From Xestospongia muta (lineage: Eukaryota; Porifera; Demospongiae; Haplosclerida; Petrosiidae), in NCBI GenBank assembly GCA_963693285.1, contig OY848917.1, positions 18,333,745-18,397,744 of the forward strand: a stretch of 64,000 nucleotides of DNA, given 5' to 3'. The translations under genes were made by a program, and so were the position numbers. The notes below the pieces were generated by a model. It did not search any database and was not told where the DNA came from. It worked only from the letters and a program-made list of their open reading frames with translations. Positions 1 through 64,000 of this stretch are shown here, piece by piece; within the stretch, counting starts at the first letter, position 1, and every line of letters starts with the position of its first letter.

Positions 1-170
1 TTATTGTTGTTGTTGTTGTTGGTTGTTGTTGTTGTTGGTTGTTGTTGTTGCTGTTATTATCATTATTATGATCATGGCCATTATTGTTATTGTTATTTTT
101 ATTAACATTATTACTAATATTGTTAGTGTTAGTATTAGTTTAGTAGTAGTAGTATTGTTATTGTTATAAG
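1..170. repeat. TTG/ATT-rich microsatellite
   Basis: Imperfect trinucleotide repeat, mainly TTG at first, then TTA/ATT and TAG variants, with no coding content. The stretch from 171 to about 480 is plain AT-rich sequence in which I see no gene. Confidence 0.85.
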
Positions 171-480
171 TTGTTTCTAAATTTTATAATAATTTGAAGT
201 TCACTATTGGTTTCTCTATATTGTCCACAAAATGTCCAAAATAGTTATTTTAAATAATTGTTGTTGGTTATGTGTGAAACTAATTTAATTTTTGATCCTG
301 TTATTGATTGGTACTGAAAGTATAAATGCTCTCTCTCAAGCACTACTGAAGCACACTATAAATATTTAAGATATTGTATTGTACCCTCTATTATATGTGC
401 CAAAAATATGTTCCTAATCTTACTTCTCATACAAAGGAGTTCTGCAAATATATTGAATGTTTAATAAAATATTAACCAGC

Positions 481-1596
481 TGTTCACAACCTTATATTTA
501 TAGAAGTTTAACACCTGACATTGATATAGTTAATGCATTACTGACTAACTTAATTGCATCATTTTTCAATGATCAACTTCCACCTCTGCCTCATACCTGT
601 AAAGATTCTTGTCCCCTACTGATAACCCTGTAGACAGTCTCATCTCTGAACTGTTTATCATGTAATTTTATCTCTTGAATTAAACAAATCATCTGATTCA
701 GACAAAATTACAATTAAAATGTTTGGGACTATGGCTGTCTCTATCACACCTACTACTACAAACTATTCATTATGTCTATACCTAACAGATTAGTTCCTTC
801 ATCTTAGAAGGTAGTATCTACTGTACCTATAACAAAGGTAAATGAACCTCAATCTGTTGATAGGTTTTGTCCTAGTTCTCTGTCACCGATTATTGATAAG
901 CTACTTGAGAAGCATATTTTATGATATTAAGCGACCACTTCCAGGAGTCTTGTTCCTTTTTAAATAATTAATAAGGTTTTCTCCCAAAAACATCAACTAT
1001 TTCAACTCAACTTCTATTCGAGATGATTGGTATAAATTTTGAACAAAATATCTTCAATTTGCCCAGCTTTCTTTGATTAAAAAATGCTTTCTTAGTGTGC
1101 CACATAAAATATTGCTACTAAAATTAGAAAACATGGGGATTGGTAACTTTTCTACTGAGATGGATTTGTAACAATTAATCTGGTAGTGTATAATATATGT
1201 CATCACAATGGCGTTCATTTAATAGAACTACCAGTCATTTCAGGAATACTTCAAGGGTCAGTACTAGGTCACTTGATATTTCTAATTTACACAGATTATA
1301 TTACTCCAGCTGAATACACAGATTACTTTGCGACTGATACAAAATATTCCGATTCCTATGCCCATTGGCTATCTAACAGGCAGAGACAAGTGTTTATAGC
1401 CAATGTACTGACTGCACGCCTGCCCAACAATTCACTAAGAATACCACCAGTGAAGACAATGGAGTCGTCACCAGATATTAATTTTAAACAAGTCCGCTAC
1501 AATTCTATAACTGGTTTAAGTGGAGATTATATTATTTACATGACTTATGACAATTTGAAGGCATATTCAGCCTATCTTATCATTTATTCTGTTTAA
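481..1596 (+). pseudogene. Degenerate non-LTR retrotransposon reverse transcriptase
   Basis: Pieces of a LINE-type reverse transcriptase appear in shifting plus-strand frames. Around 805-925 the translation contains VNEPQSVDRFCPSSLSPI followed by DKLLEKHI, the usual RT block with K-x-RPISL-like spacing. At 1239-1290 it contains SGILQGSVLGHLIFLIY, matching the conserved S-G-x-x-QGSVLGPLLF block. At about 1326 FATDTKY is a mutated form of the catalytic FADDT motif, and WLSNRQRQVF lies at about 1366. The frame breaks several times between 560 and 1180. A WLSNRQ-type block normally precedes QGSVLG in such elements, so internal rearrangement is likely. I take this as an old dead insertion of the jockey/CR1/RTE type; the clade is not assignable by eye. 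The 1186-1596 reading frame is its longest open remnant. Confidence 0.7.
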
Positions 1597-1764
1597 ATCA
1601 TTTTAAACATTAACAAAAATGATAGAATAAAAGAAAGAGAAAGTATTGTGTGTGTTGTCATGGATACACTAATTGTTAGTAGACAAACATCAAATTTGAA
1701 CAAGTCTGTATAGTTTGTTTTAATGGGAACTATAAAATATGGAATACAAACTACGACAAAAATA

Positions 1765-2225
1765 TAATACCTGTGTTACCTACAATACCAGTATTACCTA
1801 TAATACCATCAATACCAGTATTACCTACAATACCAACAATACCAGTATTACCTATAATACCAGTATACCTACACTACCAGTATTACCTTTAATACCAACA
1901 ATACCAGTATTACCTATAATACCAGTGTTACCTATAATACCAGTGTTACCTATATACCAGTATTACCTAAAATACCAGTATTACCTATAATACCAACAAT
2001 ACCAGTATTACTTACAATACCAGTATTACCTATAATACCAACAATACCAGTATTTCTTACAATACCAGTATTACCTACATTACCAGTATTACATATAATA
2101 CCAGTATTACCTACAATACCAGTATTACCTATAATACCAGTGTTACCTATAATACCAGTATTACCAACAATACCAGTATTACCTACACTACCAGTATTAT
2201 CTATAATACCAGTCTTACCTATACA
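1765..2225. repeat. Minisatellite of ACCAGTATTACCTATAAT-type units
   Basis: About 460 bp of tandem units built from a 9-bp theme (TATAATACC / AGTATTACC), mostly pairing into an 18-bp unit with some 27-bp variants. The reading frame through 1739-1990 is a by-product of a period divisible by three and is not called as a gene. Confidence 0.9.
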
Positions 2226-2304
2226 TACTATTTTAATCCCTATAACACAGTTATGATGTCATATGATGTCATACATCATGTCATCATAGGCAAGTTACAC
2301 CATG

Positions 2305-2830
2305 AACCACCATTATCAAACAAGAAGACTAGTCTCGTACGAGGCTAACAAGAAGACCTGGTTCATATCAAGTTTACCAGTCAAGATCTTCCTCCCAACA
2401 AGAGAGAAGAGAAACAAGAGGTGGACATAATGCTTGTTGAAGCTCAATTAGATTTAGACCAATTAGTGAACAGCCATCAAGAATTTGGTTGTACCCATCT
2501 ACATGTTATAAACAAAGAACACTAGATCCAACTGTATCAGTCCTCCTGTTGGGACAAGACCAAGTGGAACAGGGCAACAGCATCATTAAGTAAATTGGTA
2601 CCTCTAACCAGACTCTTCCCTTATAGACTGACACTACTTCTATAACTCAGTCTTGGTCATTTCTGTTTTTACTGCAATTAATGTAATGACCCTCCTCATC
2701 CAAGATTTTGAACAAAGGGACATCCTATCAAATTAAGAGCTAATCACTTTAACATTGATCTTCCTTATATGGCAATATACCAAAATGACATTAGCATTCA
2801 GCTTGAAAAAATAAATGTCTATAAGTGGAG
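2305..2830 (+). pseudogene. Broken partial copy of Argonaute exon 1
   Basis: This stretch is clearly homologous to positions 8402-8900 of the intact Argonaute first exon downstream. Shared landmarks include the Gln/Arg-rich stretch (AGATCTTCCTCCCAACAAGA against AGACCTTCCTCCCAGCAAGA), the GAACAxCCATCAAGAA block, and the start of the Argonaute N domain. There the copy encodes PIKLRANHFNIDLP where the intact gene encodes [14 protein letters not shown]. The copy has a TGA at 2709-2711 where the intact gene has GGA, a 20-30 bp insertion near 2325, and several indels. Homology fades after the ISIQ codons near 2815, with no visible continuation into later exons. Since only one exon is represented, it cannot be told whether this is a retrocopy or a segmental duplicate. 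Confidence 0.8.
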
Positions 2831-2939
2831 AATGATCATTTTGGCATGTAAGGAATGGAATATTAAGCAATAATTATTTTCTCAGAAGCATTATTTATCT
2901 CAAAGATATACAAAATTTATTGTAACTTGAAGACCAAAC

Positions 2940-3513
2940 GTTCGTACAACTATAATTCGATATATTAACTATTAGTAGCATTTATTTAGTGCTTTCAGAC
3001 CTTTCCTGAATGCGTTACTTCGCTCCAAGTCCCATGTACAATCCTGAAAACACTTTCAGAACTTTTCTGACAATTGCTTCAACCAACGGGCTTCTGTCTT
3101 GCTGATGCGTATTCCTCTAAGATTGTCTACAACATACTGAAAAATCTCCACATTTTTTTTACTTTTCGAGAAACGGCACCTTTACCTCTGCTGCCTGAAA
3201 ATTCTTTTGTGAGTTTTAAGCTTTCGTTTTCCTTGACGATGTTCTTGATATACTACTGTTGTAAAGTCCACACGTTTTTGTATTTTTTGCTCAACGTTGG
3301 TAGCTGCCAATGCTTCGTTTGCAAAGTTATAACAGTTCAAAAAACAATCCCGGATAACAGACGAACACACACACACACTGACGGACTGTATACATGCTTT
3401 GCGCCCACGCGCAGCGAAATTAACTAGCGCAATGAGGGAGGGGGCGTTACTGTAAGGGAGTTCAAAGGACTGTTTGTTAATGCTGATTGTGCACACTACA
3501 ACTACGCGCAAAT
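2940..3513 (+). promoter_or_regulatory. Candidate original promoter and 5' leader of the Argonaute gene
   Basis: This stretch is locally richer in GC and CpG than its surroundings (for example near 3400-3450 and 3500-3510) and holds a short CA microsatellite at 3365-3380. It ends immediately before an ATG at 3514 that fits the severed Argonaute start. No TATA box is evident. Open frames exist on both strands (about 3074-3427 + and 3182-3511 -), but neither contains a domain I recognise. The promoter role is inferred from position only. Confidence 0.35.
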
Positions 3514-3533
3514 ATGGCAGATAGCGGTAATAG
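3514..3533 (+). other. Severed original start of the Argonaute coding sequence
   Basis: ATG GCA GAT AGC GGT AAT AG lies directly against the left end of the MULE. The last eight bases, GGTAATAG, recur at 8296-8303 directly against the right end, in the same codon phase, where Argonaute continues as GGT AAT AGA GGA. Joined across the transposon this gives an uninterrupted Met-Ala-Asp-Ser-Gly-Asn-Arg-Gly start. This is best read as the pre-insertion first codons of the gene, with the eight bases as target-site duplication. Confidence 0.65.
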
Positions 3534-3575
3534 TAGTGCCATTAGCTGGAAAGTTAGGCATAAATTTTTAACCCC
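3534..3575. repeat. MULE left terminal inverted repeat
   Basis: Read inwards, this end contains GCCATTAGC, then TGGAAAGTTAGGCA, then TAAATTTTTAACCCC. The reverse complement of the right end has the same three blocks with small indels. Similarity stops at about 42 bp. Confidence 0.75.
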
Positions 3576-4111
3576 CATTCACCACGTTGGACAACTACGC
3601 ATGCGCAGAACGTTACGAACGCGTGTATTCACGTTTTTGCTTTAAGAAAAATGGAAAACAATTCTTTGTACAATTTTGAGGCATTTTTGCCATCAGGGAT
3701 AATAAATTCAGGAAACAATTGCTACACTAACTGTCAGGTAAGAAACATATACAATAAGATCTGTAGTAACATCAGTATAACAAATAAAACAAACATATAT
3801 TCAACAGCTAGCATTTCATAGTAATGAACATTTCAATATACTCAGAGTTATGTCTGTATAAATATCTTCGTTCATTGTGTACTTCCTTTAAGTACAACAG
3901 CTCACAAACAGTTATTTCTTCTAACATGATCATTCAAAGTCTACAAAGTAAGATAATAAGAAGGATTAAAACATATAAAATTGTTAACCACAACAGTGAC
4001 TCATCAGTCATTTCATCCCGGTGAATATCAGGATACTCATGAGTACTTTATCTATTTCATGGATAAATTAACAGAACTGTCGTCAAGGTAACTTATTTGC
4101 ATACATATCAC

Positions 4112-4116
<5 letters not shown>

Positions 4117-4148
<32 letters not shown>
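4117..4148. repeat. (TA)n microsatellite
   Basis: A run of about sixteen TA dinucleotides inside the non-coding left half of the MULE. Confidence 0.95.
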
Positions 4149-4154
<6 letters not shown>

Positions 4155-5421
4155 CATAATTATAGAATTACAGAGTTGATACAAAACAAATTCTTTTTAG
4201 CAGTTACTCAAACAAGTTTGTGGTCAAGTTAATGATGTGTATTGGTATTATTACTAAATATATTAGTACTATGTAACAAATGTGGCTATAGTAGTAACAT
4301 ACTACAATCATCAAGTGTTTTGGAACCCTAAAGTGAACGTAAGCAAATCACCTAACTATACATTCATTGTAATACATGAAGGAAAACAAGAATGTCCACT
4401 TGCAAGGTTTAGTAATTGATGAACTGACAACCTGTGAAGGCCTTCATGATTACATATGTGGAGGCTATGTTTGATACATGTATTTATCCAGCTCATGTAC
4501 ACACTGATTTAATATATATTATAGATGTAGAAGTCATGGAGAGTGTACAAAATCATTAGTGATCTCCAGATATCCAGAGTTTCTTTGCATTCATATTACT
4601 AAAAAATCAACTAATTTAACACAGTATGTTAGATATACATGTACACATATCATTACTTTATATACATGATATCTTAGCACTGCCTTGCCAACTGTCCAAG
4701 TGCAGGTACATTTCATATATATAATACAAAATAAAATGAATTTGATTATCATCAATTTAGCAAACGGCTTTGAAAGTAGGCAACTGATACTACAGACTCA
4801 CAGGGATGATCAATTATTTACCAGTTGGAAGGCATTATACTTGCTTCATTCGTTCTAAATATGATAACACTCAGTGGTTCTACATCAATGACAGCTCTGT
4901 ATGTATACTATTAATATAACCATGTCCATAAGATACCACTGGTATGATCACAGGTAATTCCAGTCAGTACTGTTACAGTTACACAACAGGATCAATGGTC
5001 AATTAATGTATATACTTAAAACTGACAACCAAAACTTTCCATAGGCATTATAATGTGAGACAAAGACTCTTATACTCTCCAATCCCTGAAGGGTTTAGTT
5101 ATCAACTAGTTTTTTAGAGCATCCATCTGCCAAAAGTCTCCATCTTCCTATTATTACTGAGGAAGGTGTCACATCTAATTTACTAACTCAAAAAACCCTA
5201 TCACATCACTATCAAACTCAGGTAGTATGTTAGAAGATATAAACAAATAAACAGTCAATGTGTAGGAATATATGATGGCAACAATTTGTTATCTCTACAA
5301 AAACTCAAGGAAAGAAGTCACCCTCATTGAGAAAAGATGTTACAAGTACAATGAGCTCAGGTTAGTAATACTGTAGAGAGTAACAATGAATTGACCATCT
5401 ATTACTTCAGGTGAAAGTCCA

Positions 5422-7944
5422 ATGATAACAGACAAGCAATCATGTAAACAATTAAAACCCCTCTTATTTAAAAGGAAATCAAACATTGGCAACCTCACCT
5501 GTTCTTTTTGCAACAAGACTTACACACATAAGAGCAATCTATCCAAACACATTCATGACAAACATAGTGCCAATATCCAAAGGGGTAGCATCACCTGTAG
5601 TAAATGTAATGAAAGGTAAATCGTAACAATATCAATATTCAAAACTACATCTCATTTTTCTAAAATTCAACGTTTACAACTCTACAAAAACTTATTCATC
5701 ATCTACAAGACAACCATCAAATGAAGATAGAGGTAACAAATATTGAGTTTGATAGTATGGAGGCATTCATTCGGTGGAAGGAGGACATTGAAAGCTCCAC
5801 TCATTCAAGTTATGTACTAAAGTGTGCACCAACAATATCCAATGAAACAAAGGTTTGGTATTATTATTGCAACAGAGCAGGTGTATATAAACTTGATGGT
5901 AAAGGCAAGCGTCAGCTAAAGACACAAGGCACTGCAAAAATTGGGTGCCAGTGCATAGCACATTTACGAGTCTCACAGCATCTACTTACACAAAAGATCT
6001 CTGTACGATATTGCCCAACACATTACAACCATGATTTAAAGTTAGCTTTTCTTAGACTACCTCAAAAAAAAGATTAGATATTGCCAATAAATTAGAACAA
6101 GGTGTATGCATAGACCTTATATTAGATGACATCCGAGACTCAGTTGATGGTGGCATAGACAGACAACATCTTATTACTCGGCAAGATGCTCACAATATCA
6201 AATACCAATATAATATAGAAGGCATTACTAGACATTAAAATGATCTAACCAGTGTCACTGCATGGGTTATTGAAATGCAATCACTAGATTATAACCCTAT
6301 ACTTCTCTTTAAGAAACAAGGTGACAAGCAGCCCGATGGAATGGATAATTTCGCTGATAATGACTTTTTACTATGTATACAGACACAATTTCAACGAGAC
6401 TTGTTACTTAAATTTGGTAATAACACCATATGCATGGATGCAACACATGGAACAAACATGTATGACTTTCATTTAATTACAGTAATGACTGTTGATGAGT
6501 ATGGAGTAGGACTGCCTGTAACCTGGATGATTTGTAACAGAGAAGACACTTCGGCATTAATTATTTTTTTTAAGAGCAATAAAAGATAAGTGTGGCACTA
6601 TCGCTCCTTGCTGGTTATGTCTGATGATGCAGAGCAGTATTTTAATGCTTGGCAAGGTGTTTTCGGAGGTAGTGATACTCGTAAAGTAATCTGTGTGTGG
6701 CATGTACATAGGGCTTGGAGAAAGGTTATTAAAGAGCACATAGTACTTAAAGATCAAGTGACAATCTATAATTTACTCTGCACTTTAATTATGGAACGTG
6801 AGGAGGCTAAGTTTTGTACTTTATTACAAGAATTTTTAACTTACATTTTTAACAATCACGAGAGATTTCATACTTATTTTAACGCAAACTATTGTACAAG
6901 GTTGCATGATTGGGCTACATGCTACAGAGTGGGATCCGCTGTAAATACAAATATGTTTTTAGAGGCTTTTCATAGAGTTTTAAAAATAGTATACTTACAT
7001 CATAAACAGAATAGACGTCTGGATAGTATTCTTGTAGCCTTAATTAAAATAACTAGAAACACGGCGTTTGAAAGGATGAGAAAGTTGGAAATGGGAAAAA
7101 ACAGCCACAGGATATGTGAAATCATGTAGCGCCATTAATCAGCCAATAAACTATTGTCAACTTCAATTACATCTATAAATAACAAGAAATGGAAAGTTAA
7201 CTCTCAGAATGTACAACATACACATTATGTTGTTGAAAAGTTAGAGGAAAGCTGTGATTGTAAAGTAATATGCCATGACTGCCAAATTTGTCCACATGCT
7301 TACACATGTACATGTTTAGATGCTACTCTACATGCTACTATATGTAAACATGTACATTTAGTACATATGAATACCAGCAACCACTTTTTCTCCAATGAAA
7401 GAACATCATCAGACAGGGATTATTTATACCTTTCTAATGTACTCTCTTCAAAAAGGAAGAAAACAGACCTGGAGACAGCAAAAGAATCACTGTTATTGAA
7501 AGTACATTCATTAGAAATGGCAATTAGAGAAACTAAGAGAATGCAATAAAGTAAATGCTATACAGGCAGTAAATAAACGTGTGCAAGCAGCTATAACAAT
7601 GTTTGATGCACTTAAGAAGACAGTGACAAAATACTTCCTGTTAAGATCTTGCCAAATGCAAACAGTGAAAGGCAAACAAGATTTTTTTTTACAAAAAAGC
7701 GAAGACAAACACCAACAACATTATCAAAGCCATCGAGACAGGATAGCAACCTATGTAAATCAAAGATTGTAAAAAAGAGCCTCTATTTTGTGGTGCTTGT
7801 TTTAAAGAGAATGACAGCAATCACACCAATGTTGAAGTCAGCTGGATTCAGTGTGATATCTGTTCTATGTGGCTTCATTTATCATGCACATTACCAAAAC
7901 TTACACACTCACCTGTGAATTATACATGTCATCTCTGTAACTAG
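5422..7944 (+). pseudogene. MULE transposase: C2H2 fingers, MULE domain, SWIM and PHD fingers; decayed
   Basis: Reading through the frame breaks gives a multidomain transposase. A C2H2 finger (CSFCNKTYTHKSNLSKHIHDKH, 5501-5566) is followed by a second (CSKC...HHLQDNH) split by an intron-like gap at about 5617-5670 that lacks a clean AG acceptor. Next is a FLYWCH/FAR1-like cysteine-rich region (5790-6060), then the MULE core with MDATHGTNMYDFHL at 6433 and CVWHVHRAWRKV near 6690. A SWIM finger (CTCLDATLHATICKHVH) follows near 7308-7360, and a PHD finger C4HC3 (CGACF...CDICSMWLHLSC...CHLC) ends at TAG 7942-7944. Breaks: a frameshift in the A-run near 6065, an in-frame TAA near 6237, a frameshift in the T-run near 6565, and further shifts near 7125, 7547 and 7640. 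The ATG at 5422 follows a CAG|G acceptor-like site, so the true N-terminus may lie in an earlier exon. Confidence 0.82.
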
Positions 7945-8088
7945 GAAACACTTATGAACTTTGATTAGCTATTATAATAAATATTAAAATCATACATAAT
8001 GTAGTAATACATCAGTCATCATATCATATAAATTTGTATATCATATTACAAAAGACAAGTGTTAATGAAATTACCTTTAAAGCTTACT

Positions 8089-8176
8089 TATACAACTGGA
8101 GTTTAGTAAGTGCCCTAACAAGTGTTTCTTACCTATACAACTGGAGTCTAGTAAGTGCCCTAACAAGTGTTTCTTT
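8089..8176. repeat. 45-bp tandem duplication near the MULE right end
   Basis: Two near-identical copies of a unit beginning TATACAACTGGAGT and containing AAGTGCCCTAACAAGTGTTT, starting at 8089 and 8134. It is subterminal to the right inverted repeat, a place where transposons often carry repeated transposase-binding motifs; that role is a guess here. Confidence 0.85.
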
Positions 8177-8251
8177 GCCTGTTTGTCGACACGTGCTGGA
8201 TATGTGCTGGATATAGACGGATGTGTCTCACGTGATGTATCGCCGCTAAAA

Positions 8252-8295
8252 GGGGTTAAAAATTAGTGCCTAACTTTCTCCGGCTAATGGCTACT
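8252..8295. repeat. MULE right terminal inverted repeat, containing the present Argonaute ATG
   Basis: Reverse complement of the left end: GGGGTTAAAAATTAGTGCC, then TAACTTTCTCC, then GGCTAATGGC, ending at 8295 before GGTAATAG. The ATG at 8287-8289 used to open the Argonaute frame lies within this terminus and has no counterpart in the same sense at the left end. Confidence 0.75.
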
Positions 8296-11200
8296 GGTAA
8301 TAGAGGAGGCAGAAGGAAAGGACAAGGAGGGGGACGTGGACGTGGACAAAGTCCTAGTCAAGTAGCTGGAATAACTAGAGGTAGAGGACGAGGAGGACCT
8401 AACCATTATCATACAAGACAACCTGGTTTACATCAAAATGACCAATCAAGACCTTCCTCCCAGCAAGACAGTAGAGGAACAAGAGGTAGTGATAGTGCCA
8501 GTCAAAGCTCAAGCATTGATAGAACAGTTAGTGAACAACCATCAAGAAATCAGTCATACCCAAATACACGTTCACAACAAAGAACACTGGAGCCAGCTAT
8601 ACCAATCCCTGCTACTGACACCAGACCAAGTGAGACAAGGAGACAACATATCAGTCAGACAGTCAGAGTCTCTAGTCAGACTTCTCCCTTAAAGACTGAC
8701 ACTACAGGTGCTACTCCTACTGTAACTCAACCTCAGTCATCTCCAGTCTCTACTACACTTACTGTACATGATCCTCCTCCTCGTCCAGGGTTTGGAACAA
8801 AGGGACGTCCTATCCAATTAAGAACTAACCACTTTAAAATTGATCTTCCTCGTGGTAATATATACCACTATGACGTTAGTATTCAGCCTGGAAAATGTCC
8901 TCATCAAATAAATCGTCAAGTTATAAAACAGATAGAAACCAAGTACAAAGATAAATTAGCAGGATGTAAATTAGCCTATGATGGTGTAGCAAATTTGTAT
9001 ACCTCAAAGCCACTCCCATCAGTCAATGGACAAAGTAGAGTGAGTTATTCTATTTGTGTGTTAAATAATTACTTTTTATTAACTAAAAGACAAAAATATA
9101 TTGAGCTAATCTAACAGTCTGTAAATAGAGAAAGATCACGTTACATATGAAAAATGGAATACAAGTCTGTTTACTGGAATATGTTCCCATACTAAAATGA
9201 AAGATTTCTTCACTTTGGTCTAGGGACAAAACAAGATTTTATAAGTGACTATGACATATATAACTTACATTTGAGATTTAGTTATTTGCATTTTATTTTA
9301 GCTACCAAGTTTGTTATCTTATAAATTTTCTATAAACATTAAAGACCCATAGTAAAATTGTCTAATATTTTTGTTTATCTCTTAGAGTGAACTGAAAATA
9401 ACACTTCGAATTGAGAGAGAGAAGGAAAGAGAGTTTACAGTAAGTGGATATAAAGTACTTAGATTATATTATTATAATATATTAATGTTATCTCAGCAGT
9501 ACAAACTACTTATAACATAACATCTACATATATATCTATATTAGGGTGATATGTTTGTACTACATGTAATATGAAGTGTTAGTATATCATACAAGATATT
9601 TTGTTCACAGTACACTTTCAATATTATAGGTATCACTCAAACTTGTTGCTACCATATCACTAGATGTTCTACATCAGTTATCAGTTATGAAGACAACTAC
9701 ATTAGATCAAACACAATCTGCTATTAATGCAATAGATGTTTTATTAAGATGGATACCATCATTGAGGTAAAGGAAAGTTAGTAATAGAGAAATACTTTTA
9801 AATGTCATATGATAAAGTGATGTTTAAAGATTAACAAGTTAACAATAGATCTTGTGTTGTTAATATTACTTATATAGGAAAGTTTACTCTATCTGCTTGT
9901 TAGGTTGTAAAGTGTCAATGATATTAGTATACTTTTAAATACTGTTAATATCATAAGTATTTCTTGCTGAAATTTATTTTTCACAAAACAACAAAATATA
10001 TGAATATTAAATTAACTTAATAATATGACAGAGAGAATCAACCTGAAAACAAAGTCACACATAATAAGTTACTAATGTGATTAAAAAACAACAATTAGAA
10101 TAATGAGATGTTATGTACTTGTACACTATACAAGTACACTTGAATTTAAGGTACAATTTATTGTGAAAAACTACTTCACTACAAATAGATTAATGACAAT
10201 ACATTTTGTTTGATTGTCATGAGCAGTCATACAATACTATCATGTAATATGTAAGGATGAGAATTATATGATTATCATTTTATTTTACTACAGGCTTACA
10301 AGTGTTGGTAGAAGTTTCTTTACTCAACCTAGAGCTACTGAGTGTACTCCACTTGGTGGTGGGAGAGAAGTTTGGTATGGTTATTATCAAAGTGTACGTC
10401 CTACCATGTGGTCAATGACACTGAATTTAGATTGTAAGTTTATGTTGATTAAACCCTATAAATTATCATCTGTAAAATACTAATCATTTTACTTAAGTAG
10501 ACAAAACACAACAGTGGTAGAAAAATGATCTTTGTTTCAAAATTAATATTGTCAGTAGAAGAATGTATACAATTGATAGATGTCAATAGTCACATGTAAC
10601 AAAATATATAACTCAAAACAATAACAGGACTTCATAACATGTTATGTTAACTAGACATTATTATGTAGATGTAAATGATGTATTGTCTACTTTTATAGTG
10701 TCAGCTACTGCCTTTTATAAAGAACAAAGTGTTTTAGACTTTCTTTCTGAAATTGTCAGTGGTGGACGTGGGGGTGGGCGTGGTCGAGAAGGAAGTAGAG
10801 GTAGAGGTGGGTATAGAGATGGACGAGGTGGAGCTAGAGGAGGATTTGAACCAAGTATTCCATCATTTTTATCAGATTCTGAAAGACGTCAGTTTGCAAA
10901 GGAAATTAAAGGTTAGCAACAACATTAATATTGTATTATTATAACACCTAGTAATGGTCCTATTTATATGTCATAGGAAGTTGACTAACACTATTAATAT
11001 CATTGAGATCATTAGCACTGTAACAGTTAGAAGGTTAAACATATCCTTTTATCAAACATTTACCAAATAAAATAAGCAAGCAAAACTTTACAATTTACCA
11101 TATTATTGAATGCGTTCACTCATTGTGTTCTAGGACTAAAGGTGGAAGTAACACATCTTTCTTATCCTCGGAAATATAAAGTTAAAGATGTGACTCATGA

Positions 11201-14200
11201 ACCAGCTTCAAGACTAAGGTATATATTTTATATTATAGCTAAAGTACTATATGTCATAGCAATCATTGAAGAAGGCAACTGGTAAATGTGATTTGTAAGG
11301 ATCATAATTATAAAAGGTTATCCTAAGATTATTTTAGTGGTAGATTGCTAAGCATGAAACTGGAGAGTTAGAAAAGCTATATTGCTACTAAAAGATGTTT
11401 ATGGAAGTCTGAGCTTTGGTGGTCAGTCACACCCAATTTGAAGCACACCTACTAGTAATAATTAAATTCATAGGTTGCAATATTGCATTGGGAGTTGCTT
11501 TATAAGTGTTAATTTAATTTGCTAAGCTCAAAAGTTGCAAACAACTTTATTACAAAACATGATCTAAAACAATTTGGACCACCTGTCTCACATAGTGTGT
11601 CAGTTGAAATTCCTAAGTTTATATAGTTCATACTAAAGGGTTAAATTAAAATGTATAGAATTACACAGAGTAATTCTAACAAACAAGCTAATAATAATGG
11701 TCCTTATGACCAGGAGTACATGAGCATTGTAAAGTGATGCAAACGAGTGTCCAACTCCCTTAACTAACTATTGTCTAATCAAGGCTTAGAAGGTGTTTTG
11801 CATTTTAATAGTTTGTGGTCTGTAACATCTTAGTTAGTTGCACTTTAAATTGATAAAATTTAGTATAAGTATATGAAGCAACAACAACAGCTGAGACCAG
11901 GGTACTCCTGTTCAAGCTAGAGATCTCATTGTTATATTCACATACAAGGTAACTCAAAAGTGTGCTGGTGTTCTACATGAACAAGCCAAAGTCCCTATTT
12001 CTTGTACCACACAGCAAGGAAACCAAAACGTTCGTTACCTTTGTAATAGATGCAAAAATGTGGCAGAAAGCTCTCTGTAAGAACTCTAGTAACTTCTCTT
12101 GCCTGAGATTCATGTTCATGTAGAGCCAGAGAACTCGTCTTGTTGAATAAAAATGTTGTTCAACTGTTTCCACATCTTAAAGGCAAAAGCCTCCATAGCC
12201 TCCAAGTCCAATTCTTTTAAATGTTTCTCAATGTACATAACTTCTTTCTTTCTTTCTTTCTTCATTTTACTCACTATTGTTGATGATAATAATATACATT
12301 ACTTCATCATGTACTTAACAGTAATTATGCTATGTAAGTGTATTTTCCTTATATGGAATAATCATTAACTGTATTTCAACAATGGTTAGAATACAAATAT
12401 AGTGTGAGTTGGAAGCTCCTTTGCAATGCTTATGTGCTCCTGTTGTGACTGATGTAGATAGAGTTAGAATTTTACATAATAGATTTGTTTGTCTTTTACA
12501 GTTTTGATTTTGAAGGTAGACAGTGTACTGTACAAAATTACTTCAAAGAACTGCACAAGAAACCTCTGAGTTATCCTAATCTACCTTGTCTTCATATGGA
12601 TGGTAAAAATCCATCAATATATATACCACTTGAGGTATGTTATAATAATGTACTGTGAAATAAATTGATTTGTTTTAGGTTTGTAAGATATTAGGTCAGA
12701 ACTGTACGAGAAAACTCACTGGTGACCAGACAAGTGAAATGATAAAAGCAACAGCAAGACCAGCTTATGAAAGAGAGAGAGAGATCAAGGAAAGGGTATG
12801 TTTTATTTTAGTTACATAAAAACTTGAAACAATTGTAACTAAAGATTGTTTGAAGATTCTGTTGACATGTCATTACTTTAAATGTGATATAGTAGCTATA
12901 ATTTGATTATACAATAACAGAATAAAACTAGATATATATTTAACATACAATGTACATAGTTAACTACTTGATACATGATCCAAAATAGGACCATGTGGAA
13001 AACAAGCCTGTAGAATTTCTGTATTTATAATAATGTAATTTTGTTAGAATTGTTAGTATTATTATGTATTGTATTGTGTACCTCAGGTTAAAGAGGCTAA
13101 TTTTGCTGGAGATGAATGTCTTCGTGATTTTGGTATCAAGATACATCGAGATATGATGTCAATTGATGGAAGAGTCCTTGATCCACCAAAATTAGAGTAT
13201 AAAGACAAGAAAAATGTCACCCCAGATAGAGGACAATGGGATATGAGAGGAAATCATTTCTTTAAAGGAATTAACATTACCTGTTGGGGTATTATTGTAA
13301 TTCCAAATCAAAGATTCTTTCATGAAGATGCAGTCCAGTAAGTGTAACATAATTACTGGAGTCACTTACTTATAGTTATAGAACCAATGAAACAAACAAA
13401 CAATGGCTTTTGTGTAGTTGTTTTGTTTTGTCTCATGTGTTTGTCCCAGTTTACTAGTTTATACTAGTTTGTAAATGTTTTTGATTTATCTTTTCTCAGT
13501 AAACAATTTCTGATATCCCAGTAAATTCATAGAGGTTGCAATATGCTTTGGGAGTTGCTTTATGAGTGTTAATTTGATTCAAGCAATTGCTGACATGACA
13601 ACTACATGTAGCTGTCTAATTTAAGAAACTGACCCAAACATGTTTGACAATGCATTCTTCATATAATTATGATATATAATTAAATGTTTTGTTTAGTACT
13701 TTTGCTCATGAACTGTCAAAAGCCAGCAGAGAGAAGGGTATGGAAATGACTGAGAGACCAGCAAAAGTCTATTATATCAGACATGATGAAGATTTAGAAA
13801 CTGTGGTCAGACTATTTCAAGAAAAGATTAGTGATCTTCAACTGTTAGTGGTTATTTTGGATGGTACTCGTGGAATTAGTTATAGTAAGTAAATTGGTTA
13901 GTTAACTAACTTACTAGACTTAATACATTAATACTGACACTGACTATAGAGAACCTATAATGTATTACTGACACTGACTATAGAGAACCTATAATGTATT
14001 ACTGACACTGACTATAGAGAACCTATAATGTATTACTGAGACTGACTATAGAGAACGTATAATGTATTACTGAGACTGACTATAGAGAACGTATAATGTA
14101 TTACTGACACTGACTATAGAGAACCTATAATGTATTACTGACACTGACTATAGAGAACCTATAATGTATTACTGACACTGACTATAGAGAACCTATAATG

Positions 14201-14430
14201 TATTGCTGACACTGACTATAGAGAACCTATAATGTATTACTGACACTGACTATAGAGAACCTATAATATATGTTACCTCATAATTTTCCTGATTGATAGG
14301 ACAAACTGGATAATCTATTATTTTAACTTATGAAAATATTTTTTTATGTCATAAAAAATGTGTTATAAGATTAACCTTTAATTACTTTCATCCTACACAA
14401 TTTTTGAATTGCTCTCTCTCTCTCTCTCAC

Positions 14431-14475
<45 letters not shown>

Positions 14476-17307
14476 CACACACACATGTACATTCATACAC
14501 ACACACACACACACACGCACGCACATGTACATTCATACACACACGCGTGCGCGTGCACACACATAACACACAGATCAAGTGAAGAGAGTATGTGATAATT
14601 TAGTTGGTGTACGTACTCAGTGTGTTCAGGTCAAAAATGCACAAAAGGCACACCCTTCTACTATGAAAAATTTGTGTCTTAAAATTAACTCAAAATTAGG
14701 AGGCACAAATTCTGTTGTTCTTAATGAGTAAGTGTTAAAGACATTTATCTATAGAGTTTATATTTAAATGTTACTTTTAGGCTACATATTTTTAAAAAAC
14801 CTATAATTATAATGGGAGCTGATGTCACTCATCCAGCTCCTGGAGATACAAGAAGTCCCTCACTAGCAGCAGTAAGATACATTGTGATATTGTTCTTAAG
14901 ATACCAATCTCCCTCTAGCTTACTGCCAGCTTTGATAGACATGCAATGGAATACAAAGCACAAGTAAAAGTACTCAAACATCGACAGGTACATCATAATA
15001 TAATATATATTTGACATATGTACATCAGTACGTATCACTAGTACTGTAGTCATTTATACATTATAGGACACAAACCTAAACCACTTGTAGTATACAGTGA
15101 TCCTATGAACATTTTATAGTATTTTTCTAACAGTACTGATATTTACTATGTTGGTTTTTTACTTTAGGAAGTATTTGAGATGGAACAACTTGCTGAGATG
15201 ATAAAAGGAATGTTATTGAAGTTCTACTTAAAGTATAACAAACGTTGTAAACCAGAGTGTATTATCTTTTATCGAGATGGTGTCAGTGAAGGCCAATTTA
15301 AAAAGGTGCCTATAAAGCATCTATTGAAATGTCACTAAACTATGCATATATTAGAAGATAGGTTTTACCACGCAGATTAACTGACAGTACAGGTTACAAT
15401 ATTTACTTTGTGTGTATCTAAAATGTAGACACATAGGTTATTTTTAGGCTCTCTCTCCTCATTTTCCATTGTTATTTAAACAGTTATTCCTGCATTGTCC
15501 TAATTTGTAGACAAATAACAAAACTGATCTCTTATTTACTTCAACCAGACAATTTGTGATAATGAGTGATTAAAATTGTATTTTAAAGAGCTGTATTTCC
15601 TATTAGGTTATTGAACAAGAGATTGCAGCCATACAGAAAGCTTGTCGAGACCTAGAGCCAGGTTATCAGCCTGGTATCACATTTTTGGTTGTCCAAAAAC
15701 GCCACCATACAAGATTATTCTGTGCTAACAGAGAAGATCAGGTTACTTCTCAATAATATACTTATGTGTGTTTAGTAGTGACTGTGAATGAAGTACTCTT
15801 CAAATATTGCTCATAATGCTAATTAGCAGCTCATGATGATCCTTTTACAAAATGTTTCCTTCTAATGCGTCATTCTGTACTAACTGAAATATTTAAGCAT
15901 TAATGACATTTATTTATACCGCTAATAATGTTTTTCATACACAATACAACTTATTGAATGAAACACTTGCATCAAAATCACTCTGTGTGTATTAAGTTGT
16001 TGCTGATTACAAACAAGTCACTAATATTAGACATGAACCCATACTGTACTATTTTCATATGTAACTACATGTACATATAATAGTATGTGTATCCACATAT
16101 ACTAGTATACTTTTAGTCAAAACAATAATGATAGGATCTGTAAATGATATAACCTTTTTGTCATTTATTTAGCATGGCAAGGGAGGTAATGTACCAGCTG
16201 GTACTACTGTTGACAGACATATTACGCATCCTACTGAATTTGACTTCTTCCTATGTTCTCATGCTGGAATACAGGTATATTAGATATGTTATGTAGGCCA
16301 TACAACCACATACACTAACATGTAATCTTATATTGAAGATGACATGTGAAAGGTGTTATAATAAACTTTGTTACATAAAAACAAATGTTGAAAGTGAAAC
16401 TACTATTACATATCGTATATGTAGAACTAAAGTATAGTTGCAACCATCTTTGTCAGCCTTTTAATATTATCACAGTAGTGTTAGTCACAAATTAGCTTCA
16501 TACCAATGCAATATATAAATTAATACATAAGTAATAAAGTGTTAACCCTAACAACACGTTTCCATGGTAATTACCTTATTCATAACATATCATACATTAT
16601 AGGGTACTAGTAAGCCTTGTCATTATCATGTGTTATGGGATGATAACAACTTCACTGCTGATGATCTTCAAACATTAACTTACCAACTTTGTCATTGCTA
16701 TGTTCGATGTAATCGTAGTGTGTCCTATCCAGCACCTACTTATTATTCACATCTTGCTGCTTTTAGAGCAAGATATACTTTACAAGACTGGGAGGAAAGG
16801 AAAAGGTAACTAGTTAAATATAATTATCATAAATGTCTTGTTGTTCATGTTATATTGCTATGATTGCAAGTTGTTTGATTTTACAATTCTAGCATTTTAA
16901 AATATTGATCATTCTAAGCAAACCATTAATATTAGCAGAGTATGAACATTAAGTTAACACTTTACAATTATAGTCACTGAGCAATGTAATGATGGTAAAT
17001 GTAACTTTGTTTTATTTTGATGTTCACTAACTTCAAATCCATTCTAGTATACTCTCATTTCGCTAATCAATATGACTAGTACCAATAGCATTCTTTTTGG
17101 AGTATCCCTGATAATTTGATTATTAATTTTAAAATATAATTGTACTTTCAGTACATTTATTATTAGTCATTCTCTTTATTCAGTGGTAGTAGTGATAGTG
17201 CTAGTTCTGTCAGCTACTCAAGTGAAGATCTTGTTAGAGTAATTCCTGATTTACAAAGAGCAATAGAAGTCAATGAATACTTGAAAGACACAATGTACTT
17301 TGTATGA
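8287..17307 (+). CDS. AGO: Argonaute (AGO clade) with N-terminal RG repeats and an internal RGG insertion
   Basis: Small-RNA-guided silencing effector, 18 exons, 1,028 codons. Exons: 8287-9039, 9386-9439, 9630-9766, 10294-10433, 10699-10911, 11134-11218, 12502-12634, 12679-12795, 13087-13337, 13697-13884, 14574-14727, 14781-14871, 14919-14987, 15168-15305, 15607-15741, 16173-16274, 16603-16805, 17184-17307; phases agree throughout. RG-rich residues lie at about 1-50, a Gln/Ser/Thr-rich spacer follows, and the N domain starts near 170 (GRPIQL...KCPHQINR). PAZ lies in exons 5-8. MID has [24 protein letters not shown] carries D756 (GADVTHP), E796 (HRQ-E), D832 ([11 protein letters not shown]) and HYH at 927-929, so the DEDH slicer set is present. 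The chain ends in DTMYFV, resembling the AGO C-terminus. [14 protein letters not shown] and N-domain similarity place it with AGO rather than PIWI. Residues 383-411 form an RGG insertion. The start codon appears to be donated by the flanking MULE. Confidence 0.96.
11463..11525. repeat. Short dispersed repeat, copy in Argonaute intron 6
   Basis: The segment AAATTCATAGGTTGCAATAT followed by TTGGGAGTTGCTTTATAAGTG is nearly repeated at 13521-13585 in intron 9, with about 85-90% identity by eye. It is probably a fragment of an unnamed interspersed repeat. The rest of intron 6 (11219-12501) shows only a (TTTC)n patch near 12243. Confidence 0.65.
13521..13585. repeat. Short dispersed repeat, copy in Argonaute intron 9
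   Basis: Second copy of the segment described at 11463-11525, in the same orientation (TTCATAGAGGTTGCAATATG and TTGGGAGTTGCTTTATGAGTG). Confidence 0.65.
13930..14268. repeat. 34-bp minisatellite in Argonaute intron 10
   Basis: About ten tandem copies of a 34-bp unit built on TACTGACACTGACTATAGAG, ACCTATAATGTAT. Two adjacent copies share the variants GAGACTG and ACGTATAAT; the rest are almost identical, which suggests recent homogenisation. Confidence 0.95.
14432..14570. repeat. (CA)n microsatellite abutting the Argonaute exon 11 acceptor
   Basis: Long CA runs interrupted by TGTACATTCAT blocks and CGCG patches, preceded by a CT run at 14412-14428. It ends only a few bases before the acceptor AACACACAG|ATCAAG (exon starts at 14574). 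Open frames on both strands here are repeat artefacts. Confidence 0.93.
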
Positions 17308-18014
17308 TGTTCAGAGTTATAATTGAATTGTTTCATATTTTATCACAGCTATAATTCTATCAATTCATTAATAATCTAATATTGGTATATATATAGTTTA
17401 CTGACTTAAGTTATGTCTTTGTGTGGTTACAAATGTTGTATTATATTCATATGTTATATTATGTATTTATGTGAAGAATTTCATTCATGAAAACTTTCAA
17501 CAGACAAGTCTAGTCAAAATGTAAAATGATGTTAATATTATAAAAAATGTTTTCTTGTAGTAATTTTTTAAATTTAATGTTATATGTACTTTTGTGTATT
17601 ATAGATCAGTAGCTGTCCTTTTACAATCTTCACAAATAGGTACATGGGTGTATCTGACAGTCTACAGTTCTTTCAGTAACATCATAATATATTTAGATTG
17701 TTACAAGTATATTTATTTAGATACAATCTTATAAGACAAACTTAATTGTTAAGGTGTCCTGACTCTTAATTACATAACATTCTGGCAATAAGTCCTGGTA
17801 ATGTGGTAATAAATGGTTTCTCCAATGTAAAGGCTTCCTGTCAGATGACCAACTATATACACTGAAATCGTAACACTGTTATCATTAGAGTAGTTAACTA
17901 CAACTGTAGTAATTAGTAGCTGTAGTAATGAAAGTAATTAGTAGCAGAACGAAAGTACGGTGATGTTACAAAAATTATGATATAAAATTAGCAGCATTAA
18001 TTATATATTATGAA
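17308..18014. other. Intergenic 3' ends of two convergent genes
   Basis: Tail-to-tail spacer between the Argonaute stop and the AP1AR-like stop. An AATAAA lies near 17807 on the plus strand. No reading frame, RNA gene or repeat is recognised. Confidence 0.7.
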
Positions 18015-19145
18015 TTACAACAGGTTAAGATCTATGTCCTTTAAGTTTGTTTCAACACGCTTTGATGAAGAAGGTAAAGATGCTGATTCCCAATAACCAA
18101 AGTCTACTTCTTCTTCTGACAAGTCATCATCTGAAGTAATGGAATGTAGTGGATTAGGGAGACTGGCACCACCAGTATCAGCTGAGTTAGTGTGAGAGAG
18201 TTGCTTTGATTTAACACTCTTTAAAAACTTATCAAAGTCTTCTTCGTCTTCTTTCAGTTTAGAGTATGCCGTTGATCTTGATGTCCCTATATCAATATAA
18301 TGATATCTTATTATTTCGTGCACACATGTATAAGAACATTTAGCTAGAGTGCCTTTATTCTCTTTATAGACACAATCCTGTTGTATTAGTGATACCACAG
18401 TATCCGGTTGATTAACATGTATGACATTAGTATACCCTGAGGAACTTTATAGTGGTAACGAGAGAGAAAAAGTCGGGTGCTAGAAATTAGCACTTACAAT
18501 AGTATCATTGATCTATTGTATATAGGAGTATACTGAAAACTGTTAATTTTTTTGTTAAAATTACACTATAATGGCCTTATATTGTCAGTACAAAACTAAT
18601 TCGATCATACTGAAAGACGGCACCAAGTAAGCTGGTGTGGTCACCAAACACTATACGCTAGATCCAAACCCTTAAATAACCAAGGTGCCATTCTTTTAGC
18701 ATGAGCCAACTAACTTTTACTAAGATGATAATTGATGAACACGATCTCTTATTTAAAGATAATTACCAAGAACTTTTGATGTCGGTAGTGGCTGAGAAGT
18801 GATGGTTGTCAGTCCACGTTTTGTTTTCTTTCCAGCCTCCTTCTTAGCTGCATAATAAGCTTCTTCCTCCTGCCTGAGTTGTTCTTCCTCTTGACGAAGC
18901 TTCTCATCCCTCTCTCTGTCCAGTATCATTTGATCCTCAACCAGTTTATCCAGTCTACCTTCTCTAACATGTTGTAGTTCAGTTTCTGTCAAAACAGGAA
19001 CACGTGACGCTTTCTCTTGTTCCTCTAACGTCAGTAAGTTCTCAAACTTTATGGTCTCTATCTGTGACGTGCTGTAATGTGCTCGACGTGGTTCATCGGT
19101 TCTGTTGCTTACACAACGAACAAAACTGTACCAGCAGCCTGACAT
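18015..19145 (-). CDS. AP1AR: AP-1 complex-associated regulatory protein-like (AP1AR / gamma-BAR)
   Basis: Two exons on the minus strand: 19145-18767 and 18286-18015, joined CTT G|GG ACA across a GTAATT...ATATAG intron, giving 216 residues. The start MSGCWYSFVRC resembles the short cysteine-containing, lipid-anchored N-terminus of vertebrate AP1AR. Next come IETIKFENL, a charged coiled coil rich in Glu/Gln/Arg (about 60-100) ending QEEEAYYAAKKEAGKKTKR, then DFDKFLKSVKSK and an acidic patch SDDDLSEEEVDFGYW, each with a counterpart in AP1AR. In vertebrates the protein binds AP-1 gamma-adaptin and kinesin and affects endosome traffic and Arp2/3 activity; those functions are only inferred here. 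It is shorter than the vertebrate protein (about 300 residues). An in-frame ATG upstream (19322) would place the start outside the conserved part. The assignment rests on motif order, not a strong single domain. Confidence 0.62.
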
Positions 19146-19384
19146 TTTTCGGATATGGGCGTGGCATTTTTGCTCTACAACCCAACCCCTGACGCACGTT
19201 TCGCGCTTCTCCGAACACATTTGCAAACGTCCGTAATCTAAAAGTTGGACACCCCCTAAATAATGTCCTTGAACTGACCTCCAACTTTCGTGTTTATGGC
19301 GGCTCTGAGCTGTAGTTGGCAAGTAAAAAAGAAACTTTTAATATTTTTACTATTTAATGTTTGGAACTGAAGCCATATTGAAAT
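19146..19384. promoter_or_regulatory. Probable bidirectional promoter between AP1AR-like and HELZ-like
   Basis: Only 239 bp separate the two divergent start codons. The half nearer AP1AR (about 19150-19310) is clearly richer in GC and CpG than the rest of the locus (for example GACGCACGTTTCGCG near 19191), which fits a shared housekeeping-type promoter. No TATA box is evident. Confidence 0.6.
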
Positions 19385-22300
19385 ATGGCAGAGATCAACA
19401 AGACAAAGGAGGTTTGTAAAATATGTTTTAATGCATCCAGTCAGAAATCCACTCCTACACTAATCCTGGAAAGTAAAGTTATCACAGACTCAAGTAACAA
19501 AAAAAGATGTCCAAACTGCAAACAGAACTGGAATTCACAGAAAGTAGCATTCGATACCGATACTAATCGTTGGGTGGCAATTAGACCACGTCCAACAAAA
19601 ATGAATCCAAATATTGATTACCAAATGTGCTCTAGTGTTCAAAAACGAACTATATGCAATAAAGGACCAGGTTTGTGTACATTTGCTCATAGTCGAATTG
19701 AATTGATCATGTGGAGCCAAGAGAGATGGAGAGAACCACGCCCCTTACCCACATTGGGTGGTGCCAATCAATTCACACTGTGTAAACATGTGTTAACCAC
19801 AGGGAGTTGTCCATACGGCCAGCGATGTTCCTTTGCCCACAGTGAAGAGGAGCTAGATCACTGGGTTAAAAGTTTAACCGGTACAAAAACAGCTAGTTTC
19901 CCAGGTGGGAATGTTCCAGACTTTTATTGTTCGGCATGTAATGTTTCATGTACTGGACAACGACAGTACGAGGAGCATTTAAGTGGTGGACGTCATCGTC
20001 AAGTGGTCTCCTCTCAACAACAAGCCATAGCCAAAGACCAACATTATGGTAGTCATTATGTACCCACAATGCCACCTGCTAAAGCTGAAAGTTCTGGTCG
20101 TATTCGACCACGTCCCAATCGTCTACCGGTACAAGGATTTAAATTGTGCTATAGTGTACAATATCATAGAAGATGTTACTACGGCAACAATTGCACATTT
20201 GCACACTCACAGGCTGAGCTAGACAAATGGAATAGTGAAAGAATGTCACTAAGGTAAGCTATTGTTTATTATAATACAATACCAGTTAATACCACGATAA
20301 CAATGGCTATGACCACTACTCAATGAATTTATGATAGTACATGTCATTGTGTTATATTCTGTAATAGTAGTGTATTAAAATGGTAATATTATGAGTCAAT
20401 AGCTACACAGTCTGTATCTTCAGTGTTGTTTAAGCAATTGGTATATTAGTTTTTCTTTAATGATATACTTTCTAAGATTAAGTTCCTAGCTCACAAACAG
20501 ATCAGTTAAAAAAACAAACTGGGAATTGTGAATCAGTTTTAACTTACTAATTGTCATTACTAGACATAATACTAATACTTCCAATATATTTGATGTGTGT
20601 GTGTGTGTATTAATCTTGGCTCTTTTCTTCTAAAGGCAAGCTAGATTTGCAGCTGGTCCTGTTAAAACGGCACCTGCGAAACCAGTACACGAACAGCCAA
20701 CGCAATCTGGATTAGATGACTTTGAAGCAGACAGTCACACTATACCATCATCACTACCAATGGAAGCAGCATCAAATGAATCAGAAGACTTTGCTCAAAG
20801 ACTTAGAACTACCGTGATGTTGGATTATCAGGAAAAGGAGGATGATAAAGATCTCAAAGGATTAGAGGTAGTACGCAATTGTTGAACGCAGTAACTTATT
20901 ATGACACAACTAGATAAGTGCTTAGCCTTAGACAGTAGTAAAATTAGTTGACCTAATGTATGTACATTGTACTTGTTTAATAGTATTTACAAAACACTCA
21001 TTAAATGGATTGTCTTATAATTAAAACTGACACCTCATTATAGATTCACAATTGATTTATACCTTCGACTTGTAAAATATAGTGACTAAGCTATTTTCAC
21101 AATGTCCGTGTGTTATGGCTACTTCTGTTTGTCTTTGAATGTTGTTTTGTCTTGGGTATTTTATGACAGGTAATATGTTGTGACCTCAAACTCCTACTTA
21201 CAATGTACATGTTTTTTTAGTAGCATTGTCAATGAAATGGTCAACATGAATTTTGGCATGTACTAGAATAGTCACTAAGATTGCTATATTAGTACACATA
21301 TTTGATAATGGTGGCCAAGGAATTTGTATTGTGTATTGTCCTGTGATCTCCAATGCATGTGTGTGTGTGTCTTGAGTTGAGTGTGATACTGTTAAATAAT
21401 ATTACGTAATGTAATTTGTTTTCTATTGTCTTTCAATGTAGAAAACTCTTCAAAATGTAACTATTACTGAGGAGACTGGTCAAAATGAAACTCAGACTGT
21501 ACTAGATAATGGTCCTAATATTTCATGGATATTTCAAGTCTCATCTAATGTATGACATTACTGATGACAGTAGTGTTATATATTTAATGCTCTCTCCTTT
21601 TATAGGCTGTTAGAACACTACATTCGGTAGTTTTATTTGATGTCTTATCCCCAGACTTTACTATTGATAGTATGGAACTTGTCAAATATAATGGACAGAG
21701 GACATCATTAGTACCATCTGCTAGAGCTAGTCAAGGAGAAGGAATTCAAGTGTCTCAACTTATTAATCCTCCAGATAAAGTAGTTGTTAAGGTATTATAT
21801 CTTCTTTACCTTCACTTGTATCTACTCTTATCACAATAATACATCAACATCTTATTGATGTTAATTTGAGATTTAAATGTGTCAGATTGTTACTGTTGTA
21901 ATAATGTAATACGTTATTGTGTTGAAAGATTTTTGCTTTCAAGATAGAATAACAAAATTATAATTTAAAATGTCTAACATTGGTTTGAAGATGGCAGTAT
22001 TGTGACACAATTGAACACAACAGAACTATAGTATTGTTTTAAAGCATGATAGTCATGTTGCTCTAGCAGTTATAATAATAAATAGTTACAGTGTTCATTG
22101 GTAGTCAAAAATGCGGTTTATTCCATTGTCATCTTTGAAAGTGTTATACAATATTGTAATACAACAGCTATACTAGTGGTCATTAGTATTGCCTCTTTTG
22201 CAACACAAACACTCGTACATGTACATGTACATGTACATGCACATTTTATGTAACAAGATCACTCCATATTTATAATACATACATATACAAATACACATAC

Positions 22301-25300
22301 AGTAGTGAGACACTCCATATTTATAATACATACGTATAAAAATACACGTACAGTAGTGAGACACTCTGTATTTATAATACATACATATACAAATACACGT
22401 ACAGTAGTGAGACACTCCATATTTATAATACATACATATACAAATACACGTACAGTAGTGAGACACTCCATATTTATAATACATACATATACAAATACAC
22501 GTACAGTAGTGAGACACTCCATATTCATTTACATAAATTGTCAGACCAGTTTTGATTAGATTTTGTGACAATGGCTGTACGTTGTTTCCTATTTCTCTGT
22601 ATACACAGATAGGACTAAAACCACGTACTGGATTATTAGGACAGATTGTACTATTTGACTTTGGATCATTTTACATGTTACGCTGTCTTAGTATACATGT
22701 AATTAATGAACAAGATAGAAGAACATTAACCTCAACACAAAAGAAAGTTAGAAGAAGACCTGAAAAAATGTAAGAAGCTGTTGTACATCATATATACATT
22801 TTATCTAGTTAGTACATATTAAATTCAATCGATTATGTTTAACTGAGTTGCTAAAATATTATTATAACTTTAGATTCTTATCTCTATAGAGATCTGTTTT
22901 GGGATCAACATTACACAGTCATTCCTTGGGTCAAAGATGATGATGACATGTTACTGGATGAGTTTGCATTACCAGAGGCAGTGGAAAGCCTCATTGATAC
23001 TGGTAAATACAAGAATGTAGAACAGAAAGTTAAAAAGGTGAGACTGAAAACATTATTCAATAATACACTCATGTTATAGTAAATGAATTATTGCTCAGTT
23101 GTCTTAATAGTACAAGTAAATACTCTTTGTAGCTATGTCTTCTCCCTTCTCCATAATTCATGACGTGTGTATATTATGGCTTCTTGAAATATTGAATTTA
23201 GGTCTACAATGTATATCTTTCTATAATAACTTTAAAAATTGTTTCTTATGCTGGTAAATATGACTATGAACTTTACTATTACCAACATTGGGACACATTC
23301 ATGCTGTTCCACCTGTTTTCTTATCACTGCTGTTGACATATGTAACAATGATATTAAGGCTAAATATTCACATTATGATTTTGTATGTACACAGGCTACT
23401 TATGGGAGAAGAATGCATAATCTTTTATATCTTGAAGAATATCAACAACGAAAGGACTTCAGCAGGTACATGTTCACTTTTTATAAAACAATAATATGGT
23501 AGTTGTATTGTTATGACCTTTATTAGATAAATAATAATATTAGTATAATTATGTTAATAGTACTGAAGGATTAGCATTGTACATGTAGTACAAGTTTGTT
23601 AAGAGTTGTTATAGTTCCTATAAAAAGTTTCAAAAGTAGGTGACAAAACAGTAGTTTTTAAGAGTGATTTATAGACATGGATTACATGTAGATTGAGTCC
23701 CTCTTGTTCTGCCTTTTGCCTACATTTATCACAATACTGATCAGTCTTCTTAAGATACCATTTATCAGTTTCTTATAGATCTAACAATAACACCTTTTAA
23801 GTTTCATAGTGCTACATTGTGTTATTTACCTGATCATCCATTACTCTTACTTTCATTGTTTGTTATTATATTGTTATCAAATTTTGACGAGTACAGTTTA
23901 AAAATAAAAAAATTCAGACAAAGTATTAGTGGTTTAGACTGTGTAGATTCAGAAATAGAGGAACTAATTTTTAGAAGAGGTAGATAAGATGTTGTACATA
24001 TTTTACATCTTGTTGCTATCAGTTTATCAACATTGTATATCTTGTTATTATTGATAATTTATTAGATATGATCTTTATGATGTGGAAATTGATGTTAAAG
24101 ATCGTCTTGAAACGGAAACTGAATGGATTAATAATCCTCTCTATAGTTTTGTTACAATTGAGATGGATGAAATATTATTTGAAGGTGGACGATCTATAAG
24201 GTTTGTTGTCGACGTTATATATAATTCATACATTGTACACATGTCATTACACATATTAGACTGTGACATCTATAATATACATTGTACACATGTCATTACA
24301 CATATTAGACTGTGACATCTATAATGTACATTGTACACATGTCGTTATACATATTAGACTATGACGTCAATAATATACATTGTACACATGTCGTTATACA
24401 TATTAGAATGTGACGTCAATAATATACATTGTACACATGTCATTACACATATTAGACTGTGACATCTATAATGTACATTGTACACATGTCGTTACACATA
24501 TTAGAATGTGTCGTCAATAATATACATTGTACACATGTCATTACACATATTAGACTGTGACATCTATAATATACATTGTACACATGTCATTACACATATT
24601 AGACTGTGACATCTATAATGTACATTGTACACATGTCGTTATACATATTAGACTATGACGTCAATAATATACATTGTACACATGTCGTTATACATATTAG
24701 AATGTGACGTCAATAATATACATTGTACACATGTCATTACACATATTAGACTGTGACATCTATAATGTACATTGTACACATGTCGTTATACATATTAGAA
24801 TGTGACGTCAATAATATACATTGTACACATGTCATTACACATATTAGACTGTGACATCAATAATGTACATTGTACACATGTCGTTACACATATTAGAATG
24901 TGTCGTCAATAATATACATTGTACACATGTCGTTACACATATTAGAATGTGACATCAATAATGTACATTGTTCTCAGTTGGTGTTACTAAGGATGTTAGT
25001 TATAACAATATTTGCTTGTAGAATACTGAACTAATGTCAACAATATTATATAACAATACTATATTTTATGTATAAATAGAATTATATATTATGTATAATT
25101 AGAATTGTACTTTGATGTATTATAATTATAAGATCATGTATTATATTCTTCTATTTACCTTCTATATTAGGTCTACTGATTTAGCTCTTCTGTTGCCTAG
25201 CAACCAGAGCATAGCTTATGAATGTGTTGTACATGCTGTGCAACGTGACTCTGTTATCTTAAAACTAACTAAGAAAGCTCATAATGCTTGGTAAGTAAAA

Positions 25301-28300
25301 ATACACTGGGCATTGTGTGACTTATTACATATACATTATAGTATGTCTAGTCGTAACCGATGCTCTATAAGGTTCTTTCCATCAAGAACTCCTATGAGAA
25401 CTATGCATCAGGTACGTGTGTATGTTAGAATATATAGTAACGTATGAGACATATATTGTTATCATTTTAATATGTACTAATATTTGTCTGTTACATTCAG
25501 GCTGTTGATAGTGTAGACTTGGATGTTATATTTCCTGATGAGCAACAAGACCATTTTATTCCAAATTCTAGCAGTATATCTCGTTGTCTGAATGAACTGG
25601 AGGGATTACCTCTCAATGATCAACAAAAGCATGCTGTACGGAGTGTTATTGATCCACTCTATCAAGAGGTGAGGCAGAAAGAATCAGTTGATATCTTTGT
25701 TTTAAATATGTTACATGTTCTTAAGTACTCATATATGATGTAATTATACACCATTAATGTATTACATCATTAATAGTTGATTAAACTCGTGTATTACATC
25801 ATTAATAGTTGACAGAAACGCCATTCTTTCCCATATCATTAGAATTGTTTAAGTGACATTTTATAACGTGTTAACTTGGCAGCTTTGTGCTTGCCATAGA
25901 CTTGTACATTGTGTATCTATTCTCTATCCAATCACTTTTGACAATTCACTATTAAATATGTAGTTGATATTTCAGTTTTTATGTTATTCCTTTGTACAGA
26001 TGCCTACTCTAATTCTTGGACCATTTGGTTGTGGTAAAACTAGAACTGTATTTGAATGCGTCACTTTATTAACATTTAATGTACCTGATGTACGTATACT
26101 GATCTGTACACACACTAATGCTGCTGCTGATATTTATGTAGAAGCTATTCACAAAGAATGGATAAGTTAGTGTATGATATAATCTGTGTATTGTGGAGTG
26201 TGATGTATTTGTTGTTTATGTAGAACGTACCAATGGGATACCTAACATGTATAGACAGTTCTATAAAGAAAGAAGAGTCAACACAATTACTCCAATTGTA
26301 CGCAATTACTGCAAGTGAGTCCCAAATAGGCACAAGTTGATTGGTAGTACTTACCAACACTGGATATATTGTTTTTATATCTAATACATGTATTATCTTT
26401 CTTGTGTTTCTCTAGTGTTGTTGAAGGTTATTTAAATGACTTAAGACCTTCTGAAGTCATGTCAAAATCTATTGTTGTAACAACCACAATGACATCTAGG
26501 TCATTGTGGTTAAATGGTATTGAGAAAGGATTCTTTACTCATATATTTATTGATGAGGCTGCTCAGGTAAACAGAACATAATGATTATTCTCTATAAGCT
26601 ATCTCATTATAATAGGTTTATGAAGCAGAACTCCTCATCCCTCTTTGTTTAGCTGGTAAAAATACTAAGATTGTATTAGCAGGAGACACAATGCAAGTAA
26701 GTTGTATTTGCTAAGAGTATATGTTACTTATGAAACACTTAAGTTTTCCATTATAACTACACACATATAGATGTGTAATTTGTGATTGTTTTGACAAGTT
26801 AAAACAAAATTTAGACACTTTTAACATTATTAATTTTATGTTATGTAGTATCGTGAATATTGACATACTTGTAATTTGATGTTATAGATGGACCCTCCAG
26901 TATCCTCGCCTATAGCCAAACGTTATGGTCTACATGTATCACTATTAGAGAGACTTTATGATGATGATTTATATAAGTCAGGTAAAGGACTCCATTGTAG
27001 ATCACATTTAACTGAAAACCACAGATCACATGAAAAGGTACAAAATGATCAGTTTAATTCACTAAACACTCCATTTGTAATGATTTTTATGAAGTACATA
27101 TTACTGATATTCTAACAGACTCTGTTAAATTTCTTCGTTATATCTTATAGATTCTCTACTTACCATCCAAATTATTTTATGATGACAAATTGACAGCTAA
27201 AGCTCAATTTCCTCCTGATGGTCCTAAACATATACCAGCACTCCAATTTGTAGGTGTGGATGGTCAAGAGAGACAAGATGAAAGTTCTCCTTCATATTCA
27301 AATAATGATGAAGTTTTTAAAGTTGCTGAAGAGGTGAGTTACATAGACTTTCTTCCATGTAGCCATGATGAGGTGTCATTATGAATATATCTGTGCCTTT
27401 GAGGTTGTCAAAGGCTTGATTTAGTATTGTGAGACATGTGGCTATTGAAAGGTTATTAATTCTTAGTTCATTTTTACAGCTTTTTTCATGCACCTTTTTT
27501 ACTATCACTTTTAAATATATTTGTTTGTAACTTTGTACAGGTTACTCGTCTACATAATGATGGGCATGGCCTTCAACAAAGTGATATATGTGTTCTGTCA
27601 TATTATCGAATGCAGACACAAATTATTAGGAGTCATTTGAGATCTAAAAGACTTGGACAGGTATGAACTATTGGGGCTTTAGTACAGCAGTCACAATTAC
27701 TATGTGTAGATTATATGGAGTGCTATTATCTTATTATTTATATTAGTACACAATGTTCATTTTATTGGACATCACTTACCTGTAAATGGTAGAATGTTAC
27801 ATTAATGTAATGTAATATCCCTTCTTGTAATAACTGTAGTTTTATCGAAGGTTTACTTATGTTCTGTTTTATTGTACCATAGGTTAGCCTTATTTCATGG
27901 TCCCTTCTTGTAATAACTGTAGTTTTATCAAAGGTTTGCTTATGTTCTGTTTTATTGTACCATAGGTTGGCCTTATTTTATACACAAAAATTAACACATT
28001 TTTTTAAGTTGAGACAGAGACTAATATTTGGAACAGCTATGAGCCTGCCATGTTAAAAATACACATGTTCATGCACTTTAATCTTCACTTATTGTAACAT
28101 TCACAAATTAAACTACTACTAAATTAAATTACAATGTACTACATCGTTATAGGTCCAAGCTCTTAACATTGAAGGTGTCCAAGGCAAAGAGTATCGTGCT
28201 CTGGTTATAACAACAGTACGTACTTGTGACCCTGGACAAGAAGACACAGACGAAGGTTTCCTTAATAATATAAAGGTATGGATATAATATATATTTACAT

Positions 28301-31300
28301 GTTATACTTGTTATCATTACAAGTATACTTTCTAGCTTGACTCTTTTGTTTGTTTTAATAGCTTTTCAATGCTGCAATAACTCGTGCTAGAGAGTGGCTA
28401 ATTGTTGTTGGTGAACCAATAACATTATGTACTGTGGGATATAACTCACTGTGTTGGATGGAGTTTATTAAAAAATGTATTGAAATGAACACATTCCGAT
28501 ATCCTCGTAGTGAACTATTTATGAATTTTCTTGAAACAAAATTAGTTGCTAGACGAATTCGTCAAAAACAACACAAAGACTTTATAGAAAAGAGTACAGC
28601 TCCTGTCACTGTAAGTATGACATCGTCTGCAATATCATTGATTACCTGTTGTGTCTTTTATTGTCAGGCTAATGTTGTAATTGGTCCTCCAACAAGTCAA
28701 TCAAATGATATTAGGTACAGTCCATAATTTTGTCCTCGTGTGGGAGGACTCTATAGATTATGATTACAATATAGAGCCTATCTACATAAATTATTATAAT
28801 GTAGCTTTAAAATAGAACTATGATATTTCTACTTGAGATTGTCCAACAACAAAGATTATGAGCCTCATGTAAAATACATAATTCAATAGTTACATACTTT
28901 GTGATCAAAATAGAGTGTCTTAACAAGTTGCTCTGACAATTTCATTATCAACATTTCCTCTCTTTTAGGGCTGTTACTCAACAGATGAGTAGTTTGTCTC
29001 TTCAACAACAGCAAGTAAAGGATAGAGTGTTACAATTAATGCAAAATCAAGACAATGAAATAGCAACAAAAATAACTGGTTAGTTCAAGTAAAATACAAT
29101 ATACTAAAATAGTTTTTAGTTTGTGGGTTTGTTAGGAAAACAATGCTTTGTGGTCACCACTATTAAAGAGTGTTTTTATATGTAGCTATCTATCTAACTG
29201 TTACTGTATTGTTATATTATATATGGCTCTTAACTTCTCCATGTATTCTTCTGATAGATGAAGTCATGAAATTACAACCTGCTCAACTAAACACTTTTAA
29301 TAGTGCACATGATTCAGCAGTCAAATATGTTAGAGAACTAGAAGCTGTTTATAAAAGGTACATATGTACAAATACATAATAATCAATGTCCATTAAAATT
29401 GAGTGACTATAATTTCTCAAATATTTGTATAGTCTATCAATTATAATATCAATTTATATGTAGAGGTGGGCCTACATCAGTATTGATGCAAACTGATCGT
29501 CTACAACCACCTGCTGCTGCATCAACTACTAACACTCAACTAAAATCTGGAGTTAATGCAACATCATCTAATGTTGCCAATATGATGGGTAAGTGCCCTT
29601 ATTGATTTGTTTAGATAGTAAATAAGAATGAAATATTGATAATACTGATGCTATAGCATTGGTTTTTATTAAGAGATGACTTAACAATTGGCAGCTTTGT
29701 TACAAATGTATTGTCAAGTTACTGAATGCTAAATAATTTAAAGTGTGTTTTGTCCCTACAGTTGTTGTTGTATGGTCAGTCAATTGAGGTTATTAGTTTC
29801 ACGACAAGTTATTATTCAAGCCTTACTATTATTATTTATACCTTTAAAGTTAGAGTAGTATAATAGCAATACAAGTGAGCATATGTGCAACAGTAAATAT
29901 GGCATAAAAAAAACAAGGATCAACATAGTACAACAGATACCATGTTTACTTTTTTAAAGGTGTATACATTATAATATACAAAGTGAAATTTTGTGTTACT
30001 CTAGAGAAATAAAGTGCATACTTTCTATTTTCTTATCGTTGTTCAAAGAGATACAAAATATATATTAATACCTACACATATACACACACTTGTGTATGCT
30101 TATGCATAAATTTTTAAGTATACTTGTACTTACTTTATAACACTAACGTTATTGGACCTTTGCCAAATGACTTTTTAGGTGATCTGCCATCATTTCTTAA
30201 AAACCAAGTGGATTCTTTAACATCACATTTGAGATTTTGTGAGAATCAATCGTCAAGTCAGAGGGTATCTACTGAGATGTCAAAGAACCTTCAAGATCAG
30301 AGATCGTTGCTATTAAAGCAAATGAATTATGTTAATGAACAAATATTGAAATATAGGGTAAGTATTAATATTGTGAATATTTTATTACAATTGTTTGTGT
30401 TTGTAATTATGACATATCGTGTTTTGTGAAGTCCATTTATTTTTTTTCTGTCATACAAAATGGAGAGTAATTCACAGTGGTTTGATTTCTTAAATTTTTC
30501 ATAGGAGTACATTAAATTAAGTCAATCACCACAATCTTCTTCTGTGACTATTCAACCTCAACCTGAGCCTAAAGAACCAACCATCAAGGCACCTGTCATG
30601 CCAGAAACGAATGTCAAAAGCATTCCACCCTCTACAGTACCAAATTATACTACTACTAGACAACCAGCTGTTAATCAGCAGCACATGGTAACAACAGGTG
30701 CTACCATAATGGGAGGACGTGATGTAGTTCCCAATCCCTTACCACCTCAACAACATCCACAACATATAAATCCTATTATGCATCCTCCTGTGGGTGGGTT
30801 AACATCATATGGACACCCACCACCTACTGGACTACCAGGTCACCCACATCAATTACAAATGATGAGTAATCCTCATATGTCTCACTTACACCATCCAAGT
30901 AAGCTACTGATGTTATGTTATTAATACTCCCTTATTTAACTAATGGTGACAATATCTTAATACTGTAATTACTACTTAGTGGTGTCTTGTCCTTATAGTG
31001 ACTCATGGGTACTCAGGTATGGGTCCTAATCGTTATGGTCCCAGTGTTGTCAATGCTATGACTATGCCTGCAATGAGACAGCCTTTATTAAGACATCAAA
31101 TGTATTCACCTGTACAACAAATTCAAGGAAGTGAGTTCTTAAACCATTTATAGATAACTTTAATCTATTGTTATAGGTCCAATAATGTCGATGCACCATA
31201 CGCAAGTAAGTTAATACTTATTATGTTCATAATAACAACATAACAATGGTAAAATTTTGTTAAAGCTACATATATTGATTTACCATTACTTCTCATTAAT

Positions 31301-31516
31301 AATGTAATTGAAATGTGTTTATTGTGGTATGCAAGTTTAAAATATTGTCTTAATAGTTACTTAGAGTCTTGATGTTGTTATATAACATTACATTGTCTTT
31401 CTATGTAGCCCATGGCATCACAACCAGTCTCACAAACTGTACAGTTGATATCTCCACTTAATGAAGTACCTAATCACTCAACCAAGACGTGGGATAGTGA
31501 TGATGATATAGACTGA
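19385..31516 (+). CDS. HELZ: HELZ-like zinc-finger RNA helicase (UPF1-like SF1)
   Basis: 29 exons, about 1,601 residues; phases agree throughout. The first exon is 19385-20253, the helicase core spans exons from 25501 to 28610, and the last exon is 31409-31516. N-terminus: a C4 pair (CKIC, CPNC), CCCH fingers at 82-102, 133-152 and 255-274, and a U1-type C2H2 finger at 182-204. Helicase motifs: LNDQQKHAV, Walker A GPFGCGKT (763-770), ICTHTNAAAD, DEAA (888-891), AGDTMQ (915-919), LTENHRSHEK, EGVQGKEYRALVITT (1077 on), NAAITRAREWLIVVGEP (1114 on). The C-terminal ~400 residues are Gln/Pro/His/Met-rich and end in DSDDDID. The domain order matches HELZ/HELZ2; the long low-complexity tail favours HELZ, while multiple CCCH fingers recall HELZ2. 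HELZ is linked to translation and CCR4-NOT mRNA decay. Introns hold three tandem repeats. Confidence 0.9.
22214..22242. repeat. (TACATG)n microsatellite in a HELZ intron
   Basis: Perfect TACATG hexamer repeats beside the 51-bp minisatellite that follows. Confidence 0.9.
22256..22528. repeat. 51-bp minisatellite in HELZ intron 4
   Basis: About five copies of a 51-bp unit (ACTCCATATTTATAATACAT, then ACATATACAAATACACGTAC, then AGTAGTGAGAC). The unit is divisible by three and has few stops, so it opens long frames on both strands in several phases. None is called as a gene. Confidence 0.93.
24215..24985. repeat. 49-bp higher-order minisatellite in HELZ intron 8
   Basis: About fifteen 49-bp units of the form ACATTGTACACATGTC(A/G)TTA followed by a variable half. 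Variants fall in classes by that half (GACATCTATAAT, TATGACGTCAATAAT, ATGTGACGTCAATAAT, TGTCGTCAATAAT) and recur in an ordered series of six. Five units contain the palindrome TGACGTCA. The exon upstream ends at 24200 and the next begins at 25171. Confidence 0.93.
27818..27978. repeat. 83-bp tandem duplication in a HELZ intron
   Basis: Two copies starting at 27818 and 27901 with the shared stretch TCCCTTCTTGTAATAACTGT and few differences between them. Confidence 0.9.
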
Positions 31517-31523
31517 GCTACTT

Positions 31524-31529
31524 AATAAA
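31524..31529 (+). terminator. AATAAA polyadenylation signal of the HELZ-like gene
   Basis: AATAAA lies eight bases after the stop codon, implying a very short 3' UTR. The next gene starts at 31665. Confidence 0.6.
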
Positions 31530-31664
31530 AAATACTTAATATTAAAACTTTTACTTTGTTGAACATAATTTTAATTTTTAGTAGTTTTTTGATTATTGCT
31601 CTCTTTTTTTCATGATTTATATTATTGTAATATCGAGAGGTGGAGCTAATTGCTGTGAAAGGTC

Positions 31665-34600
31665 ATGGCTGTAGTCGGCAAAGTCTTACTACTATTTCTA
31701 GCTGTTTCTCTGTCTTTTGTTGAGACTAACAAGCCAAAACATTCTAAGTGCTGTTTAAAAGTAGATCCAGATAGTAAACAGATCGTTGACAATGAAGGTA
31801 CAATCATTCTTGTTGTGCTAGCCATAGATGTGCATGTCAAAAGTCTACTGAGGTCAGTCGGAAGAGCATATTAACGTGCGATGTGTATCGTTTCTCTTTT
31901 CCGTGTTGTATTGCCTGCATAGTAATTCATTATACTCTATACAGAATAATCAGAGTTGAGAAAAGTTACTTTATAGTAGAGATGTAGTTACCTTTTCTTC
32001 AGACATCAATTTCTACTTACATTTAAACGTTCAAGTATATGGATATATATTATACTATTGCTGTATCCTATAGGTCGTGCCAGACTTTTTCATGGAGTGA
32101 ATATAGTCAGTTTGTTACATGCAGCATATCAAGTGCACAATTCTTGTTATTTTTAGGTTTACAAGATTTTTCCATATCATCCTAACAATGTATCCTTTGA
32201 TCCTGAATATTCACTTAGCACTGAAGACATCCAATTTCTTAAAGATTATGGATTTAATGTTGTGAGATTGTATGTTGCTTGGCCAGGAGTTGAACCTAAG
32301 AAAGATCAATACAATGACACTTACTTGGACGTGAGTAGTTCATTTAGTAATTATAATGTATACTTAATTAAAATTTAAAAAAAAGTCATTGCCTCACTGT
32401 GTTATTAGTGTTGTTTTAGTTACCTATAACTAAAAATAACTAAATCTATTTTGTACAAACTTACTTTAACTATAACTAAAACTAATATTCTCAGACATTT
32501 TAGTGAACATTAAATTTTACACAATAGATATGAGCAATTTAATAACACATCATTGAGCTGGAATAGTCGATAGTTACACTTGATTCATTCAGCACATGCT
32601 TCAGCTTCCATTTTGTCAAGATGGCTAGTGGTAGTGCTAATCCTTCTAAATCAACAATAGGTTGTCCCAAAGGATTGATTTGGGACTACTTTCATTTGAT
32701 AAAGCTGAATGCTATAGCGAGAAGTTCTACTAATAAAGAACAAACAATACTATAACTAAAACTAAAACTAAAACAATTATACTAAAATTCATTTATATTT
32801 TGTAAATTTACTAAAACTTTATCTAAAATCATGATCAATTTAGTAAAATTACTATAACTAAAACTAAAACTAAAACTGTACCTACTTACTAAAACAACAC
32901 TATGTGCTATAGGGTCTTAGTTAAAACCACCACAAGAAATTCTGTAATGATCTGAATAGATTGCTTAATTATTTTAAAGAACACCATAAAACAAGAGAAG
33001 GTAGTGTTTTATTTTAATGGATATATGAACATATACATCTGATAATTCAATATATTCATACTATACTTGAGAAGCCTCTACTTGCTATAGTAATACAACA
33101 TTTTGTTAGTCTCAAAGCCAGATGTTCTGCAATTGGAGGGAACATTTTGTTTATTTGTTCACTGCAATTTATTATTTTTAGGTGATTGAAGATTTTGTTA
33201 ATAAATTAGGACAAAGTGGTATTTATTCCATTCTTGATTGCCACCAAGATTTGTGGTCACCAAAATTTTGTGGTATGTTAAATGATTCATTGTGTCTTCA
33301 AATTCTATTTACAAGACACTACCTGAATTGCATTTGAAGTAAAAGTCAATTTGAAATCATTTGCTAAAACCTTCAATCATTACTCCAGGAGTTGATATAA
33401 TATATTAGACTTTATGTTTTTTACTCTTAAATGGTAGGTGAGGGGGCACCTGACTATGCTGCTCTCTATGACAATACATCTATGCCTTTTCCTGAACTCT
33501 TTCCAAGCCTATCTCCTTATGATACAAATCCAACAACAGGGTGAGTTCCTCTTCTCTTAATTCATTAATTGAACAAAGAGACAATTGTGGTATATAATGT
33601 GCAAGATCATTGAATATTTTTAAATTCCTTTTAATAGAGATGCACATGGAGACACACACACACATATATATAATTGTATATATATGTCACTCTACTTTCT
33701 AATATGCTTTGTCATTATAAGTTGTCCTTGCAGGTATCCATATCGGTCTGATTGCAGAAAACATACTTTCTTTACTTACTACTTTACTTATGCTGTTGGG
33801 AGAGCAGTGTGAGTTCAAACAATTAATACTTATTTTGATAATATTTTGTTACTGTTTAAAATCAATGTCTGAAACACTTATACAATATTGAATACTATCA
33901 TATTGCTTACATGTGATTGAGGTCCTCGTCAAGATTTTAATAGTCTACTATCACTTATATTATCCTACATGTGATTGAGGTCCTCGTCAAGATTTTAATA
34001 TTCTACTATCACTTATATTATCCTTTTATCCTTTGTTTCTTTATAGACAAAGTTTATATGACAACAGAGAAGACATACAGGAACGATTTAGCTTGTTTTG
34101 GGAGAGAGTGGCCAAAAAGTTTGCTGGTAACTCTTATGTTTTAGGATATGAACTACTCAATGAACCTTGGGCTGGTGACCTCTACCAATTTCCAGACCAA
34201 GTTGAACCTCGTAAGTATGTGGTCTACTTGCTTCAATAGAATAATCTTTGTGATATAATATTACTAGACTGTAGTATTGCTTTTATGATTATCATATTAA
34301 GAGTAAGTAAACAAGAGCCATATGTATAAATCATATGATTAGGTTTTGTGTGTTCATTCCATAAATTTTCCTTACCATATGGCTGGAAAATTTTGCAGGG
34401 ATTTTAATTTGGTACTTTGGAGGATTTAATCCAGATCACCAAATTAAAATCCACCGATAATAATTATCAGTTTCTTATAAGTTCACATAGAATAGGACTG
34501 GTTTGCACAGCTAGAAGTGTATATATATGCACTTCAGAGATGTCGATTAATTCAAGAAAGATTTCGATTATCCAACAAAGCTAGCTTCTCTATCTAGCAA

Positions 34601-37600
34601 AGAAAATGAAAAGCAAATGCCATTGTCAAAGCTGTGAGAGTCAAAGTCAATAATTCCTTTATTTTTGACACAGTAACAGTTGAACTATGAGACTTTAGCA
34701 CACATGGCACTTCCAAACCTCCTTGAGGCAGGTCAGCTGAGTAGCGTCATACTTCGATTACAGTACAACCGATCTCCTTCTCTTCTAAGAAATAAATAGC
34801 ATGCAGTTGCTATACTTCTTAGAACATAGCCCAGTATGACGCCACTACATAGAACAGCTACTGGATATGGATCATGTCCATTAGGATCTTTAGTTTCATA
34901 AGTGAGCCCTTCTCCAAGAGTAGGATTCCAGTAGGACTTGTAAATGTAATGGCCACAAATGCAGTTCTCGATAGAAAACTCTGACTCCGTGTGCCATCAA
35001 ACGTAAAATGAGGCAAGGTATCATCATCCAGCTGATTGTGATGCCCCACTCCTAAAAGAATTTGCATCCACCAATTTTAAATCCACCAAACACTTGCCAT
35101 AGGCAATCTGTCAAACTAAATCCCCACCCACCAAGCTTTTCGGCCATACAGTGTTAATTCCTTCAAAAAGTTCTAGTCACTAGTATCATTTCTTTATAAT
35201 TTTATTACATCAACTATTTGTATTTTTGTGACTATAGATTTCTTTTAGATATTGCTGATAAGAAAAACTTACAGCCACTTTATTCCAAGTTACACTCTGT
35301 TATCAGAGCAGTAGATGATGATCACATTATTTTCTTTGAACCAACTGTTATTTTTACAAGTGTACGTTTCCTAGGACAATTAAAACTGAGTATTTGTAAT
35401 GTGTGTAGTTGGTTAAGTTCAAGCTTTTACCAATAACACTTCTTATACTGACATGCATGTTTGTGTCATTCTTTGTGTTTTAACTTGTGTTACTAATCTT
35501 ATGACGATTCAAAACACTGGAGTCATTATAATTTCCCTTTTCAGCTTCCTTTTAAGTCATTTTCACAAACTGGTTTAACAGAAGGGCCTGGAGGTCCAGA
35601 ATACAATGATAGGTAAGTGTAAGAATAGAAAGAGACATTCAATCTCTATTAAAGTTATTATCTTTACTTTTTCTACTACAATAATTTCTTTTCTTCTTAG
35701 GCAGATATTCTCCTATCACATGTACTGTATAGTGATGGACAAGCAGGGACAGGTACACTATATATGTACTTCAGAATTTATGTCCTGTACAAATCAATTT
35801 TTAATATTTCTTTGTTATAGTTCAATGAATATTCTTTCTGTAGCCATCAAATGCATTCCTTTGTGATCTGCTTGATACAGACCTATATAATATACGACAA
35901 TCAGACCTTCAAAAACTTAATGTCACAGGATTTATGACAGAATGGTATATACACTCTACAAATATATCATGTTGTATATATTAGTTCGTTTTAGGGGAGC
36001 TTACTTTGATTTTCTTCCAAAATCAAAAGCACAAAGTGATGCTATAGAATTAACAGTAAGTGAGCATATTGGGTATTTCTACAGTTGATGTCTTATTCTA
36101 TCACTCCAATGCAACTGTCAAATTGAATTTCATATATGGCCAATCCTTATAAGCTTTGTTGATGTGTGGTCATGTATAATTTCATATCACAGTTCACTCT
36201 ATTCTATTGTAATATTGTTGTTATTATTTGTTGATATTATCATTTTAATAGTTCTGTTTTCCTAGAAACTAGCAGACCAGTACCTACAGTCATGGACATA
36301 TTGGCAATTTAAAGGGTAAGAACTACAATTCACATTTGTCAAGAACTATATTTCGTCCTAAGTTTCATTATGTAGTGTTTTTCAGGTTATTTTATGACCA
36401 AATTTCATCGTTTTACTTGCATATAGAAACATTCAATAGTATATGTGTGTCATATTCTTATTCTTCCTAATTTGAAGTCAGTAACATTATTAAGTATTCC
36501 TAGATATGGAGACTTTACTACTCAATCTGGTGTTGGTGAAGGACTCTATTTCAAGAATGGCTCACTGCAAGATGAGAAGTTGAAAATTCTCTCAAGAACA
36601 TATGCTCAGGTAATACCTAACTATATACCTATATGTAGATGTACTAATCTGAAGAGAGACAACTTCAAAGCTTCTCAATTATGTGTCTTTGTTGAAAGAC
36701 TATGTATACATCTATCATACCTTTTCTCTATCACTGCATGTCTGTTTTAGAGTGTTCCTGGTCGCTATGTCAACATGACTTTTGATCCATCAACTTCAAA
36801 ATTTACTCTCTCCTTTAAAGTGGACACCAATCTTGGAGTATCTGATGGTAGTATATACCTAAATGAAAAGTTATATTACCCAAATGGCTTCACTGTGAGG
36901 TAACTAGTGACATTTATTTTGATGTACCTCTTACTATATAGCTGTTCTAGTATGCATACGAAAACGTTTGTAATCATATAGCTATACATTATATGGCTAA
37001 ACATTAACAATGACCACTTAAATGCCTATACCATGTTTTAACACAAACATTGTTATATACATTATGTTTTATAATAATATTAGATGCATGGTTAACAAAA
37101 TGAGATTTACAACAGTAAAGGAATGAATTATAGATTTCCACTCTTAGATGAAAATTGGTGATAGAATATTTTGGTACAGTAGAATGTCACTTATCCAAAC
37201 ACGTTGGGCCCGAAGGGTGTTCAGATAATTGAAATGTTCAGATAATTCAAGTGCTGATTACCTCAATACATCACAAACATGTAACAAACAATTATATAAT
37301 TGAACACTTTTTAAATCACAATTTGGCAAAGTAATCATGAATATGTTTCTGTCTTTGATTCATTACTCTCTTTTCGTTCTTCACAATATCGTGAACAGTG
37401 GACTTACCGATTTCATACTCGTTAGCTATGCTTTGTAAGGTCCTTCCTTTTTTGGCAAATTCACAGATTTTTAGTTTAATGTGAATACTCAAGACTATTT
37501 GCTTTCTTTTACGAGACACAATCTCACTAGCCATGATTACACACGTACACGTGCAATAATTATAAGGTGTGTCTGGTGAGTGTGTCAGCCAGCAAGACAT

Positions 37601-38410
37601 TCGGTTAATTGATGTGTTCAGTTGAATGAAGTTCGGATAAGCGACGTTCTACTGTACTTATAATTGTCATAATGAATATAAACTAATTATAATTTCTAAA
37701 TAATTCTCAAGAACTTCAAAATTAGAAAAGTCATCCTGTTGTATTTCAAATTATTACGTGTGTCTTTACATCATTTAGTGTATATCCATCAGGAACACTG
37801 ACAGTGTCAATGTCTGTAAATCAAATTTTCATTCGTCTTTCTGACAATATCAGCAATGATGAGGTAATAAGAAATCATTGGTGTTTATTCCATATGTTAT
37901 TTTGTCTAATGAAATGTTCTGTTATCGAAGTTTTGTCTAACAATTGAAAGTCCTTTTAAAAAGACTACAGTGATTTTATTACAATTAAGCCCTTAATTAC
38001 AAACTAATAACCACTACCACTCGAAAGTCATCAAACCACTATTTTCATTATTGTTCTACTTAGTGACTAACAAATTGTAAATTGAAGCTTACAATAAATT
38101 AATTATGTTAAAGAAGGCCCTAGATTTAGCAATAGAGTTTGTTATTATACAACATGAGAAGCTAAATGACTTGTATAAAAGGAAAACAAGTGAATTTGAA
38201 ACATGATCAAGTCAATCTAGCTATCTCTACAAAAACAAGGCCCTTAGACAAAAGGTCATGAGTACATTTGTAGAAAATAGGCTAATTCTGTTGAAAAATG
38301 AATATTCGGTGATAATTTTAGAAATGACTTTACTTAAAATATTAGAAACATGTAATTTAACTTCACTCTTCTCTTTTTAGATAATCAGAATTGAAGTGAC
38401 TCCAAAATGA
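31665..38410 (+). CDS. Secreted endoglycoceramidase-like glycoside hydrolase, family GH5
   Basis: 17 exons, about 528 residues: 31665-31797, 32074-32105, 32157-32330, 33182-33272, 33438-33540, 33734-33808, 34047-34210, 35249-35361, 35545-35612, 35701-35752, 35844-35944, 35995-36055, 36266-36315, 36504-36609, 36751-36899, 37779-37863, 38381-38410. Endoglycoceramidases cleave the bond between the oligosaccharide and ceramide of glycosphingolipids. A hydrophobic signal peptide covers about residues 1-21 (VLLLFLAVSLSFV). The barrel follows, with FHGVNIVYK, YGFNVVRLYVAWPGVEP, ILDCHQDLWS, the acid/base Glu242 in GYELLNEPW, and the nucleophile Glu368 in GFMTEWG. WTYWQFKGYGDF and a beta-sandwich-like C-terminus complete the usual EGCase length. 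A membrane anchor is not seen. The small exon 2 uses an unusual GTCAGT donor. Three DNA transposons and one tandem duplication lie in introns without breaking exons. The gene starts 149 bp after the HELZ stop. Confidence 0.92.
32406..32902. mobile_element. Non-autonomous hAT element with BED-finger fragment
   Basis: A 497-bp element in endoglycoceramidase intron 3 with inverted ends TAGTGTTGTTTTAGT (the right end is its reverse complement) and flanking 8-bp near-duplicates TGTGTTAT (32398-32405) and TGTGCTAT (32903-32910). Terminal TAGTGTTG and an 8-bp target duplication are hAT hallmarks. Subterminal CTAAAA repeats lie at both sides. In the middle an ATG at 32621 opens MASGSANPSKSTIG then PKGLIWDYF, resembling the start of a hAT transposase with a BED finger. 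Confidence 0.75.
33908..34022. repeat. 58-bp tandem duplication in an endoglycoceramidase intron
   Basis: Two nearly identical copies starting at 33908 and 33966 (TACATGTGATTGAGGTCCTC), just upstream of exon 7. Confidence 0.92.
34378..35148. mobile_element. Non-autonomous DNA element with TATGGC termini
   Basis: About 770 bp in endoglycoceramidase intron 7. The left end reads TATGGCTGGAAAATTTTGCA, GGGATTTTAATTTGG; the right end reversed reads TATGGCCGAAAAGCTTGGTG, GGTGGGGATTTAGTTTG. A TA duplication at the junctions would suit a Tc1/mariner-type insertion, but the target duplication is not certain. No transposase is recognised inside. Confidence 0.55.
37177..37654 (-). mobile_element. Short pogo/Tigger-type element with TA target duplication
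   Basis: Inverted ends CAGTAGAATGTCACTTATCC / CAGTAGAACGTCGCTTATCC flanked by TA at 37175-37176 and 37655-37656, in endoglycoceramidase intron 15. These features are typical of pogo/Tigger elements. At 478 bp it retains only the 5' part of a transposase gene. Confidence 0.85.
37316..37534 (-). pseudogene. Tigger-like transposase N-terminus (CENP-B-type HTH)
   Basis: 72 codons beginning MASEIVSRKRKQIVLSIHIK and continuing KICEFAKKGRTLQSIANEYE then IGKSTVHDIVK, the Psq/CENP-B N-terminal helix-turn-helix that binds pogo-type ends. It stops after HDYFAKL with no DDE domain. A peptide of this kind could still bind the terminal repeats if expressed, but it sits antisense in an intron with no sign of its own promoter. 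Confidence 0.78.
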
Positions 38411-38745
38411 ATTCCATGAATAAAAAAATATTTTGTGTGTTCAAGTTAGAAGACCAATGATAATGTCATTAATATTACAATAGCCGTGACACTCATTAAC
38501 AGTAAATAATTACATGTATTTAATGTATTAACATTGCAATTACAGTCTTTTGGTGTTTTGTATAGTGTTTCAGTATCTATTCCTTCTTATTGAAGCAGAG
38601 CCTAATCATTTATTTATCTTTAATATATAGTCTCCATTTTTTATGTTACCTTTACTATTATTGGGATTACATGTTCCAAATTGAAAAAAAAAATTATTTA
38701 CAATCAGTCATATATTAATAGAGCATGATATATATTATATATATA

Positions 38746-38790
<45 letters not shown>

Positions 38791-39106
38791 AGAGTAGCAA
38801 TGGAACACCATGCAATAAAGTAGCAGGAAAGTAGTGTTCTAAATCCCTCCTTACTTGATGTTAATGATGCACCAATTTCCTTAAAAACATAGTTATAAAT
38901 TATTCTCTTTTAATGGAGCATTAAGTATCCAGAATTCTATTTTTAAATTGGTCAAAAATTTTGTTTTAGTAACAAATGAAAAATTTGAATACAAATACAT
39001 AAATTACGGTCAAAGCCTATACTTTCAAAATGCACTACTATACACATACAGTTGAAGTAGTTATTAATTAATATCAATAGTATTTGTGGAATGGAGCATT
39101 ACATAA
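38411..39106. other. Intergenic; endoglycoceramidase polyA signal and TA microsatellite
   Basis: An AATAAA lies at 38419-38424, nine bases after the endoglycoceramidase stop. A (TA)n run at about 38725-38788 is the only other structure seen. The two flanking genes converge here. Confidence 0.75.
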
Positions 39107-40615
39107 TTAGTGGTGGTAGTATTTGAGGAGTCTGTCTGCTTCCCGAATCCCAGTATCATAAGCAGCATGAGTGGTAGAATACTGATCACATCTTGTAGCT
39201 TCTCCTGCGAACAGTATTTCAAGAGGTGCAACACCGTCCAATGGTGATGACAGATCATCTCGAACAGATAATGGACAATGTACAGGATTATAGGAATAGC
39301 TGCCGCGAGTATATGGAGATGTCCATTTACTTATCCTTACATCCAAAAGGTCGGGAAGAGGCTTAGCCAGAAATTTCTCTAACAATAGAGTTATTGCTAA
39401 TTTGACATCGTCATTGGGAACACTTTCAATTGCTTCTGCATCTTCATCAACAAGCCACACAATATAATAGTCTGATGTAATGGAAGAGCTCTTTGGCCAA
39501 TGCTCAATTACGTGAACACCACGAATCCAAGGATGAGTATGTACAAGAGGCCACTGTTCATCACTCTTCTTCCAAAGTAGACGAATTTCACTACAGTGTT
39601 TGCTCACAAGTGGTTCTTTGTATCGTAAAATTATTTTATTCACTATTGTATAACCGCAGGCTTTAATGGCAGCAACTTTAGAATGTGGCAATGGTGGACT
39701 AAAGAAATGACTGGTACCATCAACCTGACATAGTTGTTTCAAGACACCTAAGGAAACCGTTAGTATGACATGATCAGCAAAATAAACATCACCATTTTGA
39801 CATGTTATTATTACTTTAGCTCCATGTTCTTGTAGGTCATTATTAACCCTATTCCAAACAATAGACTCTACTACTTTTCCTAATTGGAGCACTCCAACTG
39901 GTAGTGATGACACTAATGAATCAATAATACTCTGAAATGGATTGTTAATATATAATACAGACCTCTCACCTTCCAACCACTCGGTATCACTTACACTAAA
40001 CAAACTAACATCACGAGCATACTTTGATCCCTCCATTATACCTTGTTTGACTACTAAACCCTCAAAAATTGACAAAGACTCACAATGCAATGTAGAATTT
40101 GCCAATTTTTCAATCTTCTTTCGTTGTTTGTCGTAAAGGAAGTCATATACACTAACATCACTTGAAGGTAGACAATTATTTCCTACTCCCAAATCCTCAT
40201 ATTCGAACTCATCCAGCAGCGTATTTCCATCAACTTCTAAACTTTGTAACAAATTATGAGGTAATTCAACTCCATCACTCGTTATGTAAAGGGTTGACAT
40301 AGTACTGCGTTTGATTCGTTCTGATTCATCAATAATTTTCTTATTTAAAGAGTATTCATACAAACTATTGCCCTTTTCACCGTGAAAATAAGTAGCACCC
40401 AACGGAATTTGAGTCCCATCTAAAAATTCCGTGGTCTTGACGCGACCACCTGCTTTTACATCAGCTTCCAAGAGTATCACAGACAATGTACTATCTTGAC
40501 ATAGCTTATTAGCAGCAGACAAACCAGCTAAGCCTGCACCAATAACAACAACATTTACACGTTCTCTCTTAGCCTCCATTACAGGGCTAATAAAATTTAA
40601 CCCTTTGATGTTCAT
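39107..40615 (-). CDS. PAOX: Polyamine oxidase (PAOX/SMOX family flavin amine oxidase)
   Basis: One uninterrupted exon of 502 codons. FAD-dependent oxidation of spermine/spermidine or their acetyl forms, releasing H2O2 and an aminoaldehyde, is the family activity. The Rossmann FAD motif VVIGAGLAGLSAANKL lies at 23-38, LLEADVKAGGRVKT follows, then the substrate-side block LGATYFHGEKGN. Near the C-terminus are FAGEATRCDQYSTTHAAYDTG and GIREADRL, the second FAD-contact region. The length is normal for the family. A second ATG at codon 13 (MEAKRERVNVVVIGAG) is equally plausible as the start. PAOX and SMOX cannot be separated by eye, and no SKL-type peroxisomal signal is present (ends KYYHH). All other intact genes here have introns, so a retrogene origin is possible, but no damage is seen. 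Confidence 0.92.
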   Translation of the reverse strand: MNIKGLNFISPVMEAKRERVNVVVIGAGLAGLSAANKLCQDSTLSVILLEADVKAGGRVKTTEFLDGTQIPLGATYFHGEKGNSLYEYSLNKKIIDESERIKRSTMSTLYITSDGVELPHNLLQSLEVDGNTLLDEFEYEDLGVGNNCLPSSDVSVYDFLYDKQRKKIEKLANSTLHCESLSIFEGLVVKQGIMEGSKYARDVSLFSVSDTEWLEGERSVLYINNPFQSIIDSLVSSLPVGVLQLGKVVESIVWNRVNNDLQEHGAKVIITCQNGDVYFADHVILTVSLGVLKQLCQVDGTSHFFSPPLPHSKVAAIKACGYTIVNKIILRYKEPLVSKHCSEIRLLWKKSDEQWPLVHTHPWIRGVHVIEHWPKSSSITSDYYIVWLVDEDAEAIESVPNDDVKLAITLLLEKFLAKPLPDLLDVRISKWTSPYTRGSYSYNPVHCPLSVRDDLSSPLDGVAPLEILFAGEATRCDQYSTTHAAYDTGIREADRLLKYYHH

Positions 40616-40776
40616 TACTTTGGTTCATGACGTTTTAATACAACTTGTTTGGGTTGCTGGGTAGAGCTTATAGGAAGATTAAATATGCAGCCCACTGAAT
40701 ACCTATAACACTACAAAGTCACATGGCATTCTCGCTGGTAGCTGACATCTGAGCTAAGAAGCATTGACTATGACTT

Positions 40777-41880
40777 TTGCCAAGTCTTTTCCCAAGGTGT
40801 ATTGTCCTGTCCTCAAGAAAACAGCTGCCCGTTTTGAACACCAGTTCATGGAATCAACAGGAAATTCTATCATCTACAGCTAGCCAGACAGTCTCGACTA
40901 CAACATCAACCACATCATTCCCACCTAGAGTAGTTAACAGTGTCAGGTCACCTCTCAGAAAGCAATCGAACAATAGGTGCAACTAACCACTGCTACTTAG
41001 GGACAGTTACTCCAAGCCCAGATACACAACAAGTCTGTGACATTGACTATCTTTAGAGTCCCCTCTCATACATGTAGAGGCTACTAGTTGGATCGAGAGG
41101 TTGTGTCCCAAATCATCCCACCCAGCAGGCTACCTAGAGCAACTCAGTTGTGAGTCATTTAGACATTCTTGCATGCATCTGATTGGACTGCTGCGTCTAT
41201 CTATGTACCTAATTTTAGTTGACATCTGTACCAAATGGCTGGAGGTTTGCCTTATGAATTCTATTACCTCAACTAAAACAATTGAGAAATTACAGTTTAT
41301 CTTCTTTACTCATAGATTACCATGTACTATTGTCACTGACAATGGCCTTTCTTTCACCAGTATTGAGTTCAAATCTTTTTGTTGAATCAATGGCATAAGA
41401 CACATCACATCTTCAACATACTACATAACAACTATTGGGTTTGCCAAAAGGTCTGTTCAATCTTTCAAACAGGGTATGATGAGGATGGAAGGTGGTTCTC
41501 TTCACTCTAAATTGTCTAGATTTTTGTTCTGTTACTGGCTTACCCCACACACAACAACAGGGTTATCATCACCTGTTGAAATGTAGTTGGGAAGAAGACC
41601 AAGGTCTCAATTCTCATACATCCTAACATAGCTTCAAAATTTGAAGCAACTTAGCTCAAAGTGAAATCATCCAAAAATATCTCATTCTTCAGGTTTCATC
41701 AGATATTGTCAAACCTCTGAAGGGAATTACAAGGAATCTTGTGACTCACTCATCATCATCATTAGATCCACTAACAGAATTGGTACTGCATGAACCTCCC
41801 TCAATTGAACCTCTAGAGCGCAGACCTCATATCTCTCCAAATCGTTATTTATTCATACATAATTCATAATACATAATTCA
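40777..41880 (+). pseudogene. Ty3/gypsy pol remnant (integrase region)
   Basis: Fragments of a retrotransposon integrase are scattered over three plus-strand frames. DICTKWLEVCLMNSITSTKT at about 41222, then HRLPCTIVTDNGLSFTSIEF near 41310, correspond to the D-x(n)-D part of the DDE core. FAKRSVQSFKQGMMRMEGG-like codons follow near 41440, then a TPHTTTGLSP-like stretch near 41550. A basic, proline-rich tail (EPLERRPHISPNRY) near 41810 is the usual end of gypsy pol. Many frameshifts and stops make it non-functional. A purine stretch AAGGGGAAAG near 41906 could be the polypurine tract before a lost 3' LTR, but no LTR pair is visible. Confidence 0.75.
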
Positions 41881-42177
41881 TAATTTTGTTTATGTACAAT
41901 CTTAAGGGGAAAGTATGAGTGTTAATATTGTATATGAATTATAATTGGTTTATGTTTTTGCTTCTGGTTCTAGTTGTCACATGTTATTGTATCTGTGGCA
42001 TTGCTTGAATGTCTCCTTTTTTCAAAGATCATTATTTGTCAAATTTCTACCACTAAATCATGTACTGATATTGACAGATATAATTTAAAGATGGTCTCTA
42101 CTTGTATTTTGGAAAATCTACTGAACCTAAACTCTGATGAAGTGATAATAGTGATGTGATGGGCTTTACACATAACC

Positions 42178-42227
42178 TAACCTAACCTATCTTATCTTAT
42201 CCTATCCTATCCTATCCTATCCTACGA
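42178..42227. repeat. CCTAA/CCTAT pentanucleotide microsatellite
   Basis: ACCTAACCTAACCTATCTTA grading into five or six TCCTA units, downstream of the gypsy debris. Confidence 0.9.
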
Positions 42228-42346
42228 TGGATGTAACTGGTTTGAGTATGTTATTAAATAAACAGTTGAATTTAAAAGCATAAATCAGTTGCAGTCATAA
42301 TTAAGGCTTAATAGATGTTTCAATAAATTGGCAACAATATAGACCA

Positions 42347-44987
42347 TCACTGTTTCATTCTCTTTTCAGGATCAAACATGTATCGCTTGAAATTGAGTAG
42401 TATTGTGACAGGAGATACATCAACGTCATCACTTGTACTTCCACTTGATTCTGTGGTAGATAGATATTAAAAGAAATTAATGTAAATACATTAAATTCCT
42501 GCAGATGAAAAAGGATTTCATTGATGGATGTTTAATATCTCAATAATACACGGCTTGCAGAGCTTTAAGACAGTGCAGTAAACTAATTGACACAACACTT
42601 GTGGCACAGGCTTTGAAATGTTTGCCAGGCTGCAAATATATAGTGTAGGATTGCCCCCGCCCCAGAATTCTTTGTATGACATCATCAAAACTACTGTATA
42701 ATTAAGTACCATCTTTGTTCTTTCCTTTCTTTTTCTTGGTAGCACACAATTTGAGCAGTGTTTCTTCTTTGAGGCCATCTAAATCAAACAACAAATTCAA
42801 CACTTTAACAAGACTTGCACACAAAAGCTACCAATCATAATTGTTATACTTACTTGGAACATTTAATCTGAATTTTCCAGCAGTACCAAAAGCACCTTCA
42901 ATGATTGCTTCCTCACCTGTGGAAGAAATAAATAGTAAAAAACGAGTGTGATTGCAATGAAAATATGTGTTGGAGGAATAAAATAAGGTGGTTGTTATAT
43001 AACGTACACAATTTTCAAAATAACTTGTCTAATTCTATAATTACATTACCTGTGACATGTTTAGAGAGACTAGTAAGAATGTTTGTTCCTATAGTAATTT
43101 GTATGTGCTCTTAAATGATTAAAGAAATAGGCCACTAGTCTTTTGAGAAAGACCATCTTGCTAATATGCAAGAAGGGTCTAGCAAACCCCACTTAGAAAA
43201 TCTATTAATTATAAGAAATTGTACACATACTCATAATCAGCAATCTAACAAGTTATTTTTATAGCATTAACATCAAACAGCTTCTTTCACTTATTATAGC
43301 CAATGACAGCTACTACTTCCTCTTGTCCACCCATGCTACCCCTGTGTAGTATAATTCTGTGTAGTATAATCTGGTTGTATAACTGAATGTAATCAATTGT
43401 GATCTTTGGTAGACCTTTCTCATGCATCAGCCAAGAGGAAGTCTAGCTCGATAGACTAGGCAGGATTGAATAAACACAGTGCTGGTATAACAATATGACT
43501 GATTGTGTGCTATTCATAACATATCAAGTTTACTTTGTGCAGTGAGTACAAAAATACATACTAATAGTCACCTGATGACAATGTGACTTTAAGACCAACA
43601 AAACTTTGTATTTTAGTTTCTCTCTTGAATAAACCCCTTCCAATTAAGGATTTTTCATCTTGTACCTAAATGTGCATGTAAGAATGAATGTGCGTGCGTG
43701 CGTGTGTGTGTGTGTGTGTGTGTGTATGTGATGTGATAGAGAAAAATTACTGGTAATTAAACTGCATTCTATTTTTGGTCTAGATTACCCTCTCCACAAT
43801 TCCTTCCTTCGTCTTTTGTTTATATATTTTCAATGAAGGTAATATATTTCTTTGATAGTCCTGAAATGGTATAAAGGAGTGAAAACATCCATTAAACATT
43901 CCTAGCAACAGCTATTACCAGTACTGAAGTGATTAAAATACTTACTTTGTCTACAATAGGCATCACAAGAATACCATGAAAAGCAATTCTGCAGATGTTA
44001 CTGAGAGTTTAGTCAAGGATGAATGATGTACTTGGTAATTGAAAAGAAAAACAGAACAATTAGTACCAATGACTTTTTCATAACAAGGAAGGACAAATAT
44101 CTAATGAAATTATTCACAAGAAATCATGACATAGTAATGGTGATATAACTATAAGTGAGAACGATCCTCTTAATGTATACAAGGTGTTAGCCATTAAATA
44201 CACAAAGTTTCAGGATACGTGTAAGTGTCAACATCTAATTTTGATCCTATAGCAACAGAATGAAGTGAAGATACAACAGGTCTTTCAAACTCTAACAATG
44301 CATATTGATGGTCTGGCTGATAACTTTGTGTTGTCGCAATAGCAGAAGCACCATCAGGTTGAGGAGTCTGCATAAAAAGAGAAATTTTGGTGAATATTGT
44401 ATCTAAATCCATTGGAAATAAAAATAACCCAATTTGAATAAAATGAGTGCTAGCATATCCTGAGGTTATCATATTCTTACTCTATATTGAATGTATACCA
44501 AACCTAGTATTCACAAATCCAATCATTCTGTAAAGAATGTCTGGGTGGTATCCAACAATACACAAGTGTTCATCTGAAATGTGTTCATTTGAGGATCTCT
44601 TATGTTGCTGTACTGACAAAGGACTTTTGATTAGAATAAACTATCATTTTCTTATTTAAATAACATGAGTATAGTCCATCTCACAAAGATTATGTAATTA
44701 TTAATATTAAAAATATGGATCCAATTTACTTCTGGTAACTGCTGTTGTCCATATAGTTCATCTTGGTAAGTGTAATCTAATGAGTTATCAAATCTTGAAA
44801 CTGGTACTGGACTATTGACACCAAAGTAAGTGGTTTTTGCCATTACTGTCTCGTGTCCTATTGTGACTGGGAACATAATATCATAACTTAGAGGTTTCTT
44901 TACATAAGACTCACTTACTATGTAGTTTAGATCCTGTAGAACATGGTAATTTATGGTAACGAACCTTCCATACTTTAAAAATACCAC
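42347..44987 (-). CDS. EEFSEC: Selenocysteine-specific elongation factor, C-terminal part only
   Basis: Eight minus-strand exons in consistent phase: 44987 or 44933-44730, 44367-44219, 43988-43946, 43860-43789, 43665-43572, 42916-42854, 42778-42710, 42450-42347 (stop TGA). EEFSEC brings Sec-tRNA to ribosomes at UGA codons with a SECIS element. Diagnostic stretches: PVTIGHETVMAKTTYF, YALLEFERPVVSSLHSVAIG then SKLDVDTYT, IAFHGILV, RNILPSLKIYKQKTKEGIVE, SLIGRGLFKRETKIQSFVGL, and the end ILLNFKRYMFDPEKRMKQ. These cover domains 3-4. The N-terminal GTPase (G1-G4 motifs) and domain 2 are not found between 45 kb and the window end. The gene is either very long, with missing exons beyond 64 kb behind an intron full of transposon sequence, or truncated. 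The 5' edge of the first exon is uncertain. Confidence 0.85.
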
Positions 44988-45400
44988 CTGTTAATATGAA
45001 AGAAACAAATAATAAAAACATAAAAACAACATAAATTTTCTGATTTTGCTTATAAGTTATACACACAGAACTGTCAGATTATAATTATAGAAGTCTATAA
45101 GATATAATAACTTATACCAGAAATATGTAGATAAGCAGGGTTTGCCTCATGCAGTCAAAGGCTAGATTTAATGATAGATAATTGATCTCTTAGTCTGTCC
45201 ATAATAATAATAATTTTGATCTCTTGGTTTACTCAGAATAGAAGTAAACTTTAGCACTCAGCACAATTATACCTAGCTTCTAACTTTATCATTCACCTTC
45301 ACATTGTTCTAAACACATTATTCTACACACCCTTCTGCTCTTGTAAATGTTTTAACTTTTAGCATCAGTAAAAAAAATGGTGGACAGTGAGAGAGCAGAG
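44988..45400. other. AT-rich stretch upstream of the EEFSEC exons; nothing recognised
   Basis: No exon encoding an EF-Tu-like GTPase is visible here on the minus strand, and no repeat or RNA gene is recognised. Confidence 0.6.
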
Positions 45401-45429
45401 TGCCCTGTTAGCCACAGGTTTTTCTTTTA

Positions 45430-48162
45430 TTACCTCTGCTAGTAACATCAAATTACATGGGCCTCGATCTCATCGCTGTCCAGGCTCAAACTCTGCTGTA
45501 GCCCCTCAGTCTTTCAGTGCCGTCTCTGTTCTCTGAGGACACATGTGTTAATTGTCCTCGTTACCTGAGTCACCCCCTCTAGCTCCTCACCCCCGCATTC
45601 CTATCGTCGTCTGGCTGCTTCTAAGCTGTCCTCTCTTTTGGAAGCAGTGGTGTCTGAAAACTCTCTCCAATCCTGGGAAAGACTTTTGTCTTTCACTCCT
45701 CGGTGTCTCTTCTCTCCCAGAAGAGGAGGCAAGTGTTGGTCCTTGGTCACTCAGTTGAATAGGCAGCTAGACTCGGATGAGGGCTCACCAAATTCACTCC
45801 TAGAGGCTCCCTCTCGACGTCAGTCTCCTCGTGCCATTGACTGTTTGAGGGCAGCTGTATCAGCTCGTTTAGAAGAAGGGGATTTCAGAGGGGCCATTCG
45901 TCTCGCCTCTTCCGATTCATCAATTGCAGCTCCCACCGATGACACCTTTCAAACTCTTCAGGATAAGCACCCCTCATCTCCTGTTGATTACTCTCCTCCC
46001 CCCCCCCCCCCCTCCAGTAGTCACCAGCCCTATTTCAGTTAGCACTGCTGAAGTCTCCAGGGCCATTAAGTCATTCCTCGTAGGTTCATTAACCGGCCCC
46101 AATGGTCTGAGGCCTCAACACCTTAAGGACGTGTTATCATCAGTTCCTTCGGATTTTGATTATTTTCCCTTCCTGTCAGCTCTGGTGGCCTTTTCATCCC
46201 TTGTTTTAGAGGGTCGTACTCCTCCGTCAGTTCGTCATTTTTTCTTTGAGGCTTGACTCATAGCATTGGGCAAGTGTGATGGTGGTGTTAGGCCCATTGC
46301 AGTGGGCTGTACATTGAGCAGGTTAGTTGCCAAGATTGCATGTGGTCAAGTGGTGGAGGACATGAGTCCTGTCTCTTCTCTCCCCATCAATTATGTTTCG
46401 GGATCAGGGGTGGCATTGAGGCTGCTGTTCATGCTGGACACCATTTTCTGCATAACATTTCTCCTGGTGAAGCTTTAATCAAGCTGGACTTCTCGAATGC
46501 TTTCAATTCCGTGAGACGGAACTGCATGCTACACTCAGTTCTTGACACTTGTCCAAACATCTTCCCCCTGGTCTGCTCAGCATACTCGTCATCATCCTCC
46601 CTTTTCTGGGAGGATAGGGTCCTTTTGTCACAGAAGGGGTCCTCTCCTCTTTTGTTTTGCTCTACATCAGTTCATTATCCCACTCAAGTTTTCTTTCCGT
46701 GTTGCTTACCTCGATGACATCACTCTTGGTGGTTCAGTCGCCTCGCTATGTGAGGATGTTTTATCTATCAAGGAAGCTGTGTCTATTGGACTGGTTCTGA
46801 ACCCCCAGAAGTCAGAAAATATCTCTGTTCTGAGGTTATTGATTCTCTCCATGGTGTTCTCCCAGTGCCTCACTTTTGGGTTCCCCCATTGGCAACACTG
46901 ACTGTCTCTCTTCCGCAGTGGCTGGTAAGATCATTTCTCTTCGTCTGATGGGTGATCGGCTGCTTCACTTTGCCTTACACAACTCAATGTTACTTTTCCG
47001 TTACTCATTCTCTCTCCCTCATCTTTTGTTTATCCTTCATACTTCCCCTGCATGTTCCCTTCTCAGTTCTTTGCTGAGTGTTTCCATTAATGTAAACTGT
47101 CCCTCTTGGATCCAGGCCTCATTACCCATTAGGTTGGGTGGATTGGGGTTCCGGTCAGCAGAACAGCTTGCACCTTCCTGTTATTTGTCTTCTGTAGCTG
47201 CTTCTCGCTGTCTTGTGAACCTCATTCTCTCAACTACTTCCCTTTCTCAAGCGTCACCTCGCTCTGATGAGGCTCTGTCAGTGTGGTCCAGCAAGTTTCC
47301 ATCCCTCTCCCCACCAGCGGCAGGTAAGGCCTCCATCCAGAAGGAATGGGACAACCCTCAGGTACTGGCTACCCTGGATTGTCTACTCGATTCTGCCCCA
47401 GATGAAGTTTGTCTTGCCAGACTTACTGCTGTTTCAGCTCCTGAAGCTGGCGCCTGGTTACAGTCTTTGCCTCTGTCTCTTCTCTTGGCCTCAGACTCAA
47501 CGATTCTTTTGTTAGAATCTGTGTTGCCCTCCGTCTAGGTCTCCCTGTGTGTGTCCCTCACCTTTGTAGGCAATGTGGTGCCCAAGTTTGTCGCCTAGGC
47601 CTTCATGGTCTGAGCTGCAAAAGAGGGAATATGAGGTTTCACAGACAAGCTGCTGTAAATGATCTCATCTGCTGGTATCCCAGCTACTCTGGAGCCCTCG
47701 GGTCTCTCTAGATCATATGGCAAGCGTCCTGATGGTTTGATATTGGTCCCCTGGGAGCAGGGGAAGCCTTTATTGTGGGATGCCACAATCCCTGACTCTC
47801 TTGCCACTTCCTATCGGTGAAAGGCAATTAGTGAGCCTGGTGCAGTGGCTGCTATGGCTGAATCAAAGAAGGCAACCAAGTATGCACATCTCTCTATCTC
47901 GCACATTTTTACACCAGTCGCAGTGGAGACTTTGGGTGCTTTCGGCTCCCGTTCTCTGTCCTTTATTCATGCACTAGGGCGTAAAATTCATCAATACTCA
48001 GGAAATGAACTCGCTACTTCTTATATGCTGCAGAGGATCTCAGTTGCAGTGCAGAGAGGGAATGCTCTGTTGGTGATGGATACCTTTCCACCTGTGTTCT
48101 CCTCTGATTTCTTTTTTCCTTATTGATATTTTATTAATACTATTATTATTATTATTATAGAA
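45430..48162 (+). pseudogene. GC-richer non-LTR retroelement with C-terminal restriction-like endonuclease
   Basis: A LINE-type element in several frames. Upstream part: AIDCLRAAVSARLEEGDFRG near 45836, then VSRAIKSFLVGSLTGPNGLR near 46051. RT: GGVRPIAVGCTLSRLVAKIA near 46282, ALIKLDFSNAFNSVRRNCML near 46473, and AYLDDITLGGSV near 46698 with the YxDD catalytic pair. Beyond RT: a CCHC-like CRQCG...HGLSC near 47568-47617, then [20 protein letters not shown] near 47717 with PD...D, which I read as a restriction-like endonuclease motif. AESKKATKYAHLSISHIFTP follows near 47857. At least five frameshifts or stops (near 45640, 46256, 46478, 46650, 47810) make it dead. It ends in an (ATT)n tail at about 48138-48162, as LINEs often do. 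Its base composition is far richer in GC than the locus, suggesting a later arrival. Confidence 0.8.
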
Positions 48163-48780
48163 TACATTTATAACATTATTAATTAGTATACAAATATGTG
48201 GTTCCAGGTTCTGGGAAACCAATTCAAACAACATGTACAAAAACTATGCTGACATTTTCCTGAATGCTCAAATTAGTTGGCCTGTGCTAAAAGGTGTGCT
48301 TTCGTGTGTCACGTGAACAAGTGTACTCGTGTGCAGTTCCAAGATGGTTATATGTATTGTTCTGGGCTGTACAATGTGACCATTTTACAAAAATACAAAA
48401 TATGAAAGTTGGCTTTGAAATTCAAATATCTTGAGTTGAATGAAAATTGTAGACCTGGCTTTATTAGCAATACCGAAATCACTGCAAATGACAGGATTTT
48501 TTATAAGGGAAACCTTGCAATTGTACAAATGTAGACAAACGCTTAATTTAAGCAATTTCAAGTTCTTTATAAGAAAGACTGCTCAAGGAAGATAGCAATA
48601 AAAGAGTGAGAGAGAAATTTTTGCTTAGGTGAGGCTTTACATAGGACAGTTACTGCCATCACATTGGGACAGTTACTGCCATCACATTGGAACTATTGAT
48701 GACAATTTTATTAAAACAGATGTTCAAACTATGGACAATTCTAGAAAAGAACAAAGAGATTACAATAAAACAAAATGCGC
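48163..48780. other. Spacer between the LINE and the hAT remnant
   Basis: AT-rich with no gene recognised. A 23-bp direct duplication (GGACAGTTACTGCCATCACA) lies at about 48639-48690. Confidence 0.6.
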
Positions 48781-49740
48781 AATGACTACTTGGGGGGCTA
48801 TGATCATGCTTGTCAAGCTTTCAAGTTAAGACCTGAATCCATCATGTACACTTCAGTCTAATTACATGCTGGTAAACACAAAGGATAGGATATTTCTCTT
48901 GGTATAATAAGAAACCTTATCAATGCTCAATATGTCAGAAATCCTTTACCTAAGCTGACAATAGTACTTTGCACTTGTGCATGTATACAAGTATTTTAAA
49001 ACAGATTCTACACAGCTATGGTTTAATTCATGCAAAAAAGAGGGGAAAATTGGTATACAATTAACAAAGTTTATGCAAAGAATTGGCAGCATTTGTCTCA
49101 GTTAATTGGTGTGACTAAGACACTAGCAAAGTATGCCAATGCTTTTCAAGGGCACGATAAAAGACCCCCACAACAGAGGTAACTTCCTTGAGACTGTGAA
49201 TTTGCTAAGTAGATGGTATCATCACTGGCTATATGAAAGACTCGAGTAGAAATTGTAGTTACTTTTCTAATTGAGGACAAAATAAACTGATACATCAGTG
49301 CTACAATTGTGCGTAAAGATATAGTCAATGAGATTATTACAGTAAAGCTTTATAGTGTCATGATGGATGAACAACCGATGTCTCTGGAAAAGAACAACCG
49401 TTATCAATTCTATATGTTGATTCCAGTGACATAGTCCAAGAACAACTCCTGTCTTTCCAGGCTGTATCAAGAATTAATGCAGCAACTTGTTCTCAGTGCT
49501 ACAAGAATCACTCGAAAGACAACACTGAGAATATGATTGGTCAGTGCTATGGTGGAGCCAGTAATATGAGAGGTGGACACAATGGAGTTCAGGCTAAAGT
49601 TAAAGAATCAAGATTATGTAATAATCTAGATATTTTGTTCATTAGACATCCGGTTTTTAAATTTACATTTGTTTCAGCACTACAATATAATATAAATGTT
49701 ATGTATCTACAGAAACTGAAAAACTGACCATAATAGGAAG
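48780..49740 (+). pseudogene. hAT/ZMYM1-like transposase remnant, N-terminal half
   Basis: Degenerate coding in shifting frames. AFQGHDKRPP near 49141 is followed by a GNFLETVNLLSRW block near 49180, matching the RG-x-GNFLELL region of TTF-finger hAT transposases. Near 49540 the 1533-type block IGQCYGGASNMRGGHNGVQA, with KVKES after it, matches the conserved GQCYDGAxNMSG-x-x-GVQA motif of the hAT catalytic core in ZMYM1/DUF4371 proteins; the core Asp is Gly here. Many stops and frameshifts separate these blocks. Further pieces of the same protein occur downstream (51611-51793 and 55318 onwards). Confidence 0.75.
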
Positions 49741-51395
49741 ATTGTGTTTAATTTAATTAAATTCTGCAAAATTGGCTGATTTAAGTGATTTTAGTTCCAT
49801 TTCATTACAAGATTTCCCTGAGCACTCTTTTCTTACAACTCATTTAAATACTAACAGTCTAATGTATTAGAAGATTATATTGATGTGTTGATGTAGTATA
49901 ATAGTTGTTTAAAAATGTGTATTGGAGTTACTGGAATTTTTGCTCACTTTTTCATTAAAATTCTTCATTGCTAACGTTCAGACACACCAAAATAACAAAC
50001 GAAGGATCGAAAAGTAAAATTTAATCAAAAGAAACCAGATTAGTGGTCAGAGGGTGTTCCATTCAAAACTCTAAACCAAAAGGCTTTATTAATGTTTAGT
50101 TATTTCTTTTTATATTTTATCCTTTCTACTATATAGGAAACTAAACTCAAGAATGCTGACATGACAATTTTGAACAAAAAGTTAAAATAAAAATTTGTTT
50201 ATATACAAGCTTCGTACTTGTGGTTTTGATTATTTACAATCCTTAAGGTTGAGATTAAGGAACTTTATATATGCAACATAACATTTGTTTCAGCACAAAT
50301 TTTAACAATATAATATAATAACTGTTATGTATCTACGACTCCGAAAAAATTATTGCACCATAGTCATCCAACTAAGGATGTTCTGAGCATAAGAGGAAGA
50401 TGTGTTTAATTAAATTCCTGTCCACTTCCTGATGTTCACTTTCTAGAACAAAGCAAAAACGGCTGATTTAAGTTAAGTTCTGTTTCATTACAAGATCTGC
50501 CTGAGCACTCTTTTCTTTATAATCAGTCTAATACATTAGAAGATTATATTGATGCAATATAATAATTGTTAAAAAATGTTTATTAGAGTTACTGGAATTT
50601 TGCTCACTTTTATTCGATTTCCTCATTACTAATGTTAATCTGTAAAATGTTTTCTAGAGCTTGAGATATTAAGCAGAAACTGGAAATGTTTGAAAAAACA
50701 GGAGTTACAAGAACTTGGCTGTCCTACATGTAATCATAAAATGCAGACTATTCACATCACCTTTTGAAGTTGGTCAGTGAGATCAACTTCGAGATCTATG
50801 ACTCAATTTATCATGTTGTTAAAATTACCAGAAAAATTACAATGCATAAATTTTAAGCAGCTTCAAGAGCACTTAAAGGGACTAATGAAAGATTTACAAG
50901 TAAAAATTAATCAAAGGAAACCAGGTTGATAGTCCAAGGGCAGTTTTCTCAACAACACCAACATTAGTAGCAGCAGCAGCACTACCACTACCACCACCAA
51001 CACCAACTACAACTCCAACAACAGTAGTAACAACAAGGTTAACTAAACCAGTTAATCTGTTTAATTAATCTAGAGTATTTTTGTCTTGTCAACACTTGAC
51101 CATTATCAAAGGAAGATTGTGTTTAATTAAACTCCTGTTGTCCACTTCCTGATGTTCTCTTTCTAGAACAAGTCAAAAATGGCTGATTAAGTAATTTTAG
51201 TTCCGTTTCGTTACAAGATTTGCCTGAGCACTCTTTTCTTACCACTCATTTAAATACTAACAGTCTAATACATTAGAAGATTATATTGATGTGTTGATGT
51301 AGTATAATAGTTGTTAAAAAATGTGTGTTAGAGTTACTGGAATTTTTGCTCACTTTTTCATTGAAATTCCTCATTGCTAACATTAATCTGTAAAA
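49735..51395. repeat. Three copies of a ~260-bp module
   Basis: A module starting GGAAGATTGTGTTTAATT, passing through GAGCACTCTTTTCTTA and TTAGAAGATTATATTGATG, and ending GAGTTACTGGAATTTTTGCT CACTTTTTCATT occurs at about 49735-49980, 50390-50640 and 51105-51395. The copies are diverged by indels. The last part of the module is the ancestor-like form of the GCTCACTTTTTTATTCGAAT sub-repeat found throughout the array downstream. Between copies, an ACC/AAC-rich patch lies at 50948-51035. Confidence 0.8.
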
Positions 51396-51572
51396 TGTAT
51401 GAATTTTAACCAATTTTAAACACTTTTTCATATGTTATTATAACAAGGTATTTGACAGCATAACTACAGTGTAATTTCAATTTGTTAATGTAGTAAATGC
51501 TGCCTGACCAACTTGAAAAACAATGGTTGTTAAATTCTTTTTAATAAACATTAAATTAAATTGTTTTTGAAG

Positions 51573-51795
51573 ATGAGAAATATACGGGATTTCAAAGGCA
51601 TGCCAATTGTATGGAGTTTTTGCTGCCTTTATGTAGTGCTAGGTCTCTCTCTCTTAAACATCTTTGTGATACTCGCTGGGCTTGCTGGTTTGAGGCTATC
51701 AGAGCAGTTGATCAAAATTACCCGGTTCTTTTTGAGTTTCATGAAAAGATCTCTGCTGAGTCTCCTACTGCCAAAGACGTTGCAAATCCTTAAGG
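51573..51795 (+). pseudogene. hAT/ZMYM1-like transposase remnant, middle part
   Basis: One frame reads MEFLLPLCSARSLSLKHLCD then TRWACWFEAIRAVDQNYPVL, followed by a Glu-rich FEFHEKISAESPTAKD. This is the L-x-DTRWACR-x-EA block lying between the catalytic core and the dimerisation domain of hAT transposases. It stops at TAA near 51791. It is better preserved than the matching places at 55025, 58033 and 61129, where most of this block has been deleted. Confidence 0.8.
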
Positions 51796-52729
51796 TTGAG
51801 ATTGAGAATTTTATATATATGCAACATATAATTATCTAGATATTTGTTCATTATGACATCCAGTTTTCAAATTCACAATTGTTTCATCAGTACAATATAA
51901 TATAACAAGTGTTATTAGATTTGCTGAAATTTTTGCTCACGTTTTCATTAGAATTCCTCACTGCTAATGTCAAAAGATGCAAAATCACTAACAAGAAATT
52001 GAAAAGTAAAATTTAATCAAAGGAAACCAGGTTGGTGGTCAGAGGTTGTTCCATTCAAAACATTGTCTAAACCAAAAGGCATTTTTTTTGAATTCAGACT
52101 ATGCTTATCTCTGAATGCTTTCTGTTATATGGGAAACTGGAGTCAAAGGTTATAAAATGTTATTAAAAATTATATGTACATCATGGATATAATTAATAGT
52201 CACAGCAATAATCAAATTCCTTACTAAATATATAATAACCAAGCAGTTGGTAAGAAGAAGTGGCAGAGAGATATAAAAAAATTCAAGGTGAATTTAAATT
52301 ATAAAACAAGCCCCTCTGCAGCATCAGCAGGAAATCATGGAACATAATGAAATAATCTTTTATACACAGGCGTTTCAATTCTGGTTTGATGAAGTACACA
52401 TTTATTGGACTGTATAGGCTTTATATGTAAACATTAGAATTCTAGACATTCTAAATAGCATAATAGGCAAAATTAGTAGGATAACATGAGCATATCTAGA
52501 TCCAACTCATAAGCCACCAATCAATAGAACAAGTATTATGTTGATATAGTAGCTCATCATCTTTGATTTCTAGTCATACAAATACTGCTAGAAGAAAAGT
52601 TGGTATATAAGAGAACGAAGGGTCTAAAATCTTTAGAAGAGTGTTCTATTAAACATTTAATTTGACGTGCATAGAATGTAAAGTGACACGTTTTCTCACC
52701 GAAAACTTACAATTTCTCCTGCAGTATTC

Positions 52730-53900
52730 TTTTAAAATCATATCATTTGAATGGAATTTTCGCTCACTTTTTTTATTTGAATTCCTCATTGCTATCTTTT
52801 GAACACGTAAAAGTAACAAACAAAGGATTGAAAAATAAAATTTTATCAAAAGAAACAAGGTTGGTGGTCAGAGGTTGTTCCATTCAAAACCATAAGTGGA
52901 ATTTTCACTCACTTTTTTATTCGAATTCCTCATTGCTATCTATCATTCATAACATTGACAAATGAAGGATTGAAAAGTAAAACAATCAAAAGAAACCAGG
53001 TTGGTGGTCAGAGGTTGTTCCATTCAAAACCATAAGTGGAATTTTTGGAGTGGAATTTTCGCTCACTTTTTTATTCAAATTCATCATTACTATTGTTCAA
53101 ACATGTCAAAGTGACAAATTAAGGATTGAAAAGTGAAACCAGGTTGGTGGCCAGAGGTTGTTCCATTCAAAACCAAAGGTGGAATTTTTGCTCACTTTTT
53201 CATTCAAGAGGAATTTTCCTTCACATTTTTATTTGAATTCCTCATTGCTATCATTCAAACATGTCAATGTCAAAGTGACAAATAATAAAGGATTGAAAAG
53301 TAAAATTTAATCAAAAGAATCCAGGTTGGTGGTCAGAGGTTGTTCCATTCAAAACCAAAAGGCTTCAATGGTGAGTTATTTCTTTTTGAAGTCAGACTAT
53401 GCTTATCTCTGTATGCTTACTATTATATAGGAAACTGGAGTCAGAGGCTACGAAACCATAAGTGGTATTTTCACTCACTTTTTCATTCGAATTCCTCAAT
53501 GCTAACATTCAAATATGCTAAAGTAACTAATAATAGATTGAAAAGTAAAATTTAATCAAAAGAAACCAGGTTGGTGGTCAGAGGTTGTTCCATTCAAAAC
53601 CAACAGTGCAATTTTCGCTCACTTTTTTATTCGAATTCCTCATTGCTATCTTCAACAACTCAATCTAACAAAGGATTGAAAAGTAAAATTTAATCAAAGA
53701 AACCAGGTTTGTGGTCAGAGGGTGTTCCATTCAAAACCAAAAGTGGAATTTTTGCTCACTTTTTTATTCAAATTTCTTATTGCTAGCATTCAAATATGCT
53801 GAAGTAACTAATAAAAGATTGAAAAGTAAAATTTAATCAAAGGAAACCAGGTTTGTGGTCAGAGGTTGTTCCATTCAAAACCAAAAGGCTTCAATGGTGA
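52730..53900. repeat. Sub-repeat block: 130-165-bp units in array unit 0
   Basis: About eight irregular copies of a unit with the fixed parts GGATTGAAAAGTAAAATTTA, GGTCAGAGGTTGTTCCATTC, and TTTTATTCGAATTCCTCATT. Starts at GATTGAAAAG fall near 52828, 52969, 53124, 53291, 53536, 53665 and 53817. Short frames encoding periodic peptides (NHKWNFHSLFYSNSSLLS) arise from it and look non-functional. The same block type returns at 56320-56960, 59200-60000 and 62330-62840. Confidence 0.88.
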
Positions 53901-55024
53901 GTTATGTCTTTTTAAATTCAGACTATGCTTATCTCTGTATGCTTACTATTATATAGGAAACTGGAGTCAGAGGCTACAAAATGTTATTAAAAGTTGTTAT
54001 GTACATCATGGATATAATTTAAAGGACATTGAATCTTAATTTAAAATAGTCACAGCAATAAACAAATTCCTTCCAAAATATACAATAAGCAAGCAGTTGG
54101 TAGAAGTGGCAGCGAGATATAAAAACATTCTATTATTATACAAAATGCAAGGTTTATTTAAATTATAAACCTAGTCCCTCTGCATAGTGTTATCAATATC
54201 TTTATCTGACGATTCCTGAGAACATTTAGATATTTCTTTGTATTAGATTTTAAAAACTGTTTTTATTGTTACGCAAAAATGAAAATATTAACTGTTATAT
54301 AGTCTGCTTTTTTGGCACAAGACCATCTCATTACAGCTTCTTTAAATAAATAAATCACATGCATTAACATACCCATACAGGATTTGTTCTTTATAGGATC
54401 ATTCCACACTCTAACCTCATCATAAGGAATGCACGTAGAAATCTATGTTATATAGTCTACTTTTTTGGCACAAGACCATGGAACATAATGAAATAAATAA
54501 TCTTTTATACACAAGCGTTTCAATTCTGGTTTGATGAAATACCCATTTATTGGACTGCATAAGGTTTAATATGTAAACATTTCTAGACATTCTAAATAGC
54601 ATAATAGGCAAAATTATTAGGATAACATGAACATCTCTAGATCCAACTCATAAACAATCAATCAATAAAGCTCAGACAACTTGAGAATATTAGAACAAGT
54701 ATTTTGTTGATGTAGTAGCTGTAACAGAATCATCATCTTTGATTTCTAGTCATACAGATACTGCTAGAAGTTGGTATATAAAGGCTTAGAAACATGAGAG
54801 AATGGAAAGTCTAAGGTCTGTCAAGATTGAGAAGAGCACTCTATTAAACATTAGTAAAAAAATCATATTCATTATTTATTCACATGTTATTATAAAAATG
54901 TATTTGACAGCATAACTAGAGTGTAATTTCAATTTGTTAATGTGGTAAATGCTGCCTGAACAAATTGAAAAACAATGGTTGTTAAATTCTTTTTAACAAA
55001 CATTAAATTAAATTGTTGTTTTAG

Positions 55025-58000
55025 ATGATAAGAAATACAAGGGATTCCAAAGGCATGCATTTGTTGACTTTCTTGAAAAAAGGTGGCAGATGCTTAAAGG
55101 TTGAGATTAAGGAACTTTATATACGCAATAAAATTAACAGTTTGAGTGAAGAGGAATGGATACAAGAGAATTCTTCTAGTCCTAAGAAAACTAAGAAGAG
55201 TGAAGTCGGACATGTTGTTTCTTCTCCCAGTTAGAATTGAAGGGAAGATGACCAGTAAAGATGAAGTTAAAGCATTTATGAGAGAGATGGAATTAATTAA
55301 GCCCAGACAAGAATCATTTAGATTGATGGAAAGGACACGAATCAAGTTATCCACAAGTTGCCAAAATTGCTAGGCATTATTTATCCATTCTTGCAACATC
55401 TGTTCCAGCAGAAAGAATTTTTCTACCACTGGACTACTAATAAACAAAGATGTACAATATAATATAACATGTACAATATAATATAACATGTACAATATAA
55501 TATAACAAGTGTTATTAGAGTTACTGAAATTTTTGCTCACTTCTTCATTAGAATTCCTCATTGCTAATGTCAAAAGATGCAAAATCACTAACAAGAAATT
55601 GAAAAGTAAAATTTAATCAAAGGACACCAGGTTGGTGGTCAGAGGGTGTTCCATTCAAAACATTGTCTAAACTAAAAGGCATTTCTTTTTGAATTCAGAC
55701 TATGCTTATCTCTGAATGCTTTCTGTTATATGGGAAACTGGAGTCAAAGGTTATAAAACGTTATTAAAAATTATATGTACATAATAGATATAATTTAATA
55801 GTCACAGCAATAATCAAATTCCTTACTAAATATATAATAACCAAGCAGTTGGTAAGAAGTGGCAGAGAGATATAAAAAAATTCAAGGTGAATTTAAATTA
55901 TAAACCAAGCCCCTCTGCAGCATCAGCAGGAAATCATGGAACATAATGAAATAATCTTTTATACACAGGCGTTTCAATTCTGGTTTGATGAAATACACAT
56001 TTATTGGACTGTATAGGCTTTATATGTAAACATTAGAATTCTAAACATTCTAAATAGCATAATAGGCAAAATTAGTAGGATAACATGAGCATATCTAGAT
56101 CCAACTCATAAGCCACCAATCAATAGAACAAGTATTATGTTGATATAGTAGGTCATCATAATACTGCTAGAAGAAAAGTTGGTATATAAGAGAATGGAGA
56201 GTCTAAAATCTTTAGAAGAGTGTTCTATTAAACATTTAATTTGACGTGCATAGAATGTAGAGTGACACGTTTTCTCACCGAAAACTTACAATTTCTCCTG
56301 CAGTATTCTTTTAAAATCATATCATTTGAATGGAATTTTCGCTCACTTTTTTATTTGAATTCCTCACTGCTATGATTCAAACATGTCAAACTGACAAACG
56401 AAGGATTGAAAAGTAAAACTTAATCAAAAGAAACCAGGTTGGTGGTCAGAGGTTGTTCCATTCAAAACCAAAGGTAAAAATTTTTGCTGACTTTTTCATT
56501 CGAATTCCTCATTGCTATTTTCAAACAACTCAAACTAACAAATAAAGGATTGAAAAGTAAAATTTAATCAAAGAAACCAGGTTAGTGGTCAGAGGTTGTT
56601 CCATTCAAAACCAAAAGGCTTCAATGGTGAGTTATTTCTTTTAAAAGTCAGACTATGCTTATCTCTGTATGCTTACTATTACATAGGAAACTGGAGTCAG
56701 AGGCTACGAAACCATAAGTGGAATTTTCACTCATTTTTTCATTCGAATTCCTCAATGCTAACATTCAAATATGCTAAAGTAACTAATAAAAGATTGAAAA
56801 GTAAAATTTAATCAAAGGAAACCAGGTTGGTGGTCAAAGGGTGTTCCATTCAAAACCAAAAGGCTTCAATGGTGAGTTATGTCTTTTTAAATTCAGACTA
56901 TGCTTATCTCTGTATGCTTTCTATTATATAAGAAACTGGAGTCAGAGGCTACAAAATGTTATTAAAAGTTGTTATGTACATCATGGATATAATTTAAAGG
57001 ACATTGAATCTTAATTTAAAATAGTCACAGTAATAAACAAATTCCTTCCAAAATATACAATAAGCAAGCAGTTGGTAGAAATGGCAGCGAGATATAAAAA
57101 CATTCTATTATTATACAAAATGCAAGGTTTATTTAAATTATAAACCTAGCCCCTCTGCATAGTGTTATCAATATCTTTATCTGACGATTCCTGAGAACAT
57201 TTAGATATTTCTTTGTATTAGATTTTAAAAACTGTTTTTATTGTTACGCAAAAATAAAAATATTAACTGTTATATTGTCTGCTTTTTTGGCACAAGACCA
57301 TCTCATTACAGCTTCTTTAAATAAATAAATCACATGCATTAACATACCCATACAGGATTTGTTCTTTATAGGATCATTCCACACTCTAACCTCATCATAA
57401 GGAATGCACGTAGAAATCTATGTTATATAGTCTACTTTTTTGGCACAAGACCATGGAACATAATGAAATAAATAATCTTTTATACACAAGCGTTTCAATT
57501 CTGGTTTGATGAAATACCCATTTATTGGACTGCATAAGGTTTAATATGTAAACATTTCTAGACATTCTAAAAAGCATAATAGGCAAAATTATTAGGATAA
57601 CATGAACATCTCTAATCAATAAAGCTCAGACAACTTGAGAATATTAGAACAAGTATTTTGTTGATGTAGTAGCTGTAGCAGAATCATCATCTTTGATTTC
57701 TAGTCATACAGATACTGCTAGAAGTTGGTATATAAAGGCTTAGAAACATGAGAGAATGGAAAGTCTAAGGTCTGTCAAGATTGAGAAGAGCGCTCTATTA
57801 AACATTAGTAGAGTGACAAGTTTACTCACCCCAAAACATACAATTTCCCCTGCAGTATTTTTAAAAAAATCATATTCATTATTTATTCACATGTTATTAT
57901 AAAAATGTATTTGACAGCATAACTAGAGTGTAATTTCAATTTGTTAATGTGGTAAATGCTGCCTGAAAAAAATTGAAAAACAATGGTTGTTAAATTCTTT

Positions 58001-58032
58001 TTAACAAACATTAAATTAAATTGTTGTTTTTG
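55025..58032. repeat. ~3.0-kb array unit 1
   Basis: Starts ATGATAAGAAATACAAGGGA and repeats the plan of unit 0: hAT C-terminal remnant, variant-a block (55680-56230), sub-repeat block (56320-56960), variant-b block (56880-57790), then the lead-in TGACAGCATAACTAGAGTGT to the next unit. Length is 3,008 bp. Confidence 0.92.
55246..55430 (+). pseudogene. hAT dimerisation-domain remnant, copy 1
   Basis: From 55327 the frame reads WKGHESSYPQVAKIARHYLS then ILATSVPAERIF, the hAT C-terminal dimerisation motif. The codon before (55324-55326) is TGA where the family has a second Trp (LDWWK). A preceding short frame (KDEVKAFMREMEL) is in another phase. The same TGA is present in copies 2 and 3. Confidence 0.85.
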
Positions 58033-61000
58033 ATGATAAGAAATACAAGGGATTCCAAAGGCATGCACTTGTTGACTTTCTTGAAAAAAGGTGGCAGATG
58101 CTTAAAGGTTGAGATTAAGGAACTTTATATACGCAATAAAATTAACAGTTTGAGTGAAGAGGAATGGATAGAAGAGAATTCTTCTAGTCCTAAGAAAACT
58201 AAGAAGAGTGAAGTCAGACATGTTGTTTCTTCTCCCAGTTAGAATTGAAGGGAAGATGACCAGTAAAGATGAAGTTAAAAGCATTTATGAGAGAGATGGA
58301 ATTAATTAAGCCCAGACAAGAATCATTTAGATTGATGGAAAGGACACAAATCAAGTTATCCACAAGTTGCCAAAATTGCTAGGCATTATTTATCCATTCC
58401 TGCAACATCTGTTCCAGCAGAAAGAATTTTTCTTCCACTCGACTACTAATAAACTAAGATGTACAATATAATATAACAAGTGTTATTAGAGTTAATGAAA
58501 TTTTTGCTTACTTCTTCATTAGAATTCCTCATTGCTATTACAAAAGTTAAGACGTCAGATTGAAAAGTAAAATTTAATCAAAGGAAACCAGGTTGGTGGT
58601 CAGAGGGTGTTCCATTCAAAACATTGTCTAAACTAAAAGGCATTTTTTTGAATTCAGACTATGCTTATCTCTGAATGCTTTCTGTTATATGGGAAACTGG
58701 AGTCAAAGGTTATAAAATGTTATTAAAAATTATATGTACATCATGGATATAATTTAATAGTCACAGCAATAATCAAATTCCTTACTAAATATATAATAAC
58801 CAAGCAGTTGGTAAGAAGAAGTGGCAGAGAGATATAAAAAAATTCAAGGTGAATTTAAATTATAAACCAAGCCCCTCTGCAGCATCAGCAGGAAATCATG
58901 GAACATAATGAAATAATCTTTTATACACAGGCGTTTCAATTCTGGTTTGATGAAATACACATTTATTGGACTGTATAGGCTTTATATGTAAACATTAGAA
59001 TTCTAGACATTCTAAATAGCATAATAGGCAAAATTAGCAGGATAACATGAACATATCTAGATCCAACTCATAAGCCACCAATCAATAGAACAAGTATTAT
59101 GTTGATATAGTAGCTCATCATCTTTGATTTCTAGTCATACAAGAGTGACACGTTTTCTCACCGAAAACTTACAATTTCTCCTGCAGTATTCTTTTAAAAT
59201 CATACCATTCGAATGGAATTTTCGCTCACTTTTTTATTTGAATTCCTCATTGCTATCTTTCGAACACATAAAAGTAACACACAAAGGATTGGAAAATAAA
59301 ATTTTATCAAAAGAAACAAGGTTGGTGGTCAGAGGTTGTTCCATTCAAAACCATAAGTGGAATTTTCGCTCACTTTTTTATTTGAATTCCTCATTGCTAT
59401 CATGCAAATATGTCAATCTAACAAATGAAGGATTGAAAAGTAAAACTTAATCAAAAGAAACCAGGTTGGTGGTCAGAGGTTGTTCCATTCAAAACCATAA
59501 GTGGAATTTTTGCTCACTTTTTCATTCGAGTGGAATTTTCACTCACTTTTTCATTCGAATTCCTCAATGCTAAAGTAACTAATAATAGATTGAAAAGTAA
59601 AACTTAATCAAAAGAAACCAGGTCAGTGGTCAGAGGTTGTTCCATTCAAAACCAAAGGTAAAAATTTTTGCTCACTTTTTCATTTGAGTGGAATATTTGC
59701 TCACCTTTTTATTCGAATTCCTCATTGCTATCTTTCAAACCTGACTAATAAAGGATTGAAAAGTAAAATTTAATCAAAGTAACCAGGTTAGTGGTCAGAG
59801 GTTGTTCCATTCAAAACCAAAGGTGGAATTTTTGCTCAATTTTTCATTTGAGTGGAATTTTTGCTCACTTTTATATTCGAATTCCTCATTGCTATCTTTC
59901 AAATCCATTCAAAACCAAAAGTGTAATTTTCGCTCACTTTTTTATTCGAATTCCTCATTGCTATCCTTAAGCAAACAACTCAAACTAACAAATAAAGGAT
60001 TATCTCTGTATGCTTACTATTATATAAGAAACTGGAGTCAGAGGCTACAAAATGTTATTAAAAGTTGTTATGTACTTCATGGATATAATTTAAAGGATAT
60101 TGAATCTTAATTTAAAATAGTCACAGTAATAAACAAATTCCTTCCAAAATATACAATAAGCAAGCAGTTGGTAGAAATGGCAGAGAGATATAAAAACATT
60201 CTATTATTATACAAAATGCAAGGTTTATTTAAATTATAAACCTAGCCCCTCTGCATAGTGTTATCAATATCTTTATCTGACGATTCCTGAGAACATTTAG
60301 ATATCTCTTTGTATTAGATTTTAAAAACTGTTTTTATTTTTACGCAAAAATAAAAATATTAACTGTTATATTGTCTGCTTTTTTGGCACAAGACCATCTC
60401 ATTACAGCTTCTTTAAATAAATAAATCACATGCATTAACATACCCATACAGGATTTGTTCTGTACAGGATCATTCCACACTCTAACCTCATCATAAGGAA
60501 TGCACGTAGAAATCTATGTTATATAGTCTACTTTTTTGGCACAAGACCATGGAACATAAATGAAATAAATAATCTTTTATACACAAGCGTTTCAATTCTG
60601 GTTTGATGAAATACCCATTTATTGGACTGCATAAGGTTTAATACGTAAACATTTCTAGACATTCTAAATAGCATAATAGGCAAAATTATTAGGATAACAT
60701 GAACATCTCTAATCAATAAAGCTCAGACAACTTGAGAATATTAGAACAAGTATTTTGTTGATGTAGTAGCTGTAGCAGAATCATCATCTTTGATTTCTAG
60801 TCATACAGATACTGCTAGAAGTTGGTATATAAAGGGTTAGAAACATGAGAGAATGGAAAGTCTAAGGTCTGTCAAGATTGAGAAGAGCGCTCTATTAAAC
60901 ATTAGTAGAGTGACAAGTTTTCTCACCCCAAAACATACAATTTCCCCTGCAGTATTTTTAAAAAAATCATATTCATTATTTATTCACATGTTATAATAAA

Positions 61001-61128
61001 AATGTAGTTGACAGCATAACTAGAGTGTAATTTCAATTTGTTAATGTGGTAAATGCTGCCTGAACAAATTGAAAAACAATGGTTGTTAAATTCTTTTTAA
61101 CAAACATTAAATTAAATTGTTGTTTTTG
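58033..61128. repeat. ~3.1-kb array unit 2
   Basis: Same plan as unit 1, length 3,096 bp: hAT remnant, variant-a block (58620-59130), sub-repeat block (59200-60000), variant-b block (60000-60890). By eye, identity with unit 1 is well over 90% across most segments, with the sub-repeat block differing most in copy number. Confidence 0.92.
58252..58440 (+). pseudogene. hAT dimerisation-domain remnant, copy 2
   Basis: Same SSYPQVAKIARHYLSI and SVPAERIF coding as copy 1, with the shared TGA at 58333-58335 and one extra A near 58277 that shifts the upstream frame. Confidence 0.85.
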
Positions 61129-63983
61129 ATGATAAGAAATACAAGGGATTCCAAAGGCATGCATTTGTTGACTTTCTTGAAAAAAGGTGGCAGATGCTTA
61201 AAGGTTGAGATTAAGGAACTTTATATACGCAATAAAATTAACAGTTTGAGTGAAGAGAAATTCATAGAAAAGAATTCTTCTAGTCCTAAGAAAACTAAGA
61301 AGAGTGAAGTCGGACATGTTGTTTCTTCTCCCAGTTAGAATTGAAGGGAAGATGACCAGTAAAGATGAAGTTAAAGCATTTATGAGAGAGATAGAATTAA
61401 TTAAGCCCAGACAAGAATCGTTTAGATTGATGGAAAGGACACGAATCAAGTTATCCACAAGTTGCCAAAATTGCTAGGCATTATTTATCCATTCTTGCAA
61501 CATCTGTTCCAGCAGAAAGAATTTTTCTACCACTCGACTACTAATAAACAAAGATGTACAATATAATATAACATGTATAATATAATATAACAAGTGTTAT
61601 CAGAGTTACTGAAATTTTTGCTCACTTCTTCATTAGAATTCCTCATTGCTATTACAAAAGTTAAGACGTCATTAACAAGAGATTGAAAAGTAAAATTTAA
61701 TCAAAGGAAACCAGGTTGGTGGTCAGAGAGTGTTCCATTCAAAACATTGTCTAAACTAAAAGGCATTTTTTTTGAATTCAGACTATGCTTATCTCTGAAT
61801 GCTTTCTGTTATATGGGAAACTGGAGTCAAAGGTTATAAAATGTTATTAAAAATTATATGTACATCATGGATATAATTAATAGTCACAGCAATAATCAAA
61901 TTCCTTACTAAATATATAATAACCAAGCAGTTGGTAAGAAGAAGTGGCAGAGAGATATAAAAAAATTCAAGGTGAATTTAAATTATAAACCAAGCCCCTC
62001 TGCAGCATCAGCAGGAAATCATGGAACATAATGAAATAATCTTTTATACACAGACGTTTCAATTCTGGTTTGATGAAATACACATTTATTGGACTGTATA
62101 GGCTTTATATGTAAACATTAGAATTCTAGACATTCTAAATAGCATAATAGGCAAAATTAGTAGGATAACATGAACATATCTAGATCCAACTCATAAGCCA
62201 CCAATCAATAGAACAAGTATTATGTTGATATAGTAGCTCATCATCTTTGATTTCTAGTCATACAAGAATGACACGTTTTCTCACCGAAAACTTACAATTT
62301 CTCCTGCAGTATTCTTTTAAAATCATATCATTCGAATGGAATTTTCACTCACTTTTTTATTTGAATTCCTCATCGCTATCTTTCAAACACGTAAAGTAAC
62401 ACACAAAGGATTGGAAAATAAAATTTTATCAAAAGAAACAAGGTTGGTGGTCAGAGGTTGTTCCATTCAAAACCATAAGTGGAATTTTCGCTTACTTTTT
62501 TATTCGAATTCCTCATTGCTATCATGCAAATATGTCAAACTAACTAACGAAGGATTGAAAAGTAAAACTTAATCAAAAGGTGGTCAGAGGTTGTTCCATT
62601 CAAAACCATAAGTGGAATTTTCGCTCACTTTTTCATTCGAATTCCTCAATGCTAACATTCAAATATGCTAAAGTAACTAATAATAGATTGAAAAGTAAAA
62701 CTTAATCAAAAGAAACCAGGTCAGTGGTCAGAGGTTGTTCCATTCAAAACCAAAGGTAAAAATTTTTGCTCACTTTTTTATTCGAATTCCTCATTGCTAT
62801 CCTTAAGCAAACAACTCAAACTAACAAATAAAGGATTATCTCTGTATGCTTACTATTATATAGGAAACTGGAGTCAGAGGCTACAAAATGTTATTAAAAG
62901 TTGTTATGTACATCATGGATATAATTTAAAGGACATTGAATCTTAATTTAAAATAGTCACAGTAATAAACAAATTCCTTCCAAAATATACAATAAGCAAG
63001 CAGTTGGTAGAAATGGCAGTGAGATATAAAAAGATTCTATTATTATACAAAATGCAAGGTTTATTTAAATTATAAACCCAGCCCCTCTGCATAGTGTTAT
63101 CAATATCTTTATCTGACGATTCCTGAGAACATTTAGATATCTCTTTGTATTAGATTTTAAAAACTGTTTTTATTGTTACGCAAAAATGAAAATATTAACT
63201 GTTATATAGTCTGCTTTTTTGGCACAAGACCATCTCATTACAGCTTCTTTAAATAAATAAATCACATGCATTAACATACCCATACAGGATTTGTTCTTTA
63301 TAGGATCATTCCACACTCTAACCTCATCATAAGGAATGCACGTAGAAATCTATGTTATATAGTCTACTTTTTTGGCACAAGACCATGGAACATAATGAAA
63401 TAAATAATCTTTTATACACAAGCGTTTCAATTCTGGTTTGATGAAATATCCATTTATTGGACTGCATAAGGTTTAATACGTAAACATTTCTAGACATTCT
63501 AAATAGCATAATAGGCAAAATATTTAGGATAACATGAACATCTCTAGATCCAACTCATAAACAACCAATCAATAAAGCTCAGACAACTTGAGAATATTAG
63601 AACAAGTATTTTGTTGATGTAGTAGCTGTAGCAGAATCATCATCTTTGATTTCTAGTCATACAGATACTCCTAGAAGTTGGTATATAAAGGCTTAGAAAC
63701 ATGAGAGAATGGAAAGTCTAAGGTCTGTCAAGATTGAGAAGAGCGCTCTATTAAACATTAGTAGAGTGACAAGTTTTTTCACCCCAAAACATACAATTTC
63801 CCCTGCAGTATTTAAAAAAAATCATATTCATTATTTATTCACATGTTATTATAAAAATGTATTTGACAGCATAACTAGAGTGTAATTTCAATTTGTTAAT
63901 GTGGTAAATGCTGCCTGAACAAATTGAAAAACAATGGTTGTTAAATTCTTTTTAACAAACATTAAATTAAATTATTGTTTTTG
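61129..63983. repeat. ~2.9-kb array unit 3; a further unit begins at 63984
   Basis: Same plan as units 1 and 2, length 2,855 bp: hAT remnant, variant-a block (61740-62260), sub-repeat block (62330-62840), variant-b block (62830-63770). The landmark ATGATAAGAAATACAAG starts again at 63984, so the array runs past the window. Confidence 0.92.
61344..61536 (+). pseudogene. hAT dimerisation-domain remnant, copy 3
   Basis: Same motif as copies 1 and 2 with the shared TGA at 61428-61430. Confidence 0.85.
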
Positions 63984-64000
63984 ATGATAAGAAATACAAG

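Follow-up and report, generated by a model that had tools for sequence, protein, structure and literature searches.

In the genome of the sponge Xestospongia muta, MULE-type transposons of at least three terminus types show a preference for sites 12 bp behind an ATG whose context is that of a start codon, with target duplications of 8 or 9 bp and in one orientation. In the 64,000-nucleotide stretch that was analysed (the window), such an element has inserted 12 bp behind the ATG of an Argonaute gene, with an 8-bp duplication, and an ATG in its right terminal repeat lies in the frame of the gene. To explain both, we propose that the transposase, or a host factor binding AANATGGC such as YY1, would recognise related words in both the target and the terminal repeat, that integration would follow at a fixed distance from them, and that transcription from the right end would let the candidate new ATG be used in the window copy of Argonaute. 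The probability of this explanation as a whole is roughly 0.7. The features concerned are listed below, with positions in the window and the evidence in brackets.

3514-3525, + strand: native Argonaute start ATG GCA GAT AGC, severed from its gene (sequence; ATGGC(A/T)GATAGT at this place in nine of nine paralogs)
3526-3533, + strand: left copy of the 8-bp target duplication GGTAATAG (sequence and paralog alignment)
3534-8295, + strand: MULE-type element of 4762 bp in the orientation of the Argonaute gene (repeats, inverted arms, shared ends, domain matches)
3534-3575, + strand: left terminal inverted repeat (inverted-arm search; its first base is the start of 10 of 18 other matches)
3598-3607, + strand: NRF1-like palindrome CGCATGCGCA near the left end (sequence)
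3651-3737, + strand: short open frame with a good donor, CAG/GTAAGA, behind it; candidate first transposase exon (donor score 8.1)
5395-5619, + strand: C2H2-like piece (domain match below the curated cut-off)
5664-7549, + strand: transposase remains in broken frames, FAR1-like, ZSWIM1-3 RNase H-like and MULE (ZSWIM1-3 above cut-off, FAR1 and MULE below)
7759-7944, + strand: PHD-finger-like C-terminus (23.8 bits, cut-off 24)
8228-8235, + strand: E-box TCACGTGA, candidate part of an outward promoter (CACGTG at 10 of 30 end loci)
8252-8295, + strand: right terminal inverted repeat (inverted-arm search; its last base is the stop of 14 of 19 other right ends)
8287-8295, + strand: element-supplied ATG GCT ACT (Met-Ala-Thr) in the Argonaute frame (sequence and open reading frames)
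8296-8303, + strand: right copy of the duplication GGTAATAG (sequence and paralog alignment)
8287-17307, + strand: Argonaute gene, at least 17 exons modelled, exon 1 at 8287-9040 (domain match, translation, comparison with AGO2)

The insertion can be read directly from the window, in which GGTAATAG is present twice (3526-3533 and 8296-8303) on either side of the element. On the left, an ATG at 3514-3516 opens the 12 nt ATG GCA GAT AGC that precede the repeat; on the right, an ATG at 8287-8289 opens the 9 nt ATG GCT ACT, and each repeat copy is in phase 0 with its own ATG. If the flanks are joined without the element, the alignment runs through the junction in nine of nine tandem Argonaute paralogs. 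All nine element-free copies encode Met-Ala-Asp-Ser-Gly-Asn at the site, with ATGGCAGATAGTGGCAAT in seven of them and a single-base difference in L008 and in L017, which places the insertion 12 bp behind the ATG and shows a duplication of 8 bp. A sequence-only reading of this DNA had anticipated most of this: the 8-bp repeat next to inverted termini, the common codon phase, an insertion about 12 bp into the coding sequence and the replacement of Met-Ala-Asp-Ser by Met-Ala-Thr are all found as it described them. The empty site that it proposed to look for in other individuals and species is present in the nine paralogs of the same genome, and none of these begins with Met-Ala-Thr. In the Argonaute of Amphimedon queenslandica, compared at the protein level only, the N-terminus is Met-Ser-Asp.

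The inverted arms of the element pair 3549-3575 with 8252-8278 (27 nt, 93%) and 3538-3550 with 8279-8291 (13 nt, 92%), and the termini, TAGTGCCATTAGC on the left and AGTAGCCATTAGC on the right (reverse complement), share GCCATTAGC at offset 4, preceded by TAGT on the left and by AGTA on the right, again as reverse complement. The genome in which the window lies comprises 158 Mb in 28 contigs. Besides the window itself it has 18 matches to the left 227 bp; 10 of these start at the base homologous to 3534 and one starts a single base later. After several misaligned minus-strand left ends had been set aside, 19 other right ends could be compared; 14 have their last base exactly where 8295 aligns, and the others within 2 bases of it. 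Further copies with the same termini, which the sequence-only reading suggested searching for, thus exist at many loci and end alike. A terminus pattern gives 142 matches in the genome and its reverse none. At least three types of end can be told apart by the last bases: that of the window (TAGTGCC/AGTAGCC, GTTAGGC), one with GACAGCC and GTTATCC, and a third with GAGTGCC. In one Argonaute-like upstream segment (L150, C1:18648963), an end of this third type is found 17 bp behind a TTGG, which is an independent hit in the Argonaute gene family.

The assignment to MULEs, also made by the sequence-only reading, is upheld by the terminal inverted repeats and the 8-bp duplication as well as by coding remains. 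The piece at 6239-6589 passes the cut-off of the ZSWIM1-3 RNase H-like domain; the MULE domain PF10551 is matched in the window by two pieces of 23.1 and 19.0 bits, under the cut-off of 27.6, and at 45.9 bits by a single 760-aa frame in a copy that is about 95% identical (L039, C1:12394459-12400381). A search with this frame gives 231 matches at E <= 1e-10 among 2680 candidates; among the 120 matches listed, seven carry a source name, five of these being 'hypothetical protein'. The donor behind the short open frame near the left end scores inside the range of the real donors of the Argonaute gene.

The spacing found at Argonaute is a rule of the whole family, which goes beyond what the sequence-only reading had seen. 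It first showed in the duplications, where several unrelated loci had ATGG at a distance of 20 bp from the element. To count it, 90 of the 142 terminus matches were read and 19 were collapsed as shared flanks, leaving 71 non-redundant flanks; the left end in the window itself is outside the 90, as the terminus pattern missed it. In 23 of the 71 flanks the distance between an ATG and the end of the element is exactly 20 or 21 bp (16 at 20 bp, 7 at 21 bp), as against a mean of 0.6 and a maximum of 4 at the other offsets from 3 to 25 bp. The opposite word CAT has counts of 0 and 1 at these two distances. Since the first hint came from window-type ends, which are part of the 71 (8 of 25 with ATG at 20 or 21 bp, p about 1e-7), the remaining 46 ends form an independent test, and the ATG is so placed in 15 of them (p about 1e-19 relative to the background of these 46). 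Which of the two offsets occurs is set by the duplication length. Among 16 paired ends, that of the window included, 13 show a duplication that can be recognised, 8 or 9 bp long, and in 11 of these, again including the window, the ATG is exactly 12 bp before the duplication; the exceptions are L107, with ATG at -11, and L096, with TTG at -12. The duplications of L148 and L096 were read by eye, and that of L148/L149 can also be read as a longer one. Three of the 16 pairs gave no clean duplication by eye (L099/L100, L069/L070 and L114/L115), and between the pairs L073/L075 and L076/L074 the matches are crossed, which would be explained by an inversion involving two copies. The 48 flanks lacking an ATG at these distances include some that belong to the far side of an insertion; since the ATG can face one side only, the 23 ends may represent a majority of the insertions.

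The target ATGs differ in whether they look like start codons. The Argonaute target is a true start codon. At L106 the target reads MAYKGSLLLFVVFLVGSQAAVYQRTVRYDDEVLVR, a hydrophobic leader followed by a donor-like ATG/GTAAGT (by eye), and looks like the first exon of a secreted protein; L110 (24 codons) and L076 (34 codons) also open hydrophobic leaders, so that these three and Argonaute look like real starts. The frame of L148 is open over the 22 codons covered and that of L107 reaches a stop after 15. A stop within ten codons occurs in the ATG frame at 6 of 12 joined sites (L066, L073, L087, L097, L147 and L137), so that short upstream ATGs, or non-coding ones, may account for many of the targets. 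Behind the 23 target ATGs the ATG frame has no deficit of stops (5/122 codons against 5/115 and 8/115), which counts against a pure start-codon reading. The family therefore targets an ATG in start-codon context, and only some of these ATGs open long frames.

These data bear directly on the strongest alternative, to which we give even odds: targeting would be purely by DNA motif and unconnected with translation, the elements following a YY1/TISU-like word AANATGGC that occurs near transcript 5' ends, and the keeping of the frame at true starts would be a one-in-three by-product of the spacings of 12 and 9. The early stops and the missing stop deficit speak for it, and the target consensus across the flanks, AAAATGGC, fits it as well: in the 23 flanks A is found at -3 in 20, G at +4 in 18 and C at +5 in 17, a context that resembles start codons and also the YY1/TISU core. 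The TISU/YY1 site, SAASATGGCGGC, is placed at transcript 5' ends, both in main and in short upstream ORFs, by the portions of two papers drawn on here (PMC5577775; PMC7798263), which also have it at lncRNA ORFs; one instance of a short upstream or lncRNA ORF is from the first of them (PMC5577775). The AA.ATGGC core is common to this site and the targets, but the targets mostly have A at -1, where TISU has G or C, and show no clear GGC behind; a link to YY1 is putative. The second codons (GCN in 13, TCT in 4, GAG in 3, others in 3) include four cases of ATGTCT (Met-Ser), unlike ATGGC, and several sites open frames that look real; both of these, and the differing base at -1, speak against a motif as the only determinant.

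A second alternative concerns the window gene alone and has chances slightly below even: the insertion would be an ordinary knock-out that silenced a redundant Argonaute copy, with the in-frame ATG unused and the frame still intact since the event is recent. A tandem Argonaute array occupies 17.62-18.35 Mb of contig C1, and ten exon-1 copies, that of the window included, match at 91-98%, indicating at least ten near-identical Argonautes. The suggestion of the sequence-only reading that an essential gene depends on a transposon is therefore unsupported, the window gene being one of at least ten such copies, nine of which keep an undisturbed start. The perfect duplication agrees with a recent knock-out, as does exon 1, which has only three private codons in comparison with seven paralogs (one synonymous, two not), too few for a selection test; the transposase frame is already broken too, though maybe it was so before insertion. 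Against a knock-out, exon 1 contains no stop or indel relative to the same seven paralogs, and the gene body appears open and retains the catalytic motifs GADVTHP, YRDG and a third, all three read by eye and aligned with human AGO2, features that an unexpressed copy might show as well. In the gene model the end of exon 1 at 9040 was set by hand, and one exon near 14919-14988, which can be seen in the translation, is missing from the modelled protein. By sequence comparison the gene belongs to the AGO rather than the PIWI clade: exon 1 holds an ArgoN domain, human AGO2 is the best solved relative (818 bits against 141 for the best Piwi), and A0A1X7VUD3 of A. queenslandica has the highest identity, 56%, among the 120 Argonaute matches listed.

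The upstream DNA of the window copy is its own. Only about 110 bp before the start are shared with the paralogs, and there is no match to them upstream of 3424, so that the native promoter of this copy may differ. The paralogs are also of more than one type upstream: L002 has a start-adjacent match of 417-1196 bp with L004, L005, L007, L008, L017 and L018, and L003 and L006 have 1.5 kb upstream in common, with about 114 bp next to the start that are also common to L002.

A more ambitious view of the element, that its lineage evolved a start-codon swap in which the target at 12 nt and the terminal ATG at 9 nt are matched, perhaps together with an outward promoter, is tentative and in our opinion rather doubtful. 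Because 12 and 9 are both multiples of three, a true start at -12 gives way to another in the same frame, and the length of the duplication makes no difference. All 30 long end loci have an ATG 9 nt from the junction, in the form ATGGC in 24 of them, a count that is partly built in because the search pattern contains CCATTAG; the position of the junction is fixed separately by the duplications. The gene-side ends of L106 and L110 supply Met-Ala-Val, as the Argonaute end supplies Met-Ala-Thr. Agreement of the two distances modulo three is expected one time in three without selection, and design of the swap is thus unproven.

The new ATG could be used only if transcription began within the right end. 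Candidate promoter signals are found in the termini. CACGTG, which we take to be an E-box, stands 67 bp from the junction at 10 of the 30 end loci, every one of them right-type; 8 of the 30, every one of them left-type, have TGCGCATGCG at 75 bp, and this palindrome and CGCATGCGCA are presumably NRF1-like motifs. The context of the new ATG, with C at -3, is weaker than that of the native one, and a transcript that started further in would first meet other ATGs, which lie at distances of 61, 75 and 94 bp. A bacterial-type promoter scan of the right end is uninformative for an animal.

The native ATG now opens a frame of 43 codons with its stop inside the element. That the element is instead spliced out as an intron, with the native start still in use, is improbable: a donor-like GCG/GTAATA at 3527 (score 4.5) exists and an acceptor reading at 8306 would keep the frame, but no acceptor at 7900-8420 scores above 2, as compared to 7.2-13.7 for the real acceptors of the gene, on a matrix built from the 15 introns of the window Argonaute gene alone (its first donor was placed one base off and is an outlier at -0.2). 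Near-identical tandem copies are hard to assemble, but the same ends with exact duplications of 8-9 bp at independent loci on other contigs make an assembly artefact in the array a negligible prospect. A chance repeat or artefact was rejected on the element-free paralogs, the shared ends and the duplications at other loci.

That transposons favour the 5' ends of genes is well known. A base-exact spacing to the ATG together with an in-frame terminal ATG would be a simple way to tolerate insertion into a coding start, and through it host proteins would acquire new N-termini, perhaps with new promoters as well. If a start-codon swap has indeed evolved, it would let the element use promoter-proximal chromatin while the expression of host genes, including a silencing Argonaute, is either spared or taken over. 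The many copies form a natural set of insertions with known pre-insertion frame, useful for asking whether transposons take over host gene expression, that of a silencing gene included.

Among known systems, MULEs make target duplications of 8-11 bp and include the animal groups Phantom, Spectre and Ghost, according to the sections of a survey used here (PMC6446971). With the MULE/MuDR elements described there the sponge element has in common the MULE-type transposase, the terminal inverted repeats and duplications of 8-9 bp; it differs in its ATG-relative target rule, none being given in those sections (PMC6446971). A PHD finger is listed in them for the outgroup Rehavkus only (PMC6446971). 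The window element has a weak PHD match (23.8 bits, under the cut-off of 24, and 16.3 in L039), and where a Rehavkus-like element would have a minisatellite before the 3' end it has only a two-copy 45-bp repeat (8083-8172). Maize Mu prefers gene 5' ends, regions 5' of ATGs and open chromatin marked by H3K4me3, with a weak consensus, as stated in the part of the source consulted (PMC2774946), and the preference for gene 5' ends is common to both. MuTAnT of Medicago, a MULE family, likewise has a sequence-specific target, consisting in its case of TA microsatellites, in the portion of the report drawn on (PMC4486113). In the open-licence papers that were searched, no fixed ATG spacing combined with an in-frame ATG in a terminal repeat is reported. 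Mu1 reportedly has an outward-reading promoter, by which a Mutator end starts transcription into a host gene (Barkan and Martienssen, 1991). This precedent, judged by its title, is one of a promoter, whereas the in-frame start codon in the terminus is a feature of the window element.

The DNA around locus L150 (C1:18648941-18649026) is an Argonaute-like start region, in which the paralogs read ATGG where L150 has TTGG. An element end with a terminus type other than that of the window copy lies here 17 bp behind the TTGG. L150 is an independent second insertion at an Argonaute start, with a spacing that deviates by 3 bp from the usual one.

The Argonaute genes themselves, which belong to the AGO clade and are nearly identical to one another, stand in tandem on the same contig (C1:17.62-18.35 Mb) in at least ten copies, with neighbouring copies mostly about 65-90 kb from each other and upstream DNA of at least three types. 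Upstream of the window gene lies an exon remnant:

Window 2348-2810: fragment of an Argonaute exon, diverged (73% across 483 bases of the query)

Similar exon fragments are likewise found upstream of other tandem copies.

Several right-end copies of the element carry, besides the ATG 9 nt from the junction, an additional ATG in the same frame at 30 nt; the corresponding triplet in the window copy is GTG. The window element also contains a duplication a short way in from its right end:

Window 8083-8172: two 45-bp repeat units in tandem, 96%

With regard to the spread of the element, the same end plus flank recurs at L111, L129, L131, L138 and L145, on five contigs. Three of these recurrences (on C9, C10 and C11) lie no more than about 30 kb from where the contig begins, and their positions suggest subtelomeric spread. 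A common flank, ...AATTAGCTAATCAT(A/G)G..., is shared by 12 ends (L094, L095, L101, L116-L119, L123, L139, L140, L151 and L152), so that the element apparently multiplied within a different repeat, which itself contains an ATGG-like word. Elsewhere, two ends flank a single ATGG target word:

C8:7669778-7669858: right ends L079 and L080, face to face, 25 bp between them
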